Below, one piece after another: positions 1-64,000 of a stretch of DNA of 64,000 bases (its first letter is position 1; each line of letters starts with the position of its first letter). The stretch is from Lutibacter maritimus (lineage in GTDB: Bacteria; Bacteroidota; Bacteroidia; Flavobacteriales; Flavobacteriaceae): positions 186,001-250,000 of the forward strand of contig NZ_FOZP01000005.1 in NCBI RefSeq assembly GCF_900116115.1. Direction: 5' to 3'. The notes under the pieces are model-generated. The model ran no database searches and was not told the DNA's origin. It saw only the letters and a program-made list of their open reading frames with translations. A program made the translations under genes and the position numbers.

Positions 1-632
1 GGATAACTTTTTATACTTTCTATAAATGATGTTTTAGTTTCAAGACGTGATATTTTATAATCTTTTCTAACATTTTCCGGTAAACCAAGTGGTTTTACAT
101 CTGTAGAAAACAGTTCAGTTACATCAATAACTACAGATTTTTTATCATCAGTATATGCTTTAATTGGAAATGAGTATAAAACTGGTTCAAAATTGGAATT
201 TACAACAGCTTCATGAATTGGTAATTCTTCATCGGCAACAATGTTGTGTGAAACAACTCTTAAAATTATATTTTTATCCTTTTTTTGCCAACGTAAAACT
301 TGTGTATTTGTTTTTTGTCCACCAAAACTTGAATTATTTGATGTGTTTTTAGCAATACGAGTCACCATCAACATTTCTCTTTCAAGAAGTGAGTCTGGAA
401 TTTCATACAAATATTTATCATCTAAAAAGTGTACTTTAAATAAACCTTCATCAGTTTTTGCATCGCTAGTAATTACTTTAGAATATGGTTCAATTTCACC
501 TTTTTTAGGTTTTGGAGGTGTAGGTGTTTCTTTAACCTCGTCTTTTTTCTTTTTTCTTTGAGCTTCGGCATTATTTGAAACTCCCACAATTAACAACATT
601 GTTAAAAGTGATGTGAAAATTCTTTTTGTCAT
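1..632 (-). CDS. Zinc-dependent metalloprotease (DUF5117/DUF5118 type), N-terminal part
   Basis: This partial gene reads leftward and leaves the window at position 1, so only the first 210 residues are present. It opens with a signal peptide (about residues 1-25, ending AEAQ), then a Lys-rich and Pro-rich linker, then the DUF5118-like start recognised by 'PYSKVITSDAKTDEGLF' and 'YEIPDSLLEREMLMVTRI'. Proteins of this family are large secreted zinc proteases of Bacteroidota; the HExxH motif lies much further on and cannot be checked here. The ATG at 632-630 was chosen because it gives a complete signal peptide. Family assignment is from recall of the domain start; substrate unknown. Confidence 0.8.
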   Translation of the reverse strand, partial: MTKRIFTSLLTMLLIVGVSNNAEAQRKKKKDEVKETPTPPKPKKGEIEPYSKVITSDAKTDEGLFKVHFLDDKYLYEIPDSLLEREMLMVTRIAKNTSNNSSFGGQKTNTQVLRWQKKDKNIILRVVSHNIVADEELPIHEAVVNSNFEPVLYSFPIKAYTDDKKSVVIDVTELFSTDVKPLGLPENVRKDYKISRLETKTSFIESIKSY

Positions 633-713
633 AAATAAGTTGTTTGTTTGAAAAATTAATAAGCGCTGAAATTATTAAATGAAACATCAAAAAATCTTAA
701 ATATTTGTTAAAG

Positions 714-745
714 AAAAAGCCATTTTAATTTTAAAATGGCTTTTT
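714..745. terminator. Bidirectional intrinsic terminator
   Basis: A perfect 15-bp stem with a 2-nt centre (714-728 against 731-745), A-rich on the left and T-rich on the right. It lies just past the stop of the leftward gene ending at 773, which it should terminate. Confidence 0.8.
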
Positions 746-772
746 TGTTAAGAAAGATAAAAATTAGTTTAA

Positions 773-2071
773 TTAATTAGACTTTTTCAGTTGTTTTTGA
801 ATTTTTTTAATGGCGGATTCTATTGGTTTTTCTGGTTCAATAACATTAAATTCACCCCAAAATTCTGGGTCACTAAAGCCAGAAGCTTCATCACTTAAAA
901 TTGCGTTGGATTTAAATCTGTCTTTAAATTTAAGAGATAAATTTTCTTCATTTTTTTCCCAATCTGTAATTGCCATTTCCATAGTTAAATAATAAACGGA
1001 ATTAAACAATCTTTTGTCATAATCTATTTTAAAGCCTAGTTCAATTCGGCTATAGCCATAAAACCATTCTCCATCTTTTTCTCTATAATCTACATGGTAA
1101 TTTGCTTGAATTGGTATTACGTCAGCTCTACTTGGTTTTTTAACAATAAATAAACGTGCAGCTTTTTCGGTATCTTCTAAACTTAATTGAAATGTAGCAC
1201 TTTTTAAAGCTAATGATTTTGCTTCAATATAAAGTTTACCAATATAAAGAGGTTCTTCTATATAAGATTTTGGTGCAAAACTTACTACATAAACGGGTTT
1301 ATTGTCAATTTTAGTGGCTGTGTCAAAATGAAAATCATAACTATCAGTTCCTTCTTCACTAAAAAATAAATTAGGATTTTTTATGATATCCATATAAAGC
1401 GCACTAAAAGGGCCTCCTTGTAATTTTAAGGTTATAGTGTCTAATTTATCATAATCGGTACTTTTTCTGGCTTTATATAGTTTTAAAATATCGTTTTTTG
1501 AGTTGGTGTAAGATTGTTTATAAATTTCAACAACGGCTTCTGAAAGCGATACATAACTTCTTCTTTTTTTTATGGTTTCTCTATAAAAACCTGTCATTGT
1601 AGTTTGTTCTGTAAAATAATTTTGACCTCGTCTTTTTAGCATTTCTAGTACTAACGATTTGGCATCTTTTACTTCAATTTTTACTTCGGAAAGTTCTTCA
1701 ATATAGGTTTCAAGTTTTATAATATTATTTTTTTCTTCTAAGTTTTTTAAATCAATAATAAGGCTTGTATAACCTAAATACGATACTGTAATTTTGTTGT
1801 TTAAATATATAGTAGGAACTTTTATAGTAAAATCACCTTGTGAGTTTGTTACGGTACTAATATTTGTTCCGTTAACTGTAATAGATGCGTAAACTAATTC
1901 TTTTTTTGTTTTACTATCAATTACAACACCTTCAAATTGTTTAAAGCCAATAGTATCTTTTACAATAGTTTTGGCAGAAACATTATTATTAAATACAAAC
2001 GTAAAAATAATTAGTAATACAGCTGTAATGGTTGTTTTTTTTGAACCGAATATTGTAGAAAGACTTTTCAT
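773..2071 (-). CDS. Carboxypeptidase-like regulatory domain protein
   Basis: A secreted or envelope protein of about 432 residues. I place the start at 2071 rather than the in-frame ATG at 2098, because the later Met gives a normal signal sequence (KKTTITAVLLIIFTFVFNNNVSA). Residues about 45-125 form a CarboxypepD_reg-like beta-sandwich ('FEGVVIDSKTKKELVYASI'), as found at the front of many Bacteroidota outer-membrane proteins. The rest resembles the beta-rich envelope part of DUF5686-type proteins but is shorter than those and has no obvious barrel end. It stands alone between two terminators. Function unknown; regulatory-domain call is solid, the remainder is not. Confidence 0.75.
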   Translation of the reverse strand: MKSLSTIFGSKKTTITAVLLIIFTFVFNNNVSAKTIVKDTIGFKQFEGVVIDSKTKKELVYASITVNGTNISTVTNSQGDFTIKVPTIYLNNKITVSYLGYTSLIIDLKNLEEKNNIIKLETYIEELSEVKIEVKDAKSLVLEMLKRRGQNYFTEQTTMTGFYRETIKKRRSYVSLSEAVVEIYKQSYTNSKNDILKLYKARKSTDYDKLDTITLKLQGGPFSALYMDIIKNPNLFFSEEGTDSYDFHFDTATKIDNKPVYVVSFAPKSYIEEPLYIGKLYIEAKSLALKSATFQLSLEDTEKAARLFIVKKPSRADVIPIQANYHVDYREKDGEWFYGYSRIELGFKIDYDKRLFNSVYYLTMEMAITDWEKNEENLSLKFKDRFKSNAILSDEASGFSDPEFWGEFNVIEPEKPIESAIKKIQKQLKKSN

Positions 2072-2140
2072 ATTTTTCAAATTTAGATGCGATAACAATT
2101 TGACTAAACAATTTACTAATTTATAAAGTAATTACAAAGA

Positions 2141-2170
2141 AAAAGGGAGTACATTTTTGCACTCCCTTTT
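2141..2170. terminator. Bidirectional intrinsic terminator
   Basis: A 10-bp stem (2141-2150 against 2161-2170; core GGGAGT/ACTCCC) flanked by A and T runs. It sits immediately after the leftward M3 peptidase gene (stop at 2190). Confidence 0.85.
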
Positions 2171-2189
2171 TTTATTTTAATTATAAAAA

Positions 2190-4349
2190 TTATTTTTTAG
2201 AAATTGGAAAACCTCTATCTCTCATAAGTGCATCAATTTTTGCATCTCTACCTCTAAAGTTTCTATATGCTTCGGCAGGGTCAGTAGAATTTCTTGGAGC
2301 AAATAAATATTTTACCATTTTTGCTGCCAATTCTTTATCGTAAAAACCTCCTGGAGCTTCAGCAAAAGCTTCAGCAGCATCTGCAGTTAAAACGTCTGCC
2401 CACATATATCCGTAATACGCTGTAGCATATCCTTCGCCAGAAAATACGTGACCAAAATGCGGTGTTCTATGACGCATTACCAATTCTTTTGGCATATTTA
2501 ATTCGGTTAAGGTTTCTTTTTCAAAAGCATCTACGTCAATGTTTGTTGGATCTGCCATATGAAATTTCATATCCATAATTGCTGAAGCTAAATACTCTGT
2601 TGTTGAAAATCCTTGATTAAAAGTGGCTGATTTTTTAATTTTTGCAATTAATGCTGCTGGCATTGGCTCGCCAGTTTTGTAATGTACTAAAAATTGATTA
2701 ATTACTTTATCTGTTGATAACCAGCGTTCTAAAACTTGACTTTGGAACTCAGTATAATCTCTAACACCACTATTTAAAATTGGGTATTTTACATTTGATG
2801 AAAAGAAATGCAATGCATGACCAAATTCATGTAAAAAAGTTGTTGCGTCATCCCAAGAAACCAAAACTGGCTCGCCAGGTGCAGGTTTTACAAAGTTAGA
2901 ATTGTTAGAGCCTAAAACGGTTTTTTTACCATCAAAAGTTGTGTGACTTCTGTAGGTTGTTGCCCAAGCACCAGATCTTTTTCCTTGACGCGCAAACGGA
3001 TCTAAATACCATAAACCTATGTGTTCTCCAGTTGTTTTATCTGTAACTTCCCAAACTTTTACATCTTCTTGAAAAATAGCTACAGATCCTGCTGGGACTG
3101 GCGTAAATTTATAATTAAACAATTCATCAGCTACAAAAAATAAGGCTTGTGTTAATTTATCTAATTGTAAGTATTGTTTTACTTCGTCAGAATCTAAATC
3201 GTATTTTAATTTTCTAACTTTTTCAGCATAATATCTATAATCCCAAGGTTCAATAGTAATTTTATCACCATTTTTATCGGCAACTGCTTGCATATCGGCA
3301 ACTTCTTCTTTAACTCTTGCAATGGCAGCTGGCCAAACAGCATTCATTAATGCCATAGCGTTTTCTGGAGTTTTAGCCATTCTGTTTTGTAAACGCCAAT
3401 CGGCATAGTTATCATAACCTAATAAACCAACTCGCTCTTTTCTAAGTTTTAAAATTTTAGCAATGTTTTCATTGTTATCATATTGGTCGCCATTATCACC
3501 GCGAGAATAATAATTTTTCCAAACTTTTTCTCTCAAATCTCTTTCTGTTGAGTAAGTTAAAAAAGGATCCATAGAAGAACGTGTGTTAGTAATTGCATAC
3601 ATACCTTCTTTACCTTTCTCTTTTGCTGCATTTGCTGCTGCTTTTACTAAAGATTCTGGTAAACCGCCTAATTGTTCTTTAGTTAAATACACTACATAAT
3701 TTTCTTCATCGGCTAATACATTGTTAGAAAAATTTGTGTAAAGTGTAGAAAGTTCTTTGTTTATTTCGGCATAACGTGCTTTTTTGGTATCATCTAATTC
3801 TGCCCCATTCATTGCAAAACCTTCATATATTAAATTTACAACTCTCTGTTTATCATCTTCTAAAGGTGTTTCTAACGAGTTATCATAAACTGTTTTAATT
3901 CTTTTAAATAATTCTAAATTTTGAGATATTTTAGAATTAAATTCAGATAAAATAGGAGCCATTTCACTTTCAATTTCTCTAAATTCTGGCGTTGACATAT
4001 TGCTGCTCCAAATGCCGTAATATGTAAAAACTCTATCTAATGTTGCGCCAGATTTTTCTAACGGAACAATGGTATTTTCAAATGTTGGCGCTTCTATGTT
4101 GCTTGTTATTGCATCAATTTCGCTTAATTTTTCTGCCATACCTTTTTCAAGGGCTGGTTTAATATCCTTAATATTCATTTTATCAAATGCTGGAGTGCCT
4201 CCGTAATCTCCTGTCCATTCAGATAATAAAACATTGTTAGTTTCCATAGGTTGTTCATTTTCTTTTTTTTCTTTACAACTGGTAACTGCAATTGTAAAAC
4301 TTAAAATAGTAATAAATTGAAGTTTTTTAGATTTATAAAATATATTCAT
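2190..4349 (-). CDS. M3 family metallopeptidase, lipoprotein (peptidyl-dipeptidase Dcp type)
   Basis: A zinc peptidase of 719 residues that degrades short peptides. The catalytic HEFGH motif is at residues 507-511 and the third zinc ligand Glu is in 'DYTEFQSQ' (about E534), with the expected spacing for family M3. Length matches Dcp/oligopeptidase A plus a leader. The N-terminus is a lipoprotein signal with lipobox TSC (Cys about residue 25), so the enzyme should be membrane-anchored in the periplasm rather than cytosolic as in E. coli Dcp. It is a single gene with its own minus-7 box and terminator. Nearby M18 aminopeptidase and POT transporter suggest a peptide-utilisation neighbourhood. 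Confidence 0.93.
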   Translation of the reverse strand: MNIFYKSKKLQFITILSFTIAVTSCKEKKENEQPMETNNVLLSEWTGDYGGTPAFDKMNIKDIKPALEKGMAEKLSEIDAITSNIEAPTFENTIVPLEKSGATLDRVFTYYGIWSSNMSTPEFREIESEMAPILSEFNSKISQNLELFKRIKTVYDNSLETPLEDDKQRVVNLIYEGFAMNGAELDDTKKARYAEINKELSTLYTNFSNNVLADEENYVVYLTKEQLGGLPESLVKAAANAAKEKGKEGMYAITNTRSSMDPFLTYSTERDLREKVWKNYYSRGDNGDQYDNNENIAKILKLRKERVGLLGYDNYADWRLQNRMAKTPENAMALMNAVWPAAIARVKEEVADMQAVADKNGDKITIEPWDYRYYAEKVRKLKYDLDSDEVKQYLQLDKLTQALFFVADELFNYKFTPVPAGSVAIFQEDVKVWEVTDKTTGEHIGLWYLDPFARQGKRSGAWATTYRSHTTFDGKKTVLGSNNSNFVKPAPGEPVLVSWDDATTFLHEFGHALHFFSSNVKYPILNSGVRDYTEFQSQVLERWLSTDKVINQFLVHYKTGEPMPAALIAKIKKSATFNQGFSTTEYLASAIMDMKFHMADPTNIDVDAFEKETLTELNMPKELVMRHRTPHFGHVFSGEGYATAYYGYMWADVLTADAAEAFAEAPGGFYDKELAAKMVKYLFAPRNSTDPAEAYRNFRGRDAKIDALMRDRGFPISKK

Positions 4350-4405
4350 AATTAGATTGATTTTAAAACAGTACTACCTAAAATAGCCTGGTTGATTGAA
4401 TTTCT

Positions 4406-4413
4406 CAAAATTA
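4406..4413 (-). promoter_or_regulatory. Minus-7 element for the M3 peptidase gene
   Basis: On the minus strand this reads TAATTTTG, a full match to the Bacteroidota minus-7 consensus TAnnTTTG, about 60 bp upstream of the start codon. I see no clear minus-33 TTTG. Confidence 0.5.
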
Positions 4414-4569
4414 AGTATTTATATATAGAACTTAGTTGTGGCAGGATTTTTTTAGTCGCTACTTTTGTTAATGAAATGTTAAAATAGAAGTGATTGTAAA
4501 CAAATAATGTTAAAAGAAACTTTAAGGAGGTGTTTTTGTGGAAAATAATTAAATGCTGGTTAATAATAC

Positions 4570-4577
4570 TATATTTG
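4570..4577 (+). promoter_or_regulatory. Minus-7 element for the M18 aminopeptidase gene
   Basis: TATATTTG, a full TAnnTTTG match, 26 bp before the start codon at 4603. The predicted 5' leader is about 20 nt. No well-spaced minus-33 TTTG is visible. Confidence 0.5.
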
Positions 4578-4602
4578 TTGATAGTATATTAATTCTAATT
4601 TT

Positions 4603-5907
4603 ATGAATGAAAATTTAAAAAATGCTAAAAATCTTATTGATTTTATTTACGATAGTCCAAGTCCATATCATGTGATTGCAAATTCAAAAAAAATGCTTTT
4701 AAAAAAGGGTTTTATTGAGTTAAAATTAACAGAAAAATGGCAAATTAAAAAAGAAGGAAAATATTTTGTAAGTCAAAATGATTCTTCACTATTTGCTTTT
4801 GTATTAGGAAGTGGAGAAGTAGAAAATGCAGGGTTTAAAATAGTTGCTGCACATTCCGATTCTCCTACGTTTAAAATTAAACCATCTCCAGAAATTACAG
4901 TAGATGAAAAATATATAAAATTTAATACCGAAACTTACGGTGGCGCCATTTTAAATACGTGGTTAGACAGGCCTTTATCTATTGCAGGAAGGGTAAGTGT
5001 AAAAGGAAAAAATCCTTTAAATCCATCAACCTATTTAGTTAACATTCAGCAACCAATTCTTGTAATTCCAAATTTACCAATTCATTTTAATAGAACTGTA
5101 AATGATGGAATTGCTTTAAATAAACAAGTTGATATGCTACCTGTAGCAGCTATTGTTACTGATAAAATTAACAAAGAAAATTTACTAGTAACTAAAATTT
5201 CAAAAGAAATAAATGTTCCGATAGAAGATATTTTGGAGGTAGATTTAAATTTATATGATTTTACAAAAGGAAGCATTATTGGATTAAATAATGAGTTTAT
5301 TTCTTCCGGTAAATTAGATGATTTAGCGATGGTTCATGCTGGTTTATTAGCTTTTGTTGATACGCCAATTACAAAATCTACAAATGTATTGGCAATTTTT
5401 GATAATGAAGAAGTTGGAAGTCGATCAAAACAAGGAGCAGGTTCACCAATTTTAAAAGATATTTTACACAGAATTGCCAGTGTACAAGGTAAAAATGATG
5501 AAGATGTGCAACGAGCAATTTATAACTCGTTTATGGTAAGTGCAGATATGGCGCACGGATTACATCCAAATCATCCAGATAAGCACGATCCAGTTTCTAA
5601 ACCAGTGCTAAATGGTGGTCCGGCAATTAAAATTGAAGCAAATCAGAAATATACAACCGATAGTAATTCAAGCGCCGTTTTTGAAATGGTTTGTAAAGAA
5701 GCAAAGGTTCCGTATCAAAAATTTGTGAATAGATCAGATATGGTTGGAGGAAGTACATTAGGAAATGTTTCTGCGGGTCAATTAGCAATTAGATCTGTAG
5801 ATGTTGGAAACCCAATGTGGGCAATGCACTCAATTAGAGAAACTAGTGGCGTTGATGATCATACCTATATGATTAAAGCATTAAATATATTTTATAAACT
5901 TAATTAG
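4603..5907 (+). CDS. M18 family aminopeptidase (aspartyl aminopeptidase type)
   Basis: A cytosolic zinc aminopeptidase of 434 residues that removes N-terminal (acidic) residues from peptides. Family M18 signatures are all present: 'AAHSDSP' with zinc ligands H84 and D86, 'KLDDLAM' (bridging Asp about 240), the catalytic/ligand pair in 'DNEEVGS' (E269, E270), 'SADMAHGLHP' and 'GGSTLGN'. No signal peptide. Length is normal for the family (called apeB in some bacteria). It has its own promoter and a strong terminator shared with the convergent POT transporter. Specificity for Asp/Glu is a family inference. Confidence 0.95.
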   Translation: MNENLKNAKNLIDFIYDSPSPYHVIANSKKMLLKKGFIELKLTEKWQIKKEGKYFVSQNDSSLFAFVLGSGEVENAGFKIVAAHSDSPTFKIKPSPEITVDEKYIKFNTETYGGAILNTWLDRPLSIAGRVSVKGKNPLNPSTYLVNIQQPILVIPNLPIHFNRTVNDGIALNKQVDMLPVAAIVTDKINKENLLVTKISKEINVPIEDILEVDLNLYDFTKGSIIGLNNEFISSGKLDDLAMVHAGLLAFVDTPITKSTNVLAIFDNEEVGSRSKQGAGSPILKDILHRIASVQGKNDEDVQRAIYNSFMVSADMAHGLHPNHPDKHDPVSKPVLNGGPAIKIEANQKYTTDSNSSAVFEMVCKEAKVPYQKFVNRSDMVGGSTLGNVSAGQLAIRSVDVGNPMWAMHSIRETSGVDDHTYMIKALNIFYKLN

Positions 5908-5936
5908 TTTATTAAAAAAGTTAGATAATAAAAAAA

Positions 5937-5973
5937 CTTTCTGAAAATTATAATTTTCAGAAAGCTTTTTTTT
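5937..5973. terminator. Bidirectional intrinsic terminator
   Basis: A perfect 12-bp stem (5937-5948 against 5953-5964, loop TATA) with A run before and T run after, between the convergent M18 and POT genes. Confidence 0.9.
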
Positions 5974-6000
5974 AAAAGAGATGTTTTTTATAATTATTTT

Positions 6001-7380
6001 TTAAGCATTTTTTGCATCTAATTTTTTAATTACTTTTCCATAAATAATTAATGAAATAGCTGAAACCAACGCAATTGCAGCAAAATAATACCAAATGAAA
6101 TGCGCATTTACTGATGCAGCCTCCCAAGCTTCACGTGTTTCAAATAATTTTGGTTCTGGACAATATTTAGATAATAAATAACCAGATAAACCAAAACCTA
6201 AAACTGAAGAAATAAAAGAGTGTAAATGGCTAAATCCTAAGTACATTCCTTCTTCACCTTTTGGTGCTTGTAAAGAGAAAAATTGTAAAAATCTTGGAGA
6301 AATAAAAGATTCTGCCAAACCTTGTAAAACAATACCAGCAATCATCATTAATGCAATTGGGTGCATACTTATAAAACCTAAATCAATTTCAGCGTGACCA
6401 AACCAATTACCTGAAGCCATAGCAATTGCCGAAAGTGGCATAATAAACATACCAACTGTCATAGAAAATAAAGGCGTTTTACTTGCCATCATTCTAGTAA
6501 TAAATGCAACTGTTAAAACTACTGTTAATGGGTTAACGTTTGCGTACCAAGATGGTGATGCATTTTCTCCTGCCATTCTAAGTACATATTTTGGCATAGT
6601 TGCATACAATTGATGTTGTACCATCCAAAAGCCAGTAATAATTAAAATTAGTGTAATTAATCTTCCGTTGGTACAAACTTTAATTAAACCTGCCCATATT
6701 TCACCAAAAGTTTTTCCTTCACCTGTATGTTTTGCACTTTTATAAAATGCAACAATCATAATTAAACCTAACAAGGTCATTGCAGCAGAGAAATAATTGA
6801 TATAAACGTAACCTAAATCTCCCATAGAATCTCTTAATGGTTTTACAATTGTTTTTCCAGAAAAAGCACCAATATTTACCATCATATAAAATATAGAAAA
6901 ACCTTGTGCTCTGTTTGCTTCTGATGTTTCTTTTGCAACGGTTCCTGTAATTACAGATTTAATAAATGAACCACCAATCATAAGAACAAGCATAATTGGC
7001 ACAATGGCCCATCTTTGAGCAGATTCAACAATCCCAGTAAAAGTAATATCACCAGAATAATCTACAAGACCCATAGATTCTAATATTGATGGTAGAACTC
7101 CAAGTCCAAAATAACCTAAAGTAAGTAACGAAAATGCAATTATTAAAGAATATTTAAATCCGATTTTATCTGCTAGTGCACCTGTAAATGTTGGTAATAA
7201 ATAAAGTCCACCTGAAAATACACCAGAAATTAATCCGGCTTCCATATCACTAAAACCTAATATTCTTGATAAATAAAGTGTTATTACAATAAAAACACCA
7301 TAATAAGCCGCTCTTTCAAGTAGTTCAACAATATTTGCTGTCCAAAAAGCTCTTGTAAATCCTTTAAATTTTTGAAGCAT
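6001..7380 (-). CDS. POT/PTR family proton-coupled peptide transporter (MFS)
   Basis: An inner-membrane transporter of 459 residues with about 12 hydrophobic segments. The signature ExxER-YY of proton-dependent oligopeptide transporters is visible near the N-terminus ('ELLERAAYYG', residues 19-28), followed by the MFS loop motif 'GALADKIGFKYS'. It should import di- and tripeptides with protons. Its position next to two peptidases agrees with use of peptides as carbon and nitrogen source. Single gene between two terminators; substrate is inferred from the family. Confidence 0.88.
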   Translation of the reverse strand: MLQKFKGFTRAFWTANIVELLERAAYYGVFIVITLYLSRILGFSDMEAGLISGVFSGGLYLLPTFTGALADKIGFKYSLIIAFSLLTLGYFGLGVLPSILESMGLVDYSGDITFTGIVESAQRWAIVPIMLVLMIGGSFIKSVITGTVAKETSEANRAQGFSIFYMMVNIGAFSGKTIVKPLRDSMGDLGYVYINYFSAAMTLLGLIMIVAFYKSAKHTGEGKTFGEIWAGLIKVCTNGRLITLILIITGFWMVQHQLYATMPKYVLRMAGENASPSWYANVNPLTVVLTVAFITRMMASKTPLFSMTVGMFIMPLSAIAMASGNWFGHAEIDLGFISMHPIALMMIAGIVLQGLAESFISPRFLQFFSLQAPKGEEGMYLGFSHLHSFISSVLGFGLSGYLLSKYCPEPKLFETREAWEAASVNAHFIWYYFAAIALVSAISLIIYGKVIKKLDAKNA

Positions 7381-7479
7381 AAGTTATCTTTTAAATTTTA
7401 TAGTTGCCGAAGATACACATTTTTAATGATTGATATTTTACTTTATTTAGCAGTTTTTAGTACTAAATAGCTTTTAAAT

Positions 7480-7512
7480 GAAAAAGGAACTACAACTAAG
7501 TAATTCCTTTTC
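7480..7512 (-). terminator. Terminator after lysS
   Basis: A 9-bp stem (7481-7489 against 7504-7512, core GGAA/TTCC) about 25 nt past the lysS stop, reading into T-rich sequence on the minus strand. Confidence 0.6.
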
Positions 7513-7535
7513 AATATTTTTTATGTAAAAATGTT

Positions 7536-9236
7536 TTAAACTAACTCAACAAATAAACCATCATTTGTATTAGTTACTTTAGCCAAATTGTGTTTAGTTA
7601 AGCCTTTTAAGGTTTTATCCCATTTTTTATTACTGAATTCACTTTGTGTTTTCAAATCATTCAATAAAACTTTTTCTACTTTTTTAAGCATTTCAAACAA
7701 TACTTTTTCATCATCATTTAATTCTACAGAAGGTGCTTTTTTCTCTGGTTTCATTTGAGGAAAAAATAGTACTTCTTGTATAGATGCATTATTTGTCATA
7801 AACATTACCAAACGGTCAATTCCAATTCCAATTCCTGATGTTGGAGGCATTCCGTATTCTAGAGCGCGAATAAAATCTTGGTCAATAAACATCGCTTCAT
7901 CATCACCTTTTTCTGTTAATTTTAATTGATCTTCAAAACGCTCACGTTGATCTATTGGATCATTTAACTCAGAATAGGCGTTTGCTAATTCTTTTCCGTT
8001 TACCATCAGCTCAAAACGTTCTGTTAAAGCAGGATTCGTTCTGTGCTCTTTAGTTAGCGGACTCATTTCTTTTGGATAATCCGTTATAAATGTTGGCTGA
8101 ATATAGTGGTGCTCACATTTTTCACCAAATAATTCATCAATTAGTTTTCCAACACCCATTGTTTCATCTACTTCAATACCTACTTTTTTACAAACCTCTC
8201 TTAATTCAACTTCATTCATTCCAGCAACATCATAACCAGTGTGAATTTTAATAGCTTCTAAAATTGGAACTCTTGGATAAGGTGCTTTAAAGCTTACTTT
8301 ATTTTCACCAATCATAACTTCAGTTGTTCCGTTGGCATCCATAGATACTTTTTCCAACAACTCTTCTGTCATATTCATCATCCAGTTATAATCTTTGTAA
8401 GCAACATACAATTCCATTACTGTAAATTCCGGATTATGTGTTCTGTCCATTCCTTCATTTCTGAAATCTTTTGCAAACTCATACACAGCATCAAAACCAC
8501 CAACAATTAAACGTTTTAAATATAATTCGTTAGCAATACGCAGATATAAAGGCATATCCAATGCGTTATGATGTGTCATAAACGGGCGCGCAGCAGCGCC
8601 ACCTGGAATTGGTTGTAAAATTGGTGTTTCTACTTCTAAATAACCACGTGTGTTAAAAAATTCACGTATAGAGTTGGTTATTTTTGTACGTTTTATAAAT
8701 GTTTCTTTTACGTGGTCATTTACTATTAAATCTACATAACGCCTTCTGTATCGTTGTTCATTATCTGCAAATGCATCGTGTACTTTTCCATCAGCATCGG
8801 TTTTTACAACTGGCAATGGGCGTAAACTTTTAGAAAGTACTGTTAATTCCTTTACGTTTACAGATTCTTCACCAACTTTGGTTTTAAAAACTTCGCCTTT
8901 AATTCCAATAATATCACCCATATCCAATAATTTTTTGAATACAGTATTGTACATAGTTCCTTCATCATCAGAAGAAATTTCATCTCTGTTGATATAGATT
9001 TGCATTCTGCCACTAGCATCTTTTAATTCAGCAAATGATGCTTTCCCCATAATTCTACGGCTCATCATTCTTCCAGCTAACACAACTTCCTTACCATCAA
9101 AATCATTAAAATTAGCTATAATTTCCTTTATGGTTGCTGTTGTTTTAAATTCTTCAGCAGGATATGGATTGATTCCTAAATCACGTAATTTTTGTAACGA
9201 TTCTCTTCTAATTATTTCAAGTGGTGATAATTGCAT
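7536..9236 (-). CDS. lysS: Lysyl-tRNA synthetase, class II
   Basis: Charges tRNA-Lys in the cytosol. 566 residues: an OB-fold anticodon-binding domain (about 50-145) followed by the class II catalytic core with motif 2 in '[16 protein letters not shown]' and motif 3 '[12 protein letters not shown]'. After motif 3 there is an extra C-terminal tail of about 70 residues ('[20 protein letters not shown]' and onward), longer than the E. coli enzyme; I recall such tails in flavobacterial LysRS. The gene has its own minus-7 box and diverges from a small RNA gene. Identity is certain. Confidence 0.98.
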
Positions 9237-9274
9237 ACTACTATTTTTAGTTGTTGTATTTATTTTACAGTGCG

Positions 9275-9282
9275 CAAAGATA
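9275..9282 (-). promoter_or_regulatory. Minus-7 element of lysS
   Basis: On the minus strand TATCTTTG, a full TAnnTTTG match, about 40 bp upstream of the lysS start. It is back to back with the rightward promoter at 9331-9360. Confidence 0.55.
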
Positions 9283-9330
9283 CAATCAATTCAGAAATTT
9301 AGGTAATTTAGAAAGAAAAAGTGTTTAGAA

Positions 9331-9360
9331 TTTGTAATCAAAAATAATTTTATATATTTG
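9331..9360 (+). promoter_or_regulatory. Promoter of candidate small RNA
   Basis: A textbook Bacteroidota promoter: minus-33 TTTG (9331-9334), 18-bp spacer, minus-7 TATATTTG (9353-9360). No open reading frame follows; the next rightward 100 bases fold into hairpins and end in a terminator. Confidence 0.75.
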
Positions 9361-9363
9361 CCT

Positions 9364-9466
9364 ATCGCTTCGAAAGCGATTTAGTTGTGTTGTTTGACGT
9401 GTAAAAGCGTCATGGTTTTATAAACCAATGGAAAGCTTCCCGAAAAACCGGGACGCTTTTTTTGTT
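9364..9466 (+). ncRNA. Candidate small structured RNA (about 100 nt)
   Basis: Between lysS and the DUF456 gene, on the plus strand, four consecutive hairpins can be drawn: ATCGCTT/AAGCGAT (9364-9370 with 9374-9380), TGACG/CGTCA (9395-9399 with 9408-9412), TGGTTT/AAACCA (9413-9418 with 9422-9427) and a terminator whose arms are 9432-9442 and 9449-9459 (CCCG/CGGG core extended by AAAGC/GCTTT) followed by a run of seven T. The GC content of the hairpins is well above the surrounding DNA. A perfect promoter ends at 9360, so the RNA starts with the first hairpin. No reading frame of note. I cannot match it to a known family; a conserved Flavobacteria RNA motif such as Flavo-1 is one possibility to test. 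Confidence 0.7.
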
Positions 9467-9487
9467 TTAAAAAAGGTTGTTTTAAGC

Positions 9488-9994
9488 CTAAAAGTTGAAA
9501 AAAGAGGCTTTATATTCCCAAAAAATTGAAAAATACAAGCCAGTAAAAATTATAGCCACTACAAATTTTAATAGTGTTCCGGTTAAAAAACCAATAAAAG
9601 AACCATATGATGCTTTTAAAGCTTTCTTCGGATTTTTACTATCATAAATCATTTCTCCAACAAAAGCACCAAGAAAAGGACCTACAATAATTCCAATTGG
9701 AGGTAAGAAAAATAAGCCAACCACCAAACCTATAGTTGTACCAATTACACCAAATTTTGTACCTCCAAATTTTTTAGTTCCTATAGATGGGATTATATAA
9801 TCTAATGCCAAAACTATAATTGAAATTACCAAAGTAATGCTTAATAATGTGTAATTAACGGGTACTATTTTGGTAAAGTACAATAATAATAATCCAAACC
9901 ATCCTAAAATTGGTCCAGGCAATACAGGTAAAATAGAACCGATAATACCTAAAATAGCTAATAAAAATCCTACAATTAAAAGAAAAATATCCAT
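9488..9994 (-). CDS. DUF456 family membrane protein
   Basis: 168 residues, almost entirely hydrophobic, with Gly/Pro-rich repeats typical of DUF456: an N-terminal 'GIIGSILPVLPGPILGWFGL' stretch and a later 'PPIGIIVGPFLGAFVGEM'. About five membrane segments are visible. The family has no established function. It is transcribed toward the small RNA terminator at 9449-9466 and away from the BlaI-type operon, with about 130 bp of shared upstream DNA containing a 40-bp palindrome. Confidence 0.85.
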   Translation of the reverse strand: MDIFLLIVGFLLAILGIIGSILPVLPGPILGWFGLLLLYFTKIVPVNYTLLSITLVISIIVLALDYIIPSIGTKKFGGTKFGVIGTTIGLVVGLFFLPPIGIIVGPFLGAFVGEMIYDSKNPKKALKASYGSFIGFLTGTLLKFVVAIIFTGLYFSIFWEYKASFFNF

Positions 9995-10051
9995 ATGCTA
10001 ATGTAAGTTTTCAATTTCAATTTTAAAATATTTTTATGTAAATATAATATT

Positions 10052-10119
10052 TATAACTAAAAAATTAGTTTAAACTAATTTTTTAGTTATATTTGTGTTG
10101 TTGAACTAAAAACTTAGTT
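10052..10119 (+). promoter_or_regulatory. Triple operator and promoter of the BlaI/M56 operon
   Basis: Three copies of AACTAA-N4-TTAGTT: 10055-10070, 10073-10088 and 10104-10119. The first two together make a perfect 40-bp palindrome (10052-10091). A minus-7 box TATATTTG (10088-10095) overlaps the end of copy two, and copy three lies between the expected transcription start and the start codon at 10124. This layout fits a repressor that blocks its own promoter. That the neighbouring BlaI-type protein is the ligand is inference from position. Confidence 0.8.
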
Positions 10120-10123
10120 AAAA

Positions 10124-10495
10124 ATGGATAAGCAATTAACAAAGGCTGAAGAGCAATTTATGCAAGTGTTATGGGAAATAGAAGAGGGAAGTGTGCAAGA
10201 TATTATTGATAAATTACCCAATCCAAAACCTGCATACAATACAGTTTCAACCATTATTAGAATTTTAGAAACCAAAGATTTTGTGGCGCATAAAAGCAAA
10301 GGAAGAGGTTATATTTATTTTCCATTAATTAAAAAAACGGATTATAGTAACCAAAGTTTGCAAAAGTTGGTTGATGGTTATTTTGATGGTTCATTTAAAA
10401 GTTTGGTGTCCTTTTTTGTAAAAAAGAACGATGTTGATATCAATGAATTAGAAACTATTTTAGAAAGTATTAACACTAAAAAGACTGAGAAATGA
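10124..10495 (+). CDS. BlaI/MecI/CopY family transcriptional repressor
   Basis: 123 residues. The winged-helix DNA-binding part (1-75) has the family signatures 'LTKAEEQFMQVLWE', 'PAYNTVSTIIRILE' (recognition helix) and the 'KGRGYIYFP' wing; the C-terminal 45 residues are the dimerisation helices. Members repress their own operon and are inactivated when a partner M56 membrane protease is triggered. The partner gene follows with a 4-nt ATGA overlap, and three copies of a matching palindromic site lie directly upstream. I see no beta-lactamase gene nearby, so the regulon is probably not drug resistance. Confidence 0.92.
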   Translation: MDKQLTKAEEQFMQVLWEIEEGSVQDIIDKLPNPKPAYNTVSTIIRILETKDFVAHKSKGRGYIYFPLIKKTDYSNQSLQKLVDGYFDGSFKSLVSFFVKKNDVDINELETILESINTKKTEK

Positions 10496-12270
10496 TAAAT
10501 TATATACTTCAAGTTGTGTTGTTTCAGGTGCTGTTTTTAGCTGTTTACGATTTCTTTTTGCAAAAAGAAACCTTTTTTAAATGGAACAGATTTTATTTAT
10601 TGTCAACACCCATTTTAGCATTTGTAATTCCTTTTTTAAAGTTTGAAAGTTTACAAAAAAGCGTTACTAATATGTATGTTGAGCAATTACCCACAATTTT
10701 TTTAAATCCGGAAGCCGTAATTTTACAAACAGTTGAAATTGAGTCATCTATTAATTATTTGCAAATAGGTTTTTATAGTGGGATAGCTCTTTTTTCAATC
10801 TTTTTTTTAATTAAATTATTTAAAATTATTCAATTAATTACTACCAATGAAGTTGTAAAAAGTGAAAAATTTATATTGGTTTTGTTGAATAAAACAGCAT
10901 CTGCTTTTTCGTTTTTCAATTATATATTTATCAAAAGAGATTTTGTAGAACAAAAAGAATTATCCATCATTCAACACGAAATGGTGCATTGCAAACAATT
11001 ACACACATTAGATTTATTGTTTTTTGAATTGTTAAAAATAGTAATGTGGTTTAATCCGTTAATTTATGTGTATCAAAACAGAATTACGTTGTTACACGAG
11101 TATATTTCTGATGCTGAAGTTGTAGCACAAACCGATAAAAAAATTTATTTTAATACCATACTCTCGCAAACTTTTAATGTTGAAAATATTTCATTTATAA
11201 ACCAATTTTTTAAACATTCATTAATTAAAAAAAGAATAGCTATGATTACCAAAAATAAATCACAAAAAATTAAACAATTAAAATATTTATTATTAATTCC
11301 TTTAGTTGGAGGAATGTTGGTTTTAAGTTCATTTGAAGATAAAAAAGAATCTAATATTCAAGAATTTCCTATAATTGATGAAGTTATAAGTTCAAATGAA
11401 ATAGTTGAAAATGAAATTATTGAGAACCTGAAAGTTGAAGAAAGTAGTAAAGTCCTAAAGAAGAATGATACACTTATTGAAACGTTAGATGTTCCTTTTA
11501 GTGAAATAGAAAATGTGCCTGTTTTTCCTGGTTGTACTGGAACTGAAGAAGAATTAAAAAAATGTTTACAATATGGCATTACAAATCATGTAAATAAGAA
11601 TTTTAACACAACTCTTGCAAATGAATTAAAGCTAAAATCTGGTGTTCAAAGAATTTATGTAATGTTTAAAATTGATAAAAATGGAAATATTTCTGATGTA
11701 AAATCTAGAGCTGCACATAAATCATTAGAAGATGAAGCTATTAGAGTGGTAACTTCGTTGCCAAAAATGATTCCAGGTAAACATAAAGGTAATAATGTAA
11801 ATGTTAAATATTCATTGCCTATTGCTTTTAAAGTTGATGGAAAAATAACTAAAGATGAATTTCCAAAGTATACAAAAAAAAGTATTGATAGTTTAATATC
11901 AGAAAATGTGGATGTCGATCTTCCTTTTGCTATTATTGAAAATGTACCAGTTTTTCCGGGTTGTGAAGGATCAGAAGAAGAGTTAAAAGTTTGTATTCAA
12001 GAAAACATTACAAATCATGTGGCTAAAAACTTTAATTCAGGATTAGCAAAAACCTTAGGTTTAAAACCTGGAATTAAAAGAGTTTTTGTGATATTTAAAA
12101 TTAATAAAGAAGGGAATATTACAGATGTTAGAGCAAGAGCACCACATGAAAATTTAGAAGAAGAAGCTGTAAGAGTTGTGAGTAGTTTGCCTAAAATGAT
12201 ACCAGGGAAATATGGTGGACAAGCAGTTGGTGTTAAATATAGTTTGCCAATTGCGTTTAAAGTAGATTAA
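10492..12270 (+). CDS. BlaR1-like M56 membrane metallopeptidase with two TonB-C-like domains
   Basis: 592 residues. Residues 1-110 hold three membrane segments; the M56 zinc protease follows with HEMVH at 162-166 and 'HEYISDAE' (E203, D207); a fourth membrane segment lies at about 263-280. Instead of the penicillin-sensor domain of BlaR1, the periplasmic part carries two 108-residue repeats (342-449 and 485-592) of TonB C-terminal type, each beginning VPVFPGC and ending with LPIAFKVD, about two-thirds identical by my own alignment. Each repeat has two Cys that could form a disulfide. Probably senses an envelope signal through the repeats and then cleaves the BlaI-type repressor; this mechanism is inferred from BlaR1. 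Translationally coupled to the repressor gene. Confidence 0.88.
   Translation: MINYILQVVLFQVLFLAVYDFFLQKETFFKWNRFYLLSTPILAFVIPFLKFESLQKSVTNMYVEQLPTIFLNPEAVILQTVEIESSINYLQIGFYSGIALFSIFFLIKLFKIIQLITTNEVVKSEKFILVLLNKTASAFSFFNYIFIKRDFVEQKELSIIQHEMVHCKQLHTLDLLFFELLKIVMWFNPLIYVYQNRITLLHEYISDAEVVAQTDKKIYFNTILSQTFNVENISFINQFFKHSLIKKRIAMITKNKSQKIKQLKYLLLIPLVGGMLVLSSFEDKKESNIQEFPIIDEVISSNEIVENEIIENLKVEESSKVLKKNDTLIETLDVPFSEIENVPVFPGCTGTEEELKKCLQYGITNHVNKNFNTTLANELKLKSGVQRIYVMFKIDKNGNISDVKSRAAHKSLEDEAIRVVTSLPKMIPGKHKGNNVNVKYSLPIAFKVDGKITKDEFPKYTKKSIDSLISENVDVDLPFAIIENVPVFPGCEGSEEELKVCIQENITNHVAKNFNSGLAKTLGLKPGIKRVFVIFKINKEGNITDVRARAPHENLEEEAVRVVSSLPKMIPGKYGGQAVGVKYSLPIAFKVD
11515..12267 (+). repeat. Tandem duplication of TonB-C-like domain inside the M56 gene
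   Basis: Two in-frame copies of 324 bp, 11515-11838 and 11944-12267, separated by a 105-bp linker. The proteins align without gaps and both end exactly at a KVD; DNA copies have diverged, so the duplication is not recent. Confidence 0.85.
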
Positions 12271-12283
12271 AAATTTAAATACT

Positions 12284-13537
12284 ATGAAAAAGATTATTAT
12301 ACTGTTGCTAGTAATAGTTGCATTAAAAACCGAAGCGCAATCTTCGGTTTTTAGCGTTGTAGATAGTTTGTTACTGAAAGGAAATTACCAAAAAGCATTA
12401 ATTTTATTAGAAAACACACAACCACAAACCTTTGCTGTTTTAGAAAAAACAGCAAATATTTATCAAACTGTTGGTAATGAAAATAAGGCTTTAAAGTATT
12501 TAAACAAGGCACTGGAAATTGAAAATAGTGAAGCTGCTAAAGTAAAATTAGCACAATTGTATTTGGCTATTGGTTTAACTTCAAAAGCTATAGAAACGTA
12601 TGAGGTTTTAATTGCACAAGACACTTCTAATTTATTGGTTGCAAATAGTTTAGGTAAATTGTATTTATCACAAAATCAGTCTAAAAGAGCTGAAAAATTA
12701 TTTAGGTTTTTACAAAATAAAGATCCTGAAAATCCAAATTATCCATATCAAATAGGTGAATGTTTAGATAAACAAAACAAGTTTCATGAAATGGGACAGA
12801 GTTACTTAAACGCCTATAAATTAGATACGCTTCATTTAAAAAGTATTTTTGAATTGGCAAAGTTTTTTAAAACTCTGCGTTTTCAAGATTCTACAACCTT
12901 GTTTATTAATAAAGGATTGCAAATAGATTCTAATAACATTAATTTCAATCAGTTAAAAGCAAATGATTTATATTTTTCTAAAGATTTTAAAAACACCTTA
13001 ACGTATTTAAAAAAATTAGACAGTTTAAATTATGTTTCGGTTAGTACTTACGAAATGGCTGGAATGTGTTATTATAATTTACAAGATTTTGATTTAGCTG
13101 AAAAATATTTTAAAAAAGCAATTAGGTTAGATCCAAGTGATTATAACATTTATTACCGTTTAGCCTCTTTGTATTATGATAAAAAAGATTATAAATTGGC
13201 AAAGTTTTATTTAATACAATCAATTGGAACGGCAAAACCAGATATTGATAGACAGTATTTTTTAATGGGAATTATGTTAAAAGAAGAGCAAAATTTTAAA
13301 GAAGCTATAGAAAATTTCGAAAAATCGTATCAAAACAATTATAAAAACTACAAAGCTTTGTTTGAATTAGCTGTTACAAGTGATACTTATTATGAAGACA
13401 AAAAAATTGCATTAAAAAGGTTTCAACAATATGTAAGTAGATTTAAAGGAAACGATGAAAAAATGACCATATATGCTGATGGAAGAATTCAAGAAATTAA
13501 AAAACAATACTTTCTTGAAGGTGAAATTGTTGACTAA
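12284..13537 (+). CDS. Tetratricopeptide repeat protein, exported
   Basis: 417 residues: a signal peptide (about 1-18, ending EAQS) and about nine TPR units from residue 30 to 400; the clearest is 'DFDLAEKYFKKAIRLDPSD'. Starts 13 bp after the M56 gene, so it belongs to the same operon. TPR proteins are protein-interaction scaffolds; here it may help the M56/TonB-like protein recognise its signal or be a product of the circuit. No enzymatic motif seen. Confidence 0.85.
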   Translation: MKKIIILLLVIVALKTEAQSSVFSVVDSLLLKGNYQKALILLENTQPQTFAVLEKTANIYQTVGNENKALKYLNKALEIENSEAAKVKLAQLYLAIGLTSKAIETYEVLIAQDTSNLLVANSLGKLYLSQNQSKRAEKLFRFLQNKDPENPNYPYQIGECLDKQNKFHEMGQSYLNAYKLDTLHLKSIFELAKFFKTLRFQDSTTLFINKGLQIDSNNINFNQLKANDLYFSKDFKNTLTYLKKLDSLNYVSVSTYEMAGMCYYNLQDFDLAEKYFKKAIRLDPSDYNIYYRLASLYYDKKDYKLAKFYLIQSIGTAKPDIDRQYFLMGIMLKEEQNFKEAIENFEKSYQNNYKNYKALFELAVTSDTYYEDKKIALKRFQQYVSRFKGNDEKMTIYADGRIQEIKKQYFLEGEIVD

Positions 13538-13576
13538 CAGAAAATATTGTATTTTCACGTGGTGAAATAAACAACT

Positions 13577-14053
13577 ATGTTAAAACAATTTTTTAGCGTT
13601 TTAGTAGCAACCATTTTAGTGGCTTCTTGCTCATATTTTGGTGATAAATCAAAAAGTGAAACACTAATAGCAGTAGATACTATTGTTGACTTTAATACTG
13701 TTGATGCTTTTCCACTTTTTCCAAATTGTGAACACATTCCATCAAGAGAAAAACAACAAATTTGTTTTCAGTTACAAATGTCACAACATATTTATGCTTC
13801 ATTAAAAGAACATCAATTAAATGCAAAAGAAATTGTAAATGACACTGTTTTGGTAAAATTAAAAGTAGATAATTTTGGAAAAATTAGTTTATCAGGCATA
13901 AAAATATCAGAAAAAACAAAAACCTTATTACCAAATTTTGATAGTATTGTTAAAGTTAGTTTGCAACAATTACCAACATTACAGCCAGCTATTAAAAGAG
14001 ATATGCCAGTTACAACAGAGTTTACGCTGCCAATAATTTTAACGCAATTTTAA
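13577..14053 (+). CDS. Small lipoprotein with a degenerate TonB-C-like fold
   Basis: 158 residues with lipoprotein signal (lipobox ASC, Cys about residue 18). The mature part repeats the pattern seen twice in the M56 protein: 'FPLFPNC', a second Cys about 20 residues on, 'QHIYASLKEHQL', a central 'VKLKVDNFGKIS' and a final 'TTEFTLPI'. I read it as a third, diverged copy of the same domain attached to the membrane. It is the last gene of the operon, 39 bp after the TPR gene. Interaction with the M56 periplasmic repeats is a guess. Confidence 0.75.
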   Translation: MLKQFFSVLVATILVASCSYFGDKSKSETLIAVDTIVDFNTVDAFPLFPNCEHIPSREKQQICFQLQMSQHIYASLKEHQLNAKEIVNDTVLVKLKVDNFGKISLSGIKISEKTKTLLPNFDSIVKVSLQQLPTLQPAIKRDMPVTTEFTLPIILTQF

Positions 14054-14176
14054 TTTTTATTTTATTGATTTTGAGGTTATTATCGATTTTAGAATTTGAT
14101 GCTAATTTTTTGAAATGGCTTAAAACTAATTTTTATAATACATTTTGAATTATTTTAAAATGAAATTTTTAATATG

Positions 14177-14614
14177 TTATTCAATTTTTTTGATATTTTT
14201 TTTTCGCATAACTTTTTCAATGACTTCAAAAATTTGTTTTTTTAAATTTTTGTATTTTTTTAAATAGACATCCACTTCTTTTTGCAATTTTTTGTGTTGA
14301 TCTATATAATTAATATTTGTTATTAAATTATTATGCTCTATTAATTCAGCTAATAATAATTCATGTTTATTAATTTCGGTTATTAAAATTTCTCCAGAAG
14401 TATCTTCAATAGTCATTTTTTTTGTAAAAATTTCAATGCGTTTGCCCAACCCTGCATAAAGATAATCTATATATTGTTTACTTAATAAATGGGTTAAAAA
14501 TCGAATTTCATCTCTTGTGAAAGCTAATTCAGAAATCCAAACTTTAGATTCTTCATGTAATTTTGAAATACTTTTTTGGGTATTTAACCAGTTTTTTTTT
14601 ATTTCGGTTGTCAT
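14177..14614 (-). CDS. Hypothetical coiled-coil protein
   Basis: 145 residues, mostly charged helix. Heptad-like stretches run at about 60-140, ending in Lys-rich 'KVMRKKNIKKIE'. No signal peptide, no membrane segment and no motif I recognise. It is preceded at 14793-14806 by an FNR-like box, but I cannot find a matching minus-7 element, so control by that box is unproven. Codon use and composition match the surroundings. Confidence 0.7.
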   Translation of the reverse strand: MTTEIKKNWLNTQKSISKLHEESKVWISELAFTRDEIRFLTHLLSKQYIDYLYAGLGKRIEIFTKKMTIEDTSGEILITEINKHELLLAELIEHNNLITNINYIDQHKKLQKEVDVYLKKYKNLKKQIFEVIEKVMRKKNIKKIE

Positions 14615-15037
14615 AATTTTAGGTTTTAAATTTTTTTAATAAAAAAAGCAGCATTTATTTTCAAGTTCTATTTTGTTAAACTTTAATTCATTAATATACG
14701 TACTATATACAAATGCTTTATACGTTATTTTCAGCTGTTATTATTTTACAGTTTTTATAGTACTAATTAATATAATATTTCTTCAATTTGAAATGATTAT
14801 AATCAATTTGATAATGATAAATATTTTTATAAAACAAATTTAAATTGAGTGTTTTGTATTGTAAAAATCAGTATATCAGCAACTTGTTTAGGTCTTTTTT
14901 GTTAAAATTTCAAACTTTTAAAGTAGTGTTAAATGTAAATTGAGCAATATCATTTTATAAAATTTAAACAAACAATAGATTTATATAACTTTAAAAATTC
15001 ATTAGTCTTTGTTTAGTTGTTGTAAAAAGTAAAAGTC
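14615..15037. other. Intergenic region, 423 bp
   Basis: Very AT-rich DNA between divergent genes. The only clear structure is the palindromic box TGAT-TATA-ATCA at 14794-14805. I find no reading frame or terminator. Confidence 0.6.
14793..14806. promoter_or_regulatory. FNR/CRP-like box
   Basis: ATGAT-TATA-ATCAA, the same half-sites as the boxes at 16167-16180 and 17531-17544. It lies between the divergent coiled-coil and hydrolase genes. At the spacing used by the other two promoters I see only poor minus-7 matches on either side, so the target is unclear. Confidence 0.5.
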
Positions 15038-15703
15038 ATGAAAATTGCTGATGTATATAAAGAAATTGAAATTTATATTGATAATATAAGTTTAAACGGA
15101 AAATTAAGAATTCCTGAAAATATGGAATGCAAGGGTATCATATTATTTTCTCATGGTAGTGGAAGTAGCAGATTGAGTAACAGAAATAATTTTATTGCTA
15201 ATTTATTGCTTGATGAAGGTTATGCAAGTTTATTGATAGATTTGTTAACTACTGAAGAAGATTTAGTGTATGAAAACAGATTTGATATAGATTTACTAAC
15301 CGATAGATTGTTAAAAGTAACAAAATGGGTACGTAATTATAAACATACCAAGCATTTGCCAATTGCTTTGTTTGGAGCTAGTTGTGGTGCTGCATCTGCT
15401 TTAAATGCCGCAGCATATTTAGGAAATAAAATTAAAGCTGTTGTATTGCGTAGCGGAAGACCAGATTTGGTTACTTATAGTTTAATGTACATTACAGCAC
15501 CAACATTATTTATTGTAGGAGGTAATGATCAAGTAGTTGTTGAATTAAATAAAAGAGCTAAAGATCAATTAAAATGCCATAGTGAGCTAAAAATAATTGA
15601 AGGAGCTTCACATTTATTTACAGAAATAGGAAAGTTAGAAATTGTAACAAAATTATCAAATAGCTGGTTTGACAAGTATTTAAATAATAAAGTTTTATAT
15701 TAA
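15038..15703 (+). CDS. Alpha/beta hydrolase (dienelactone hydrolase-like)
   Basis: 221 residues, no signal peptide. Hydrolase landmarks: oxyanion strand 'ILFSHGSGSS', nucleophile elbow G-A-S-C-G ('FGASCGAA'), acid in 'VGGNDQVV' and His in 'EGASHLF'. This form matches the hydrolase that in other bacteria is fused to or placed beside a phosphoribosyltransferase; I recall a mycobacterial relative in the hypoxia (DosR) regulon. Here no phosphoribosyltransferase is nearby, but a universal stress protein and a CRP/FNR-type regulator are. Substrate unknown. Confidence 0.82.
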   Translation: MKIADVYKEIEIYIDNISLNGKLRIPENMECKGIILFSHGSGSSRLSNRNNFIANLLLDEGYASLLIDLLTTEEDLVYENRFDIDLLTDRLLKVTKWVRNYKHTKHLPIALFGASCGAASALNAAAYLGNKIKAVVLRSGRPDLVTYSLMYITAPTLFIVGGNDQVVVELNKRAKDQLKCHSELKIIEGASHLFTEIGKLEIVTKLSNSWFDKYLNNKVLY

Positions 15704-15724
15704 ATGTAACTTTTTATAAAAATA

Positions 15725-15755
15725 GAAACAGGGAAGTCAAAAACTTCCCTGTTTC
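15725..15755. repeat. Hairpin repeat B
   Basis: A perfect 13-bp inverted repeat (GAAACAGGGAAGT with its complement, 5-nt loop), followed on the plus strand by CTCTT. It differs from the hairpin at 15905-15932 by one inserted base pair in the stem and by the loop. It may also terminate the hydrolase gene that ends at 15703. Confidence 0.85.
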
Positions 15756-15904
15756 CTCTTTGAGGCTTAATTTTATAATTTAACCGTTCTTCTTTTTAAT
15801 ATAGGAATGTTACCTTTTTTACAATTAATTCTCCGTTTTGTTAAACTATATTATTAATCCTCAACGTTGTCTAAACTTTCCGTAAGTTAGACCTAAATTG
15901 TTAA

Positions 15905-15932
15905 GAAACAGGAAGTTTTCACTTCCTGTTTC
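15905..15932. repeat. Hairpin repeat A
   Basis: A perfect 12-bp inverted repeat (GAAACAGGAAGT with its complement, loop TTTC), also followed by CTCTT. Same orientation as the copy at 15725-15755, 180 bp apart. I do not see this hairpin elsewhere in the window. Confidence 0.85.
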
Positions 15933-16136
15933 CTCTTGGGAAGATTATTGTAACTTTATGAGATTAAATAACTTTTCTAAATTCTTATTTCAAAATTTAG
16001 AATATAACCAAACTACTCATTTAGTATCTAAACCTTTCCAATTTTATTTACCTAGTATTAACTATAGTAAATTTATTTTTTTATCCAGTGCTTAAAATAT
16101 TAATACATATTTAAAAAGAACTTGTTAATAATGGTA

Positions 16137-16201
16137 TAAATGTATATTGTAAATTATTGGTTTTAAATGATTTGAATCAAATTACTAAATGATTGTTATC
16201 A
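16137..16201 (-). promoter_or_regulatory. Leftward promoter with tandem FNR/CRP-like boxes
   Basis: Boxes TGAT-TTGA-ATCA (16168-16179) and TGAT-TGTT-ATCA (16190-16201) are 22 bp apart, two helical turns. A minus-strand minus-7 element TACATTTA (16144-16137) lies 29.5 bp from the centre of the nearer box. With a start near 16131 the boxes sit at about -42 and -64, the classical positions for CRP/FNR activation. No gene follows, only the hairpin region. Confidence 0.65.
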
Positions 16202-16230
16202 GTAGTTTAAAAAAGTTTTTGTACTTTTTA

Positions 16231-16620
16231 TTATACAAAAACAAAACCATAAGCCATGCTTAATAAAAATATGCCTATTAAAAATAATAACATATACAGT
16301 AATTGAACAAATTTAACATTTACAAAATTTAACCAATTAACTGTGCGTTGTGGAAATATGAATAGAGATAAACCTAGTAATAATGATAACCAACCAATTA
16401 GAGTGATAATTACGGTCCAATTATTTTCCCAAATATTATGAAAAAGAATATTTAATAAACCTATAATTATAGCTATAAATGATGTAATTATTACAAACTT
16501 TTGATCTTTTAAATCCCGAATTATTTGGACAATTCTTTTCGGATTAAAACTTAATATTAAAAAGAAAATAATTAAATACCATCCCCAAAATTTGGCTAAA
16601 AAAGTTGATGTATTTTCCAT
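16231..16620 (-). CDS. Small four-helix membrane protein
   Basis: 129 residues with four hydrophobic segments (about 12-28, 42-60, 68-88, 105-127) and short polar loops. No conserved motif I recognise. It starts 12 bp after the universal stress protein gene and so is the second gene of that operon; the shared promoter carries an FNR-like box. A role in membrane adaptation at low oxygen is only a contextual guess. Confidence 0.75.
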   Translation of the reverse strand: MENTSTFLAKFWGWYLIIFFLILSFNPKRIVQIIRDLKDQKFVIITSFIAIIIGLLNILFHNIWENNWTVIITLIGWLSLLLGLSLFIFPQRTVNWLNFVNVKFVQLLYMLLFLIGIFLLSMAYGFVFV

Positions 16621-16632
16621 AATTATAATTTT

Positions 16633-17475
16633 TTATTCTTCGTGTAAAACTAAAAAGGGAACTTTTGTGTGATAGCTAATTTCTTCAACAGTTGGTTTAA
16701 ATAAAATACGTTGAAAAAAGTTTAAATTTTTTGCAATCATTATAATTACATCAATATTTCTGCTTTCAACAAAACATGCAACACCATCTTCAATTTTATT
16801 GTTTGTAATTTTATGAAAGCTGTGTTTATCTTCTGTAAAATAATTATGTAAATAATGTTTATTTTCTAATTGGTTTCCTGTTAGTGTTTCATCTTTTTTT
16901 GCAATATGTAATATTCTTACAGATGTATTATACATTTCGGCAAATTCCGAAATATTGTTTAAAATTACTGGTTGATAAAAGTTATGAAAATCTGTTGGAA
17001 AAGCAATTTCTTTAGGTGCAATAAATGCAGCGTTTTCTGGAATTATTAAAACTGGACATTTAATTTTAGTAATTAAATCGCCTGTATTTGTACCAATTAC
17101 AACTTCACTAAAACCAGTAGCACCTTTAGTTCCCATAATAATAAGGTCTATTTTTTTTTCTTCAATTTGAGTTTTAACAGCATCAATAAAAAAATCGTAT
17201 TTAGAAATGGTATAAAAATGATGTTCAGGATTTGAATCTAACTTTTTTATTTTTTTTAATAATTTTTCTAATTCTAATTTTGCTTGTTTTAAAACAGTGC
17301 TTTCTAACACATTTGTAGTTGGGTATACTGGAATTTCACCACCAACATAGGTTGGCATTAAGGTTACATGTAAAATGTAAAAATTGCACGATAAATTTTT
17401 GTAAAATTCAAGACCATATTTTATGGCGTTTAATGAATTTTCTGAAAAATCGGTTGGTAATAAAATGTTTTTCAT
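16633..17475 (-). CDS. Universal stress protein, two tandem UspA domains
   Basis: 280 residues from the Met at 17475, which I prefer to the in-frame ATG at 17493 because it gives the standard beginning 'MKNILLPTDFSENS'. Domain one (1-145) has the ATP-binding type end 'IMGTKGATGFSEVVIGT' (G-2x-G-9x-G-S/T like). Domain two (150-280) is diverged and lacks a clear nucleotide motif. UspA proteins help survival in growth arrest and low oxygen. The gene has a full minus-7 box and an FNR-like box, and lies beside a CRP/FNR-type response regulator. Confidence 0.93.
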   Translation of the reverse strand: MKNILLPTDFSENSLNAIKYGLEFYKNLSCNFYILHVTLMPTYVGGEIPVYPTTNVLESTVLKQAKLELEKLLKKIKKLDSNPEHHFYTISKYDFFIDAVKTQIEEKKIDLIIMGTKGATGFSEVVIGTNTGDLITKIKCPVLIIPENAAFIAPKEIAFPTDFHNFYQPVILNNISEFAEMYNTSVRILHIAKKDETLTGNQLENKHYLHNYFTEDKHSFHKITNNKIEDGVACFVESRNIDVIIMIAKNLNFFQRILFKPTVEEISYHTKVPFLVLHEE

Positions 17476-17500
17476 AATGCCTATTAATTTCAATTATACT

Positions 17501-17544
17501 CAAATTTAGAAAGCAAATTGTAATGGCAAAATGATATTAATCAA
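17501..17544 (-). promoter_or_regulatory. Promoter of the universal stress protein operon with FNR/CRP-like box
   Basis: Box ATGAT-ATTA-ATCAA at 17531-17544. The minus-7 element TAAATTTG (17508-17501 on the minus strand) is a full consensus match and no minus-33 TTTG is present. Box centre to first T of the minus-7 element is 29.5 bp, identical to the promoter at 16137-16201. Expected start near 17494 places the box at about -43, an activator position. Confidence 0.75.
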
Positions 17545-17568
17545 GTATAAAATGAAGTTGTAAGTTTT

Positions 17569-18627
17569 TTAATTTATTCGTTTCAGTTTTTCAATATTTA
17601 AAATTTTAATATTTCTACCATCCACATCAATTAATCCTTCTTTTTTAAAATCAGATAATGTTCTAATAAACGTTTCTGTTGCAATACCCGCAATGCTGGC
17701 TAAATCGCTTCGTAATATTTGAACACAAATGTTGGGGTTTGCTTTAATTTTTTCTGAAAATTGTAAAATGGTACTTGCTGTTTTTTTTCTAACAGAACTG
17801 TAGGCCATTTCTAATAAATGCTCTTTAATTTCGTATACATTATCACTTAAATAATCAAATAATTCTAATGTTAAATCGTGATTATTATGTAAAATGGTTT
17901 TTAAATTGTTGTTTGAAATTTTTAATGTATTTGTGTTTTCAATTGCAGCCGCAAACTCTTGATGAGATGTGTTGTTTGAAAATGATGTAAAGCCAAAAAA
18001 ATCGCCTTCTTTTAGAAGTTCAGTTATTAGTTCTTTACCTTGCTCATCTATTTTATATGTTTTAACTATTCCGCTATTTATTAAATAAATGAAGTTAGAA
18101 TTGTCTCCTTGATGGTAAATTACTTCACCTGCATAAAATAGGTGTTCTTCTGCGTTATTTAAAAAGTAATTTTTTAAATGTTCTAAGGTTTTAAGTTCGC
18201 TTTCATTAGTAAGGTTTTGTGTATGTTTATTTTCAATAAGTTGATTTTCATTAACAATGGCTACTTTTGCCAACCTACTTTCTATTGCGCTAAATAATTC
18301 AGATTCATCAAATGGTTTGGTAATGTAATCATCAGCGCCCATATTCATTCCTTTTCTAACATCTTTATGATCTGTTTTTGCTGAAAGAAATATAAATGGA
18401 ATTTGTTGTGTTATTTTTTCTTTTGATAAAATTTGAAGTACACCATAACCATTTAGTTCGGGCATCATTATATCGCAAATAATAACATCGGGCAATTTTG
18501 TTTTTGCTAAATGAACACCAACTTTACCATTTGCAGCAGTTAAAACTTTGTAATTTGCTAATTCTAATAACTCAGCAGTGTTTTCTCTAACAACAGCATC
18601 GTCTTCTATTAATAAAACTGTTTTCAT
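17569..18627 (-). CDS. Response regulator fused to a CRP/FNR-type DNA-binding protein
   Basis: 352 residues. Receiver domain 1-118 with acidic pair E8/D9/D10, phospho-acceptor D52, S82 and K104. A cyclic-nucleotide-like beta-roll follows (about 145-265) but lacks the GE...R-S/T cassette that binds cAMP. The CRP-type helix-turn-helix is at about 285-350; its recognition helix keeps E318 and R322 of the FNR pattern ETxxR. Only two Cys are present, so there is no FNR-type iron-sulfur cluster; control should come from phosphorylation of D52. Directly follows the PAS kinase gene (2-nt gap) and lies beside FNR-like boxes. Functionally it looks like FixJ and FixK merged; this is inference. Confidence 0.9.
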   Translation of the reverse strand: MKTVLLIEDDAVVRENTAELLELANYKVLTAANGKVGVHLAKTKLPDVIICDIMMPELNGYGVLQILSKEKITQQIPFIFLSAKTDHKDVRKGMNMGADDYITKPFDESELFSAIESRLAKVAIVNENQLIENKHTQNLTNESELKTLEHLKNYFLNNAEEHLFYAGEVIYHQGDNSNFIYLINSGIVKTYKIDEQGKELITELLKEGDFFGFTSFSNNTSHQEFAAAIENTNTLKISNNNLKTILHNNHDLTLELFDYLSDNVYEIKEHLLEMAYSSVRKKTASTILQFSEKIKANPNICVQILRSDLASIAGIATETFIRTLSDFKKEGLIDVDGRNIKILNIEKLKRIN

Positions 18628-18629
18628 TT

Positions 18630-19868
18630 TTAAAATTTGTTAGGTAAGCTTATTATAAATGTTGATCCTTCATTAATTTTACTTGAAAAAGTAAGATTTC
18701 CGCCCAAGTTATTAATATGATTTTTTACAATATTTAATCCTATACCTGTACCCGGAATATTTAAAGCGTTGTCGGCTCTAAAGTATCTGCTGCATATAAA
18801 TTTTTGAGCATATTCTGGAATGCCAATTCCGGTATCAATTATTTTAAATTCTATAACAGCATTTTTTTCAGAAACTTCTAAAATTATGGTACTGTTTTCA
18901 GGAGAATATTTTATGGCATTATTTAAAATATTTGACAATGCTAATTTTAAATATTTTTCATCTTGAGTAATAATAAATTCATCAATATTATTAGGAAATT
19001 GAATATGTTGCCCTTCCTTTAATAACATATTTGCATTGTATACAACTTCATTTATAACTGTGCTTAAATTAAATGAAGTAAGTTTATAATTGATGTTGTT
19101 TGATTCTAATTTTTCTATGGAAAGGAAATCGTTTAAAATGGTATCAAGATATTGTGCTTTATTTGTAATAGTTTTTATGTGTTTTTCTCTATTTTGCTGT
19201 TGTTCAGTTAATTGATATTTGTTTAATAACATTGATGAAGTTAAAATACCACTTAAAGGTGTTTTAAATTCATGAGAAACCATTGTTAAAAATTTTGATT
19301 TTAATTCATTGAGTTCAATTTCTTTTTGTAAAGATTCTTTCAATTTTTTTTCGGCAGCTTTCCTTTTTTTTATTTCTTTTTTAAAATTTAAGTTTAACTC
19401 TTTTAACTGCGAAATGGTGTTATGAAGATCTGCTGTTCTTTGTTGTACTTTTTTTTCTAATTCAGTATTAATAAAATCTATTCTTCTTTCATTTTCTTTT
19501 CTAACTGAAATATCTATAATTAAAGCTAAGACATATTTTTTATTTTCAATTTTAAAAGGATTTAAACCAATTTCAACAGGAAAATTTTCATTACTTTTTT
19601 TTACACCAGTTAAATTTAAACTATGTGTAATTTTTCGAACACCGTTAAAATTCAAAAAATTATTAAAATGAACCTTATGAATCGCATGCACTTTTTTTGG
19701 AATTAAACAGTTTAATTGGTTGTTGGTTAATTCACCTTTTTTATAACCAAACATTTTTTCTACAGGATGATTCGCTGCTACTATAATTTGATTTTCATCT
19801 ACTATAATTACGCCTTCAGGAATTGCTTCAAAAAGAATATTTAATATATGTTTATCTTTATAAAACAT
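18630..19868 (-). CDS. PAS-domain histidine kinase
   Basis: 412 residues, soluble: no membrane segment. PAS domain at 10-125, a coiled coil at about 125-190, HisKA with phospho-accepting H199 ('MVSHEFKTPLSG'), then the ATPase domain with N-box 'NILNNAIKYS', G1 'DTGIGI' and G2 'GTGIGL'. In the PAS domain, the stretch 57-71 ('PKKVHAIHKVHFNNF') aligns with the heme-binding helix of FixL, with H64 at the heme-His position; His there is also common in heme-free PAS domains. First gene of a two-gene operon with the receiver-CRP regulator. Oxygen or redox sensing is plausible but unproven. Confidence 0.9.
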   Translation of the reverse strand: MFYKDKHILNILFEAIPEGVIIVDENQIIVAANHPVEKMFGYKKGELTNNQLNCLIPKKVHAIHKVHFNNFLNFNGVRKITHSLNLTGVKKSNENFPVEIGLNPFKIENKKYVLALIIDISVRKENERRIDFINTELEKKVQQRTADLHNTISQLKELNLNFKKEIKKRKAAEKKLKESLQKEIELNELKSKFLTMVSHEFKTPLSGILTSSMLLNKYQLTEQQQNREKHIKTITNKAQYLDTILNDFLSIEKLESNNINYKLTSFNLSTVINEVVYNANMLLKEGQHIQFPNNIDEFIITQDEKYLKLALSNILNNAIKYSPENSTIILEVSEKNAVIEFKIIDTGIGIPEYAQKFICSRYFRADNALNIPGTGIGLNIVKNHINNLGGNLTFSSKINEGSTFIISLPNKF

Positions 19869-20182
19869 AAAATTTATAAAAAAGACTACATTAAATTTCG
19901 TAAAAAAAATAGAGGAAACCTATTAATTAATTAAGTTTTAATTGTTGTGGCTTTTTTATGTTTTTTTATGTGCATTAATTTTAGCTTTTTCTAATATTTT
20001 AAATAATAGGTATTACTATAACAATTTATAATTTTACCAGGTGTTAACAGAAAATTTTAAAAAATGAATTATATAACATTATTAAAAAATTATATAACAT
20101 GCTGCTAAACACAATGTTTTACTTTTGAACTAAAGTAGTTTAAACTACTTGCTTTTTAAAATTAATTAAAACAAACTATATT
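19869..20182. other. Intergenic region, 314 bp
   Basis: Separates the leftward kinase operon from the rightward small membrane gene. It contains the direct repeat, minus-7 box and palindrome listed at 20068-20150. I see no terminator and no further gene. Confidence 0.6.
20068..20150 (+). promoter_or_regulatory. Promoter region with 12-bp direct repeats and a palindrome
   Basis: An exact direct repeat ATTATATAACAT at 20068-20079 and 20089-20100, period 21 bp, sits where a minus-33 element would be. The minus-7 box TACTTTTG (20120-20127) is a full match. A perfect 18-bp palindrome (20133-20150, AAGTAGTTT and its complement) follows in the leader. Two half-sites 21 bp apart resemble AraC-type activator layouts, and an AraC-family gene lies downstream at 20530. 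Confidence 0.5.
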
Positions 20183-20386
20183 ATGAACAAGACAATTAAA
20201 ATGATTTTATTAATAGTAGGAGTTGGACTTTTAGGATATGGAATTTATATGCTTGTAGCCCCAGAAACCGCACTAAGTATTGGCCCTTTAGATGTGGAAA
20301 CGCAAGACAATAATAACGCATATATTACAATTGGTTTAGGTTTATTAACATTAATGATTAGCTTTGTTGGTGGGAAAAAATCTTAA
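20183..20386 (+). CDS. Small two-helix membrane protein
   Basis: 67 residues with two membrane segments (about 6-26 and 45-62) joined by a loop containing 'IGPLDVETQDNNNAY'. I recall similar uncharacterised proteins in stress gene clusters of Bacteroidota, but no function. Own promoter region (direct repeats) and own terminator. Confidence 0.75.
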   Translation: MNKTIKMILLIVGVGLLGYGIYMLVAPETALSIGPLDVETQDNNNAYITIGLGLLTLMISFVGGKKS

Positions 20387-20406
20387 TAATAATATCACAC
20401 ACCCTT

Positions 20407-20439
20407 AAAAACTCATTTTGCATAAAAATGAGTTTTTTT
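20407..20439 (+). terminator. Terminator after the small membrane gene
   Basis: A 13-bp stem (20407-20419 against 20425-20437, AAAAACTC/GAGTTTTT) ending in seven T. Confidence 0.9.
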
Positions 20440-20529
20440 ATGTTATAAAATATTATCTTTATTAATTATTACGGCATATATTGTAGCCTGAAATATGAAT
20501 AATAACCAAATTTGAATTAGTATAAAAAG

Positions 20530-21090
20530 ATGAAAGTATTTGTGAAATTTAATTTTAATGCAATTTGCAATAAGGTTTTAGAAGATAAGCTAATTGAGTT
20601 GGGTATAAAATATAAAATTGTAGGTTTTGGAGAGATAGAATTTTTAGAAAATTTAACAGATCAGCATAAACAAACCTTACATACTTTATTAAATAATCAT
20701 GGTATTGAAGTTGTAGAAAATGAAAAAATTATTTTAGTACAAAAAATTAAAGACGCAATTATTGATATAATATTTAATTCTGAAGATGCTTTAAATATAA
20801 AAACATCTGTTTATTTAGCAGAAAAATTAGGACATAGCTACGGATATCTATCAAATTTATTTTCTGAAGTTACATATACTTCCATTGAAAATTTTATCAT
20901 CCTTCAAAAAATAGAATATGCCAAACAGCTTATTTTAACTACAAATTTTAGTTTAACAGAAATAGCTTTTAAACTCAACTATTCAAGTGTTGCACATTTA
21001 AGTACACAGTTTAAAAATACTACAGGTATTACTCCTTCTGCATTTCAACGTATTATTAGTAAAAGAAAGGAAATTGCCCAACAAAGCTAA
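20530..21090 (+). CDS. AraC family transcriptional regulator, short form
   Basis: 186 residues. The C-terminal 100 residues hold two helix-turn-helix motifs of AraC/XylS type: 'SVYLAEKLGHSYGYLSNLFS' and 'FSLTEIAFKLNYSSVAHLST', followed by 'TGITPSAFQRI'. The N-terminal 80 residues are a small alpha/beta domain, 'MKVFVKFNFNAICNKVLEDK' onward, seen in Bacteroidota stress AraC proteins. Too short for a sugar-binding cupin. Probably controls neighbouring small membrane and stress genes; no target is demonstrated. Confidence 0.88.
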   Translation: MKVFVKFNFNAICNKVLEDKLIELGIKYKIVGFGEIEFLENLTDQHKQTLHTLLNNHGIEVVENEKIILVQKIKDAIIDIIFNSEDALNIKTSVYLAEKLGHSYGYLSNLFSEVTYTSIENFIILQKIEYAKQLILTTNFSLTEIAFKLNYSSVAHLSTQFKNTTGITPSAFQRIISKRKEIAQQS

Positions 21091-21396
21091 AACTGCTAAA
21101 ATTATAACAACGCTACTTAATTAGGATTTCAATACACTAAATTTAAATACCCAATGGTTAATTGTATAACCATACTTTCAAACACACTCCAAACAATTAT
21201 ATAAGCTGTTTATTAGCATACTCCGCAGCAATGCTAAGGCTTTACGTATTCTTTTTTAAGGTTTAATTTACATAATTCCGTTTTGTAAAATGGGAATTGT
21301 ATAAATAATACAAAAAATGCTGTAATGCGATACGATTAAAAGGATTGCATATTTGCATTATAAAATTAGTATTAACCAAAAGCAAAATTGAAAATT
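21091..21396. other. Intergenic region, 306 bp
   Basis: Contains a hairpin TTAGCAT/ATGCTAA (21213-21219 with 21231-21237) without a T run, and an inverted repeat AATTCC/GGAATT near 21273-21295. A near-consensus minus-7 element CATATTTG lies at about 21349-21356, upstream of the lmo0937-type gene. Confidence 0.4.
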
Positions 21397-21549
21397 ATGA
21401 GAAGTTTATTATATCTAGTGGCTGTAATACTTGTAATAGGATGGGCGTTAGGATTCTTTGTGTATAGCGCAGGAGGATTAATTCATATCTTATTAGTAAT
21501 TGCAGTAATTGCAATATTGTTTAGATTAATTGGTGGTAAAAGAGTTTAA
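21397..21549 (+). CDS. lmo0937-type small membrane protein
   Basis: A 50-residue peptide with two membrane helices: MRSLLYLVAVILVIGW, a Gly-rich turn with '[15 protein letters not shown]', and a basic end GGKRV. Two paralogs occur in this window (33354 and 34631). Family members are induced by stress but have no known activity. Expressed ahead of, and probably with, the lipoprotein at 21618. Confidence 0.85.
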   Translation: MRSLLYLVAVILVIGWALGFFVYSAGGLIHILLVIAVIAILFRLIGGKRV

Positions 21550-21617
21550 CAAATCAATTAAGAAATAATAAAGTAACAAAAGAGTAAAATTAAGAAATTT
21601 AATTAATAATTATAAAA

Positions 21618-22289
21618 ATGAAAAAAATGAAAAATTTAAATCAAATAATAGTTGGAATTTTAGGATGCACACTTATTTTGGCATCTTGTTCAGATGAAAA
21701 AACTAAAGCCGAACAAATGTCGGATAACTTTGTAAAATATGTAGATTCAGTTAGTAGTGTACAAAAAGAAAATGCCATAGAAAACTGGAATGAAATTGAA
21801 AGTGAGTATGAAGAGGCAAAACAAAATGCAAATAGAGAGATTAATCAGCTTGATGACAGAATGGAGTTTGAAGAAAAAATCAATACTGCAAATGCTAAAT
21901 ATGAGCAATTTAAGAGCGATGTTTTAGCAGAAAAAGAAAAATTAGATTATGAATCTCAAAAAAATAGAGTTAGAGTAGCTTTATTAGGATCAAATTACGT
22001 TGAAGATGATATGAAATTTGAATGGATAAACAAAGATAATATCTTAAGTGTATATGAAAATTTTGTGAATACTGTTGAAGAAAATAAAGACTCATATTCT
22101 AGAGAAGACTGGGATGAAATTAAATTAATATACGAAGCAATTGACTCAAGAAAAAACACAGTTGAAAACGAAGGTTTAACTAGTGAAGACAATAGAAAAA
22201 TTGCAGGTTTAAAATTAAAATTTGCCCCAATGTATACTGTTAATAGAATGGGCGCAAAATCTGAAGAAAACGCAGAAGCAAAACAATAA
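21618..22289 (+). CDS. Coiled-coil lipoprotein (DUF6565-like)
   Basis: 223 residues with lipobox ASC (Cys about 25, or 23 if the second Met is used). The mature protein is highly charged and helical, with two repeats of a roughly 85-residue unit: 'QMSDNFVKYVDSVSSVQKEN' at the front and 'ENFVNTVEENKDSYSREDW' later. I think this is the family called DUF6565 in Bacteroidota, recalled without a search. Probably a periplasmic spacer or stress lipoprotein. It shares a transcript direction and 68-bp spacing with the preceding membrane peptide. Confidence 0.75.
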   Translation: MKKMKNLNQIIVGILGCTLILASCSDEKTKAEQMSDNFVKYVDSVSSVQKENAIENWNEIESEYEEAKQNANREINQLDDRMEFEEKINTANAKYEQFKSDVLAEKEKLDYESQKNRVRVALLGSNYVEDDMKFEWINKDNILSVYENFVNTVEENKDSYSREDWDEIKLIYEAIDSRKNTVENEGLTSEDNRKIAGLKLKFAPMYTVNRMGAKSEENAEAKQ

Positions 22290-22332
22290 TCTAATCAGAC
22301 ATTTAGTAATAAATAATTATATACATAATAAT

Positions 22333-22812
22333 ATGAAAAAAATAATAATAGCGGTATTTGCACTTTTTACTATAAGTGCAGCTACTACTGCCTTACAGGC
22401 ACAGATAATAGCAAAAAATGCATTAGGAGTTAGGTTAGGTGACAATGATGGTTTTGGAGGAGAAATTTCTTACCAAACATCTTTATCAAATAGCAATAGA
22501 TTAGAATTTGATTTGGGATGGAGAGACTCTCATAATGTAGAAGCATTTAAGTTAGTAGGTTTATACCAATGGGTAATGCCTATAGAAGATCGTTTTAATT
22601 GGTATGTTGGTTTAGGTGCCGGTGTTGGATCTTTTAATGCTGGAAATAACGATGGAGCATTCGCTTTAATAGCTGGTGATTTGGGTATTGAATATAATTT
22701 TAAAATTCCATTACTTATATCATTAGATTTTAGACCAGAATTAGGTTTTAATGACAATTATCGGGATGATTTAGGTCTTGATATAGCATTAGGTCTTAGA
22801 TATCAATTTTAA
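22333..22812 (+). CDS. Outer-membrane beta-barrel protein
   Basis: 159 residues from the Met at 22333, which starts a clear signal peptide (MKKIIIAVFALFTISAATTALQAQ); an earlier in-frame start at 22222 would overlap the previous gene and hide the signal. Alternating hydrophobic strands and the C-terminal 'LGLDIALGLRYQF' with a final Phe indicate an 8-stranded barrel. Likely a structural or adhesion-type small porin. 43 bp after the lipoprotein gene. Confidence 0.82.
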   Translation: MKKIIIAVFALFTISAATTALQAQIIAKNALGVRLGDNDGFGGEISYQTSLSNSNRLEFDLGWRDSHNVEAFKLVGLYQWVMPIEDRFNWYVGLGAGVGSFNAGNNDGAFALIAGDLGIEYNFKIPLLISLDFRPELGFNDNYRDDLGLDIALGLRYQF

Positions 22813-22979
22813 ACATTTAAGATAATAAAGTTTAAAAACTAAATACAATAAAGCTCGTTGTAAATTTTTTGAAATACAATAGTTACTAACTTATCAGATA
22901 GTTAGATAATTGAATTTTTTAATTGAAAATTACTGAAAAATTTACAACAAGTATTTAATAACTAAAAAAAGAAAAAATT

Positions 22980-23549
22980 ATGAAGAAAATAGTAATAAGT
23001 ACAATTATATTAGTAGTAACAGTTACATATGTATTTGCACAAAATACTTCAAATTTTGGTGTAAAAGCAGGATATAATTTAGCTTCAGTAACCGATGATT
23101 CAGGAAATGAAACAGATGCAAGAAGTGGATTTCATGTAGGGCTTTATTCAGAAAATTTTATCAGTGAAAATTTTTCAATTCAACCAGAGGTTATGTATTC
23201 ACAACAAGGATTTAAAATTGAGAATAATAACTCAACCTATACATTAGAAAGAGATTATATTAATATCCCTGTAATGTTTAAAGGATATTTAGCTAAAACT
23301 TTTTTTATTGAAGCTGGACCTCAAGTAGGATTTGCTGTAAGTAAAAAAGAAACTTTAGATACTGTAATAGGTGATTTTGAAAACGACTCAGAACCAAATT
23401 CTTTTGATTGGGGACTTAATGTTGGTACAGGTATAAAAGTAAATGCCGCAACCATTGGATTAAGATATCATTTTGGTATGGGAGATCTTTATGAAGATAC
23501 AGATTTTAAAAATAGAGTCTTTCAAATATCTGTTGGATTCGACTTTTAA
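22980..23549 (+). CDS. Outer-membrane beta-barrel (OMP_b-brl, porin family)
   Basis: 189 residues: signal peptide (1-20, ending VFAQ), then the typical start 'NFGVKAGYNLASV', central 'YINIPVMFKGYL' and 'FFIEAGPQVGFAVS', and barrel end 'VFQISVGFDF' with terminal Phe. These are hallmarks of PF13568-type barrels that are abundant in Flavobacteria. Ends at a strong terminator. Confidence 0.9.
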   Translation: MKKIVISTIILVVTVTYVFAQNTSNFGVKAGYNLASVTDDSGNETDARSGFHVGLYSENFISENFSIQPEVMYSQQGFKIENNNSTYTLERDYINIPVMFKGYLAKTFFIEAGPQVGFAVSKKETLDTVIGDFENDSEPNSFDWGLNVGTGIKVNAATIGLRYHFGMGDLYEDTDFKNRVFQISVGFDF

Positions 23550-23560
23550 TAAAAAATATA

Positions 23561-23596
23561 TCAAAAAAAGCCTCTTTTAAAAGAGGCTTTTTTTGA
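23561..23596 (+). terminator. Terminator after OMP gene
   Basis: A perfect 36-bp palindrome with core GCCTCTTTT and a run of seven T. Confidence 0.9.
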
Positions 23597-23632
23597 TTTT
23601 TGAAAAGATATTAATGCAAAAAATAAAAAATT

Positions 23633-24019
23633 ATGAACTATTATTTTAACAAAACACTTCAAGGAAATTTTGATGATATTATAGTTAAAGTTACCCAAGG
23701 TTTAAAAGATCAAGGCTTTGGAATTTTAACAGAAATTGATGTGCAGGAAACCTTGAAAAATAAATTAGATGTTGATTTTAAAAAGTATAAAATTTTAGGA
23801 GCTTGTAATCCTCCATACGCACACAAAGCTTTGTTAGCCGAAGATAAAATTGGAACAATGTTGCCGTGCAATGTTATTGTACAAGAAGTTAAAAATGGGA
23901 CTATTGAAATAGCAGCTGTAAATCCAATGGCATCTATGCAAGCTGTTGAAAATAAAAAATTAGAAAAATTGGCTGAAGAAATTACAGAAAAGTTAGAAAC
24001 TTTTATCAAAAAACTTTAA
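23633..24019 (+). CDS. DUF302 family protein
   Basis: 128 residues, cytosolic. The DUF302 pattern is clear: 'LKDQGFGILTEIDV', 'YKILGACNPPYAHKAL' and 'LPCNVIVQE', followed by an Ala-rich helix. Known structures show a dimeric alpha/beta fold that resembles heme- or nucleotide-binding proteins, but the function is open. The two Cys (in GACN and LPCN) are typical of the family. Confidence 0.92.
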   Translation: MNYYFNKTLQGNFDDIIVKVTQGLKDQGFGILTEIDVQETLKNKLDVDFKKYKILGACNPPYAHKALLAEDKIGTMLPCNVIVQEVKNGTIEIAAVNPMASMQAVENKKLEKLAEEITEKLETFIKKL

Positions 24020-24209
24020 TTAAATTTCCTCAACTTGCCTGCTGGTTGGTCAATTTTAATAACAAATAAAACTAACTATTTAGGTGGTAAAGTGATAATT
24101 AATTAATCGGAAATACAATGAGCATTTGCGTTAAATAATATTCCGATAAAGCTATTACAATACTTTAATAAAGTTTAAATTGTTTTAATACACTATTAAA
24201 AAATTTGAA

Positions 24210-25115
24210 TTGAAAACTACTGAACTACATCCAAAATTTAAGATTGCTCATTTGCCTTCTTTATTAGTGAAAACCTATAAAGCTTGGGATGCAGAAAACC
24301 CATATAGGTTAAGTGCAGTTGTAGCTTATTATGCTATTTTATCAATGCCTGGTTTATTGGTTATTATTGTAAACCTAATTGGAGCTATTTGGGGAACAGA
24401 AATTGTTCAAGGTGAATTAACTAATGAAATATCAAGTGCATTGGGTCGAGATGTAGCTAATGCAGTTGGAACTATGATATCAGACACTCAAGAGAAAGAC
24501 AAAAATCTAATTTCAACTATTATTGGTATCGGAACTTTACTTTTTGCAGCTTCAGGTGTGTTTTATCATTTGCAACTTTCTTTAAATCAAATATGGAAAG
24601 TTGATTCAATTACCGAACAAAATTTTTGGAGAACATTGATCAATAGAGCTAGAAGTTTTACATTTATTTTAATTATTGGATTTTTATTATTGATCAGTTT
24701 TATTATAACGGCGGGTTTGTCTGCACTCACTAATTTTTTGAGTCGTAATTTTCCAGATATTATACTTTATGTAGCCTATATTTTAGATATTTTGTTGTCG
24801 CTTAGTATGGTTACCATTCTATTTGCTCTCATGTTTAAATATTTACCCAATGTAAAAATTAGATGGAAATCGGTGTGGGTTGGTGCAATTATTACAGCAG
24901 TACTGTTTGTTTTAGGTAAATTTTTATTAGGATTGTATTTTGGACGTGCAGATTTTGACTCTACTTATGGTACAGCAGGTACTATTGTTTTAATTTTACT
25001 TTGGGTGTCATATTCTTGTTTAATTTTATTTTTTGGAGCAGAATTTACAAGAGTATATGCAGAAAAATATGGCTTTGGAATTAAGCCAACAAAGTACTCT
25101 AAAACAATTAAATAA
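24210..25115 (+). CDS. YihY/virulence factor BrkB family membrane protein
   Basis: 301 residues with six membrane helices. Family landmarks: 'SAVVAYYAILSMPGLLVIIV' near the start, 'FAASGVFYHLQLSLNQIW', and 'YGTAGTIVLILLWVSYSCLI' near the end. It starts with TTG (24210); no in-frame ATG occurs before the first membrane helix, so the TTG is needed to keep the amphipathic N-terminus. Function of YihY proteins is uncertain (transport or envelope lipid handling has been proposed). Confidence 0.9.
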   Translation: MKTTELHPKFKIAHLPSLLVKTYKAWDAENPYRLSAVVAYYAILSMPGLLVIIVNLIGAIWGTEIVQGELTNEISSALGRDVANAVGTMISDTQEKDKNLISTIIGIGTLLFAASGVFYHLQLSLNQIWKVDSITEQNFWRTLINRARSFTFILIIGFLLLISFIITAGLSALTNFLSRNFPDIILYVAYILDILLSLSMVTILFALMFKYLPNVKIRWKSVWVGAIITAVLFVLGKFLLGLYFGRADFDSTYGTAGTIVLILLWVSYSCLILFFGAEFTRVYAEKYGFGIKPTKYSKTIK

Positions 25116-25304
25116 TAGTACTGTAATAAAATAGTTATAGTAAAAGTTAATCTTTGTAATTAGTTAATATAGCTATATTTAGTTTGGATATTATTTACTT
25201 GTATAATTTACCTAACTAAATAAAACAGTTAACATATTAACTGAAAAGAGTAACATAAAAAAATACATCAAACTAAATTTAAATAGAATAAAAAATTATA
25301 TAAA

Positions 25305-25544
25305 ATGCCAAGCAAAAGAATAAAAAACGAAGAACAATATCAGGCTTTAAGAGATAAAGGTTATAGTAAAGAAAAGTCTGCAAGAATTGCCAATACGCCA
25401 GATTCTGGAAAAAAAGGAGGCAAAGCAAAACCTTATGAAGAATGGACAAAAGATGAACTGTACCAACAAGCTAAAAACGTAGGAATAAATGGTAGATCAA
25501 AAATGAACAAATTGCAATTGATACATTCACTAAGAAATAATTAA
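25305..25544 (+). CDS. Small basic protein with DUF7218-like start and Rho-N/SAP-like end
   Basis: 79 residues. The first half, 'MPSKRIKNEEQYQALRDKGY' onward, matches small basic proteins of stress clusters in many bacteria (DUF7218-like). The second half, 'WTKDELYQQAKNVGINGRSK', then 'LIHSLR', has the helix-extended-helix pattern of Rho N-terminal or SAP domains, which bind nucleic acids. Likely a small nucleic-acid-binding stress protein. 21 bp upstream of the AI-2E transporter gene. Confidence 0.78.
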   Translation: MPSKRIKNEEQYQALRDKGYSKEKSARIANTPDSGKKGGKAKPYEEWTKDELYQQAKNVGINGRSKMNKLQLIHSLRNN

Positions 25545-25565
25545 ACATCTAAATTTTCTACCATA

Positions 25566-26576
25566 ATGAAATATATTAGCCAAAAAATTATTAACCAGCT
25601 TTTTTTACTACTTGTAATAATTTGTATTGCAGGACTTCTAGTATTTGAAATAGCACCTTATTTGTCTGGAGTTTTGGGTGCAATAACTATTTATGTATTG
25701 TTGCGAAAACCTATGAAGAAACTTGTAAGTAAAGGTTGGAACCCAGTACTTGCTGCCATTGTTTTATTAATATTATCTATAGTTTGCATATTAATACCTA
25801 TTTCTGGAATTATATTAATGATTGGTAATAAAGTTAGTAATTTGGGGAAAAATTCTCAAGAGATTATTAACATTTTAAAAAATCAACTTGAAAAATTAGA
25901 ATATTATTTGGGATTTGATCTAAGTTCACGAATAGATACTTCACAGTTATCCACGTTTGTTTCGGACAAATTACAAAGTGTAGCTGGTAGTACTTTTGAA
26001 ATTGTATTGTCAGTTTTTATAATGTACTTTTTGTTATATTATATGCTTACAAATCGTAGAAAATTGAGAGAAACCCTTTATGAGTATATTCCTTTAGCAG
26101 AAGATAATATAAAAATTATTAGTGAAGATGTTGTTAGTATGGTGCGTTCTAATGCAATAGGTATTCCACTTGTAGCAATAGCTCAAGGTGTAATTGCAAT
26201 TATTGGTTTTTTTATTTTTGGAATTGAAAACCCAGTTTTTTGGTTTGTAATGGTTACTATAGGTTCAATGATTCCTTTTGTAGGAGGAATGCTTGGTATA
26301 ATTCCGGCTTTTATATTAACTTTAGCAAATGGAGACGCGTTTCAGGCCTGGGGAATTTTATTATATGGTATTATAATTGTGGGTTCTACAGATAATTTAA
26401 TTCGACTTTTTTTCTTAAAAAGAATTGACAACGTACATCCTTTAATCACATTAATTGGTGTTATTATTGGGGTGCCATTATTTGGATTTATTGGACTAAT
26501 ATTTGGTCCTTTATTATTAAGTCTTTTTCTACTTATAATTAAAATTTATAAGAATGAGTATGGCGAAAAGATATAG
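25566..26576 (+). CDS. AI-2E family transporter
   Basis: 336 residues with about eight membrane helices. The C-terminal half has 'VSMVRSNAIGIPLVAIAQGV', 'GSMIPFVGGMLGIIPAFIL' and 'HPLITLIGVIIGVPLFGFIG', all diagnostic of the AI-2E/TqsA (UPF0118) family. Members export small molecules or ions; autoinducer transport is established for few. Follows the DUF7218-like gene closely and precedes the ArsC-fold gene by 33 bp, so the three may be one transcript. Confidence 0.92.
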   Translation: MKYISQKIINQLFLLLVIICIAGLLVFEIAPYLSGVLGAITIYVLLRKPMKKLVSKGWNPVLAAIVLLILSIVCILIPISGIILMIGNKVSNLGKNSQEIINILKNQLEKLEYYLGFDLSSRIDTSQLSTFVSDKLQSVAGSTFEIVLSVFIMYFLLYYMLTNRRKLRETLYEYIPLAEDNIKIISEDVVSMVRSNAIGIPLVAIAQGVIAIIGFFIFGIENPVFWFVMVTIGSMIPFVGGMLGIIPAFILTLANGDAFQAWGILLYGIIIVGSTDNLIRLFFLKRIDNVHPLITLIGVIIGVPLFGFIGLIFGPLLLSLFLLIIKIYKNEYGEKI

Positions 26577-26609
26577 ATAAATTATTATTAAAATTATTTT
26601 AAATAAAAA

Positions 26610-26993
26610 ATGGGAGTGATTTCAAAAAACAATCGACAAATTAAATTGTATTATAATTCCAAAACTTCTTTGGGTAAACAAACTATTGCTTACGTTAATG
26701 CATCTGAAAAGAAAATACTTACAATTGATATTTCTAAAACTAAAGTTACAGGTACACAGTGGTTGGAAATTGTAAATAAACTTAATATAGATATTTCTGA
26801 ATTGGTAAATCAAAAACATCCAGATTTTGTTAAAATTTATGGAGATAAAGAAGTGAATTTATCGGAAGATGATTGGTTAAAACTAATTGAAAAAAAACCT
26901 ATAGTTGTAACATATCCAATAGTAATAAACGGAAAGCAATTTTTACAAATAAAAACACCATCCGACTTTGTAAAATATTTAGATCAAGAATAA
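26610..26993 (+). CDS. ArsC/Spx-fold protein without the catalytic cysteine
   Basis: 127 residues resembling the arsenate reductase/Spx thioredoxin fold: 'IKLYYNSKTSLGKQTIAY' at the front, 'TKVTGTQWLEIVNKLNI' in the middle and the conserved end 'VVTYPIVINGKQFLQI'. The position of the ArsC active Cys (normally in a NxxCxxS loop) is taken by 'NSKTSLG', and the protein has no Cys at all. It therefore cannot act as an arsenate reductase and may be a regulator or binding protein like Spx. Fold call is by eye. Confidence 0.7.
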   Translation: MGVISKNNRQIKLYYNSKTSLGKQTIAYVNASEKKILTIDISKTKVTGTQWLEIVNKLNIDISELVNQKHPDFVKIYGDKEVNLSEDDWLKLIEKKPIVVTYPIVINGKQFLQIKTPSDFVKYLDQE

Positions 26994-27057
26994 TACCTAT
27001 GTGTATATTTTAGCTTAAATTACCACTTTATAAGTTATAAAATTATTGTATGCTTTT

Positions 27058-27459
27058 TTATAAATCGGAATTAACCATCCAGTGAACGCCAAATTTATCG
27101 GTGCATCTTCCATACAATGCACCCCAATGTTTTTCATTAAAAGGCTCGTTTATTTGTCCGCCAGAAGAAAGTTCAGTAAATATTTTTTCAGCTTCTTTTG
27201 CATCATTTACATCCACACTCATGTGAATTTTATTTCCATTATTTAAAGGTGTGTCTGGAGCAGCATCATATGCTAAAAAATGTACTCCTTTACCTTTAAC
27301 TTCGGCATGTTGCAGTTTACTTCTATAAGATGTTGGAATGTCCATTTTTGCATCTTCATAAGATATTCTTTTAGTTACTTCTGCATTTAAACATTTGGCG
27401 TAAAAATTAATTGCTTCCTGGCATTCACCAGAAAAGGCTAAATATGGTAGTACTTTCAT
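27058..27459 (-). CDS. VOC family protein (PhnB-like)
   Basis: 133 residues of the glyoxalase/bleomycin-resistance superfamily in the PhnB form: 'PYLAFSGECQEAINFYAKCL', then 'HAEVKGKGVHFLAYDA', 'HMSVDVNDAKEAEKIFTEL' and 'GRCTDKFGVHWMVN'. Such proteins bind a small substrate, often without metal. It is 19 bp downstream of the HPF gene and probably cotranscribed. Substrate unknown. Confidence 0.9.
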   Translation of the reverse strand: MKVLPYLAFSGECQEAINFYAKCLNAEVTKRISYEDAKMDIPTSYRSKLQHAEVKGKGVHFLAYDAAPDTPLNNGNKIHMSVDVNDAKEAEKIFTELSSGGQINEPFNEKHWGALYGRCTDKFGVHWMVNSDL

Positions 27460-27478
27460 TTTCTTATTATTTTATTGA

Positions 27479-27781
27479 TTAATAATTTCTCATTTTTTCT
27501 TTTCTTTTTCTCAGTTGTCTTTCTAGATCGTTTATAGATTCTGAAATTGAACTTTCAAAATTTCCGTGTGAAGCTTCGGCAAACATTCTTGGACCCGGCA
27601 TACTCAATCTAATATAACAAATAAGTCCTGTAGCATCTGAACTGGTATTCTCTTTTTTAAAAAACACATCAGCTCTTAAAATAAAATCATATTTCTCTTT
27701 TAGTTTGTTTAATTTTTCTGCGACAAAATTTTCAAGATGCATACTCGGATTCACATCATGGTATTCATATACAATTTGCAT
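27479..27781 (-). CDS. Ribosome hibernation factor HPF/RaiA family
   Basis: 100 residues, short form. The HPF pattern is visible: 'SMHLENFVAEKLNKLKEKYD', 'ADVFFKKENTSSDATGLICY', 'FAEASHGNFESSISESINDL' and 'ERQLRKRKEKMRNY'. Binds the 30S subunit in stationary phase or stress and blocks translation. It lacks the C-terminal dimerisation domain of long HPF, so by itself it resembles RaiA/short HPF. Fits the stress island. Confidence 0.92.
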   Translation of the reverse strand: MQIVYEYHDVNPSMHLENFVAEKLNKLKEKYDFILRADVFFKKENTSSDATGLICYIRLSMPGPRMFAEASHGNFESSISESINDLERQLRKRKEKMRNY

Positions 27782-28109
27782 AGTTTTAAATTTAAATTAA
27801 TTACTACAATACTAATATTTTTAATCAGGAAGTATTAACTCATTTACTTTATTCATTAACTTAAAAATTAATAAAACAGCTATTTCTTAACTTTTTTGGG
27901 GTTTAATTATATAAGGTGTATGTTATTTTTCTTTTTTAAAATTGAGCAAGGTACCTGTTAAGTAAGTTTTAAAATTAGAATTCAACTGATTACATATCAA
28001 TAATTTATCATATGGATTAATATTTTATTTAAATGAAATACTATTATTTACAAGGCAAAGCTATTTTAGGACTTAAATAGATAATAATAACTTAAAAAAA
28101 AACACAATT
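27782..28109. other. Intergenic region, 328 bp
   Basis: AT-rich DNA between the divergent HPF and CsbD-like genes. I found no gene, hairpin or clear promoter. A TGAT-N5-ATCA at about 27988-28000 has one base too many in the spacer to match the FNR-like boxes. Confidence 0.4.
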
Positions 28110-28337
28110 ATGAAAGATTTAGAAAAATCAAATGTTGGCAATAATAATGGCAACGATAGCGAAATGGAAAAAAAATGGGATTCTATTAAAGACGATTATA
28201 TTAGTAAATATTCTGAATTAAGAAAAGAAGACTTAAGCTATGAAAAAGGTGGAATTAGTGGAATGTTTGAGAGAATAGGAAGAAAAAGAGGAAGAACTCT
28301 TTTACAAATTCAGCACGAAGTTTCTAGCTGGAGATAG
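28110..28337 (+). CDS. CsbD-like stress protein
   Basis: 75 residues, highly charged. After a Asn-rich start, 'KWDSIKDDYISKYSELRKED' and 'GMFERIGRKRGRTLLQIQHE' follow the CsbD layout (compare the canonical member at 39994-40179). Small, soluble, probably helical. Function of CsbD proteins is unknown but they are general-stress markers. First of three consecutive stress genes (28110, 28393, 28856). Confidence 0.75.
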   Translation: MKDLEKSNVGNNNGNDSEMEKKWDSIKDDYISKYSELRKEDLSYEKGGISGMFERIGRKRGRTLLQIQHEVSSWR

Positions 28338-28392
28338 TGCTAGTGAAATCTGAAAAAATATTTAAACAGTAATAAAAATAAAAACTAAAAAA

Positions 28393-28656
28393 ATGTATAA
28401 CAGTAAAATAACCAAAGCAGATAAAGAAATATTAGGTGATAAAGCGGGTAATTTGAGAAATGATGGGGGAGACGATCGGATATTAAAAAACAGAAAAAAT
28501 GAGGTCGATTTTGCTGGTGAAGATTTAGATGTGCCTGGAAGAAAATTACCAAAAAATAAAACTAAAAAAACACTAAATGATGAAGAGAATCAACTTTATA
28601 GTTTAGGAGATGAAGAAAATGAAAATTTAGAACAAGATTATAACAGTACAAAATAA
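28393..28656 (+). CDS. Hypothetical charged, probably disordered protein
   Basis: 87 residues rich in Asp, Glu, Lys and Asn with almost no hydrophobic core. Features: 'KADKEILGDKAGNLRNDGGD' and 'DVPGRKLPKNK', with an acidic tail 'DEENENLEQDY'. I recall similar short proteins beside CsbD genes in Flavobacteria but know of no function. Possibly a hydrophilin-type stress protectant. Confidence 0.65.
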   Translation: MYNSKITKADKEILGDKAGNLRNDGGDDRILKNRKNEVDFAGEDLDVPGRKLPKNKTKKTLNDEENQLYSLGDEENENLEQDYNSTK

Positions 28657-28855
28657 ATATAATTCTGAAATTTTAGATGTAATAAAGTTTATTTCAAATA
28701 ATAATGCTATTTAAAATTTTTATTTTTTGAATTAATAATCAAATCATTTGAATTAATACAAGATATAATATCTATATAATTTTACATCATAAAAGATGTT
28801 AATTGTTTTAGCATCTAAAATAAAATATAAACCAATAATTTTAAATATAAAGATT

Positions 28856-29308
28856 ATGAGTACAACATATAGTGAATTAGTAGGTGAAAAATTAAACACA
28901 TTATTAGAAAAAAGTTATGATGCTGAAAAAGGATATTATAAAGCAGCAGAAAATGCAGACAACATAGGGCTTAAAAGATTTTTTATTAGAAAATCTCAAG
29001 AGCGTAAACAATTTGGAAATGCTTTAAAATCTGAAATTAGAGCATACGGACAAGAAGTTGAAACAGGAGGAAGTGCAACTGGAGCCGCACACCGAGCATG
29101 GATGGATGTTAAATCTTTCTTTGCTGCAGATAACGATGAGTCAATGTTAGAAGCTGCCATTACTGGAGAAAAGGCAGCGGTAGATGATTACGAAGATGTT
29201 TTAAAAGAAATTAACTTGCCACCAAGTACAGCAACATTAATTACAAATCAAGTGAGTCAAATAAAAAGTGATTTAGATACTGTTACACGTTTAGAAGATC
29301 TTTCTTAA
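28856..29308 (+). CDS. PA2169 family ferritin-like four-helix protein
   Basis: 150 residues from the Met at 28856 ('MSTTYSELVGEKLNTLLEKS'); an upstream in-frame Met at 28796 would add 20 residues with no family match. Four helices carry the ferritin-like pattern: 'DAEKGYYKAAENA' with Glu, 'KSQERKQFGNALKSEI', 'AITGEKAAVDDYEDVL' and a final helix. Family DUF2383/PA2169. Metal binding is possible (E/H in helices) but not shown. Common in osmotic and oxidative stress clusters. Confidence 0.9.
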   Translation: MSTTYSELVGEKLNTLLEKSYDAEKGYYKAAENADNIGLKRFFIRKSQERKQFGNALKSEIRAYGQEVETGGSATGAAHRAWMDVKSFFAADNDESMLEAAITGEKAAVDDYEDVLKEINLPPSTATLITNQVSQIKSDLDTVTRLEDLS

Positions 29309-29369
29309 TATGATAAGAAATTTTTAGATTGTTTTAAAAATAAAAGTTGTGAAAAAAAAGAAGGAAAAT

Positions 29370-29399
29370 CCTGCAGGTGTAAAAATTTGCAGGTTTTTT
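29370..29399 (+). terminator. Terminator after PA2169-family gene
   Basis: Stem CCTGCA/TGCAGG (29370-29375 with 29388-29393) followed by six T. The 215 bp from here to the next gene show nothing clear. Confidence 0.75.
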
Positions 29400-29614
29400 A
29401 ACGCTTAATTAATTGTAGTATTTCTTATGTAATTACTTGTATAGTTTATAATTTTGAAATGTAATTATTTGATTAATTTTTATGGTGATATAATACTAAT
29501 GAGTTAATAATTATTGTATTAGTGTTAAGTGTTTAGTAAAATTATAGTCAATTTTGTTGTGTAATGTTAGGACCTATAAACCTCAACTAATTATTAACTT
29601 TAAACAAAAATATT

Positions 29615-29776
29615 ATGTTACGTTGGACAATTACATTTATAATTCTGGCAATAATTGCTGGAGTATTAGGTTTTACTGGTATAGCTGCCGGAGCCGCAAG
29701 TATTGCAAAAATATTATTCTTTATATTTTTAGTATTATTTGTAATCTCATTGATTACGGGTAGACGAAAAGTTTAA
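29615..29776 (+). CDS. DUF1328 (UPF0391) small membrane protein
   Basis: A 53-residue peptide starting [20 protein letters not shown], then '[18 protein letters not shown]' and a basic end GRRKV. This is the exact layout of DUF1328: two helices around a Gly/Ala turn. Function unknown, widely stress-linked. A longer reading frame that overlaps it in another phase (29554-29763) lacks any family feature and was dismissed. Confidence 0.9.
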
Positions 29777-29865
29777 AAAGAAAGGAAATATGCACAAAAA
29801 ACATTTGTACTACAATTTTTTTGCTAAAACTAATCATTTTAGCGTAGTTAAAATTAAGAGATTTT

Positions 29866-29896
29866 AAACGAGTATTTTTAATTAAAATACTCGTTT
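29866..29896 (+). terminator. Terminator after DUF1328 gene
   Basis: A perfect 13-bp stem (29866-29878 with 29884-29896, AAACGAGTATTTT) ending in TTTT. The 350 bp that follow up to the response regulator hold no gene that I can see. Confidence 0.8.
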
Positions 29897-30244
29897 TGTT
29901 ATTAATTATATACGAATCTAACTATTTTAATCCTTTTTTTTCTTCAATTATAACTAGTATGTTTTCAGCTATATACAAATCAACTTTTTTACATGTCTAA
30001 TTTTTATTCAAAAAAATCATCTTTAGTAAGCATAATATTGTATTTTTGAAAAAATAGTAGGTTAAATTAAAATAAATTGCAATAACTTATTTAACGTTGA
30101 TTTAAATTGCTTATAGGCTTAATTACAGCGTGTTGCAAACTTGTTAACATGGTTTTTGAAAGAAGTATTGTATAAGCCATTACTCTTAAAAATATTTATA
30201 ATACGTAATATAGAATTGATTATAAAATTGTATAATTTATTTTT

Positions 30245-30688
30245 ATGAACATAAACAAATTGAACGTTTTACTCGCTGATGATGATGAAGACGACAGATG
30301 GTTGTTTGAGCAAGCTCTTAACGACATAAAAATTAAAACCAATCTTTCTTTATTTAAAAATGGGAAAGAATTGATGGATTATTTATTGCAAATTGATATT
30401 AAACCACATCTTATATTTTTAGATTTAAACATGCCTATCAAAAACGGAATGGAATGTTTATTAGAAATGAAACAAGATGCCAATCTTAAAAATATACCTG
30501 TGGCTATTTATTCAACATCTTCATCAGAAAAAGATATTGAAAATACATTTATAAGCGGAGCTAATATCTATATTAATAAACCATCTAATTTTGATAAATT
30601 AAAAGAAGTAATTGAAAAAGTATTACAACTTAACTGGCAATATCAAACATCAAATTTAAACAAGGATAATTTTTTATTTAGAATTTAA
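30245..30688 (+). CDS. Single-domain response regulator (Rcp1-like)
   Basis: 147 residues, receiver domain only: acidic pocket D12-D14, phospho-acceptor D60 ('LIFLDLNMP'), 'STSS' switch residues and 'NKPSN' with the conserved Lys. No output domain, so it probably relays phosphate or binds a partner. It starts 5 nt before the PAS kinase gene (30694), its likely partner, as in cyanobacterial and Bacteroidota Rcp1/phytochrome-type pairs. Confidence 0.93.
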   Translation: MNINKLNVLLADDDEDDRWLFEQALNDIKIKTNLSLFKNGKELMDYLLQIDIKPHLIFLDLNMPIKNGMECLLEMKQDANLKNIPVAIYSTSSSEKDIENTFISGANIYINKPSNFDKLKEVIEKVLQLNWQYQTSNLNKDNFLFRI

Positions 30689-30693
30689 ACAAA

Positions 30694-32862
30694 ATGGATT
30701 TTAGGAGAATAATATCTTCAACAAAATCAAATAAAATTGTATTGGCAGTTGCCATTGCTTTTCTATTGATGCTTTCTAGTGTGTCATATAAGCAGATAAG
30801 CAATATGCAAAAATCTGCAAATCTAGTGGCCGTTTCGCTCAAGATTGATACAGAAATTAATAATTTGTTTTCTAAATTTAGTTTAATTGAAGCTGCTGAA
30901 TATAAGTCTATAATTTTAAAAAATTCTGCATATAATGAAACCTACAAATATTATATTCAACTAACAGAAAATTCACTTTCAAAACTCTCTCAACTTACTA
31001 GCAATATTCCAAAACAACAACATTATTTAGACACTATTAGGCAATGGAGAGATAGTTTAGACATTTCAGTTACTAAACTGAACGCGTACCAAAACAGACT
31101 TTTGGAAGATAGAGATTCTTTAATTACAAAAGAAGTAAATAATGTGGCCTCCATTATGCAAAAATTAAAGCAGGCAAGGCTTGATATGACTCAAATAAAA
31201 GAGGCATTAATTAAGCAACGGATGGAAGATTACACTACAGAAACTTTTTTTACACCTATAATATCGTTGTTATTAGTGCTTTTTTCATTAGTAGGTTTTG
31301 TTTTAGCTTTTATAAAAATTAATAAAGACCATGAAAAATTAATAAAAACACAAGCGTATGTTGATAATATTATTAGCAGTAGTAATAATGCAATTACTTA
31401 TTTGGAACCAATTCTATCAACAGATAATAAAATAACAGATTTTACAATAAGTTATGTAAGCAATAAAATAGAAGAGAATACAGGTTTAAAAGCGTCAGAA
31501 GTTACTGGAAAAACAATTTCTGAAGTATTTCCTTCAATTATGACAAATGGTGTTTTTGATATTTATATTAAATGTATTGAAACAGGTAAAACTCAAACAT
31601 ATGAGCGATGTTATAATTTAATGAACCAAGAAAAATGGTTTAAAAGTATTGCTACAAAATTAGAAACAGGAGTTAATGTTACAACTATTGAGGTTACTAA
31701 AGATAAACGTAATAACGAAAATTTAAAAAATTTAAATGAACGTTTATATATTAAAAATACCATTTTAAATAATGCTGAAGTGGTGGCTAAAATTGGAAGT
31801 TTTAGTAGGTATCCAGAAACTGGTATTATTGAAATGTCTGATAACTTATACAGAATGCTTGGTTGTAAACCAAACGAGTTTGAAGCAAGTTTAGAAAATT
31901 ATATGTCATTTATTCATCCAGATGATTTAATGAAATTTAGTAAAGCTGCCGATAGAAATTTAAAATCAGAGAAATTAAAAGAAACATACTATAGAGTAGT
32001 TACCAATAAAGATCAAATAAAACACTTTAAGTCTTCTACAGTATTAATAATGGAAGATGGAAAGAAAAAAGAGGTAGGCGTAGTACAAGATATTAGTGAG
32101 AGCATAAAAAAAGATAAAAAATTAAAAAATAGAAATAAAGCCTTAAAACGTTCAAATGCTGAATTAGAATCATTTAACCGAGTTGTAAGTCATGATTTAC
32201 AAGAACCCTTGCGTAAAATTCAAATGTTTATTTCAATGTTATCAAATGAAGCAAAGGAAAAATTATCTGAAAGAAGTATCGCTTATTTTGATAAAATTGA
32301 TAATTCAGCAGGCAGAATGCAAATGCTAATTAAAAATTTATTGAACTATTCTAGAATAGATAGTTCACACGCTAATTTTGAAATAATTGATTTAAATAAA
32401 AAACTTGATAAAGTAGAAAATAATCTTTCCGATAGAATACTAGAAGCAGATGTTGAAATTATAAAAAGCAACTTACCTACCATTAAAGGAATTCCTTTTC
32501 AAATGGAACAATTATTTAATAATTTAGTTTCAAATTCCATAAAATATAGAAATTTAAATAAAAAATCTATAATTCATATAGATGCATCTGTAGTATCTAA
32601 AGATCAAATTAATGCTGAGTTTATTAAAACACATAAAAATTATTACGAAATTATATTTAGTGATAATGGAATTGGGTTTGAACAAGAAAATGCAAAAAAG
32701 ATATTCAATATTTTTGAAAGACTGCATCAAAATACAGAATATACAGGAACAGGAATTGGTCTTGCAATTTGTAAAAAAATAGTTGAAAATCATCACGGTT
32801 TTATCCAAGCTATAGGAGAACCAAATAAAGGTGCTACTTTTTATATATACTTACCAATATAA
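30694..32862 (+). CDS. Membrane hybrid-type sensor histidine kinase with CHASE3-like and PAS domains
   Basis: 722 residues. Membrane helix about 15-31, a periplasmic CHASE3-like helical domain (35-185), second membrane helix about 187-207, one PAS domain (about 215-335), a second PAS_3-type domain (about 350-470, 'FSRYPETGIIEMSDNLYRML'), HisKA with 'VVSHDLQEPLRKI', then ATPase N-box 'NLVSNSIKYRN', G1 'DNGIGF' and G2 'GTGIGLAI'. The H-box SHDLQEPL is typical of phytochrome-like kinases that signal to Rcp1-type regulators, which matches the gene in front. No receiver domain of its own. Signal unknown. Confidence 0.92.
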   Translation: MDFRRIISSTKSNKIVLAVAIAFLLMLSSVSYKQISNMQKSANLVAVSLKIDTEINNLFSKFSLIEAAEYKSIILKNSAYNETYKYYIQLTENSLSKLSQLTSNIPKQQHYLDTIRQWRDSLDISVTKLNAYQNRLLEDRDSLITKEVNNVASIMQKLKQARLDMTQIKEALIKQRMEDYTTETFFTPIISLLLVLFSLVGFVLAFIKINKDHEKLIKTQAYVDNIISSSNNAITYLEPILSTDNKITDFTISYVSNKIEENTGLKASEVTGKTISEVFPSIMTNGVFDIYIKCIETGKTQTYERCYNLMNQEKWFKSIATKLETGVNVTTIEVTKDKRNNENLKNLNERLYIKNTILNNAEVVAKIGSFSRYPETGIIEMSDNLYRMLGCKPNEFEASLENYMSFIHPDDLMKFSKAADRNLKSEKLKETYYRVVTNKDQIKHFKSSTVLIMEDGKKKEVGVVQDISESIKKDKKLKNRNKALKRSNAELESFNRVVSHDLQEPLRKIQMFISMLSNEAKEKLSERSIAYFDKIDNSAGRMQMLIKNLLNYSRIDSSHANFEIIDLNKKLDKVENNLSDRILEADVEIIKSNLPTIKGIPFQMEQLFNNLVSNSIKYRNLNKKSIIHIDASVVSKDQINAEFIKTHKNYYEIIFSDNGIGFEQENAKKIFNIFERLHQNTEYTGTGIGLAICKKIVENHHGFIQAIGEPNKGATFYIYLPI

Positions 32863-33353
32863 AAACATATTTTACTATCAGTAAAAAAGCTTTACATACG
32901 TTATGGTTCCTAATTTTTTTGTAAATTATTGATATTCAAATAATTGTTTTATTTTTTATTCATATCTATAATTAATACTTTCCTCTAAAAATTAAAATGA
33001 TACACTAATTGCTTAAAACAAGTTAATTTTAAGTTGTTTTATGCGCTTTTTCTGCACAAACTAATAATTATATAACAAAAACAAATAATTGTGTAAAGCT
33101 ATCGGCTGCTTAATATTAGATATTTGTAATGTGAAATTTAAGTAACAATGTATAGTATTTAAAAAACCATTTTAGCCAATATAAAATTTAAGTTTTAAAC
33201 ATTTTGTTAGCATAAAGGTTTTAGAAAATTAACTAAATGGAGTTTTAAAGCTAACATAAAGTAAAACTATTTAGGTTTCAATTAATAAATAAAAGTTTTT
33301 AATTAAATGATAAAGTTAAAAAAATTAAAACTAATAAAGCCAAACACTTAAAT
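32863..33353. other. Intergenic region, 491 bp
   Basis: Holds the weak direct repeat and minus-7-like box described at 33067-33126; the remainder shows no gene, terminator or other repeat. Confidence 0.45.
33067..33126 (+). promoter_or_regulatory. Possible promoter with 21-bp-spaced half-sites
   Basis: ATTATATAACAA (33067-33078) and ATTGTGTAAAGC (33088-33099) are 21 bp apart, and a near-consensus minus-7 element GATATTTG (33119-33126) starts 20 bp after the second. The spacing equals that at 20068-20127. The second half-site matches poorly, so this could be chance. Confidence 0.3.
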
Positions 33354-33500
33354 ATGTCTAAATTTTTATATGGCATAGCAATTTTATTTTTAATAGTATG
33401 GGCCATTGGCTTTTTTCTATTTGGCTTGGGTTTAATTATACACCTTGCATTATTAGCTGGGGTTATAGCAGTTATTATTAAATTAATTAAGGAGGAGTAA
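33354..33500 (+). CDS. lmo0937-type small membrane protein
   Basis: A 48-residue peptide, MSKFLYGIAILFLIVWAIGF at the start, then 'GLGLIIHLALLAGVIAVI' and KEE at the end. Same two-helix plan as the members at 21397 and 34631, with the shared 'W-xxG-F...HLALL' pattern. A GGAGG run lies at its own 3' end, just before the AraC gene. Followed 34 bp later by that AraC gene, probably one transcript. Confidence 0.8.
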   Translation: MSKFLYGIAILFLIVWAIGFFLFGLGLIIHLALLAGVIAVIIKLIKEE

Positions 33501-33534
33501 AGAATTTAATGTTTAAAAACTACAGCAAACTATC

Positions 33535-34560
33535 ATGAAAACAATATATATAAGAACAACTAAAATAGATCAAATTTTTAACAAACTTAGCTCAAGTTTT
33601 GGAGGAAATTTAGAAGTGCTTTCTAATGAGTTTAAATTAGCGTTAAATGATAATGTAGGAAAAGGTATTATTAATGGTATTACTTTTAAAAATGGTATCT
33701 CATATTTAGAATTCGATGTAACTTTAAATGAAACGTTAATATTAAGTCTGTATTCAACAAAAAGATTACCTATATATTTTGCGTATTGTACAAAAGGAAG
33801 TTTAGCGCATAGATTTGGAGATAGTGATCAGGAGCATGTGCTAAATAAATTTCAAACAGGGATATTAGCTAGTAAAAGAGCAGAGGAAAGTATATTAACT
33901 TTTAAAAAAGATGAACCTACTAGAATATCATTAATAGTTGTAAATACCATGATTTCTGAAAATGTTGAAGGTTTTAGTTTAAACCAAAAATTAAGAAATG
34001 CTTTTTTTGAAAATGATACGAAAGAGAGTGCTGTTTATATAGGTTCACACAATTTAAAAATCAGTGAAAAAATTAAAGAGCTAAATGCTATAAAACATAC
34101 TGGTATTGTTAGAAACTTGATGATGAAGGGAATTGTACATCTAATTTTAGCTATGGAAGTACAACAACGTGCAGATGATTTAAATAGATTAAACAATACC
34201 ACTGGATCTTTAACAAAAAAAGAATTAGAAACTGTAAAAGAATTTTCAGAGTTTATTGTTAACTATCCTGAAAACAACTTTACACTAAAATTTTTGAGCA
34301 GAAAATCAGGGCTTTCAGCCAATAAATTACAAGAAGGTTTTAAAATATTGCACAACAGAACTGTGAGAGATTTTATTATTAATGAAAGAATGAAAAAGTC
34401 TGAAGAGCTTATTAGAACTACCGATTTAAATATTTCAGAAATTGTATATAGTATTGGATTTACAAGTAGAAGTTATTTCTCAAAAATATTTAAACAAAAA
34501 TATAATTGTAGTCCAAAATTTTATAAAGACAGTCAAAATTCGTTAGCTGCAACAGCATAA
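33535..34560 (+). CDS. AraC family transcriptional regulator
   Basis: 341 residues. An N-terminal beta-rich sensory domain (1-190; 'PIYFAYCTKGSLAHRFGD') is followed by AraC-type double helix-turn-helix at about 240-335: 'FTLKFLSRKSGLSANKLQEG' and 'LNISEIVYSIGFTSRSYFSK', ending in 'KYNCSPKFYK'. Flanked by two lmo0937-type membrane peptides (33354 and 34631), which suggests it controls or is controlled with them. Ligand unknown. Confidence 0.92.
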   Translation: MKTIYIRTTKIDQIFNKLSSSFGGNLEVLSNEFKLALNDNVGKGIINGITFKNGISYLEFDVTLNETLILSLYSTKRLPIYFAYCTKGSLAHRFGDSDQEHVLNKFQTGILASKRAEESILTFKKDEPTRISLIVVNTMISENVEGFSLNQKLRNAFFENDTKESAVYIGSHNLKISEKIKELNAIKHTGIVRNLMMKGIVHLILAMEVQQRADDLNRLNNTTGSLTKKELETVKEFSEFIVNYPENNFTLKFLSRKSGLSANKLQEGFKILHNRTVRDFIINERMKKSEELIRTTDLNISEIVYSIGFTSRSYFSKIFKQKYNCSPKFYKDSQNSLAATA

Positions 34561-34591
34561 ATATACATCACTTTAACCCATGAGAAACTAG

Positions 34592-34801
<210 letters not shown>

Positions 34802-34820
34802 TTTTTTTTTAAAAAAATAA

Positions 34821-34861
34821 AAAACGTATCTGTCTAGCTTAATTTTTAGAAGATGCGTTTT
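34821..34861 (+). terminator. Terminator after lmo0937-type gene
   Basis: Stem AAAACGTATCT/AGATGCGTTTT (34821-34831 with 34851-34861, one G-T pair) running into T. DNA from here to 35056 shows nothing notable. Confidence 0.65.
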
Positions 34862-35056
34862 TATATGTTATAGCATTTATAAAAAAGAAATAGATTTTCC
34901 TTAATTAATGCCAATATGCTTAATTTCATTCAACAAAAAATTAGTGTAATAGCTTACATGATTTCAATTAGTATTAAAATTGATTGAGTTAAAAATATTA
35001 GATCTTCTTGTTTAAATTGTAGAAAACAATAACAACATTTTTAAACGCAATAAATT

Positions 35057-35095
35057 TTTAAACCTATAATAGTGTTAAACCTTTATAGGTTTAAA
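35057..35095 (+). promoter_or_regulatory. Candidate operator of the nitroreductase gene
   Basis: A perfect 13-bp inverted repeat (35057-35069 with 35083-35095). It contains three copies of one half-site: TTAAACCT at 35058-35065 and 35075-35082, and its complement at 35088-35095; the last two form the palindrome TTAAACCT-N5-AGGTTTAA. Located 56 bp before the start codon. Binding protein unknown. Confidence 0.5.
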
Positions 35096-35150
35096 AGTAA
35101 AAAATAGTTTTAATTATGGACACACATTATAATAAATAAATTTAAAAAGC

Positions 35151-35759
35151 ATGAATATGGAACTACCAGAAATGAATAAATACGATAAAGTAGCCAAAAC
35201 AGATTATGAAATTTATCCTTTACTATCTCAAAGATACAGTCCACGAGTTTTTAAAGATAAAAAAATAACAGCAGAAGAATTACATCAACTTTTTGAGGCG
35301 GTACGATGGTCAGCGAGCTCAAATAATATACAACCTTGGCGTTTTATATTAACAAAAAAAGGCTCAAAAGCTTTTAATAATGTAGTTGATTGTTTAAGCG
35401 AATTCAATCAAAAATGGGTTAAAAATGCACCCGTTTTGGTGCTATGTGGATATAAAAAAACGGTGGACAAGGTTAAAGAAAACTTTCATGCTTTACACGA
35501 TCTAGGATTGTGTTTAGGGAACATGACTATACAAGCGCAATCTATGGATATTGCACTGCATCATATGGCAGGACTTGACTGGCAAAAGGCTCATGAAGTT
35601 TTTAAAGTACCAGATGATTTTCATATTGCAACCGCATTGGCTATAGGATATTATGGAGGAGATATTACAGCCTTACCAGAAGATTTGCAAAAACAAGAAT
35701 TGGCCAAAAGAGAACGAAAACCTCAATCGGAATTTGTTTTTAAAGATTCTTGGAAATAA
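35151..35759 (+). CDS. Nitroreductase family protein
   Basis: 202 residues, FMN-dependent oxidoreductase fold. Landmarks: 'RYSPRVFKDKKITAEELHQL' with the FMN-phosphate-binding RxSxR-like start, 'AVRWSASSNNIQPWRFI' (the SxxNxQPW motif), and 'TALAIGYYGGD' near the end. Two in-frame Met start the gene (35151, 35157); either is possible. Uses NAD(P)H to reduce an unknown substrate. A palindromic operator lies just upstream. Common in stress clusters. Confidence 0.93.
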   Translation: MNMELPEMNKYDKVAKTDYEIYPLLSQRYSPRVFKDKKITAEELHQLFEAVRWSASSNNIQPWRFILTKKGSKAFNNVVDCLSEFNQKWVKNAPVLVLCGYKKTVDKVKENFHALHDLGLCLGNMTIQAQSMDIALHHMAGLDWQKAHEVFKVPDDFHIATALAIGYYGGDITALPEDLQKQELAKRERKPQSEFVFKDSWK

Positions 35760-35816
35760 GAAACATGCTAATAAATATAGTTTTAATAAAAAATTATCTA
35801 ACAACTAATAACTTAA

Positions 35817-37637
35817 ATGTCAACAGAAATTATTTTAGTATTTGTTATTTTAGTAACCACTATGGTATTATTTGCTTTCGAGATTTTTACTGTAGATAAA
35901 ATAGCTTTTTTTATAATAGTTTCATTAGTGTTGTGTAATTTAGTTACGCCTAAAGAAGCTATTAGTGGTTTTTCAAATAGTGCAACCATTGCAGTGCTGG
36001 CATTAATGATATTAGCAATTGCTATGGAAGAAAATGGAGTTATAAATTGGTTAACTTCAAGCATGAGTCGCATAAGATTTTTGCCACTTTATTTAATGGC
36101 TCCAATTTTTATGATTGTTACTGCGTGTATTTCAGCTTTTATTAGTACAACAGCAGTAGTTATTGTTTTTATCAAAATAATAAATCAACTTTCAGAAAAA
36201 TATAAAATTTCACAATCTAAGTTATTACTACCAATTTCATTTGCAGGTATTTTGGGTGGTTCTTGTACTTTAATGGGTACTTCTACAAATTTATTAGTGA
36301 ATGCTGTTGCAACAGATTTAGGAGCAACCAAATTAGGTTTTTTTGAATTTTCTATGTTGGGTTTAATTTTTTTAATAATCTCAGTTATTTACTTAACAAT
36401 TACAATTAGATGGTTGCCTTGGGATAAGCAAAAGAACTTTAGTGAAGATTATAAAATTGATAATTATATAACCCAAATAACAATAAATAAAGACTCAGAT
36501 TTAATAGGTAAAACTATTGGAGAAACTTTTTTTTATAATAAAAATGGAATTTCACTTTTAAAATTAACAAGAAATAAAAAAGTACTTAGCTTGCCAGGAA
36601 AACATACTGCTTTAAAACAGGATGATAAATTATTGATTACAACAGATTTAGAAAATTTAACAAAACTTAATAATTCGGAGAATTTAACAATTTACCAAGA
36701 AAAATTTCACCAAGATAAAGTTGAGTATGAACATAATAAAGGTGAAAAAACGAAAGATAGTAACACTATTTTTGTAGAATTACTTATGTTGCCAGGAGCA
36801 TCATTATTAGGAAAAAAATTAGGCATTTTATACCGCTACATTACAAATTATGCGGTACCTATTGCCATAAAAAAACATATAACTTATAATAAGTTTAAAA
36901 AAAGACTTTTTTATAATAGCAATAAAAATAATGTTGTTTTAGAGGTTGGAGATAGATTATTAGTGAAGGTTGGAAGAGAAAATATACAATCTTTAGAAAT
37001 TATTGAAAATATAGTTATTTTAAAAGAATTAGAACCTTTGGAGGATTCAAAACCATTTAAAAAATATTTTTCATTATTTGTGTTATTAAGTGTAATTACA
37101 TTGGCAGCTTCAGGTTTACTTACAATTTTAGTAAGTTCATTAGTAGGTGTAACGGTATTATTACTCACAAATAACTTAGATTTAAATAATGTATATAAAA
37201 AAGTAAATTGGCAAATATTCTTTTTGTTGGCAGGTATGATTCCGCTTGGTATTGCAATGCACAATAGCGGAGCTGATATGTGGATTTCAGAAAAATTATT
37301 AGGCTTTTTATCAGGTCAATCTGAAGTAATAATTATTGGTACACTTTTTTTAGCAACAATGATTATGAGTGGAGTTATTAGTAACAATGCTACTGCAATT
37401 ATTATGACACCAATAGCAATTTCGCTGGCGCAAGGTTTAAATATGGATTTTAAAGCTTTTATTTTAGCAATTATGTTTGCTGCTAATTTTAGTTTTTTTA
37501 CTCCAATAGGTTACCAAACCAATACATTAATTTATGGAATTGGGAATTATAAATTTAAACACTTTTTTCTAATTGGAGGTTTGTTATCTTTAATATTATG
37601 GGTTGTAGCTACCTTATTATTAACAAAATTATATTAA
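35817..37637 (+). CDS. SLC13 family permease with two RCK_C (TrkA-C) domains
   Basis: 606 residues. Membrane helices 1-200, a cytosolic insert at about 210-400 with two TrkA-C-like domains ('DSDLIGKTIGETFFYNKNG' and 'PGASLLGKKLGILYR'), then helices 415-605. Signature loops 'GGSCTLMGTSTNLLVNAV' and 'GVISNNATAIIMTPIAIS' are those of SLC13/DASS transporters (sulfate, dicarboxylates). The RCK_C insert suggests control by a small ligand. Three nucleotides separate it from the MscS gene that follows. Confidence 0.93.
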   Translation: MSTEIILVFVILVTTMVLFAFEIFTVDKIAFFIIVSLVLCNLVTPKEAISGFSNSATIAVLALMILAIAMEENGVINWLTSSMSRIRFLPLYLMAPIFMIVTACISAFISTTAVVIVFIKIINQLSEKYKISQSKLLLPISFAGILGGSCTLMGTSTNLLVNAVATDLGATKLGFFEFSMLGLIFLIISVIYLTITIRWLPWDKQKNFSEDYKIDNYITQITINKDSDLIGKTIGETFFYNKNGISLLKLTRNKKVLSLPGKHTALKQDDKLLITTDLENLTKLNNSENLTIYQEKFHQDKVEYEHNKGEKTKDSNTIFVELLMLPGASLLGKKLGILYRYITNYAVPIAIKKHITYNKFKKRLFYNSNKNNVVLEVGDRLLVKVGRENIQSLEIIENIVILKELEPLEDSKPFKKYFSLFVLLSVITLAASGLLTILVSSLVGVTVLLLTNNLDLNNVYKKVNWQIFFLLAGMIPLGIAMHNSGADMWISEKLLGFLSGQSEVIIIGTLFLATMIMSGVISNNATAIIMTPIAISLAQGLNMDFKAFILAIMFAANFSFFTPIGYQTNTLIYGIGNYKFKHFFLIGGLLSLILWVVATLLLTKLY

Positions 37638-37640
37638 AAA

Positions 37641-38540
37641 ATGAAGACAAAATTTTCTATGCAAGAAGCTGTAGTTAACTTATGGGATAAATTAGACGGT
37701 TGGTTAAATGCCCTTATACTAAAATTACCAAATATAGTAATGGCTATAATTGTAATTGTATTATTTTATTTTTTAGCCAAGGGAGTTAGAAAAATCTTTA
37801 GAAAATATTTATTGAAAAAAATAAGTCAAAAATCAATTCAAGATATTATGGCTAAAGCCATATTTTTAACAGTTATTTTAATTGGTTTTTTTATAGCACT
37901 TGGTGTGCTAGAACTCGATAAAGTACTAACAAGTATTTTGGCAGGTGCTGGGGTTGTAGGTTTGGCTGTTGGTTTGGCTTTACAAGGTACATTAAGCAAT
38001 ACTTTTGGAGGTGTTGTGCTTTCATTTTTACCACGAATTCGTATAAACGATTATATTGAAACTAGTAGTACTTCTGGTTTTGTTTCAGAAATTAGTTTAA
38101 GAAATATTATTTTAAGAAGACCGGATAATAACTATGTAATTATTCCTAATTCTAAATTTGTTGAAGATTCATTTATCAATTACTCTTTAAGTGAAAGAAC
38201 CCGAATTGAAGTTAAATGTGGTGTTGGTTATGAAAGTGATTTACAAAAAGTTGAAGATTTGGTGGTAGAACTAATAACGAATAATTTTAAGCAAAATGAG
38301 GATGAATATGTAGAGTTTTTCTTTACAGAATTTGGTGATAGTTCCATTAATTTTATGGTTAGATTTTGGATTGACATGGTGAAAAGTAAACAAGAACATG
38401 CTGCGCGACATAAAGCCATAAAATTGATAAGAAGTAAATTCGATCAAGAGAATATCAATATTCCATTCCCAATACGAACTTTAGATTTTGCTAAAAATAA
38501 CTTACAAATAAAATCAAATAAACTTGAAAAAGATGCATAA
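37641..38540 (+). CDS. MscS family mechanosensitive ion channel
   Basis: 299 residues: three membrane helices (28-45, 70-90, 95-120), the pore-lining TM3 with the Gly/Ala pattern 'AGAGVVGLAVGLALQGTLSN', then the cytosolic MscS beta domain ('RINDYIETSSTSGFVSEISL', 'YVIIPNSKFVEDS') and the alpha/beta cage. Opens on membrane tension to release solutes. Shares an operon with the SLC13 permease. A paralog is at 46742. Ends at a strong bidirectional terminator. Confidence 0.95.
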   Translation: MKTKFSMQEAVVNLWDKLDGWLNALILKLPNIVMAIIVIVLFYFLAKGVRKIFRKYLLKKISQKSIQDIMAKAIFLTVILIGFFIALGVLELDKVLTSILAGAGVVGLAVGLALQGTLSNTFGGVVLSFLPRIRINDYIETSSTSGFVSEISLRNIILRRPDNNYVIIPNSKFVEDSFINYSLSERTRIEVKCGVGYESDLQKVEDLVVELITNNFKQNEDEYVEFFFTEFGDSSINFMVRFWIDMVKSKQEHAARHKAIKLIRSKFDQENINIPFPIRTLDFAKNNLQIKSNKLEKDA

Positions 38541-38544
38541 TATA

Positions 38545-38586
38545 AAACATAAAAGCCGAAGCAATATTGCTTCAGCTTTTATGTTT
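38545..38586. terminator. Bidirectional terminator
   Basis: Arms 38545-38556 and 38575-38586 are perfectly complementary, with an inner GAAGCAA/TTGCTTC stem, between the convergent MscS and PNPOx-like genes. Confidence 0.85.
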
Positions 38587-38618
38587 AACAAACTGTTTTT
38601 CTTAAATTATTTCGATGT

Positions 38619-39104
38619 TTATTGGTCTACCTTATAATCAACGTCACCATAGTTTTGTAAGTTTATAAAACCTGATTCTCCAGAATCTGAATCTTCTGAA
38701 ATCCAATAATTTGCATGTACAATACTAACGGACAAAATTACTAAATCAGGATCATTCTTACCATCAAACCATCTGTTCATAATTGGTGTCCAAAGTTTAT
38801 CTAGTAATAAATTGTCAAAAATATGGGTGGCGTGTGCAAATACATTTAAATATTCTTTTTTATCATCATTTGCATAAAGTAACTGAACGCGATTGTCTTT
38901 TTCTATTTCATTAAAAGGAGTTGCTTTTTTACTTGTAAAGAAAATAAGATCACCTTTATCAACCAAGTCTAAAGTTGTCATTGGATAAGCAGAAAAAGGT
39001 ATTTTAACCAAATTAGTAGCCATCATACAAATTGGATTGTCTCGTACAATACCTCTAATTTTATTTATTTTTTCATCTCGGCTTAAAATCTCGTCATTAT
39101 ACAT
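38619..39104 (-). CDS. Pyridoxamine 5'-phosphate oxidase-like protein (general stress protein 26 type)
   Basis: 161 residues with the split-barrel flavin-binding fold: 'CMMATNLVKIPFSAYPMTTL', 'LIFFTSKKATPFNEIEKDNR', 'QLLYANDDKKEYLNVFAHAT' and 'WTPIMNRWFDGKNDPDLVIL' near the end. This matches the GSP26 branch (pyridoxamine oxidase family), which binds FMN or F420 but is not the biosynthetic PdxH. Redox stress role is inferred. Divergent from ferritin. Confidence 0.9.
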   Translation of the reverse strand: MYNDEILSRDEKINKIRGIVRDNPICMMATNLVKIPFSAYPMTTLDLVDKGDLIFFTSKKATPFNEIEKDNRVQLLYANDDKKEYLNVFAHATHIFDNLLLDKLWTPIMNRWFDGKNDPDLVILSVSIVHANYWISEDSDSGESGFINLQNYGDVDYKVDQ

Positions 39105-39253
39105 AATTATATTTTTTAAAGTTCACTTTAAAGATGCTAAAAAAGCAACTATAAAATTGATGTTTTTGAACTTAATAGTACCTCAAAAGATAACTCATTC
39201 CAAAAGAGTTAAATTATATTTTTTTAAGGATAATTTTTACTAGTAACCAATTG

Positions 39254-39261
39254 TAAATTTG
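39254..39261 (+). promoter_or_regulatory. Minus-7 element of the ferritin gene
   Basis: TAAATTTG, a full consensus match, 27 bp before the start codon. No good minus-33 TTTG at the normal distance, so an activator may be needed. Confidence 0.5.
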
Positions 39262-39287
39262 TTTATATAACAATAAAATATAATAAA

Positions 39288-39833
39288 ATGGAAAATAAAA
39301 GAATATCAGATGCAATGGAAAAAATGTTGAATGAGCAAATGACACGTGAGGCTTATCAGGCTCAAGTATATCTTTCGTATGGATGTTGGGCTGAAGAAAA
39401 TAGTTTTGCAGGTGTTTCTGAGTTTCTATACAAGCATATGCAAGAAGAGCGCAACCACATGTTTAAGTTTGTAAAATATATTTTAGATAGGGGAGGAAGT
39501 GTAACTATTGAAGCTATTAAAGCTGCACCAAAAAACCCAAGTGATATTGGCGATTGTTTACAAAAAATTTTAAAACACGAAATTGACAACTCAAAAGAAA
39601 TTGATAAAATTGTAAATTTAGCGCACAAAGAAAAGGACTGGGCATCGTTTAATTTTGCACAATGGTTTGTAAAAGAACAAATAGAAGAAGAGTCATTAAT
39701 AAACGAACTTATTGATAAATATACCATAGCCTCTAAAGAAGTGAAAGATAATGCAAACCTTTATGAAATGGATAAAGATTTTGCGAAAGCTTCACATGAA
39801 GCTACAGTTCCAAGAGAAGAAAAAATACAATAG
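39288..39833 (+). CDS. ftnA: Ferritin (non-heme, bacterial FtnA type)
   Basis: 181 residues, four-helix bundle with the ferroxidase ligands of bacterial ferritin: E18-like in 'EQMTREAYQAQVYLS', 'QEERNHMFKFVKYILDRGG' (ExxH), and 'FVKEQIEEESLINELI' (ExxxEE). The 'LDRGGSV' turn is diagnostic. Stores iron as ferric mineral in the cytosol. The C-terminal tail (about 15 residues) is slightly longer than in E. coli FtnA. Own minus-7 box and terminator. Confidence 0.95.
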   Translation: MENKRISDAMEKMLNEQMTREAYQAQVYLSYGCWAEENSFAGVSEFLYKHMQEERNHMFKFVKYILDRGGSVTIEAIKAAPKNPSDIGDCLQKILKHEIDNSKEIDKIVNLAHKEKDWASFNFAQWFVKEQIEEESLINELIDKYTIASKEVKDNANLYEMDKDFAKASHEATVPREEKIQ

Positions 39834-39873
39834 TAAATAATTATAAATTTAGCGATTTGAATACTATATATTT

Positions 39874-39905
39874 TAGGGCTGTCAATTTTGATAGCCCTAT
39901 TTTTG
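39874..39905 (+). terminator. Terminator after ferritin gene
   Basis: Stem TAGGGCT/AGCCCTA (39874-39880 with 39893-39899), extended by a few inner pairs, then a T run. Confidence 0.8.
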
Positions 39906-39942
39906 TAGCTATAAAATCATAAAATGCTAATTTAAGATTAAA

Positions 39943-39976
39943 AAAAACCTCCAATAGTTTTCTATTGGAGGTTTTT
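39943..39976 (-). terminator. Terminator after the csbD-like gene
   Basis: A perfect 15-bp stem (39943-39957 with 39962-39976) with A/T runs on both sides, directly after the stop of the leftward CsbD gene. Confidence 0.9.
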
Positions 39977-39993
39977 AACTGTTATTTCTGATT

Positions 39994-40179
39994 TTAGTAG
40001 TTATCTATTTCTTCTTTCAACTGTTCTTTTGTTCGTCCAGTTTTTTCTTGAAGTTTACCTAACATTTCATCAAATTTACCTTCAGCATAGGTTAAATCGT
40101 CATCTGTTAAATCGGCATATTTTTGTTTTAATTTTCCTTTGGCCTGATTCCACTTGCCTTTTAATTCATCTGAATTCAT
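39994..40179 (-). CDS. CsbD family stress protein
   Basis: 61 residues with the canonical CsbD sequence: 'LKGKWNQAKGKLKQKYADLT', 'DDLTYAEGKFDEMLGKLQEK' and 'GRTKEQLKEEI'. Soluble, charged, two helical segments. A general-stress marker of unknown action. The upstream DNA has a loose direct repeat (GTTGAAACCTTA at 40241 and GTTTTAACCTTA at 40268). Confidence 0.95.
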   Translation of the reverse strand: MNSDELKGKWNQAKGKLKQKYADLTDDDLTYAEGKFDEMLGKLQEKTGRTKEQLKEEIDNY

Positions 40180-40320
40180 AATTTTATGTTTTTTTAATTA
40201 ATATTATTTTAATTATTAATATAAAAATACGACTGATTTGGTTGAAACCTTACTTCAATAAATTTAAGTTTTAACCTTAATAATAATTCTAAAATAACTA
40301 TAAAAAAAACTTGAATACTT

Positions 40321-41880
40321 CTACATCTTTTTCTTACCATTACCAGTAAGCGTGCTTTTAATTCCATCCTCAACATTGATCCATAAATAATTAAAAAACG
40401 ACTTATTTTTATTTCGCTCTACTTTAATTTTACCGTATCTAAAACCATTTTTATCGGCTTTAGAATTATCTTTTATAAATAGATTGCCAATAGCAGTTAA
40501 AAATTTATTGACTTCATTTTTATTATTCAAAATTTTAAATTCAAAATTTTCATATTTCATTTTTAAATCTCCTTCAGAATTTAAATTATTACCGCTAAAT
40601 GTAAAATATATCTGTTCAAATTCACCGGTTGCTTTGGCATTTAAATTTGATTCAAAAAAATCACTCGCTATTTTAGCGTTGAAATTTTTAAACTCGCCAG
40701 ATCCCAAAAAAGCATCTTGTTTATTAGTTACATCAAAACTAATATCTAAAACCATTGGCGCTTTACCCATAAAATTAGAGTTTGCTGAAAACTCTGTTTT
40801 TTCGTTATTTTTATTGATATTAGAAAGGTTGGTGATTGAAGCATTAATAGCATCAAAAAATACTTTTCCAGCTTTATCGGCGTCCTCTAATTGTTCAGAA
40901 TAACTTACATAACCTTGTTCAATTTTTAATTTAGCAACATCTAATTCAAACGATAAATCTCTTAGCATTTTACTGTATAAATTTTTAATTTCCAAGTCAT
41001 CTGCAACTCTTTTATCTCGGTAAATCATTAAATTAGGTTTTGTTATTTTACCTGAATCTAGAATTACAAAAAACTTTTTTTGACTACAACCAATATCTAA
41101 TTTATTGAATTCTGATTGAGGAATATGAAGTTGAATATGGTCGCGTTCAACAGCTATTTTTGTTGATAAAACTTCTTTAGAAAATTTTGGAGCTATATAT
41201 AGATTTTTTAAAATTAATTTATTGTTTTCAAATGCTAAATCATCAATTTTTAAATCTTCATAATTACTCATATTTAAAAATAAGTGTTGAGATTTTAACT
41301 TAAAATCTTTATAGGTGAAAGGTATTTTTTCTTTTAATTTAATGGTACTTGTGCAAAACTCGTTTAATGAGAAATTAATATTATCGATTTTTGCGTAAAT
41401 ACTGTCTTGCTTATTTTGATGGATTTTTAAGAATCCATTTATAACTGAAATTTCATCAACTTTTATTTCTTTTAGAGAATTGTGGCTAGTTTTTTTTTGA
41501 TTAGAATTATCCTGTTTTATTTTTGCAGTCTTGTCATTAAAATATTGTAATTGTGGGTTTTTTAAACGAATATTTTTAATTGATACTTTGTTATTTATAA
41601 TAAATGAAGCTAAATTAAAACCTATTACGCTTAAATTTTTTGCATTTAATTTGCTAACAATGTGTTTTTCTGAATTTAATAATTTTACAGAAAAACTATC
41701 TATTTTAATATTCCCTAAAACTGCATTTACGTGTATTTGAGAATATTTAATTTGAATATTTTGTGGAACTTCATTTTCAATTGCATTAATTATAGTGCTT
41801 TTAAATTTATATTGAAGAAAGAATAAGCTTCCAACAATAATAATAAAAATGATACTTATAATTATTACAGATTTTCTCAT
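40321..41880 (-). CDS. AsmA/DUF748-like inner-membrane anchored protein
   Basis: 519 residues. One N-terminal membrane helix (3-23) and a long periplasmic part made of repeating amphipathic beta strands, for example 'NIKIDSFSVKLLNSEKHIVS' and 'KVSIKNIRLKNPQLQYFND', ending in a basic 'GNGKKKM'. This pattern is that of AsmA-like/DUF748 proteins, which are thought to form lipid-transfer grooves across the periplasm. Compare with TamB at 53808, a larger relative. Single gene; assignment is by strand pattern. Confidence 0.65.
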   Translation of the reverse strand: MRKSVIIISIIFIIIVGSLFFLQYKFKSTIINAIENEVPQNIQIKYSQIHVNAVLGNIKIDSFSVKLLNSEKHIVSKLNAKNLSVIGFNLASFIINNKVSIKNIRLKNPQLQYFNDKTAKIKQDNSNQKKTSHNSLKEIKVDEISVINGFLKIHQNKQDSIYAKIDNINFSLNEFCTSTIKLKEKIPFTYKDFKLKSQHLFLNMSNYEDLKIDDLAFENNKLILKNLYIAPKFSKEVLSTKIAVERDHIQLHIPQSEFNKLDIGCSQKKFFVILDSGKITKPNLMIYRDKRVADDLEIKNLYSKMLRDLSFELDVAKLKIEQGYVSYSEQLEDADKAGKVFFDAINASITNLSNINKNNEKTEFSANSNFMGKAPMVLDISFDVTNKQDAFLGSGEFKNFNAKIASDFFESNLNAKATGEFEQIYFTFSGNNLNSEGDLKMKYENFEFKILNNKNEVNKFLTAIGNLFIKDNSKADKNGFRYGKIKVERNKNKSFFNYLWINVEDGIKSTLTGNGKKKM

Positions 41881-42007
41881 GAGTTACATTTAATTAATAT
41901 GCAAAATCCTTTAAAATTAGGACTATTTATAACTCAATTGCATAAATATTTAACCCGTTTAGTACTTCCATTTTTATTTTTAAATCTATTATTGTAATAT
42001 TTAAATT

Positions 42008-42544
42008 ATGAATAAAATTATACCTAGTAATATAAAAGAAAATGTAGAAAAAGCGCTTTCCTTTTATCCGGAATTGAGTAATACATCTATTGAATTTAAA
42101 ATTAAAAGAAACATAAAAAAATCGACCATGCAAGCACAGCCGAAATGGGATTTTTTATGGAAATCTAGAAAGAATAAATCGTATATAATTTTAATAAGTA
42201 GCAAATTTAAAATTGAAAATAAGGAATTTAATACCTTAGATATTCCTTCAGAAGTTTTCATTGGTTGGATTGGTCATGAATTAGGTCATATTTTAGATTA
42301 TGAAAATAAAAGTAAATTTGACTTGATTTTGTTTGGAATAAAATACTTGTTTTCGCAAAAATCTATTAAAGCAGCAGAACGAACTGCAGATACTTTTGCA
42401 GTTGCCCACGGTATGGCTCACTATATTTTAGCAACTAAAAATTTTATATTAAATCATGCTACCATTTCTGAAAAATATAAATCTAGAATTATAAAGTATT
42501 ATATGTCTCCAGAAGAAATTATGGAACTGGTTGAAAAAGAATAA
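42008..42544 (+). CDS. Small putative metallopeptidase with HExxH motif
   Basis: 178 residues, no signal peptide. 'WIGHELGHILDYE' gives the zinc motif HELGH at 90-94, and 'AERTADTFAVAHG' gives the third ligand E124 with the ExxxD pattern of gluzincins (as in M48 and M56). The protein is very short for a peptidase and has no membrane helix apart from a weak hydrophobic stretch at 104-115. I do not recognise a family. Its 3' end forms a hairpin shared with the convergent GH3 gene. Confidence 0.7.
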   Translation: MNKIIPSNIKENVEKALSFYPELSNTSIEFKIKRNIKKSTMQAQPKWDFLWKSRKNKSYIILISSKFKIENKEFNTLDIPSEVFIGWIGHELGHILDYENKSKFDLILFGIKYLFSQKSIKAAERTADTFAVAHGMAHYILATKNFILNHATISEKYKSRIIKYYMSPEEIMELVEKE

Positions 42545-42562
42545 TTTTAATTATTCTTTTTC
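42533..42562. terminator. Bidirectional terminator made from the ends of two coding sequences
   Basis: A perfect 13-bp stem (42533-42545 with 42550-42562, loop 42546-42549). The left arm covers the last codons and stop of the plus-strand gene, and the right arm covers the same part of the minus-strand gene; only 6 bp separate the stops. Confidence 0.75.
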
Positions 42563-44083
42563 ATTTTCTTTAACAAATTTTTCCCAAAGGGCAAATTTTT
42601 CTTCACCCATAACACGTTCCATCTTAACTTGCCCACCTTTTTTCTTATTATAATCGTTCCAATCATGAAATACATGTGGTTTTATAAGCGTAACTAAAAC
42701 TCTTTTTAACGCTTTTGATCGTGCTACTTTGTAATTTTTATTGGCTTTTTTAAGTTTTTCGTCTAGTTTTTCAGCAATTTCCTCACAATTTAATTTGGTA
42801 TTTTCAGTACCTAAATACCAAACATGATTATATTCTCCATTTATACGTTTGGCAGAAAGTGTAAATTCAGTAATTTTTATTTTAAAATAATTTTCCAGTT
42901 CTTTTACAGCATCGGTCATTTTATTAACAGATAATTGTGAGCCAACTACATTTAAAAAGAATTTAGTTCTACCAGTAATTTTAATTTCAGCGCGTTCAAC
43001 ATCGGTAAATTCTATGGTATCGCCAATTAAATAACGCCAAGCTCCAGCAACAGTACTAATAATTAAAACATATTCTTGTTGTAATTCAACTTCTGCCAAT
43101 GTTTTAACCTCAGCATTTTCAGTTAAAGAGCCATCTTCTTTAATATATTCTGGTTTAAAAGGCACAAATTCAAAATAAATACCGGTATCAGTAATTAGTT
43201 GCATTGCGCTAGTTTCTGGTCGTGTTTGAAATGCTAAAAACCCTTCAGAAGCCAAATAAGTATCAATTATTGTTATAGGTTTACCTAATAATGCATTAAA
43301 ACTTTTTTCGTAAGAATCAAAGGCAACACCGCCAGAAGTGTAAACCTGTAGGTTGGGCCATATTTCATGAATATTTTTTACTTTATGGTAATTGATAACT
43401 TCTTGTAACATTAATTCTATCCATGAAGGAATACCGCTTAAAGCACCAATATCCCAGTTTTTTGCATTTTTTGCAATTTTATGCACACGAGTATCCCAAT
43501 CGTCTATTTCAGCAATTTCTTTTCCAGGTTTATAATAAGGGCGAAACCAAAACGGAATATTACTTGCACTAATACCGCTAATTTCACCTTCTAAATGATT
43601 GTTTTTTTCTTTTAATTCTGTTGAACTTCCCAACATCATAATTTCTTTTTCAAAAAAATTTGTAGGCAAATTAAAGTTTGTTAATGCTAATACTTGCTTT
43701 ATTCCTGTTTGTTGAATAGCTTCGAGCATTGCTTCAGTTACTGGAATTCTTTTACTTTTTTTACCTGTTGTTCCTGAACTTAAAGCAAAATAATTTGGAG
43801 TACCTGGCCAAGTAATATCTTCCTTACCTTTATGAAGTTTATACCACCATTCTGAATTCATTTTATTATAATCAAAATAAGGGATGTTTTTAGCAAAATT
43901 AGCCATTAAATCTTCAGATTTTAAGATGTTGCTAAAATTATAATATTTACCAAATTCGGTATCTTTTGCTTGTTCTAATAAATTTTTTAGAACCTCATGT
44001 TGTGCATTAATAGGGTTGGTTTCTGATTTTAGTTTATCAGTAACTTCAATGATTCCCTTAATTATATTTCCTAAGATTGCCAT
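42551..44083 (-). CDS. GH3 family acyl-adenylating enzyme
   Basis: 510 residues, the family named after plant GH3 auxin-amino acid synthetases. Landmarks: 'FALSSGTTGKKSKRIPVTEA' (adenylation P-loop-like motif), 'VYTSGGVAFDSYEKSF', 'DTYLASEGFLAFQTR' and 'WRYLIGDTIEFTDV'. These enzymes activate an acyl acid with ATP and pass it to an amine. Bacterial GH3 proteins, common in Bacteroidota, have unknown substrates. Single gene. Confidence 0.93.
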   Translation of the reverse strand: MAILGNIIKGIIEVTDKLKSETNPINAQHEVLKNLLEQAKDTEFGKYYNFSNILKSEDLMANFAKNIPYFDYNKMNSEWWYKLHKGKEDITWPGTPNYFALSSGTTGKKSKRIPVTEAMLEAIQQTGIKQVLALTNFNLPTNFFEKEIMMLGSSTELKEKNNHLEGEISGISASNIPFWFRPYYKPGKEIAEIDDWDTRVHKIAKNAKNWDIGALSGIPSWIELMLQEVINYHKVKNIHEIWPNLQVYTSGGVAFDSYEKSFNALLGKPITIIDTYLASEGFLAFQTRPETSAMQLITDTGIYFEFVPFKPEYIKEDGSLTENAEVKTLAEVELQQEYVLIISTVAGAWRYLIGDTIEFTDVERAEIKITGRTKFFLNVVGSQLSVNKMTDAVKELENYFKIKITEFTLSAKRINGEYNHVWYLGTENTKLNCEEIAEKLDEKLKKANKNYKVARSKALKRVLVTLIKPHVFHDWNDYNKKKGGQVKMERVMGEEKFALWEKFVKENEKE

Positions 44084-44101
44084 AGTTTGTTTTATAATAA
44101 T

Positions 44102-44131
44102 AAGCAGTTATTTTAATTAAAATAACTGCTT
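44102..44131 (-). terminator. Terminator after DJ-1/PfpI gene
   Basis: A perfect 30-bp palindrome (core AAGCAGTTATTTTAA), just past the stop codon at 44154 of the leftward gene. Confidence 0.8.
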
Positions 44132-44153
44132 TCGTTTTTTATAAATTTAATTA

Positions 44154-44717
44154 TTAAGCATTTGCAACTTGATTTTTGTGCTTGCCTTCGTTTATTTCTT
44201 CACTGAATTTAGCTATAAATGCAGGTAAATCATTAGGATTTCGGCTAGTGACTAATCCATTATCAACAACAACTTCTTTATCAACCCAATTAGCACCAGC
44301 ATTCATAACGTCTTGTTTAATACTTTCAAATGAAGTAACGGTTCTATTTAAGATTACTTTTGCACTGATTAATAACCAAGGTGCATGACAAATTGCAGCT
44401 ACTGGTTTTGAACTTTCAAAAAATGAATGAACAAAAGCTAAGGCTTTATCATCTCTACGCAAAATATCTGGATTTATAACTCCGCCTGGTAACAGCAATC
44501 CATTGTAATCTACCTCATTGGCATCTTCTAATTTTTTATCTACTGAAATACTTTTTCCCCAATTTCCATCATCCCAACTTTTAATTTCACCATTTTTATT
44601 TGAAATAATTTCAACGGTAGCTCCTTTTTCTTTTAATTTATTGTAAGGCTCAAATAGTTCCGATTTTTCGAATCCATCTGTTGCCATAATGGCTATTTTT
44701 TTATTTTTTAAACTCAT
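44154..44717 (-). CDS. DJ-1/PfpI family protein (type 1 glutamine amidotransferase-like)
   Basis: 187 residues. The nucleophile elbow is 'AAICHAPWLLISA' with C110 and H111; the supporting acid is E17 or nearby in 'DGFEKSEL'; 'LLLPGGVINPD' precedes it. This is the PfpI/YhbO/GSP18 branch, linked to protection from glyoxal and oxidative damage (deglycase activity has been claimed and disputed). Fits the stress island. Confidence 0.93.
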   Translation of the reverse strand: MSLKNKKIAIMATDGFEKSELFEPYNKLKEKGATVEIISNKNGEIKSWDDGNWGKSISVDKKLEDANEVDYNGLLLPGGVINPDILRRDDKALAFVHSFFESSKPVAAICHAPWLLISAKVILNRTVTSFESIKQDVMNAGANWVDKEVVVDNGLVTSRNPNDLPAFIAKFSEEINEGKHKNQVANA

Positions 44718-44828
44718 TTTATAGTTTTAAAATTTATAATTTGTTTTTAAAAACAAGATACTGTGGGAAATGGAGATGGTGTTGCTTTATAAATTATTTT
44801 ATTGACGCAAATAAAAAATAATGAGGAT

Positions 44829-46250
44829 TTATAATAATGGGCTAAAAAGTCTCGCCAAACCTTCTAAAATTTTATTGTAAAAAGGACGAGCATTGTGTTC
44901 TTCAATAGTTAAAATACTACCTTTTTCGCAATCTTTTAAGAAACTATTTGAAATTTTAACAGCAATTTTTTCGTCGTAAATTAAGGCGTTAGTTTCAAAA
45001 TTTTGTTCAAAACTTCTATGATCAAAATTACCTGAACCAACCGATACAATTTCTTTATCTGTAATAATCATTTTACTGTGTAAAAAATTACTACTTCTGT
45101 AAATTTCTATTCCAACTTGTAATAATTCTTGAAAATAAGATTGCATGCTGTATTTAGCTAATAATGAATCTGATTTTTCAGGGATTAATAACTTTATTTT
45201 TATGCCTCCTAAAGCAGCCATTTTAATACCTTCTAATAATGGTCTGTTTGGCATAAAATAAGGGTTTGCAATATATATGCAAGTATCAGCGATGTTAATT
45301 AAACTTAAATATTGATATAAAATAATTGAATAATCAGAATCTGGTTCACTGGCAACAATTTGAACTACAGAGTCTCCTTTTTCTTCAATTTTAGGAAGGT
45401 ATTTTTCTTGTAATAAACTTTCGTTATTAGCAGCAAAATAATAATCTTTTATAAAAACTTTATGTAAACTTTCTACAGCTGGACCCTCAATACATACATG
45501 TTCATCGTCCCAAATACCTAAATCTGATTGAGAGCTAATGTATTTATCACTTATATTTACACCACCTATAAAACCAATTTCTCCATCAATAATTATAATT
45601 TTTCGATGGTTTCTAAAATTTATTGCAAAAATTATAGAACCAAATTTAATGGGCATAATAGGATAAACTTTTACTCCGATATCTTTAAATTTTTTGATGG
45701 ATTTTCGTTTTAACTCAAAGCTTCCTATTGCATCATAAATCATTCTAACTTCAACACTTTCTTCAATTTTATTTTTAAATATTTGGTATAATTCTTCTAA
45801 AATTTTACAATCTTCAAGAATATAAAATTCAACATGAATAAATTTTTTAGCGGTTTTAAGTTTTTCAAAAATGGTTTTATAAGCCTGTGTACCACTGTTT
45901 AAAACGGTAACTTTATTTCCACCAATTGCCTGAAAGTGTGAACTGTTTTTTAATAAAGATGCTAATTTTCTATTTTTTGGAGATTTAAATAATACTTGAT
46001 TTTCTGAAACGCTATTTTTTAAGTGTTTCTGATCATACATTCTTCGTTGTAAAGCGCGTTTTAAAGTATAAATTTTAAATTCTCTTCTATTTACGCCAAA
46101 TAAAATGTAAGTAATTGCACCAGCATAGGGAACAAATATAATAACTAATATCCAACCTAAAGATCGAGATGGGTTTGAGCCATACAAAATGATACTACCA
46201 ATTGTAATAAATGCAGTAATAATATAAATTATTAAAAGGGTAGTTAGCAT
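44829..46250 (-). CDS. cls: Cardiolipin synthase, phospholipase D type
   Basis: 473 residues: two N-terminal membrane helices (1-22, 32-52), then two phospholipase D domains with HKD motifs H215-x-K217-x4-D222 ('HRKIIIID') and H391-x-K393-x4-D398 ('HSKMIITD'). Joins two phosphatidylglycerols into cardiolipin at the inner membrane. Length is normal for ClsA-type enzymes. 44 bp downstream of the small 46295 gene. Cardiolipin rises in osmotic stress and stationary phase, in keeping with its neighbours. Confidence 0.95.
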   Translation of the reverse strand: MLTTLLIIYIITAFITIGSIILYGSNPSRSLGWILVIIFVPYAGAITYILFGVNRREFKIYTLKRALQRRMYDQKHLKNSVSENQVLFKSPKNRKLASLLKNSSHFQAIGGNKVTVLNSGTQAYKTIFEKLKTAKKFIHVEFYILEDCKILEELYQIFKNKIEESVEVRMIYDAIGSFELKRKSIKKFKDIGVKVYPIMPIKFGSIIFAINFRNHRKIIIIDGEIGFIGGVNISDKYISSQSDLGIWDDEHVCIEGPAVESLHKVFIKDYYFAANNESLLQEKYLPKIEEKGDSVVQIVASEPDSDYSIILYQYLSLINIADTCIYIANPYFMPNRPLLEGIKMAALGGIKIKLLIPEKSDSLLAKYSMQSYFQELLQVGIEIYRSSNFLHSKMIITDKEIVSVGSGNFDHRSFEQNFETNALIYDEKIAVKISNSFLKDCEKGSILTIEEHNARPFYNKILEGLARLFSPLL

Positions 46251-46294
46251 AAATTTTAGTTAAACCTTAAGTCGGAATTGAAAGATACAATATT

Positions 46295-46621
46295 TTATTG
46301 ATTATCGATATTGACTTTATTTGAACAATTCTCTTTAGGAATCATTGCAAAAAATTCTGCTAAAGATGTAGCATTAGCTGCACCGTAAGGGACTAAGACT
46401 GTTCCTCTGGAATTGTTTTTATCTTCAATTACATATAAAATTGACATATCCGATGGATTGCTCATACCTTCAAATCTGTGTTCTGCAACAATAAAAATAT
46501 CTTCAGGTTTATATTCTTTTTTAGATTTTAAATCAATTAAGTTTTCACCTCTAATTTGATAATCAGTTACATATCCCTTTTGTTGATATTGTTTAATATA
46601 ATATTTTTCACTTTTGTTCAT
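46295..46621 (-). CDS. Small conserved protein of unknown function
   Basis: 108 residues. The pattern 'KGYVTDYQIRGENLIDLKSK', 'PEDIFIVAEHRFEGMSNPSD' and 'LYVIEDKNNSRGTVLVPYGA' belongs to a short Bacteroidota family that databases often label phosphoribosylpyrophosphate synthetase. The label must be wrong: the protein is a third of the size of Prs and lacks its binding loops. Real function unknown. Probably cotranscribed with cls. Confidence 0.75.
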   Translation of the reverse strand: MNKSEKYYIKQYQQKGYVTDYQIRGENLIDLKSKKEYKPEDIFIVAEHRFEGMSNPSDMSILYVIEDKNNSRGTVLVPYGAANATSLAEFFAMIPKENCSNKVNIDNQ

Positions 46622-46660
46622 GATGATGCTATTTAAATTAATAAAATTAAATATTATAAA

Positions 46661-46727
46661 GGTTATTATTTCTTTAAAACAATATTAACCGTAACGATTC
46701 TATTATTGATTCATTAAAATAATAACC
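46661..46727. repeat. Inverted repeat between two leftward genes
   Basis: An 11-bp perfect inverted repeat, GGTTATTATTT (46661-46671) with its complement (46717-46727), 45 bp apart. It lies downstream of the MscS gene and upstream of the 46295 gene; it could be an operator pair or a long weak hairpin. Confidence 0.35.
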
Positions 46728-46741
46728 CAAATAACTGTTGC

Positions 46742-47632
46742 TTACTTAACTGTGGAAAGTTCTTTATCGCCATATTTTAAATTTGGAATATTTAATGTTC
46801 TGATAGGGAAAGGAATGTTAATGTTATTTGCATCAAAAGCTTTTTTTAATTGTATAATTGCTTCCGTTTTTGATTTAGCAACTTCTAGGCCCGATGTAGA
46901 GTTAATCCAATATCTTAATTCAAAATTAATAGCACTATCACCAAATTCTCTATATAAAAATAACACTTCATCTGTTTTTTTTACAGCATCAAAATTGTTA
47001 GTAATGGTTTCAATAGCTAGTTTTTTTACAAACTCTAAATCAGATTCATATCCAACGCCACAGTTAAGTATAACCCTCGATTTTTTTGTTTTCGAATAAT
47101 TTTTGATAGGATTTTCAACCACTTGTTTATTAGGAATATACACTAAGTTATTGTCAACTTGCTTTAATGTAACAGATCTTAAATCAATATTTGTAATTTC
47201 TCCTTCATAATCATTACTTTCAATCCAATCTCCTATTTTTACAAATTTTATATAGGATAAAATTATACCCGAATATGTGTTTGCCAAGGCACCTTGTAAA
47301 GCTAAACCAACTGCCAAACCGGCTACACCAGCACCTGCTAATAATGTATTTAATGTTTTACTTAAATCTAAAATTCCTAAAATTAAAAACAGTCCTAATA
47401 AAATAGTTATTATTGCCATTAATTTTGCAATAACCTCTTTCATAGATTTTTGTAATTTACCTTTATCTAAAATTCTAAGTGTTAATTTATTTACATATTT
47501 TGAAATAAAAATTACTGCTATAAAAACGATAATAGCAATTAAAATATTGGGGATATTAATAATTATAGCGTCTAACCACGACATTAATTTGTCTAGCATT
47601 TTAGCCCATGCTTCTAAAAATTGATTTTTCAT
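46742..47632 (-). CDS. MscS family mechanosensitive ion channel
   Basis: 296 residues with the same plan as the channel at 37641: three membrane helices, TM3 'AGAGVAGLAVGLALQGALAN', the MscS beta domain ('KIGDWIESNDYEGEITNIDL', 'LVYIPNKQVVENP') and a C-terminal cage domain ending in the shared 'NINIPFPIRTLNI'. The two are diverged paralogs, not a recent duplication. Releases solutes on osmotic downshock. Downstream of the YtxH operon terminator. Confidence 0.95.
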   Translation of the reverse strand: MKNQFLEAWAKMLDKLMSWLDAIIINIPNILIAIIVFIAVIFISKYVNKLTLRILDKGKLQKSMKEVIAKLMAIITILLGLFLILGILDLSKTLNTLLAGAGVAGLAVGLALQGALANTYSGIILSYIKFVKIGDWIESNDYEGEITNIDLRSVTLKQVDNNLVYIPNKQVVENPIKNYSKTKKSRVILNCGVGYESDLEFVKKLAIETITNNFDAVKKTDEVLFLYREFGDSAINFELRYWINSTSGLEVAKSKTEAIIQLKKAFDANNINIPFPIRTLNIPNLKYGDKELSTVK

Positions 47633-47751
47633 TTTTTTGTTTTTAAATTAGTTAAGTAAATAATAGCAGTAAGTATGTTAAAACAGGTGTTGATTTAATA
47701 AAATTATTAATTCAAATAAAAACTACTTACTAATGGTTTTATAAAATAAAA

Positions 47752-47786
47752 AGGCTGCCTAAATTTTATAAAATTTTAAGCAGCCT
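47752..47786 (-). terminator. Terminator of the YtxH operon
   Basis: Stem AGGCTGC/GCAGCCT (47752-47758 with 47780-47786), extended by inner AT pairs with mismatches, and followed on the minus strand by a T run. Confidence 0.8.
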
Positions 47787-47820
47787 AAACTAACTAACCA
47801 AACTAGTTTTTTTTTTGAAC

Positions 47821-48024
47821 TTATTTGTTAAATATCTTTTTTAATAATAAGAGTATTCCAAACTTTTTAATGCTACTTAAAATTGTTGGTATCCAATTGT
47901 AAGGAGAAAAACTTTCTTGTACTTCATTACTAGAATGTTTAATTTCTTCCCAAGCAATTTTTCGCTCAAGATTAAGTCTTTTAACATCAAAGTCAATTTC
48001 TTCAAATGAATTATAAATTCTCAT
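47821..48024 (-). CDS. Hypothetical small protein, end of YtxH operon
   Basis: 67 residues: a charged helical start 'FEEIDFDVKRLNLERKIAWE' and a short hydrophobic C-terminal stretch 'SIKKFGILLLLKKIFNK' that may touch the membrane. No domain recognised. It follows the holin-like gene by 12 bp. Small proteins in this third position are usual in YtxH/holin-like operons of Flavobacteria. Confidence 0.7.
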   Translation of the reverse strand: MRIYNSFEEIDFDVKRLNLERKIAWEEIKHSSNEVQESFSPYNWIPTILSSIKKFGILLLLKKIFNK

Positions 48025-48036
48025 TGTATATATTTT

Positions 48037-48384
48037 TTAATCGAAAAACGATTTTGAAAACTTGTTAAGTATCGTTTTGTCAATGCGTTTTCTTAAAGCA
48101 TAAGGTATTAATCCAAATAGTATCAATGTAAGTCCTACAATTAATATTCCTAAAGAAATACTTTCTAAAAGATTTCCTAAAGCAATAGCTGCCGCAATTG
48201 CTAAGAATATTAAACCTAAAAATAAAAATACCCCAACTAAGGCTAATTTTATTATTTGGCTGAAGGACAGCGACAATAACTGGAAAATTTTTAATTTATA
48301 ATACGCATGCGTATATTTAATATAATCTTCTCCAGATTTAACCACATTTGTAGTTGATTCATTTATGGATTCAAAAATATTCAT
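48037..48384 (-). CDS. Holin-like/YqjE-type membrane protein
   Basis: 115 residues with a helical, polar first third and two membrane helices (about 45-68 and 74-95), the layout of the phage-holin superfamily III / YqjE proteins ('LALVGVFLFLGLIFLAIAAA'). No phage genes are near, so this is a chromosomal stress version rather than a lysis protein. Its ATG shares one base with the YtxH stop codon (TAATG), indicating coupled translation. Confidence 0.8.
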   Translation of the reverse strand: MNIFESINESTTNVVKSGEDYIKYTHAYYKLKIFQLLSLSFSQIIKLALVGVFLFLGLIFLAIAAAIALGNLLESISLGILIVGLTLILFGLIPYALRKRIDKTILNKFSKSFFD

Positions 48385-48713
48385 TAGGCTTTTTGATATT
48401 TTTTATTTTGTTTTTTTAATTCGGCTAATTTCTTTTCTAATGTAGTAATTACATCTTCTGTTTTGTAACTAACATCAGAAACTATAGACTCAACTTGATC
48501 TTCTAATGATACTTTTTTCTCACTAGCAGCTTTCATAACAGTATCTTTAATCTCTGAAGCTTTTTCTACAATAGTATCTTTATAATCTATTGCTCCATCG
48601 GCAATTTTTTTTCTTGTATTAACTCCTTTATCAGGTGCATAAAGAATTCCTATTGCTGCCCCAGCGATTGCTCCTGTTAATATTCCTAATAATGTATTTG
48701 ATGTGTTGCTCAT
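48384..48713 (-). CDS. YtxH domain protein
   Basis: 109 residues: one membrane helix with the small-residue pattern 'LLGILTGAIAGAAIGILYAP' followed by 'DKGVNTRKKIADGA', the exact YtxH (gas-vesicle-protein-like) signature, then a long coiled coil. General-stress protein of unknown action. First gene of a three-gene operon (YtxH, holin-like, 67-residue protein). A 10-bp inverted repeat lies 80 bp upstream. Confidence 0.93.
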   Translation of the reverse strand: MSNTSNTLLGILTGAIAGAAIGILYAPDKGVNTRKKIADGAIDYKDTIVEKASEIKDTVMKAASEKKVSLEDQVESIVSDVSYKTEDVITTLEKKLAELKKQNKKYQKA

Positions 48714-48793
48714 TGTTTTTTGTATTTTAAAGGTTAAAATTTTAATTTTTATAATAAATATGTCTCATTTATTTATAACAAAGTACTTGAAAA

Positions 48794-48823
48794 TTAATTG
48801 ATTACTTTAATTCAATCAATTAA
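48794..48823. promoter_or_regulatory. Inverted repeat upstream of the YtxH operon
   Basis: TTAATTGATT (48794-48803) and its perfect complement (48814-48823) with a 10-bp gap. Just in front of a near-consensus minus-7 element on the minus strand (TACTTTG, 48785-48779, one base short between its halves). Could be an operator of the stress operon; the binding protein is unknown. Confidence 0.4.
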
Positions 48824-48901
48824 ATAATTGACTTAAACGGTTTTAATTTGATAATCTAATTTGTGGTTTAAAGTTTAAATTTTTAAAGAATTTCATTTAT
48901 G

Positions 48902-49396
48902 CTATTTTTTAGTATCTAAAGCTTTTCGATTTATCTTATTTTCTGCAATTTTATTTAGTGTAATATTTAAATTGTATTCTTCATCTAACGTTTCTTGTAA
49001 TTTTTCTGAAATTTCTTTAAGTCCTAATTCTTTAGCGTATCTAACAGCTGTTCCGTACCTTGAAATTTCATAATGTATAATAGATTGTGCAATAGCTATT
49101 AATCCTGCATCTAACACTTCATTAGTTGCCGCTTGTTTAATAAATTTTTCAGCTTCTTTTATAATTCCGTTTATTGCAAGACACTTTTTGCCAGATGGTG
49201 ATATATTTATTTCTCTGCAAATAACTTCAAGTCTACTTTTTTGTTTTTTAGATTCATCGAAATGGTTCTCAATTATTTTTGTTAATTTTTTATCATTAAT
49301 AGTTTTAGCCATTTCTTGTAGTGCTATTAATAATTGCGTTTCAGCACTAAATAAATTTTTTATTTGATATTTAAATAAATCTTCTAATGTTTTCAT
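48902..49396 (-). CDS. DUF892 (YciF-like) ferritin-like protein
   Basis: 164 residues of four helices with the family motifs 'LEDLFKYQIKNLFSAETQLL', 'HFDESKKQKSRLEVICREI', 'AQSIIHYEISRYGTAVRYAK' and 'LDEEYNLNITLNKIAE'. Conserved E and H residues (E19-like, E-H pairs) could bind two metals. YciF is induced by osmotic and envelope stress. One gene upstream of the YtxH operon, same strand, but 190 bp apart. Confidence 0.92.
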   Translation of the reverse strand: MKTLEDLFKYQIKNLFSAETQLLIALQEMAKTINDKKLTKIIENHFDESKKQKSRLEVICREINISPSGKKCLAINGIIKEAEKFIKQAATNEVLDAGLIAIAQSIIHYEISRYGTAVRYAKELGLKEISEKLQETLDEEYNLNITLNKIAENKINRKALDTKK

Positions 49397-49484
49397 ATAT
49401 GATTTTATAGTTTTTAACTAACCTAAAATATTAGTTTTTTGTGTTGCAACTTAAAATGATTCCTAATAGTATTGCTACTTTAAA

Positions 49485-49976
49485 TTACTGTTTTTCAGAT
49501 GATTTTAAGCGCTTTATCATTGCTTTCATTTCTTTAATTTCTTTTTGTTGTGTTTCAATAATTCCTTCAGCTAATTTTTTCACTTCAGGATCTTTTATAG
49601 CTGCTCGTTTACTTGTAAGTATTGCAATAGAGTGATGTGGAATCATTGCTTCCATCCATAAAACATCTCCAATAATAGGGCTTTGTGATCTCACTAAAAC
49701 TAAAGAACTTGTAAAAAGCAAGATACTTCCCAACAAAATTGCCAAATTCTTTTTCCTGTTTTTATACATTTTTCTCATAAAAATGAACATAATAAGTGCC
49801 ATTGCGGCAATACCCATACAAGACATATAAAAACGTGTTAAGCTAAAATAAACGTGGTCTATGGTATACGTATTAAAGTACATTGTTATATACATGGCAA
49901 TAAATGATGCAATTAGCATTAAAATAAATGTAGTATAATTGTTGTTTTTCTTTTTGTGTGTGTTTGAATTTTCCAT
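49485..49976 (-). CDS. DUF305 family membrane protein
   Basis: 163 residues from the Met at 49976, preferred over the in-frame ATG at 50027 because the latter overlaps the preceding gene and adds no feature. Three membrane helices (about 18-35, 48-66, 78-97), then the DUF305 core 'WMEAMIPHHSIAILTSKRAA' and 'VKKLAEGIIETQQKEIKEMK'. The MIPHH motif is the family hallmark; related proteins bind copper. 34 bp downstream of the OMP-type gene. Confidence 0.9.
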   Translation of the reverse strand: MENSNTHKKKNNNYTTFILMLIASFIAMYITMYFNTYTIDHVYFSLTRFYMSCMGIAAMALIMFIFMRKMYKNRKKNLAILLGSILLFTSSLVLVRSQSPIIGDVLWMEAMIPHHSIAILTSKRAAIKDPEVKKLAEGIIETQQKEIKEMKAMIKRLKSSEKQ

Positions 49977-50010
49977 TTTCTTTTTGTTTAAAATATTCAC
50001 ATGAGTGTAA

Positions 50011-50562
50011 TTACAAATCGAATACATATGCTAACCGAATTAGTAACTGATCTAATCCATTATCTACTTTATTATCTTTTGTAATTGGAAAATCTTTTAA
50101 AAATTGATAGTGTAAACTAATATCAACATACTTAGTTGCAAAGCCAATAGAAGGTGAGAAAAACACGGTATTATTATCGTATTCTTTTGTGGTTGAAAAC
50201 GCGCCTCCTAATTCTCCCATTACATAAAATTCATTTTTAAAAATGAACGATTTGTATCCAACTTTTACAGGGATATATCCAAAATTAATTCCATTATCTT
50301 TTAGATATAAATTACTATAACCAGCTGTTAAACATAAAGCATATGTTTCTGATATTCGATATTGAAGTCTAACATCACTACCAAGGTTAAAGTTGTATGG
50401 ATCGTTTAATGGTAATCCTGAATTAACACCAACAGCTAATTTAAAGTTTCTATTGTATGTGTCAACGTTTTCTTGTGCTACTATAAAGTTGGCATAAAAG
50501 AAAATACATAATACAGTAAAAATTTTTGTCATTTTTTTAAAGATTGTATTATGCGTTTTCAT
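50011..50562 (-). CDS. Outer-membrane beta-barrel protein
   Basis: 183 residues if started at 50562; the Met at 50532 ('MTKIFTVLCIFFYANFIVAQ') gives a cleaner signal peptide and may be the true start. Mature strands 'NFKLAVGVNSGLPLND', 'VRLQYRISETYALCLTAGYS', 'FVMGELGGAFSTT'-like segments and the end 'LLIRLAYVFDL' indicate a small barrel. Probably cotranscribed with the DUF305 gene. Confidence 0.8.
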   Translation of the reverse strand: MKTHNTIFKKMTKIFTVLCIFFYANFIVAQENVDTYNRNFKLAVGVNSGLPLNDPYNFNLGSDVRLQYRISETYALCLTAGYSNLYLKDNGINFGYIPVKVGYKSFIFKNEFYVMGELGGAFSTTKEYDNNTVFFSPSIGFATKYVDISLHYQFLKDFPITKDNKVDNGLDQLLIRLAYVFDL

Positions 50563-50719
50563 TAGTATTGTTCAATGGTTTTAATTGTATGTTACAATAT
50601 TACGACAGGTATTAGGTTCGTATATTATAATATATTTTGAATGTTTTATAGAATTTCCATTTATGTTGTTGAATTTTGATTTTAAGAATTCATAGGAATC
50701 ATAAATAATTAGATAAAAA

Positions 50720-50742
50720 AAGGTTAGCAATTTGCTAACCTT
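50720..50742 (-). terminator. Terminator after SYLF gene
   Basis: Stem GGTTAGCAA/TTGCTAACC (50722-50730 with 50732-50740, extended by AA/TT), running into a T run on the minus strand. Confidence 0.75.
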
Positions 50743-50767
50743 CTTATAATTTATAAGTGTTTAATAT

Positions 50768-51298
50768 TTAAAAAGCGTGGTATTCAAATTTTTGTCCACC
50801 AATTGAAGCATCAACCATTAGTCCAGCTTTCGGTAAAGCAAAAACCATCACACCATCTGTATAATTTGCATTTTCTGATTTTCCTTCTTCCGCGATAACT
50901 GCAGAAGCTTCTGCAGCAAGTTCATAATTTCCTTGTTTAAATCTTGCTAACGCTGCATCGGTTTCAAAAAAGATAACTTCAATTACTGCTTGTCCACCTG
51001 CTTGCAGTCCAATGTTTAATTTTTTTAAGGAGGTCATACCAACGGGTACTCCATTTTCATAAACAACACCATTACCACTAGCGCCACCAACAATAAGTCC
51101 ACCTTTTCCAACATTTGGAAATATAGCATAACCTGAAGCATTGCTAAAGAATTTTTCCAATCCTAAATCTTTTGCCATCAAGGTAGTTTTAGCTTTTTGG
51201 GCATCTGCCATTATTTCGCTGTCTTTACTGTTTTGAGCAGCCACTCCAACTGTAATTAGCAAAAGAGCAACTACCATCATATTTTTTAAAGTTTTCAT
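50768..51298 (-). CDS. SYLF (YSC84-type) lipid-binding domain protein
   Basis: 176 residues: signal peptide (1-21, ending VAAQ), then the SYLF domain 'NASGYAIFPNVGKGGLIVGG', 'SGNGVVYENGVPVGM', 'LQAGGQAVIEVIFFETDAAL' and 'AKAGLMVDASIGGQKFEY'-like end (FEYHAF). SYLF domains bind phosphoinositides in eukaryotes and are exported in Bacteria, role unknown, probably envelope. Strong minus-7 box and a long inverted repeat precede it. Confidence 0.93.
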   Translation of the reverse strand: MKTLKNMMVVALLLITVGVAAQNSKDSEIMADAQKAKTTLMAKDLGLEKFFSNASGYAIFPNVGKGGLIVGGASGNGVVYENGVPVGMTSLKKLNIGLQAGGQAVIEVIFFETDAALARFKQGNYELAAEASAVIAEEGKSENANYTDGVMVFALPKAGLMVDASIGGQKFEYHAF

Positions 51299-51330
51299 AA
51301 TTTTTGTATTTTTTTAGTATTAATGTATAT

Positions 51331-51397
51331 CAAAAATATAGAAAGTCTTTTTTCAGTGTTACCACTATTAATTGAATTATTAACTCAAATAATAGTG
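51331..51397 (-). promoter_or_regulatory. Promoter and operator of the SYLF gene
   Basis: Minus-7 element TATTTTTG on the minus strand (51338-51331), full match, no minus-33 TTTG. A long inverted repeat at 51363-51397 pairs CACTATTA with TAATAGTG and TTGA with TCAA (12 of 13 positions), centred about 56 bp before the expected start. Confidence 0.55.
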
Positions 51398-51529
51398 TTA
51401 TTGAGAATTGATTTAGGATGCTATTAAATTGATGTACTTTTGTTAAAGTACCTAAATCACTTAACTCAATAATATAAAATATAGTATAAGTTTGTACTAT
51501 TTCCTAGTTTAAAAGAAATTTTTAATGGT

Positions 51530-53821
51530 TTAGAATGGATATCCAATAGCTAAGTTGAATATTAAATTTTCATTTCTCCAAGTACGATCTCCAAAATTAA
51601 TAGCATCAATTACCCATCTATTTCCTTTTGGTAAATATGGTTTTCTTAAAGGAAAAGCAACATCTGTTCTTAACACTAAGAAATTAAAATCAAACCTTAG
51701 TCCAACTCCAGTTCCTACTGCTAATTCATTTAAAAATTGACCTGAGAATTCAGCTCCAGGTTTTTCAGCACTTTTATTTAACATCCATATATTCCCAGCA
51801 TCAACAAATACAGCACCTTTTACTAATTTGTAAATTTTTGTTCTTAATTCTGTACTTAACTCTAATTTTAAATCACCTGATTGGTCTGGTAAAAAGGAAT
51901 TGTTTGTTGTATCGTTACCATTAAAAGTTCCTGGACCAATAGACCGGGCTTTAAAAGCTCTAATACTACTGGTTCCACCAATAAAAAATTGTTTTATATA
52001 GGGTAATTCAATAGAATTTCCATAGGGAAGTCCAGCACCTAAAATAATTCTACTGGCTAGTTTTGTATCTCCACTAAATTTATGATAATGACGAAATTCC
52101 ATTTCTAATTTAGAATATTGACTAAACGGAACTCCAAATAAAGTTTTAGGTTTATTGCTATCATTTGCTCCCAACAATAAACCAATTGAATTTCCAGATA
52201 AATCAATACTTCCCCTAAAGTAAATATTGTTCTTTTTATTTTGCAACATTGTATTGGTATACGTATATGAATAATTAGTGCCAAAAATTAGTTGCTTATC
52301 AATTACTTTTTGTAAAGATGGATTTTCTGCAATTTGAGATTTATATAAATCAGATACATTATTGGATGATGTATAAGCAATATTTAAAACATTTAGATTG
52401 TGCTCTTTTCGCTCGTTTTCTTTCCAAACATATCCAAAAGAACTGTTTAGGGTTTTTAAGGAATACAATTTGGTTCTTAATTGATATTCAAAACTTAGAG
52501 CTGCTTTGGTGTTTGGAACAAATGCACTACCTGATGACATTTTAAACGGCGAAATGAATCGTGGCCAAGTTAAGCTGGATTCTCCTCCAAAACGATATAC
52601 ATCAAAACCATTGTTTTGACCAGAAACTTGTACTTCCAATCCTGCAAATGCAGCTATTTTTAGTAGTTCAGCACCTTTAAAGGTGTTACGATTACTCCAA
52701 TTGATATTTAATTCGGTACCTGAATAATTTGCAGAATTTGTTTTAGCTAATGCTTCTATTTGTATTGATTTTTTTGGTAATGGGGTTAAATAATAATACG
52801 TGTCTAATTGATTTTCGAGGGAATTATTTACTTTAAATTCATTCTTCACAAATTTAAAAGTTCCTAAAGTTATCAACCTATTTAAAGATAAATTATGTGT
52901 AGTTCTATTATATAAATCACCTTTGTTAAATAATAATGTTTTATTAAACACAAAGGGCTTAAATGTTGTTTTATTATCAATTATGGTAAAATCATCATAC
53001 GTAATTGTATCCTTAAATTGTGTTGAGAGCGCATCCTTTTTTAAATTAAAATTGGGATATACAAAGATGTTATTAATTTTATATTGATTTTTAGCTTTGA
53101 TTGGAATATCATTTTTTATTTTCAACAATAAATCTACTTCATGATTGGCAACAGTGCTATCCACTTGCACCAACAAATAATCTTCATTAAAGTAATAAAA
53201 ACCTCTTTCTTTTAATTTAGTATCTATACGTGAGCGTTCAGTTTTAATAACCTCTAAATTGTATGGTTTTCCTATTTTTAAAAGACTTTCGTTTTTTAGT
53301 AAATTAATTTCCTGACTCAATAATATGGAATCTTTTGGAAAAATAACCGATTTAATTTTATATTGATTTCCTAATTTTACTGCGTAATCAACTTCGGCTT
53401 TTTTGCCTTTTCTAGTTGAATCTACTTTAGAATTGGCATTAAAAAAACCTTTATTTTCAACATAATTCTGAATCACCTTTTTGTTGTAATCCAAATCAAC
53501 ATCACTCATTAAAACAGGTGCTTCACCTAACCTATATTTTACCCAATGTTTAAAGCCTTTGTCTTTTTCTACTTTGTCAAATAAATTATAAAAAAAAATA
53601 CCTGGACGCATTCCTAAAATAGATTTGTTTTCTTTTGGACGTATTATATTATCTAATGCAGATTTTATTTGTCTTCTCGTTTTTTTAGACTCGTTTCCTT
53701 TTTCAATTTTAATATCACTGCCAACATATAATAAATGTCCATCTGGAATTTTACTTGTTCCACTGCAACCTAAGAATAGTGCTCCAATAAAAAATAGTGA
53801 TATGTAATTATTGATTTTCAT
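51530..53821 (-). CDS. tamL: TamL: TamA-like outer-membrane lipoprotein (Omp85 family)
   Basis: 763 residues from the Met at 53821, which opens a lipoprotein signal (MKINNYISLFFIGALFLGCS, lipobox LGC); an in-frame start at 53884 would put 21 residues before it. POTRA-like domains occupy about 30-370 and the 16-strand barrel about 380-763, with the Omp85 loop motif near 'FFIGGTSSIRAFKARSIGPG' (G-RGF-like) and a C-terminal 'NLIFNLAIGYPF' ending in Phe. Bacteroidota carry this lipidated TamA relative together with TamB. It helps insert outer-membrane proteins or move lipids. Overlaps tamB by 14 bp. Confidence 0.9.
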   Translation of the reverse strand: MKINNYISLFFIGALFLGCSGTSKIPDGHLLYVGSDIKIEKGNESKKTRRQIKSALDNIIRPKENKSILGMRPGIFFYNLFDKVEKDKGFKHWVKYRLGEAPVLMSDVDLDYNKKVIQNYVENKGFFNANSKVDSTRKGKKAEVDYAVKLGNQYKIKSVIFPKDSILLSQEINLLKNESLLKIGKPYNLEVIKTERSRIDTKLKERGFYYFNEDYLLVQVDSTVANHEVDLLLKIKNDIPIKAKNQYKINNIFVYPNFNLKKDALSTQFKDTITYDDFTIIDNKTTFKPFVFNKTLLFNKGDLYNRTTHNLSLNRLITLGTFKFVKNEFKVNNSLENQLDTYYYLTPLPKKSIQIEALAKTNSANYSGTELNINWSNRNTFKGAELLKIAAFAGLEVQVSGQNNGFDVYRFGGESSLTWPRFISPFKMSSGSAFVPNTKAALSFEYQLRTKLYSLKTLNSSFGYVWKENERKEHNLNVLNIAYTSSNNVSDLYKSQIAENPSLQKVIDKQLIFGTNYSYTYTNTMLQNKKNNIYFRGSIDLSGNSIGLLLGANDSNKPKTLFGVPFSQYSKLEMEFRHYHKFSGDTKLASRIILGAGLPYGNSIELPYIKQFFIGGTSSIRAFKARSIGPGTFNGNDTTNNSFLPDQSGDLKLELSTELRTKIYKLVKGAVFVDAGNIWMLNKSAEKPGAEFSGQFLNELAVGTGVGLRFDFNFLVLRTDVAFPLRKPYLPKGNRWVIDAINFGDRTWRNENLIFNLAIGYPF

Positions 53822-56800
53822 TCTCTTTCTTATTTTTTTTACTTCCTTTATTCTTATTCTGAAACAGTTCTTTAAATTTATCATAATTCATGGTAATTAT
53901 AAATGCCACACCAGTTTCTATAACTTGGCCTTGTAAGGCTACTTGATAATTATTTTTTCTATACGCTCTTAACTTATAGCGACCATCTTTAGTAATTAAA
54001 TAATCTGCGGTAATATCACCTGCAATGGTTGTTGCTTGCTCATTTTGTTGAGGTGTGCCTTCTAAACCAAAACTGCTTCCTATGGTAACTTTCAAACGGT
54101 CATTTAACAATTGTTTTGATAAACCTACATTTAAATCGGTTCTTTCTTCTTTTTCTCCCGATGTATAATTTTCGGTTGCTTCTAAATCAAAATCCAATTC
54201 AAAACCATTTATTAAATCATTAGCAATGTTATTTAATTGTTGTGATAAAATTTTACTAACACTTTGTTTAGCTATGAAAGCACCATTGGTTCCACCAGCT
54301 TCGCTTTCAAAAGGATTCTCACCTATAAATCGATTTAATAATAATAGGGCAAAAACTTGTTTATTTAAAGCATCTTCATCGCGTCTTATTTGCTCTAATT
54401 TGGCTTGGGTGGTATTTATTATTTCAGAGGAAACTGAATTATTTCCTTCAGGTAAAACAATATCAAAAGAAATTTGGGGTTGTAACAATTCTCCATTCAT
54501 TTTTAATTCTGTTTCGAAAGGAATTTTTTGCTTGTAGGTGTTACGAGTTTCTGTTGTAATGCCAGATAATTGGTTAATTACTAAATCTAAAGGAGATGCA
54601 TTTACCTTGTAAAGAGCAGTAATATTAATATTTCCAGAAGTTGGTTCGCCTGTCCAAAGTATATAACTTCCTGGTTTAATGTCAAATTTTCGTTTAATTA
54701 AATTAAAATTCATTTCATAAGCACCACCAGTAAATTCGTACTTTCCAGTTAAAGTAGTTTTTCCTGAAGGATCAATACCACCAGTTAATTCCGCATCGCC
54801 CTGAAGTTTTAAATAATCGCCACTTGCTTCATCAATAATAATAGATATTTCCGCTTTTTTATCAATAGTAATATTTACAGATACATTAAAACCTTTAACT
54901 TCGGTTTGTGTAATTTTTTTTGTTGGATCTTCAATAGTTATTAGTACAGGTTGGTCTTGGTCAATAAATTCAACAATACCTTCTCTGTCAGCTATAGAAG
55001 GATCGCTTTGCGGCAAAACAATTGTAAATCTTGTATCGGCATTTATTTTAACTGTTCCGTCAATAATGGGATTATCAAAAGTTCCTTTAATGCCTAAATT
55101 ATTATCTAAGAATAATTCGCCATAAAACAAATCATTATCACGTGAGTTAGAATTTACCGCTTTAAAATTATCTGCAATAACATTTAAGTCGAATCCCAAA
55201 TTGGTGTAATTTTGACTGTTTAGAGTTCCATTTATTTTTAGCGGATTGTCATTTTCATCTTGTAACTTAAAATCTTTAAAAATAATTTTATTGGTATTAA
55301 AAATAATTTCATCATTAATCATTTTAAATTTTGAATTTAGTGGTACTACAACAAATCCTACTGAATTAAATTTAATATTTCCATTAACATTTGGACTTGT
55401 AGTTTTTCCAGTAACGTTTAATTTTCCATTTAAATAGCCATTACTTTCTTTTAAATTATCTAAAGTAAAAGGCTGTAAAGATTTCATTTGAAGTGTTTCA
55501 ACATCAACTATAAAATTTAAATTTTGATTACTAATATTATAATTTCCATCAATATTTAATTGATTATTTAGCCCTGTTAATTTTATAGTAGCATTATATA
55601 GGTTTGCTGTTTTATTATCAATTTTTAGCGATAAATTTCCAACGGTATCTTTTTTTATTTTAAAATTTTCAATATTTAAATCGGCAACAAATAATGGATT
55701 TATTGTTACATTTTTTATAGTAGTTTCACCATTTATAATACCGCCAATTTCAAAATTAGATTCGGCAATACTTGTTAAAGATTCCAGTTTAAAGTTTTTA
55801 AAATTAGCAGTAATAGGCGCGTTGGCAACATTATTTTCTGATTGCACAGCAAACGATTGTTGGTTGTTTTGAATTTTGAAATTAGAAACTAACAACTCAT
55901 TTTTATCTAATTTTATAAGATTGTTTTCGTCAATTTTCCAATCCTCATAATTTAAAAGTAATTTTTTTGGATTAATATGAATTACTGATGTTCCTAAATG
56001 ATCTTTAAAATTCCCAGAAATAAGATACTTATCCTTATTCTTTAAATCTTTAATATTCAATTCGTAATCAATGGTGTTATCTTCTAATTTTCCAACTAAC
56101 AGTGTTTTTGGAATTTCAAATTGTTGGTTTTTAAGAGTCCCTAGAGACAAATTATAATACAACGCGTAATCTTTAGAATTGACTTTTAATACCCCATTTG
56201 AAATTTCATTATTGGCATAATGCAAGTTTGGAATTGAAGCGTTAACTACAATAGAATCGTTCACAGAATTGTATGCTCCATCAATTGTTATTTCAGATAA
56301 TTCTGTAATTTTTGGAAATATTTTCTGTGTGATGGAATTTTGGTTAATAACGAATTTGAAATCTAAATTTTGAGTATCAGCATTCTGTACATACTCTTTT
56401 TTCAATTGATAATATTTAGAAACAGAATTCATCAATTGATTGCTTATGGTTGATAATTTATAATTTCCTACAATCCATCCGTTTGCTAATTGAGATTTTA
56501 AAATAATTGAATCTTTATCAACAGTTGAAACCGCTCTAATACTAATTGTATCCAAAGGAAATTGCTCTTGTTCCAAAGCAACTAAAAAATCATTTGCATT
56601 GATAGTTCCATTTAAATTATCAGGATTCAAATCTTCAAAATTTGCGGTAATATTTCCTCTCATTTTTAAAGGATTGTCATGAAAGTTTAGTTTATTTAAA
56701 TCAATAAGATCTATACTGAGTTTTAAATCGAGGCTTGGATTTTTAGATTTAGTAACTCCTTTCGCATCCAACACAAAGGTTAAATTTGGATCATTTGCAT

Positions 56801-58775
56801 TTGCATTTGCAACATATTGACCATTTTTAATGGTCCCATCAATCTTTATATTCTCGTAATTATACGCATTATATTGAACTTTCTCAATTTTTGAAGTCAG
56901 CGTTGCATTTGCTATTTCTGGCTTCAAACTCTCACCTTTAATAATAGCATTTGCAGTTACTTTTCCGAATTGATTATTTTTTAGAAATATGCCTAAATCG
57001 AAATTTTTAACTGTTGCATTGGCTTCATATTTTTCGTTATTTTTTTGGGCGCTATCAAAAGTAGCTTGGATATTTGCATTTCCCAGAGAACTAATAAGTG
57101 CTAAATCGGTTTCAAAAGAAAGCATATTTCCTTTAAAATTTCCTTTTAAATTTATTTTTTTAGGTAATTGAATGTTAGTTGGAATGGTCTTTTTAGGAGC
57201 GAATGCATACACATTTTTTGAAGTACTTTCAAAGTTTATGATGTTAATATCATAGATGCTTTTTTTAATACTTGGAAGTCCTGTAACGGTTCCATTTAAA
57301 TCTACTTTTGTATTTCCTAAACCATTGGCATTAAATTTTTTGATATTTAAATTATCTAGTTTTCCTTTAATTTTGGCATTAAAGTTTACAATTGCGTTGG
57401 AATAATGTTTAAAAATATCATTTGAATTCAGTTGAGGAACCAATAATAAAGCATCTTTAAATCCAATTTTACTATCCTTTAAATCGGTATCTAAAATGAT
57501 GTTTTCAGGATTTTTTGTAATTGATTCTAACGATGGGTAGGTAGCAATCACATAATTTTGCAACGTTGTTTGAGGTGTTTTTAAATATAAATTTTTTAGT
57601 GAAGCACCTTTATCTGTATAATTAAAATCTGTAGCAAGTGCCTGTAACTCAAAACCACTTTCTTCCTTAAAAACAAATGAATCAATAGTTCCGCTATAAG
57701 CATTTTCATCTAAGGAGATAGAGTTTCCTTTAAATGCTAAATCACTTAAATTTAAATGATTATAATCAATACCTTTTTCAGTTTTGTTAAAATTATTGTT
57801 GTTAAAAGCGAAATTAAAATCGTAAACAATTAGGTCATCAACATCAATTTTCCAAGGAAAAATAGCAGTGTTTTTAGTAGTTTCTTTTGAAGTTTTAACT
57901 GTTTTGCCTAAAGTAAATTCACCGTTGGTTTTGTTTAATTCTAGTGAATTTAAAACAATAATTTGTTTTTTTAAATCAACTATTTTTACTTTAGTATCTA
58001 GCTTTTCAAATTTTATTTTTGTTGCTATTTGTGTAATAGCATCTTTATAATTTATATCAATATCTTCTAACTGAATATTTTTTAAATTCAGTTTTAAAGT
58101 TTTGTTATCAGCCTCTTTTTCTATTTTTTTGATAGCTTTATTAGTAGCATCAACTAAATCTTGGTCAAAATTTAATTTTAATCCAACAAGATTAATTTCA
58201 GCTATATTGAATGTTAGATTGTTTAAATCAAACTTTTTAATTTCCGTATCAAAGTGATTTATATTTATAGCTAAATTGTTATTAGCAACTGCATCTTTGT
58301 AGCGAAACTTTACAGCGTCAAGATTAATATTTTTGATTGAAACTTCTATTGGTTTTGCTTCACTCTGTAGATTATTTGGAGTTTCAAAAGCTTTAATAAT
58401 GTAATCAAAGTTAAACGCAGAATCTTTATTTACTTCAATATTTGCAGTAACTTTTTCTAGATTAATTGAATTAATTATTACTTTATTATGGAGTAATTGA
58501 TACAAATTTATATCAATTTTTAAGGTTTCTCCGGCCAATAATGTATCTTTTGATTGGTCTTCAAAATAAAAATCGTGTAGAATAATTTTTTTTGGTAAAC
58601 CTATTTCAATGGAACCCACTTCAACCTTTGTTTTAATTTTATTTTCTAAGTATGTAACAGCTTTATCTTTCGCGAAATTTTGAACAAAAGGGATTTGTAA
58701 TGCAAGCACAATTAATAAAAAAAGCGTTACAAATACCAATAGAATTTTTAAAATAACTTTAGCTACTTTTTTCAA
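53808..58775 (-). CDS. tamB: TamB: translocation and assembly module subunit
   Basis: 1655 residues. One N-terminal membrane helix (about 7-27), then an extremely long periplasmic beta-helix made of repeated amphipathic strands, ending in the DUF490/TamB_C domain (about 1250-1640; landmarks 'EIINTTQAKLEQIRRDEDAL', 'NKQVFALLLLNRFIGENPF' and 'LNVGLSKQLLNDRLKVTIGS'). The C-terminus is a basic tail of Lys and Asn. Spans the periplasm and contacts TamL in the outer membrane; a lipid-transport groove role is proposed for this family. Operon with tamL, 14-bp overlap; upstream of tamL in the transcript. Confidence 0.95.
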   Translation of the reverse strand: MKKVAKVILKILLVFVTLFLLIVLALQIPFVQNFAKDKAVTYLENKIKTKVEVGSIEIGLPKKIILHDFYFEDQSKDTLLAGETLKIDINLYQLLHNKVIINSINLEKVTANIEVNKDSAFNFDYIIKAFETPNNLQSEAKPIEVSIKNINLDAVKFRYKDAVANNNLAININHFDTEIKKFDLNNLTFNIAEINLVGLKLNFDQDLVDATNKAIKKIEKEADNKTLKLNLKNIQLEDIDINYKDAITQIATKIKFEKLDTKVKIVDLKKQIIVLNSLELNKTNGEFTLGKTVKTSKETTKNTAIFPWKIDVDDLIVYDFNFAFNNNNFNKTEKGIDYNHLNLSDLAFKGNSISLDENAYSGTIDSFVFKEESGFELQALATDFNYTDKGASLKNLYLKTPQTTLQNYVIATYPSLESITKNPENIILDTDLKDSKIGFKDALLLVPQLNSNDIFKHYSNAIVNFNAKIKGKLDNLNIKKFNANGLGNTKVDLNGTVTGLPSIKKSIYDINIINFESTSKNVYAFAPKKTIPTNIQLPKKINLKGNFKGNMLSFETDLALISSLGNANIQATFDSAQKNNEKYEANATVKNFDLGIFLKNNQFGKVTANAIIKGESLKPEIANATLTSKIEKVQYNAYNYENIKIDGTIKNGQYVANANANDPNLTFVLDAKGVTKSKNPSLDLKLSIDLIDLNKLNFHDNPLKMRGNITANFEDLNPDNLNGTINANDFLVALEQEQFPLDTISIRAVSTVDKDSIILKSQLANGWIVGNYKLSTISNQLMNSVSKYYQLKKEYVQNADTQNLDFKFVINQNSITQKIFPKITELSEITIDGAYNSVNDSIVVNASIPNLHYANNEISNGVLKVNSKDYALYYNLSLGTLKNQQFEIPKTLLVGKLEDNTIDYELNIKDLKNKDKYLISGNFKDHLGTSVIHINPKKLLLNYEDWKIDENNLIKLDKNELLVSNFKIQNNQQSFAVQSENNVANAPITANFKNFKLESLTSIAESNFEIGGIINGETTIKNVTINPLFVADLNIENFKIKKDTVGNLSLKIDNKTANLYNATIKLTGLNNQLNIDGNYNISNQNLNFIVDVETLQMKSLQPFTLDNLKESNGYLNGKLNVTGKTTSPNVNGNIKFNSVGFVVVPLNSKFKMINDEIIFNTNKIIFKDFKLQDENDNPLKINGTLNSQNYTNLGFDLNVIADNFKAVNSNSRDNDLFYGELFLDNNLGIKGTFDNPIIDGTVKINADTRFTIVLPQSDPSIADREGIVEFIDQDQPVLITIEDPTKKITQTEVKGFNVSVNITIDKKAEISIIIDEASGDYLKLQGDAELTGGIDPSGKTTLTGKYEFTGGAYEMNFNLIKRKFDIKPGSYILWTGEPTSGNINITALYKVNASPLDLVINQLSGITTETRNTYKQKIPFETELKMNGELLQPQISFDIVLPEGNNSVSSEIINTTQAKLEQIRRDEDALNKQVFALLLLNRFIGENPFESEAGGTNGAFIAKQSVSKILSQQLNNIANDLINGFELDFDLEATENYTSGEKEERTDLNVGLSKQLLNDRLKVTIGSSFGLEGTPQQNEQATTIAGDITADYLITKDGRYKLRAYRKNNYQVALQGQVIETGVAFIITMNYDKFKELFQNKNKGSKKNKKENENQ

Positions 58776-59081
58776 TTTTACAGCTGATTTTTTGGTTTAA
58801 AAAGGTTATTCTTTAGGCAATAATTTAGTTAAAATTAATCTTTTATGAAGGTATTGTTATAATTTAAAATGATTATTACATAATTTTAGAAAATCCTTTT
58901 ATAATTTTAAATAAAAAGTGATTTTATTCATTTTATATCTAAAATAGGTAGATTTTCAATAGGAATCTTAAAAGAATTTAATTCTATTAAGTAGTAAAGG
59001 TTTAGTTAATCTTTATAAGAAGTTGAAAAGAGGTGAGTGGCATTGAAACTTTATATTCAAGTAAATGATTTCCCTAAAATG
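58776..59081. other. Intergenic region between tamB and tRNA-Pro
   Basis: AT-rich DNA without gene, hairpin or clear promoter element; it holds the upstream side of tamB and ends at the tRNA terminator. Confidence 0.4.
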
Positions 59082-59115
59082 AAAAACTTGATAATCATAC
59101 AATTATCAAGTTTTT
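59082..59115 (-). terminator. Terminator after tRNA-Pro
   Basis: A 14-bp perfect stem (59082-59095 with 59102-59115, AAAAACTTGATAAT) 25 bp past the tRNA 3' end, with a T run on both strands. Confidence 0.85.
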
Positions 59116-59140
59116 GTTACTATTTGATTTGTTAAAAAGT

Positions 59141-59214
59141 CGGGGTGGCAGGATTCGAACCTGCGACCTCCGCGTCCCAAACGCGGCGCGATAACCGGGC
59201 TACGCTACACCCCG
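59141..59214 (-). tRNA. tRNA-Pro (anticodon UGG)
   Basis: A 74-nt cloverleaf on the minus strand. Acceptor CGGGGTG/CACCCCG, anticodon stem CCGCG/CGCGG enclosing the loop TTTGGGA (anticodon TGG), and T arm GCAGG-TTCGAAT-CCTGC. The CCA end is not encoded. Far more GC-rich than the surroundings, as expected. It has its own promoter at 59240-59269. Confidence 0.97.
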
Positions 59215-59239
59215 AAAAGATTATCATCATTTAAGGCTG

Positions 59240-59269
59240 CAAATATAAAACTTATAATATAGAATACAA
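59240..59269 (-). promoter_or_regulatory. Promoter of tRNA-Pro
   Basis: On the minus strand: TTG (59269-59267), 19-bp spacer, TATATTTG (59247-59240), a full minus-7 match. Lies in the 59-bp gap after the thioredoxin-like gene. Confidence 0.7.
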
Positions 59270-59273
59270 GCAA

Positions 59274-59612
59274 TTATTCAAAAATAAGTTTATATGGTCT
59301 TTTAATTGCTTCTTCTAATTCGTAAATACCTATAGATCTACTTTTTCTAATGGTTTCTTTTCCATCAAAAAACACTAAAATGGTTGGTTCAACAAAAGCA
59401 GAATAGTGAGCAGCAACTTTAGGAGTCATATTTAAATCAATATTAAAAAATTTTATTTTAGGAAATCTATTCAATAATAAGTTTTTTACTTTTGGTTCAA
59501 AAGCTTCTCCAACACTGCATGAAATTGTAGAAAAATAAAATAAAACAGCAGGTTCTTTAGTTAAAATATCTGCTGTATCTTCTAAGCTTGTAATTATATT
59601 TTTGTTAAACAT
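59274..59612 (-). CDS. Thioredoxin-like protein with a single active-site cysteine
   Basis: 112 residues, thioredoxin fold: 'PAVLFYFSTISCSVGEAFEP' aligns with the active-site helix, but the CxxC is reduced to C32-S-V-G35, so only the first Cys remains. The cis-Pro is present in 'FVEPTILVFFDGKETIR'. No signal peptide. A monothiol thioredoxin can act by glutathione-like mixed disulfide or as a chaperone. Divergently placed from trxB, 165 bp apart. Confidence 0.85.
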   Translation of the reverse strand: MFNKNIITSLEDTADILTKEPAVLFYFSTISCSVGEAFEPKVKNLLLNRFPKIKFFNIDLNMTPKVAAHYSAFVEPTILVFFDGKETIRKSRSIGIYELEEAIKRPYKLIFE

Positions 59613-59742
59613 TTTTTTAAATTTAGGTTCAAATTTAAGTTTAAAAAATAATTTTTATGTAACAATATGTCATTATTGCAAAAGTTTATTCTCACATTAT
59701 TAAAAATTATAAACAATGATGTTAATTAACAATTAATTGACC

Positions 59743-59750
59743 TAAATTTG
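59743..59750 (+). promoter_or_regulatory. Minus-7 element of trxB
   Basis: TAAATTTG, full match, 27 bp before the start codon; no clear minus-33 TTTG. Confidence 0.5.
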
Positions 59751-59776
59751 TTCATTATTTAAATAAAAAATTAATC

Positions 59777-60724
59777 ATGTCTAATACAATTGAAAGAATA
59801 AAATGCTTAATAATTGGTTCTGGACCTGCTGGATATACTGCTGCAATTTATGCAGCTAGAGCAGATTTAAAACCGGTTATGTATACTGGAATGCAAATGG
59901 GAGGTCAGCTAACAACAACTACTGAAGTTGATAATTTTCCAGGTTACCCAAAAGGTACAGACGGTACTGCAATGATGGAGGATTTAAAAAATCAAGCGGA
60001 GCGTTTTGGAACAGATGTTCGTTTTGGTTTAATAACTAATGTCGATTTTAGTAAAGAAGTAGGTGGAATTCATAAAGTAACTGTTGATGAATCAAAAATT
60101 ATTGAAGCAAATTCAGTAATTATTTGTACTGGTGCAACAGCAAAATATTTAGGTATTGAAAGCGAACAACGTTTAATTGGTGGAGGTGTTTCTGCTTGTG
60201 CAACTTGTGATGGTTTCTTTTATAGAGGTCAAGATGTAGTGGTAGTAGGTGCAGGTGATACAGCAGCTGAAGAAGCGACGTACTTAGCAAATATTTGTAA
60301 AAAAGTAACACTCTTGGTTCGAAAAGATTATATGCGTGCTTCAAAAGCAATGCAGCACAGAGTTGCAAAAACAAAAAATTTAGAAGTAAAATTTAATACC
60401 GAAATTGAAGAGGTTTTAGGTGAAAATGTTGTTGAAGGTGTGAGAGTATTTAATAATATTACAGGAGTAAAAGAAGTAATTGATATAACTGGAGTGTTTA
60501 TTGCAATTGGGCATAAGCCAAATACTGATATATTTAAAGGTGTATTAGATATGGATGAAACAGGTTATTTAATTACTAAAGGTAAATCTACTAAAACTAA
60601 CTTACCAGGTGTGTTTGCAGCTGGAGATGTACAAGATAAAGAGTACCGACAAGCTGTTACTGCTGCAGGAACTGGCTGTATGGCAGCGTTAGATGCAGAA
60701 CGTTATTTAGGTGCATTAGATTAA
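59777..60724 (+). CDS. trxB: Thioredoxin-disulfide reductase
   Basis: 315 residues. FAD-binding GxGxxG ('IIGSGPAGYTAAIYAARA', 13-30), redox-active C141-A-T-C144 ('SACATCDGFF'), NADPH-binding 'VVVVGAGDTAAEEATYL' and the C-terminal FAD motif 'GVFAAGDVQDKEYRQ'. Transfers electrons from NADPH to thioredoxin. Length and motifs are those of bacterial low-molecular-weight TrxR. Single gene ending at a terminator. Confidence 0.98.
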   Translation: MSNTIERIKCLIIGSGPAGYTAAIYAARADLKPVMYTGMQMGGQLTTTTEVDNFPGYPKGTDGTAMMEDLKNQAERFGTDVRFGLITNVDFSKEVGGIHKVTVDESKIIEANSVIICTGATAKYLGIESEQRLIGGGVSACATCDGFFYRGQDVVVVGAGDTAAEEATYLANICKKVTLLVRKDYMRASKAMQHRVAKTKNLEVKFNTEIEEVLGENVVEGVRVFNNITGVKEVIDITGVFIAIGHKPNTDIFKGVLDMDETGYLITKGKSTKTNLPGVFAAGDVQDKEYRQAVTAAGTGCMAALDAERYLGALD

Positions 60725-60744
60725 AATAAAATATGCAATTATTA

Positions 60745-60774
60745 AAGGCCTAAGTTTACTTAGGTCTTTTTTTT
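60745..60774 (+). terminator. Terminator after trxB
   Basis: Stem AAGGCCTAAG/CTTAGGTCTT (60745-60754 with 60759-60768, one G-T pair) followed by eight T in total. Confidence 0.85.
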
Positions 60775-60841
60775 GTCTATTTTAGAGCAATCGTTTTCGT
60801 AAATTCTTAAAATATTCACAACTTTGAATACGCGAAGTCGT

Positions 60842-60849
60842 TAATTTTG
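60842..60849 (+). promoter_or_regulatory. Minus-7 element of the AspT/YidE-type gene
   Basis: TAATTTTG, full match, with a TTTG at 60823-60826; the 15-bp spacer is shorter than usual. 21 bp before the start codon. Confidence 0.45.
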
Positions 60850-60869
60850 TACTACTAAATTTTTTTAAA

Positions 60870-62453
60870 ATGGATTTATTTTCAAATAGTTATTTTGTAT
60901 TATTTTTAATAATAGTAATAGGTTTTATTATTGGAAGAATAAAAATAAAAGGAATATCATTAGATGTCTCGGCGGTTATTTTTGTTGCATTAGTTTTTGG
61001 TCATTTTGGAATGGTTGTTCCTAAAGATTTTCAAAATTTAGGATTGGTACTTTTTATTTTCACCATTGGTATACAAGCAGGACCAAGTTTTTTTGAATCT
61101 TTTAAAAAAAATGGTAGAGAGTTGGCTATTTTAGCATCAATTTTAATTATAAGTGCTGGTTTTATTACGTTTTTAATATTCTACTTTTTTGATATAGATA
61201 AAAGCTTGGTAATTGGTCTGTTAAACGGCGCCTTAACAAGTACGCCAGGTTTAGCTGCAGCAATTGATTCTACAGGTTCTCCATTGGCATCAATTGGTTA
61301 TGGTATTGGATATCCATTTGGAGTAATTGGTGTGATTCTTTTTGTAAGTTTTTTGCCTAAAATTTTAAGATTGAATATTAAAGATGAAGAAAAAAAATAC
61401 AAAGATCAAATTACAACAGATTTCCCTGAAATTAGAAGAAAGCATTTTGTAGTTGAAAATGAAAATGTAATTGGAAAAACCTTTGGCGAATTAAATATTC
61501 GTTTTATGACAAAAGCAGTTATTTCAAGAATAATGCATGATAATGTTGCGATGGCACCAGAACCTGAAATAATTTTACATAAAGGTGATATTGTAAAAGC
61601 TGTTGGTACTTTAGAAGCATTAGAAAGAGTTAAGCTTTTAATAGGTGCAGAAGTTGAAACAGAAATTCCTTTAGATATTAATTATGATGTTAGATCTATT
61701 TTAGTAACTAATAAAGAAGTTGTTAAAAAAACATTGGGTCAATTAAATATTTTAGATACTTACCATGCTACAATTACAAGAATTCGTCGTTCGGGTATTA
61801 ACATTTCTCCAAGTCCATCTTCTAAATTGCAATTTGGTGATAAATTAATAGTGGTTTGCCATAAAGATAATATGAAAGATGTGAGTAGAATTTTTGGTGA
61901 TGATACTAGCAAATTATCAAGTACTGATTTTTTACCAATTGCAACTGGTATTATTTTAGGAATTTTAGTAGGTAAAATAAGTCTTAATTTCGATAGTTTT
62001 TCGTTTAGTTTAGGACTTACTGGTGGTATTTTAATGGTTGCCTTGGTTTTAGGTAGAACAGGTAAAACAGGTCCAATTTTATGGACAATGACTGGCGCAG
62101 CAAATCAATTGTTAAGACAATTTGGATTATTATTCTTTTTGGCAGCTGTTGGTACTAGTGCAGGTACAAGCTTGGTTGAAACATTTCAACAATATGGATT
62201 AGAATTGTTTTTCTATGGTGTGTTAATTACCCTTATACCAATGATTATAACAACTTTTTTTGCAAGGTATTTTTGGAAATTGAATATATTAACATTATTA
62301 GGAACTTTAACAGGAAGTATGACAAGTACTCCAGGTTTAGCTGCTGTTGATAATATGGTTGATGCAGATGCTCCGGCTATTGCATACGCAACAGTATATC
62401 CAATAGCAATGGTGTTGCTTATTGTTGTTGTACAAATTTTAAGTTTACTTTAA
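60870..62453 (+). CDS. AspT/YidE/YbjL family transporter (AAE type)
   Basis: 527 residues: membrane block 1-165, two TrkA-C domains in the middle ('GKTFGELNIRFMTKAVISRI' about 202-275 and 'KKTLGQLNILDTYHATITRI' about 290-365), membrane block 372-527. Both membrane blocks share the pattern 'LNGALTSTPGLAAAIDS' / 'LTGSMTSTPGLAAVDN', the internal duplication of aspartate:alanine exchangers. Substrate unknown; E. coli relatives YidE and YbjL are also uncharacterised. TrkA-C domains suggest ligand gating. Confidence 0.93.
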   Translation: MDLFSNSYFVLFLIIVIGFIIGRIKIKGISLDVSAVIFVALVFGHFGMVVPKDFQNLGLVLFIFTIGIQAGPSFFESFKKNGRELAILASILIISAGFITFLIFYFFDIDKSLVIGLLNGALTSTPGLAAAIDSTGSPLASIGYGIGYPFGVIGVILFVSFLPKILRLNIKDEEKKYKDQITTDFPEIRRKHFVVENENVIGKTFGELNIRFMTKAVISRIMHDNVAMAPEPEIILHKGDIVKAVGTLEALERVKLLIGAEVETEIPLDINYDVRSILVTNKEVVKKTLGQLNILDTYHATITRIRRSGINISPSPSSKLQFGDKLIVVCHKDNMKDVSRIFGDDTSKLSSTDFLPIATGIILGILVGKISLNFDSFSFSLGLTGGILMVALVLGRTGKTGPILWTMTGAANQLLRQFGLLFFLAAVGTSAGTSLVETFQQYGLELFFYGVLITLIPMIITTFFARYFWKLNILTLLGTLTGSMTSTPGLAAVDNMVDADAPAIAYATVYPIAMVLLIVVVQILSLL

Positions 62454-62461
62454 AATCTTTT

Positions 62462-63313
62462 TTAAAATAGTTTTTTATCAGCATCTCTTTTATAAAGTGT
62501 AGCTCGGTCAAAAAATTCTATTAACTGTATTTTAGGATTTGAATAAATATATACTTCAGATGAATTTCGAGCATACACATCAATGTTTTGTAAAGCATTT
62601 ATGTGTGTTTTAGAGTTATTAGTGCCTTTAACAATAGCGTTGTTTACTTTAAAATCACTGCCTTTAAAAGTACTGCTACCAAGTGATTCTGTTTCAATAT
62701 CTTTAGCGCTTCCAGTAATATTAATGTTTGCTTTATCAAGTAAGTGAACATTTAGGTAATTTGTTTGAATTGCACCTTTTAAGTTGCTAGATTCTTCTGA
62801 AGTAATGGTAATTTCATTACAAAGAATCTCCATTTTTAAATTGCTGGTTTTTTTACAGTTTAATTGTACTTCTTTAGCACTTAAATTTAAATCAAAATCA
62901 GCATTATCAAAAGCGTTAATAGTTAAAGTATCAATAAGCAATAAACTTTTAGATGTTACATTTACATTGTTATAGGCTGAAATTTCTTTAAAGTTAGTAT
63001 TTAGTTTAATATGAACAATTAATTCTTTTTTACGACCAATTTTAGTATCGGTTTTAATTGTTAAAATGCCATTTTTCACTTCAGTTGTAACAATTTCTTG
63101 TAAGTTAGAATCGGTTTCAACTGCAACAGATTGAGATTCTCCAAAAGTTAAATGAACATTGAGATCATCAATAATTTCAATTTTTTCAAAGTTGGAAATA
63201 TTTCTATTCTCAAAAGTAACATCTTTATTCCCTTTTATTTTTTCTTGCGAAAAAGCGGAAATTGATATAAAAAACGATAGTAAAATTAGTAGGTGGTTGC
63301 TTATTTTTTTCAT
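62462..63313 (-). CDS. Head GIN domain (DUF2807) secreted protein
   Basis: 283 residues: signal peptide (1-22, ending AFSQ) and one long beta-helix with the DUF2807 start 'NRNISNFEKIEIIDDLNVHL' followed by repeated short strands with Asn/Ser turns. Typical of Bacteroidota cell-surface or periplasmic proteins, possibly adhesin-like; function unknown. Convergent with the transporter, 8 bp between stops, with no room for a separate terminator. Confidence 0.92.
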   Translation of the reverse strand: MKKISNHLLILLSFFISISAFSQEKIKGNKDVTFENRNISNFEKIEIIDDLNVHLTFGESQSVAVETDSNLQEIVTTEVKNGILTIKTDTKIGRKKELIVHIKLNTNFKEISAYNNVNVTSKSLLLIDTLTINAFDNADFDLNLSAKEVQLNCKKTSNLKMEILCNEITITSEESSNLKGAIQTNYLNVHLLDKANINITGSAKDIETESLGSSTFKGSDFKVNNAIVKGTNNSKTHINALQNIDVYARNSSEVYIYSNPKIQLIEFFDRATLYKRDADKKLF

Positions 63314-63361
63314 TGTTTTTAATCTTTATTGCTATTAAAGGTAATATTTTTTTATGATTAA

Positions 63362-63392
63362 TTTGCTCATTTCAAAATCTATGTTAAATTTG
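63362..63392 (+). promoter_or_regulatory. trp operon promoter
   Basis: Minus-33 TTTG (63362-63365), exactly 19 bp, minus-7 TAAATTTG (63385-63392). Perfect consensus on both. Transcription should begin near 63398, only a few bases before the leader peptide start. Confidence 0.85.
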
Positions 63393-63401
63393 CTAAATCA
63401 A

Positions 63402-63455
63402 ATGATGAACAATAATACAAATAAAAACTGGTGGTGGAACTCTCTTAAACAATAA
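63402..63455 (+). CDS. trpL: trp leader peptide
   Basis: A 17-residue peptide, MMNNNTNKNWWWNSLKQ, with three consecutive Trp codons (63429-63437) and stop TAA at 63453-63455. It lies directly behind a perfect promoter and in front of a terminator and trpE. Ribosome stalling at the Trp codons when charged tRNA-Trp is scarce is the expected sensor. Either of the first two ATG may be the start. The 5' untranslated part is almost absent, so initiation is probably near-leaderless, which is unusual for attenuators. Confidence 0.88.
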   Translation: MMNNNTNKNWWWNSLKQ

Positions 63456-63528
63456 GCGAGAAGCAACTACTATATTAGTATTTTAATAATATAAATAAAA
63501 GGACTTATCTCGCGATAAGTCCTTTTTT
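63456..63528 (+). terminator. trp attenuator: antiterminator arm and terminator
   Basis: Terminator hairpin with a 12-bp perfect stem (63498-63509 with 63514-63525, loop TCGC) and six T. GCGAGA at 63456-63461, the bases right after the leader stop codon, is complementary to TCTCGC (63508-63513) inside the terminator. A ribosome that reaches the stop codon covers GCGAGA and lets the terminator form; a ribosome stalled at Trp codons leaves it free to break the terminator. The mechanism is inferred from this geometry. Confidence 0.85.
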
Positions 63529-63542
63529 ATTTCAACAAAAAA

Positions 63543-64000
63543 ATGAAACAATTAAAATTTGAAACCATTACAAAACACCAATTGGCTGATACCGTAACTC
63601 CTGTTGGTATGTATTCTAAAATTAGAGATAAATACGCCAATAGTTTGCTGTTAGAAAGTTCAGATTATCACAGCAAAGAAGAAAGTTATACGTTTATTTG
63701 TATAGAGCCAATTGTAACTTTAAAAGCTGATGACAATAAATTTTCATATAGTTATAAAAATAATGTAGTTGACGTAAAAGAAATCAATAAAAATTTTTAT
63801 AATATTTTTGAAAGTTACAGCAAAACTATTGAAGTAAATTGTGATGAATCGGTTAAATCATTTAATGGTTTTTATGGCTATATTTCCTACAATTCTGTTC
63901 AGTATTTTGAAACAATTAAATTAAAATCTGCAAAAGCTTCATCTGAAATACCTGACTTACAATTCAGTTTTTTTAGGTTTGTAATTGCAATTAATCATTT
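63543..64000 (+). CDS. trpE: Anthranilate synthase component I, N-terminal part
   Basis: The first 152 codons are present; the gene leaves the window. The start 'MKQLKFETITKHQLADTVTP' and 'LLLESSDYHSKEESYTFICI' carry the LLESS motif that binds the feedback inhibitor tryptophan in TrpE. Converts chorismate and glutamine-derived ammonia to anthranilate, the first step of tryptophan synthesis. Placed directly after the attenuator, so regulated by tryptophan supply at both transcription and enzyme level. Confidence 0.95.
   Translation, partial: MKQLKFETITKHQLADTVTPVGMYSKIRDKYANSLLLESSDYHSKEESYTFICIEPIVTLKADDNKFSYSYKNNVVDVKEINKNFYNIFESYSKTIEVNCDESVKSFNGFYGYISYNSVQYFETIKLKSAKASSEIPDLQFSFFRFVIAINH

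Follow-up and report, generated by a model that had tools for sequence, protein, structure and literature searches.

The window, a stretch of 64,000 nucleotides of the Lutibacter maritimus genome, contains a PAS histidine kinase and a receiver-CRP/FNR fusion (Table 1), and it is fairly likely that the two form a switch driving both a universal stress protein (usp) operon and an array of putative structured RNAs, as one input to an FNR-type regulon. We also lean towards the view that the ~175-nt RNAs belong to an undescribed, often tandem family in the Flavobacteriaceae, transcribed from class II promoters of a phosphorylation-controlled FNR analogue that combines FixJ and FixK functions, and that they serve, alongside universal stress proteins, Hsp20, a ribosome-hibernation factor and a high-affinity oxidase, as the RNA component of a dormancy programme for low oxygen.

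Table 1. Features of the kinase/receiver-CRP locus, with positions in the window
Feature	Coordinates	Strand	Basis or remark
Soluble PAS histidine kinase, 412 aa (PAS 17-121, HisKA, HATPase_c)	18630..19868	-	Pfam, PDB hits, conservation
Receiver-CRP/FNR fusion response regulator, 352 aa	17569..18627	-	Pfam, alignment A1, CRP alignment
FNR-type box, usp operon	17532..17543	-	Motif search; 23 nt to -7 element; relaxed form conserved at 74/77 loci
-7 element TAAATTTG, usp promoter	17501..17508	-	Read from sequence
Universal stress protein, two Usp stretches	16633..17478	-	Pfam
Conserved protein, unknown family, 129 aa, behind usp	16231..16620	-	No Pfam family; behind usp in many relatives
Distal box, tandem site of predicted RNA promoter	16190..16201	-	22 bp from proximal box
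Proximal box, predicted RNA promoter	16168..16179	-	23 nt to -7 element
-7 element TACATTTA, leftward predicted RNA promoter	16137..16144	-	Read from sequence
Putative structured RNA unit 1 (5' hairpin, long rod, GAAACAGGAAG...CTTCCTGTTTC hairpin)	15905..16077	-	Covariance model, fold
Putative structured RNA unit 2, same architecture (single-sequence folding)	15725..15897	-	Covariance model, fold
Fourth box	14794..14805	.	180 nt upstream of leftward 145-aa gene; no exact 23-nt -7 element

By sequence comparison, the kinase PAS domain resembles those of FixL and DosP, keeps the heme histidine and, in the window copy, lacks the distal arginine. DosP and FixL head its PDB matches, and a search with the domain alone gave 14 sequences at E<=0.001: 13 FixL or DosP entries (one of them under yddU, presumably an old name) and one uncharacterised multi-sensor kinase. 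As originally predicted, H64 stands at the FixL heme-histidine position; it aligns with the DosP histidine and, by eye, with what we take to be His200 of FixL, placing a proximal histidine on the F helix of a PAS fold as in FixL, and 75 of 78 aligned relatives share it. At the distal position, arginine occurs in 56 of 80 aligned sequences and leucine in 12, including the window kinase (Leu84). This leucine, the further PAS domains present in the kinases of some relatives, and the frequency of similar PAS motifs in kinases without shown heme all count for a different input, with another ligand or a redox state as the signal and H64 as a structural residue in a domain that is heme-free at least in the window copy. 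Such an input is quite possible, if short of probable; against it stand the PDB matches, the conservation of H64 and of the distal arginine among relatives, and the many box targets that are low-oxygen genes. The proposed coupling of kinase and regulator is reflected in a conserved gene pair, since the homolog neighbourhood search placed the kinase beside a receiver-CRP gene in 79 of 80 named loci, and it lies beside a response regulator gene in 28 of 29 distant loci (L116-L144).

The partner protein carries a receiver (residues 4-116) with D52, which like K104 is invariant among 26 aligned sequences, and an output assigned by Pfam to cNMP_binding and HTH_Crp_2, with the recognition helix TETFIR; it combines a phospho-acceptor aspartate and a CRP-type helix-turn-helix in one protein, as in a CRP/FNR-type response regulator. 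CRP itself is ruled out by the absence of the beta-roll cAMP-binding residues (CRP GELGLF...ERSAW aligns with FGFTSF...HQEFA, on the roles we assume for these CRP residues), FNR by the absence of the iron-sulfur cluster cysteines (only C51, in the receiver, and C301 are present), stand-alone FixK or FNR by the receiver, FixJ by an output that is not NarL/LuxR-type, and NarL-type DosR by its different output domain. These alignments confirm the D52 receiver and the lack of iron-sulfur cysteines and of a cAMP pocket that had been read from the sequence, and the architecture would fit a merger of FixJ and FixK into one protein.

The genes of this pair lie close to a cluster of FNR-type boxes. Five matches to TGAT-N4-ATCA (TGATNNNNATCA) occur in the window, compared with a shuffle mean of 1.68 (at least five in 3 of 100 shuffles); the four boxes originally reported within 2.7 kb were all matched, the fifth is at 57757, and the chance of four of five uniformly placed boxes falling inside 2738 bp is small (P = 0.0015). 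On the minus strand, the 17532-17543 box is followed after exactly 23 nt by TAAATTTG (17508-17501), and the 16168-16179 box, again after exactly 23 nt, by TACATTTA (16144-16137), which reproduces the predicted 29.5 bp from box centre to first -7 base at both promoters. The claim that neither promoter has a minus-33 element is not strictly true at usp, as TTTG lies there 18 nt upstream of the -7 element. At the 14794 box, TANNTT is absent at 23 nt on both strands. The 16168 and 16190 boxes, previously listed as separate, are a single tandem site with 22-bp spacing; of 32 box pairs whose members lie 12-60 bp from each other in the scanned loci, 25 have exactly this spacing (one pair being entered twice, as L177 repeats L035), as do 7 of 12 pairs once one set of RNA loci is left out.

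Comparative analysis of relatives and of the whole source genome shows that this geometry recurs. The relaxed site TGAYN4RTCA-N23-TANNTT is present in 74 of 77 gaps between the receiver-CRP and usp genes of relatives (reversed control, 0), and TGAT-N4-ATCA ranks top of 3328 inverted-repeat patterns tried in these gaps (39 of 77). Genome-wide, the box is found 154 times versus 79 for the reversed pattern; combined with TANNTTTG at spacers of 8-38 nt it gives 21 hits (reversed control, 6 in all), 15 of them at 22-24 nt, of which 8 have exactly 23 nt and two (L007, L010) lie inside ORFs. The original prediction had been staked on relatives keeping the boxes along with the regulator, and on the box exceeding chance frequency, and both were observed. 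A fixed distance between box and core promoter, overlapping the -35 region, is seen in the usp gaps and at the predicted promoters, and this geometry supports a class II layout, at which the receiver-CRP would act as activator.

The circuit is not, as had been supposed, self-contained, because the source genome encodes two receiver-CRP fusions beyond this one (three in all) and an FNR-like protein, L027, with the near-identical recognition helix TESAIR, and because boxes with this geometry are spread over anaerobic genes, also in genomes without this receiver-CRP. Box targets include Usp, S30AE, Hsp20, thioredoxin, a COX1-type oxidase subunit, PFL-like, FTHFS, FeoB, HypA and cbb3-type oxidase genes. 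L027 itself adjoins cbb3-type oxidase genes and aligns with solved FNR, including three of the four cluster cysteines, and the anaerobic targets in its own genome may belong to it. It is even conceivable, albeit unlikely, that the boxes serve L027 alone, the receiver-CRP binding another sequence and lying beside usp for other reasons. The L027 helix and cysteines, the class II sites that precede classical FNR genes, the average of 2.34 such sites in genomes with an FNR-like protein only (n=58), and genome G450, where RNA and site persist with no receiver-CRP match at E 1e-20, are compatible with that alternative. However, across the same 247 genomes (reversed control, 0.03-0.10), the mean is 2.22 with a receiver-CRP only (n=77) against 0.75 with neither (n=73), and 4.82 with both (n=39). 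In addition, in five genomes of the family that were inspected for carrying this regulator and no FNR-like hit at the cut-off used, below which weaker FNR-like proteins are possible, the usp site is kept in four (G151, G290, G310, G314) and absent in G305.

The distribution of the RNA also bears on this point. L027 is present in all 38 genus members, yet the RNA follows this receiver-CRP, not the FNR-like protein: the regulator is found in 23 of 24 genus members with the RNA versus 1 of 14 without it, and in 43 of 45 versus 102 of 254 across the family, where the RNA occurs in 45 of 299 genomes (8 of the 45 below 40 bits). Exceptions besides G450 are G565, with a weak RNA match (33.4 bits) and no receiver-CRP at E 1e-20, and G269, with the regulator and no RNA match; physical linkage to the regulator locus could lie behind much of the co-occurrence.

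The leftward promoter at 16144 appears to lead into tandemly arrayed, structured putative RNAs of ~175 nt, a feature absent from the original prediction, and this boxed promoter is probably controlled by the kinase/receiver-CRP switch. With a covariance model built without the window, unit 1 scores 43.8 bits (E 3.5e-6) whole and 6.1 bits without its final hairpin, and unit 2 scores 24.3 bits (E 0.041) whole, a value that its final hairpin could account for by itself, and 0.8 bits without it, in an unfiltered search that may score such cut matches low; the near-palindromic final hairpin also yields reverse-strand matches of up to 46.8 bits. Because little model score lies beyond that hairpin, membership of the window units in the family rests on place, promoter and fold. 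Without the final hairpin, unit 1 folds with z -3.18 (0 of 200 shuffles as good) and unit 2 with z -2.65 (3 of 200). Unit 2 ends in a hairpin at 15725-15755, adjoining a converging hydrolase gene, and the short U-tract that follows the unit hairpins leaves the unit ends uncertain.

In relatives, changes on both sides of a pair affect 10, 10 and 13 pairs in three unit alignments, the covariation score of each alignment is reached by 0 of 500 shuffles, and per-helix counts place this covariation in the 5' hairpin and rod, not in the final hairpin alone. Class II box geometry is found upstream of 27 of 29 arrays in one set and of 25 of 25 in a second, the -7 element being mostly TANNTTAG or TANNTTTA, and up to 6 hairpins occur at one array locus. 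Above the gathering threshold, Rfam 15 gave only a tRNA in the window and no family in 8 array loci, all other matches being sub-threshold. The missing Rfam match, the tandem repeats, the GC hairpins at unit ends, and the low model score past the final hairpin in the window could suggest repeated terminator-like or REP-like DNA elements that lie behind the operon by chance; this is quite improbable given the covarying helices, the same-geometry promoters, the folding of both window units without the final hairpin, and the arrays that have their own tandem boxes away from usp (L210-L212, near Hsp20, GH130 and BON-domain genes). That the array encodes repeated small proteins is hardly credible: ORFs of 51-120 aa exist in some units, but 113 of 117 frames are interrupted across 39 units, and in alignment A2 the length of 54 of 85 internal gaps is not a multiple of three.

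In the mechanism we propose, the kinase would use its FixL/DosP-type sensor to detect a low-oxygen or redox signal and phosphorylate D52 of the receiver-CRP, whose phosphorylated dimer would bind TGAY-N4-RTCA boxes ~41.5 bp upstream of the transcription start. Local targets would be the usp operon and the two-box promoter (22 bp apart) that would transcribe the non-coding array. In the weakest step of this scheme, the RNAs, produced while the switch is on, probably act as regulators, either in trans or by binding protein. Since the box is common to at least one FNR-like protein in the same cell, the pair would be one input to an FNR-type low-oxygen and stress-survival regulon rather than a closed circuit. 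Judged from sequence, low oxygen is probably the signal to which the switch responds, activating stress-survival genes via conserved boxes.

Little was found in the searchable literature on low-oxygen control in Bacteroidota. This analysis provides a regulator that can be tested, an exactly defined site (TGAY-N4-RTCA, 23 nt, TANNTT) and a set of targets, and it illustrates how a two-component system could stand in for an FNR-type protein that senses oxygen directly. Because a conserved promoter accompanies the RNA family, the conditions for its expression are predicted.

Among known systems, enterobacteria have FnrS, one short RNA controlled from an FNR-type box; the units described here share such a box and are set apart, by description, in being ~175 nt, structured and tandem. 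The Rfp small RNAs of Flavobacterium psychrophilum, compared by description only, are also structured (Rfp18 has at least three stem-loops) and come from the same family of bacteria, and the main text on them mentions neither Fnr nor Crp (PMC9723704). DosS/DosT-DosR of mycobacteria shares with our system a two-component input and a target set rich in Usp, Hsp20, thioredoxin, a ribosome-hibernation-type protein and a P-type ATPase. However, DosR is NarL/LuxR-type with another box, and its DNA-binding module is unrelated, so the likeness is convergent at most. FNR of E. coli and A. fischeri is similar in site type (TTGAT-N4-ATCAA), class II distance and anaerobic targets; unlike FNR, the receiver-CRP lacks cluster cysteines and presumably senses via phosphorylation. 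The FixL-FixJ-FixK cascade of rhizobia likewise passes from a PAS kinase with a heme-type histidine to a receiver, and has an FNR-type box and a cbb3-type oxidase among its targets. In that cascade FixJ belongs to the NarL type and FixK lacks a receiver, whereas here the receiver and the CRP/FNR module are joined in one protein, and the PAS domain is without the distal arginine.

The original prediction placed four TGAT-N4-ATCA boxes (14794, 16168, 16190 and 17532) close together, and a pattern search of the window recovered these plus a fifth at 57757; the probability of such clustering by chance is 0.0015. The fifth box has no TANNTT element 15-31 nt away on either strand. At the two promoters that had been singled out, that of the universal stress protein gene (usp) and a leftward promoter at 16144, the spacer between box and -7 element is exactly 23 nt, and we refer to this arrangement as a class II site (TGAT-N4-ATCA, or TGAY-N4-RTCA when relaxed).

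The genes around these promoters form a conserved neighborhood (see table), and among named organisms the regulator, a fusion of a receiver to a CRP/FNR fold (receiver-CRP), has its closest relatives in Lutibacter, family Flavobacteriaceae. Among 80 named loci, the PAS histidine kinase gene adjoins the receiver-CRP gene in 79, and usp follows in 77. When all four-letter inverted repeats with spacers of 0-12 were compared in the gaps before usp, TGAT-N4-ATCA was the commonest (39 of 77), and wherever TANNTTTG follows it within 0-44 nt (24 cases), the spacer is 23 nt. In its relaxed form, with TANNTT at exactly 23 nt, the site is retained in 74/77 usp gaps, compared with 0 for the reversed control, so nearly all of these relatives keep the site along with the regulator. 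As a rule, relatives do not retain the TTTG that resembles a -33 element in the usp promoter. A box is also present 5' of the kinase gene in 33/79 loci (none was noticed there in the window), but its spacing is not fixed, so autoregulation is not claimed.

Coordinates of the features discussed (positions in the window unless a genome or locus is given)
Feature	Location	Strand	Remarks
PAS histidine kinase	18630..19868	-	
Receiver-CRP fusion	17569..18627	-	helix TETFIR
usp	16633..17478	-	
129-aa protein	16231-16620		no Pfam family; between usp and RNA promoter in many relatives
RNA unit 1	15905..16077	-	
RNA unit 2	15725..15897	-	
Shared hairpin	15725-15755		common to RNA unit 2 end and converging hydrolase gene
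Fifth box	57757-57768		TGATTATAATCA
Stand-alone FNR-like protein (L027)	G000:C19:282989-283672		own genome; helix TESAIR; near oxidase genes
Second receiver-CRP fusion	G000:C8:503674-504726		own genome; 52% identical to the window's
Third receiver-CRP fusion	G000:C19:582862-583911		own genome; 50% identical to the window's
Split receiver-CRP relative	G252:C211:3915-4984		two adjacent reading frames
133-aa protein	L090:4992-5393	-	no Pfam family; downstream of class II site in 43 loci

Alignment of the receiver-CRP proteins indicates that D9, D10, D52 and K104 of the receiver are invariant and that the CRP half, for which no cAMP pocket had been predicted, indeed lacks the residues through which CRP contacts cAMP; phosphorylation is therefore the likely switch. 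The best solved relatives of the kinase PAS domain are the oxygen sensors DosP (1.3e-10) and FixL. Its H64 is retained in 75/78 aligned relatives. FixL and DosP have a distal Arg, which 56 of 80 aligned proteins share, whereas the window copy has Leu at this position; sensing through heme is therefore likely in the family as a whole but uncertain in this copy. Kinase orthologs vary in size, many being near 410, 505 or 626 aa (L041, L045 and L048, among others), and three that were scanned contain one, three and two PAS domains.

Across the genome (3.48 Mb, 20 contigs), TGATNNNNATCA occurs 154 times, compared with 79 for the reversed pattern, and with TANNTTTG 8-38 nt downstream there are 21 matches compared with 6 in the control. 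The spacer is 22-24 nt in 15 of these 21, two of which fall within ORFs (L007, L010); the box matches at L016 and L018 are in hairpin-like sequence. Products of genes downstream of other genome-wide sites include a pyruvate-formate-lyase-like enzyme, formate-THF ligase, HypA, the usp product of the window, a flavodoxin-domain protein, a fasciclin protein, a DUF47 protein, FeoB (with feoA between) and a COX1-type oxidase subunit that is read as cbb3 (with a ccoS-like ORF between), a set that resembles an FNR-type regulon. Because the sites are spread over such a gene set, with the same geometry in front of other genes, the circuit is not the self-contained one that had been proposed.

This distribution raises the question of which protein reads the box. 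Eight proteins of this genome pass the HTH_Crp_2 cut-off, three of which are receiver-CRP fusions, the two outside the window having the helices TESLIR and KETLAR. The stand-alone FNR-like protein aligns with a solved FNR, that of Aliivibrio fischeri, and keeps three of the four cluster cysteines; it retains C4, C7 and the C122-type cysteine, and has Asn at the third N-terminal cysteine of the aligned FNR. Across the class (247 genomes) there are 550 exact class II sites, compared with 19 in the reversed control. With kinship uncorrected and FNR-like presence scored as a match at 1e-40, genomes with both proteins have 4.82 sites on average (n=39), compared with 2.22 with receiver-CRP only (n=77; G054 was left out of the receiver-CRP set, its match spanning only the receiver), 2.34 with the FNR-like protein only (n=58) and 0.75 with neither (n=73), so both types of protein probably read the same box. 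The usp site is kept in 4 of 5 examined family genomes that have receiver-CRP and no match to the FNR-like protein (none at E 1e-50, or at 1e-25 for G151), G305 being the exception; of the class-level genomes this comparison covered G151 alone, and G345 (receiver-CRP 2e-77, another family) lay outside it. Such retention is the best evidence that receiver-CRP itself may use the box, other FNR-like proteins being possible in these genomes.

The leftward promoter has two boxes spaced exactly 22 bp apart, and between it and the converging hydrolase gene its strand has no ORF of at least 70 aa. Two units lie behind it, each ending in a GAAACAGG...CCTGTTTC hairpin; that of unit 2 looks like a bidirectional terminator. 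In 13 named relatives the corresponding place, which follows the 129-aa gene in 12 and usp in L039, contains between one and six such hairpins, with a spacing of ~180 nt in loci that have more than one. In 80 loci there are 42 hairpins of this type (18 loci), compared with 0 in the reversed control, and five of the 18 loci (L071, L073, L080, L096, L104), with one hairpin each, look unrelated.

The unit sequences differ, yet they share a fold in which a 5' hairpin is followed by a long bulged rod and then by the final hairpin. Three alignments, of 17, 8 and 6 units, contain 49, 45 and 51 base pairs, of which 10, 10 and 13 have both partners changed in one sequence or more; in a count made per helix, the 5' hairpin and rod account for 8/10, 5/10 and 14/14 double-sided pairs. 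The covariation scores are equalled by 0/500 shuffles, and sliding the partners cuts pairing from 92-95% to 34-53%. The alternative that the repeated units are small-protein genes is very unlikely, since 113 of 117 frames across 39 units are interrupted. An Rfam search of the array, at gathering and permissive thresholds, returned no family above threshold.

A covariance model (R1) built from four relatives (L035, L036, L038 and L042, in G273, G261, G270 and G276), with the window left out, scores the window's unit 1 at 43.8 bits (E 3.5e-6) and unit 2 at 24.3 bits (E 0.041). These scores call for caution because the final hairpin is nearly palindromic, giving ~25 bits by itself (L039, minus strand) and up to 46.8 bits in reverse-strand matches. 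With the final hairpin removed, R1 gives 6.1 and 0.8 bits, values that may be too low because an unfiltered search can undervalue cut matches, and the fold has z -3.18 for unit 1 (0/200 shuffles equal it) and z -2.65 for unit 2 (3/200). Membership of the window units in the family is thus in part inferred, from where they lie (after usp and the 129-aa gene), from the tandem boxes of their promoter and from the fold. The same two-hairpin layout with tandem boxes (L197) is found in G267, whose receiver-CRP is 89% identical. No further copy was found in this genome at E <= 0.001 (R1, strict filters).

With R1 the RNA is detected in 29 of 120 relatives, a number that includes this genome and the four from which the model was made. 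Upstream of 27 of the 29 arrays there is a class II site with a 23-nt spacer (28/30 loci, because L204 repeats the L175 array; for L195 the hairpin condition was waived), the exceptions being L192 and L194, and 17 have tandem 22-bp boxes. A second model built from other genera (R2) finds it in 45/299 family genomes and 38/203 genera; the best score is below 40 bits in 8 of the 45, which include at least one R2 source genome (L045, via L219). A class II site lies within 800 nt upstream in all 25 fetched R2 loci, 21 of them within 450 nt, compared with 0 for the reversed control; two of these loci (L218, L235) repeat arrays L193 and L190, two (L219, L232) correspond to L045 and L040 of the named set, and the RNA start, set at base 1500, is uncertain for truncated L229 and L241. 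The models are unequally sensitive, as R1-positive G301 and G315 are not among the R2 positives. Kinship is uncorrected in the site, array-promoter and R2-locus counts, so p-values are only a guide. Some arrays are not next to usp; these lie close to genes for Hsp20, GH130 and BON-domain proteins and have tandem boxes of their own (L210-L212). The -7 element of RNA promoters (L175-L204, L217-L241) is mostly TANNTTAG or TANNTTTA, and that of usp is TANNTTTG. In L215 (G314:C12), two RNA-type hairpin units, with one box apiece, are directly 3' of a receiver-CRP paralog, the usual place of usp.

The RNA accompanies receiver-CRP. The FNR-like protein is present in 38/38 genus genomes, whereas window-type receiver-CRP (E <= 1e-118) is found in 23/24 RNA-positive and 1/14 RNA-negative genomes of the genus (Fisher 3.5e-8). 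Across the family the values are 43/45 and 102/254 at E <= 1e-110, a cut-off that lets in paralogs. Among the exceptions, G450 has the RNA and its site, and G565 a weak RNA match, with receiver-CRP absent from both at 1e-20; G269 has receiver-CRP and no RNA match. A further exception is G252, where the split in the receiver-CRP relative could come from a frameshift or from faulty assembly. The association is partly accounted for by linkage between the array and the receiver-CRP locus.

Taken together, the geometry that prompted this analysis is confirmed, and the case is much stronger than could be known from the window alone: promoter geometry, its conservation, co-occurrence with the regulator and, in the relatives, RNA covariation are all seen directly. 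The FixL/FixK-like interpretation is supported in part: the best reading of these sequences is a phosphorylation-driven FNR analog with a FixL-like kinase, but its boxes are not exclusive, being common to the FNR-like protein. The kinase would sense oxygen and phosphorylate receiver-CRP, which would bind the box and activate transcription, with a putative role for the RNA. Neither the receiver-CRP circuit nor the RNA family was the subject of any paper that we found; because only CC-licensed full texts were covered, this is weak evidence of novelty.

The wider set of genes behind these sites allows a comparison with a known system. The 90 loci contain 383 relaxed class II sites, compared with 0 in the reversed control, 82 of which have no ORF of at least 80 aa close downstream. 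The genes behind the remaining sites encode universal stress proteins (146), the 133-aa protein (44), S30AE/hibernation-factor proteins (13), WG-repeat proteins (10), thioredoxin (9), Hsp20 (6), oxidase subunit (4) and kinase (4), among others, counts that are biased because the loci were picked around receiver-CRP and L205 repeats L041. In content, this regulon is like the dormancy regulon controlled by DosR in mycobacteria, a likeness that is at most one of convergence.
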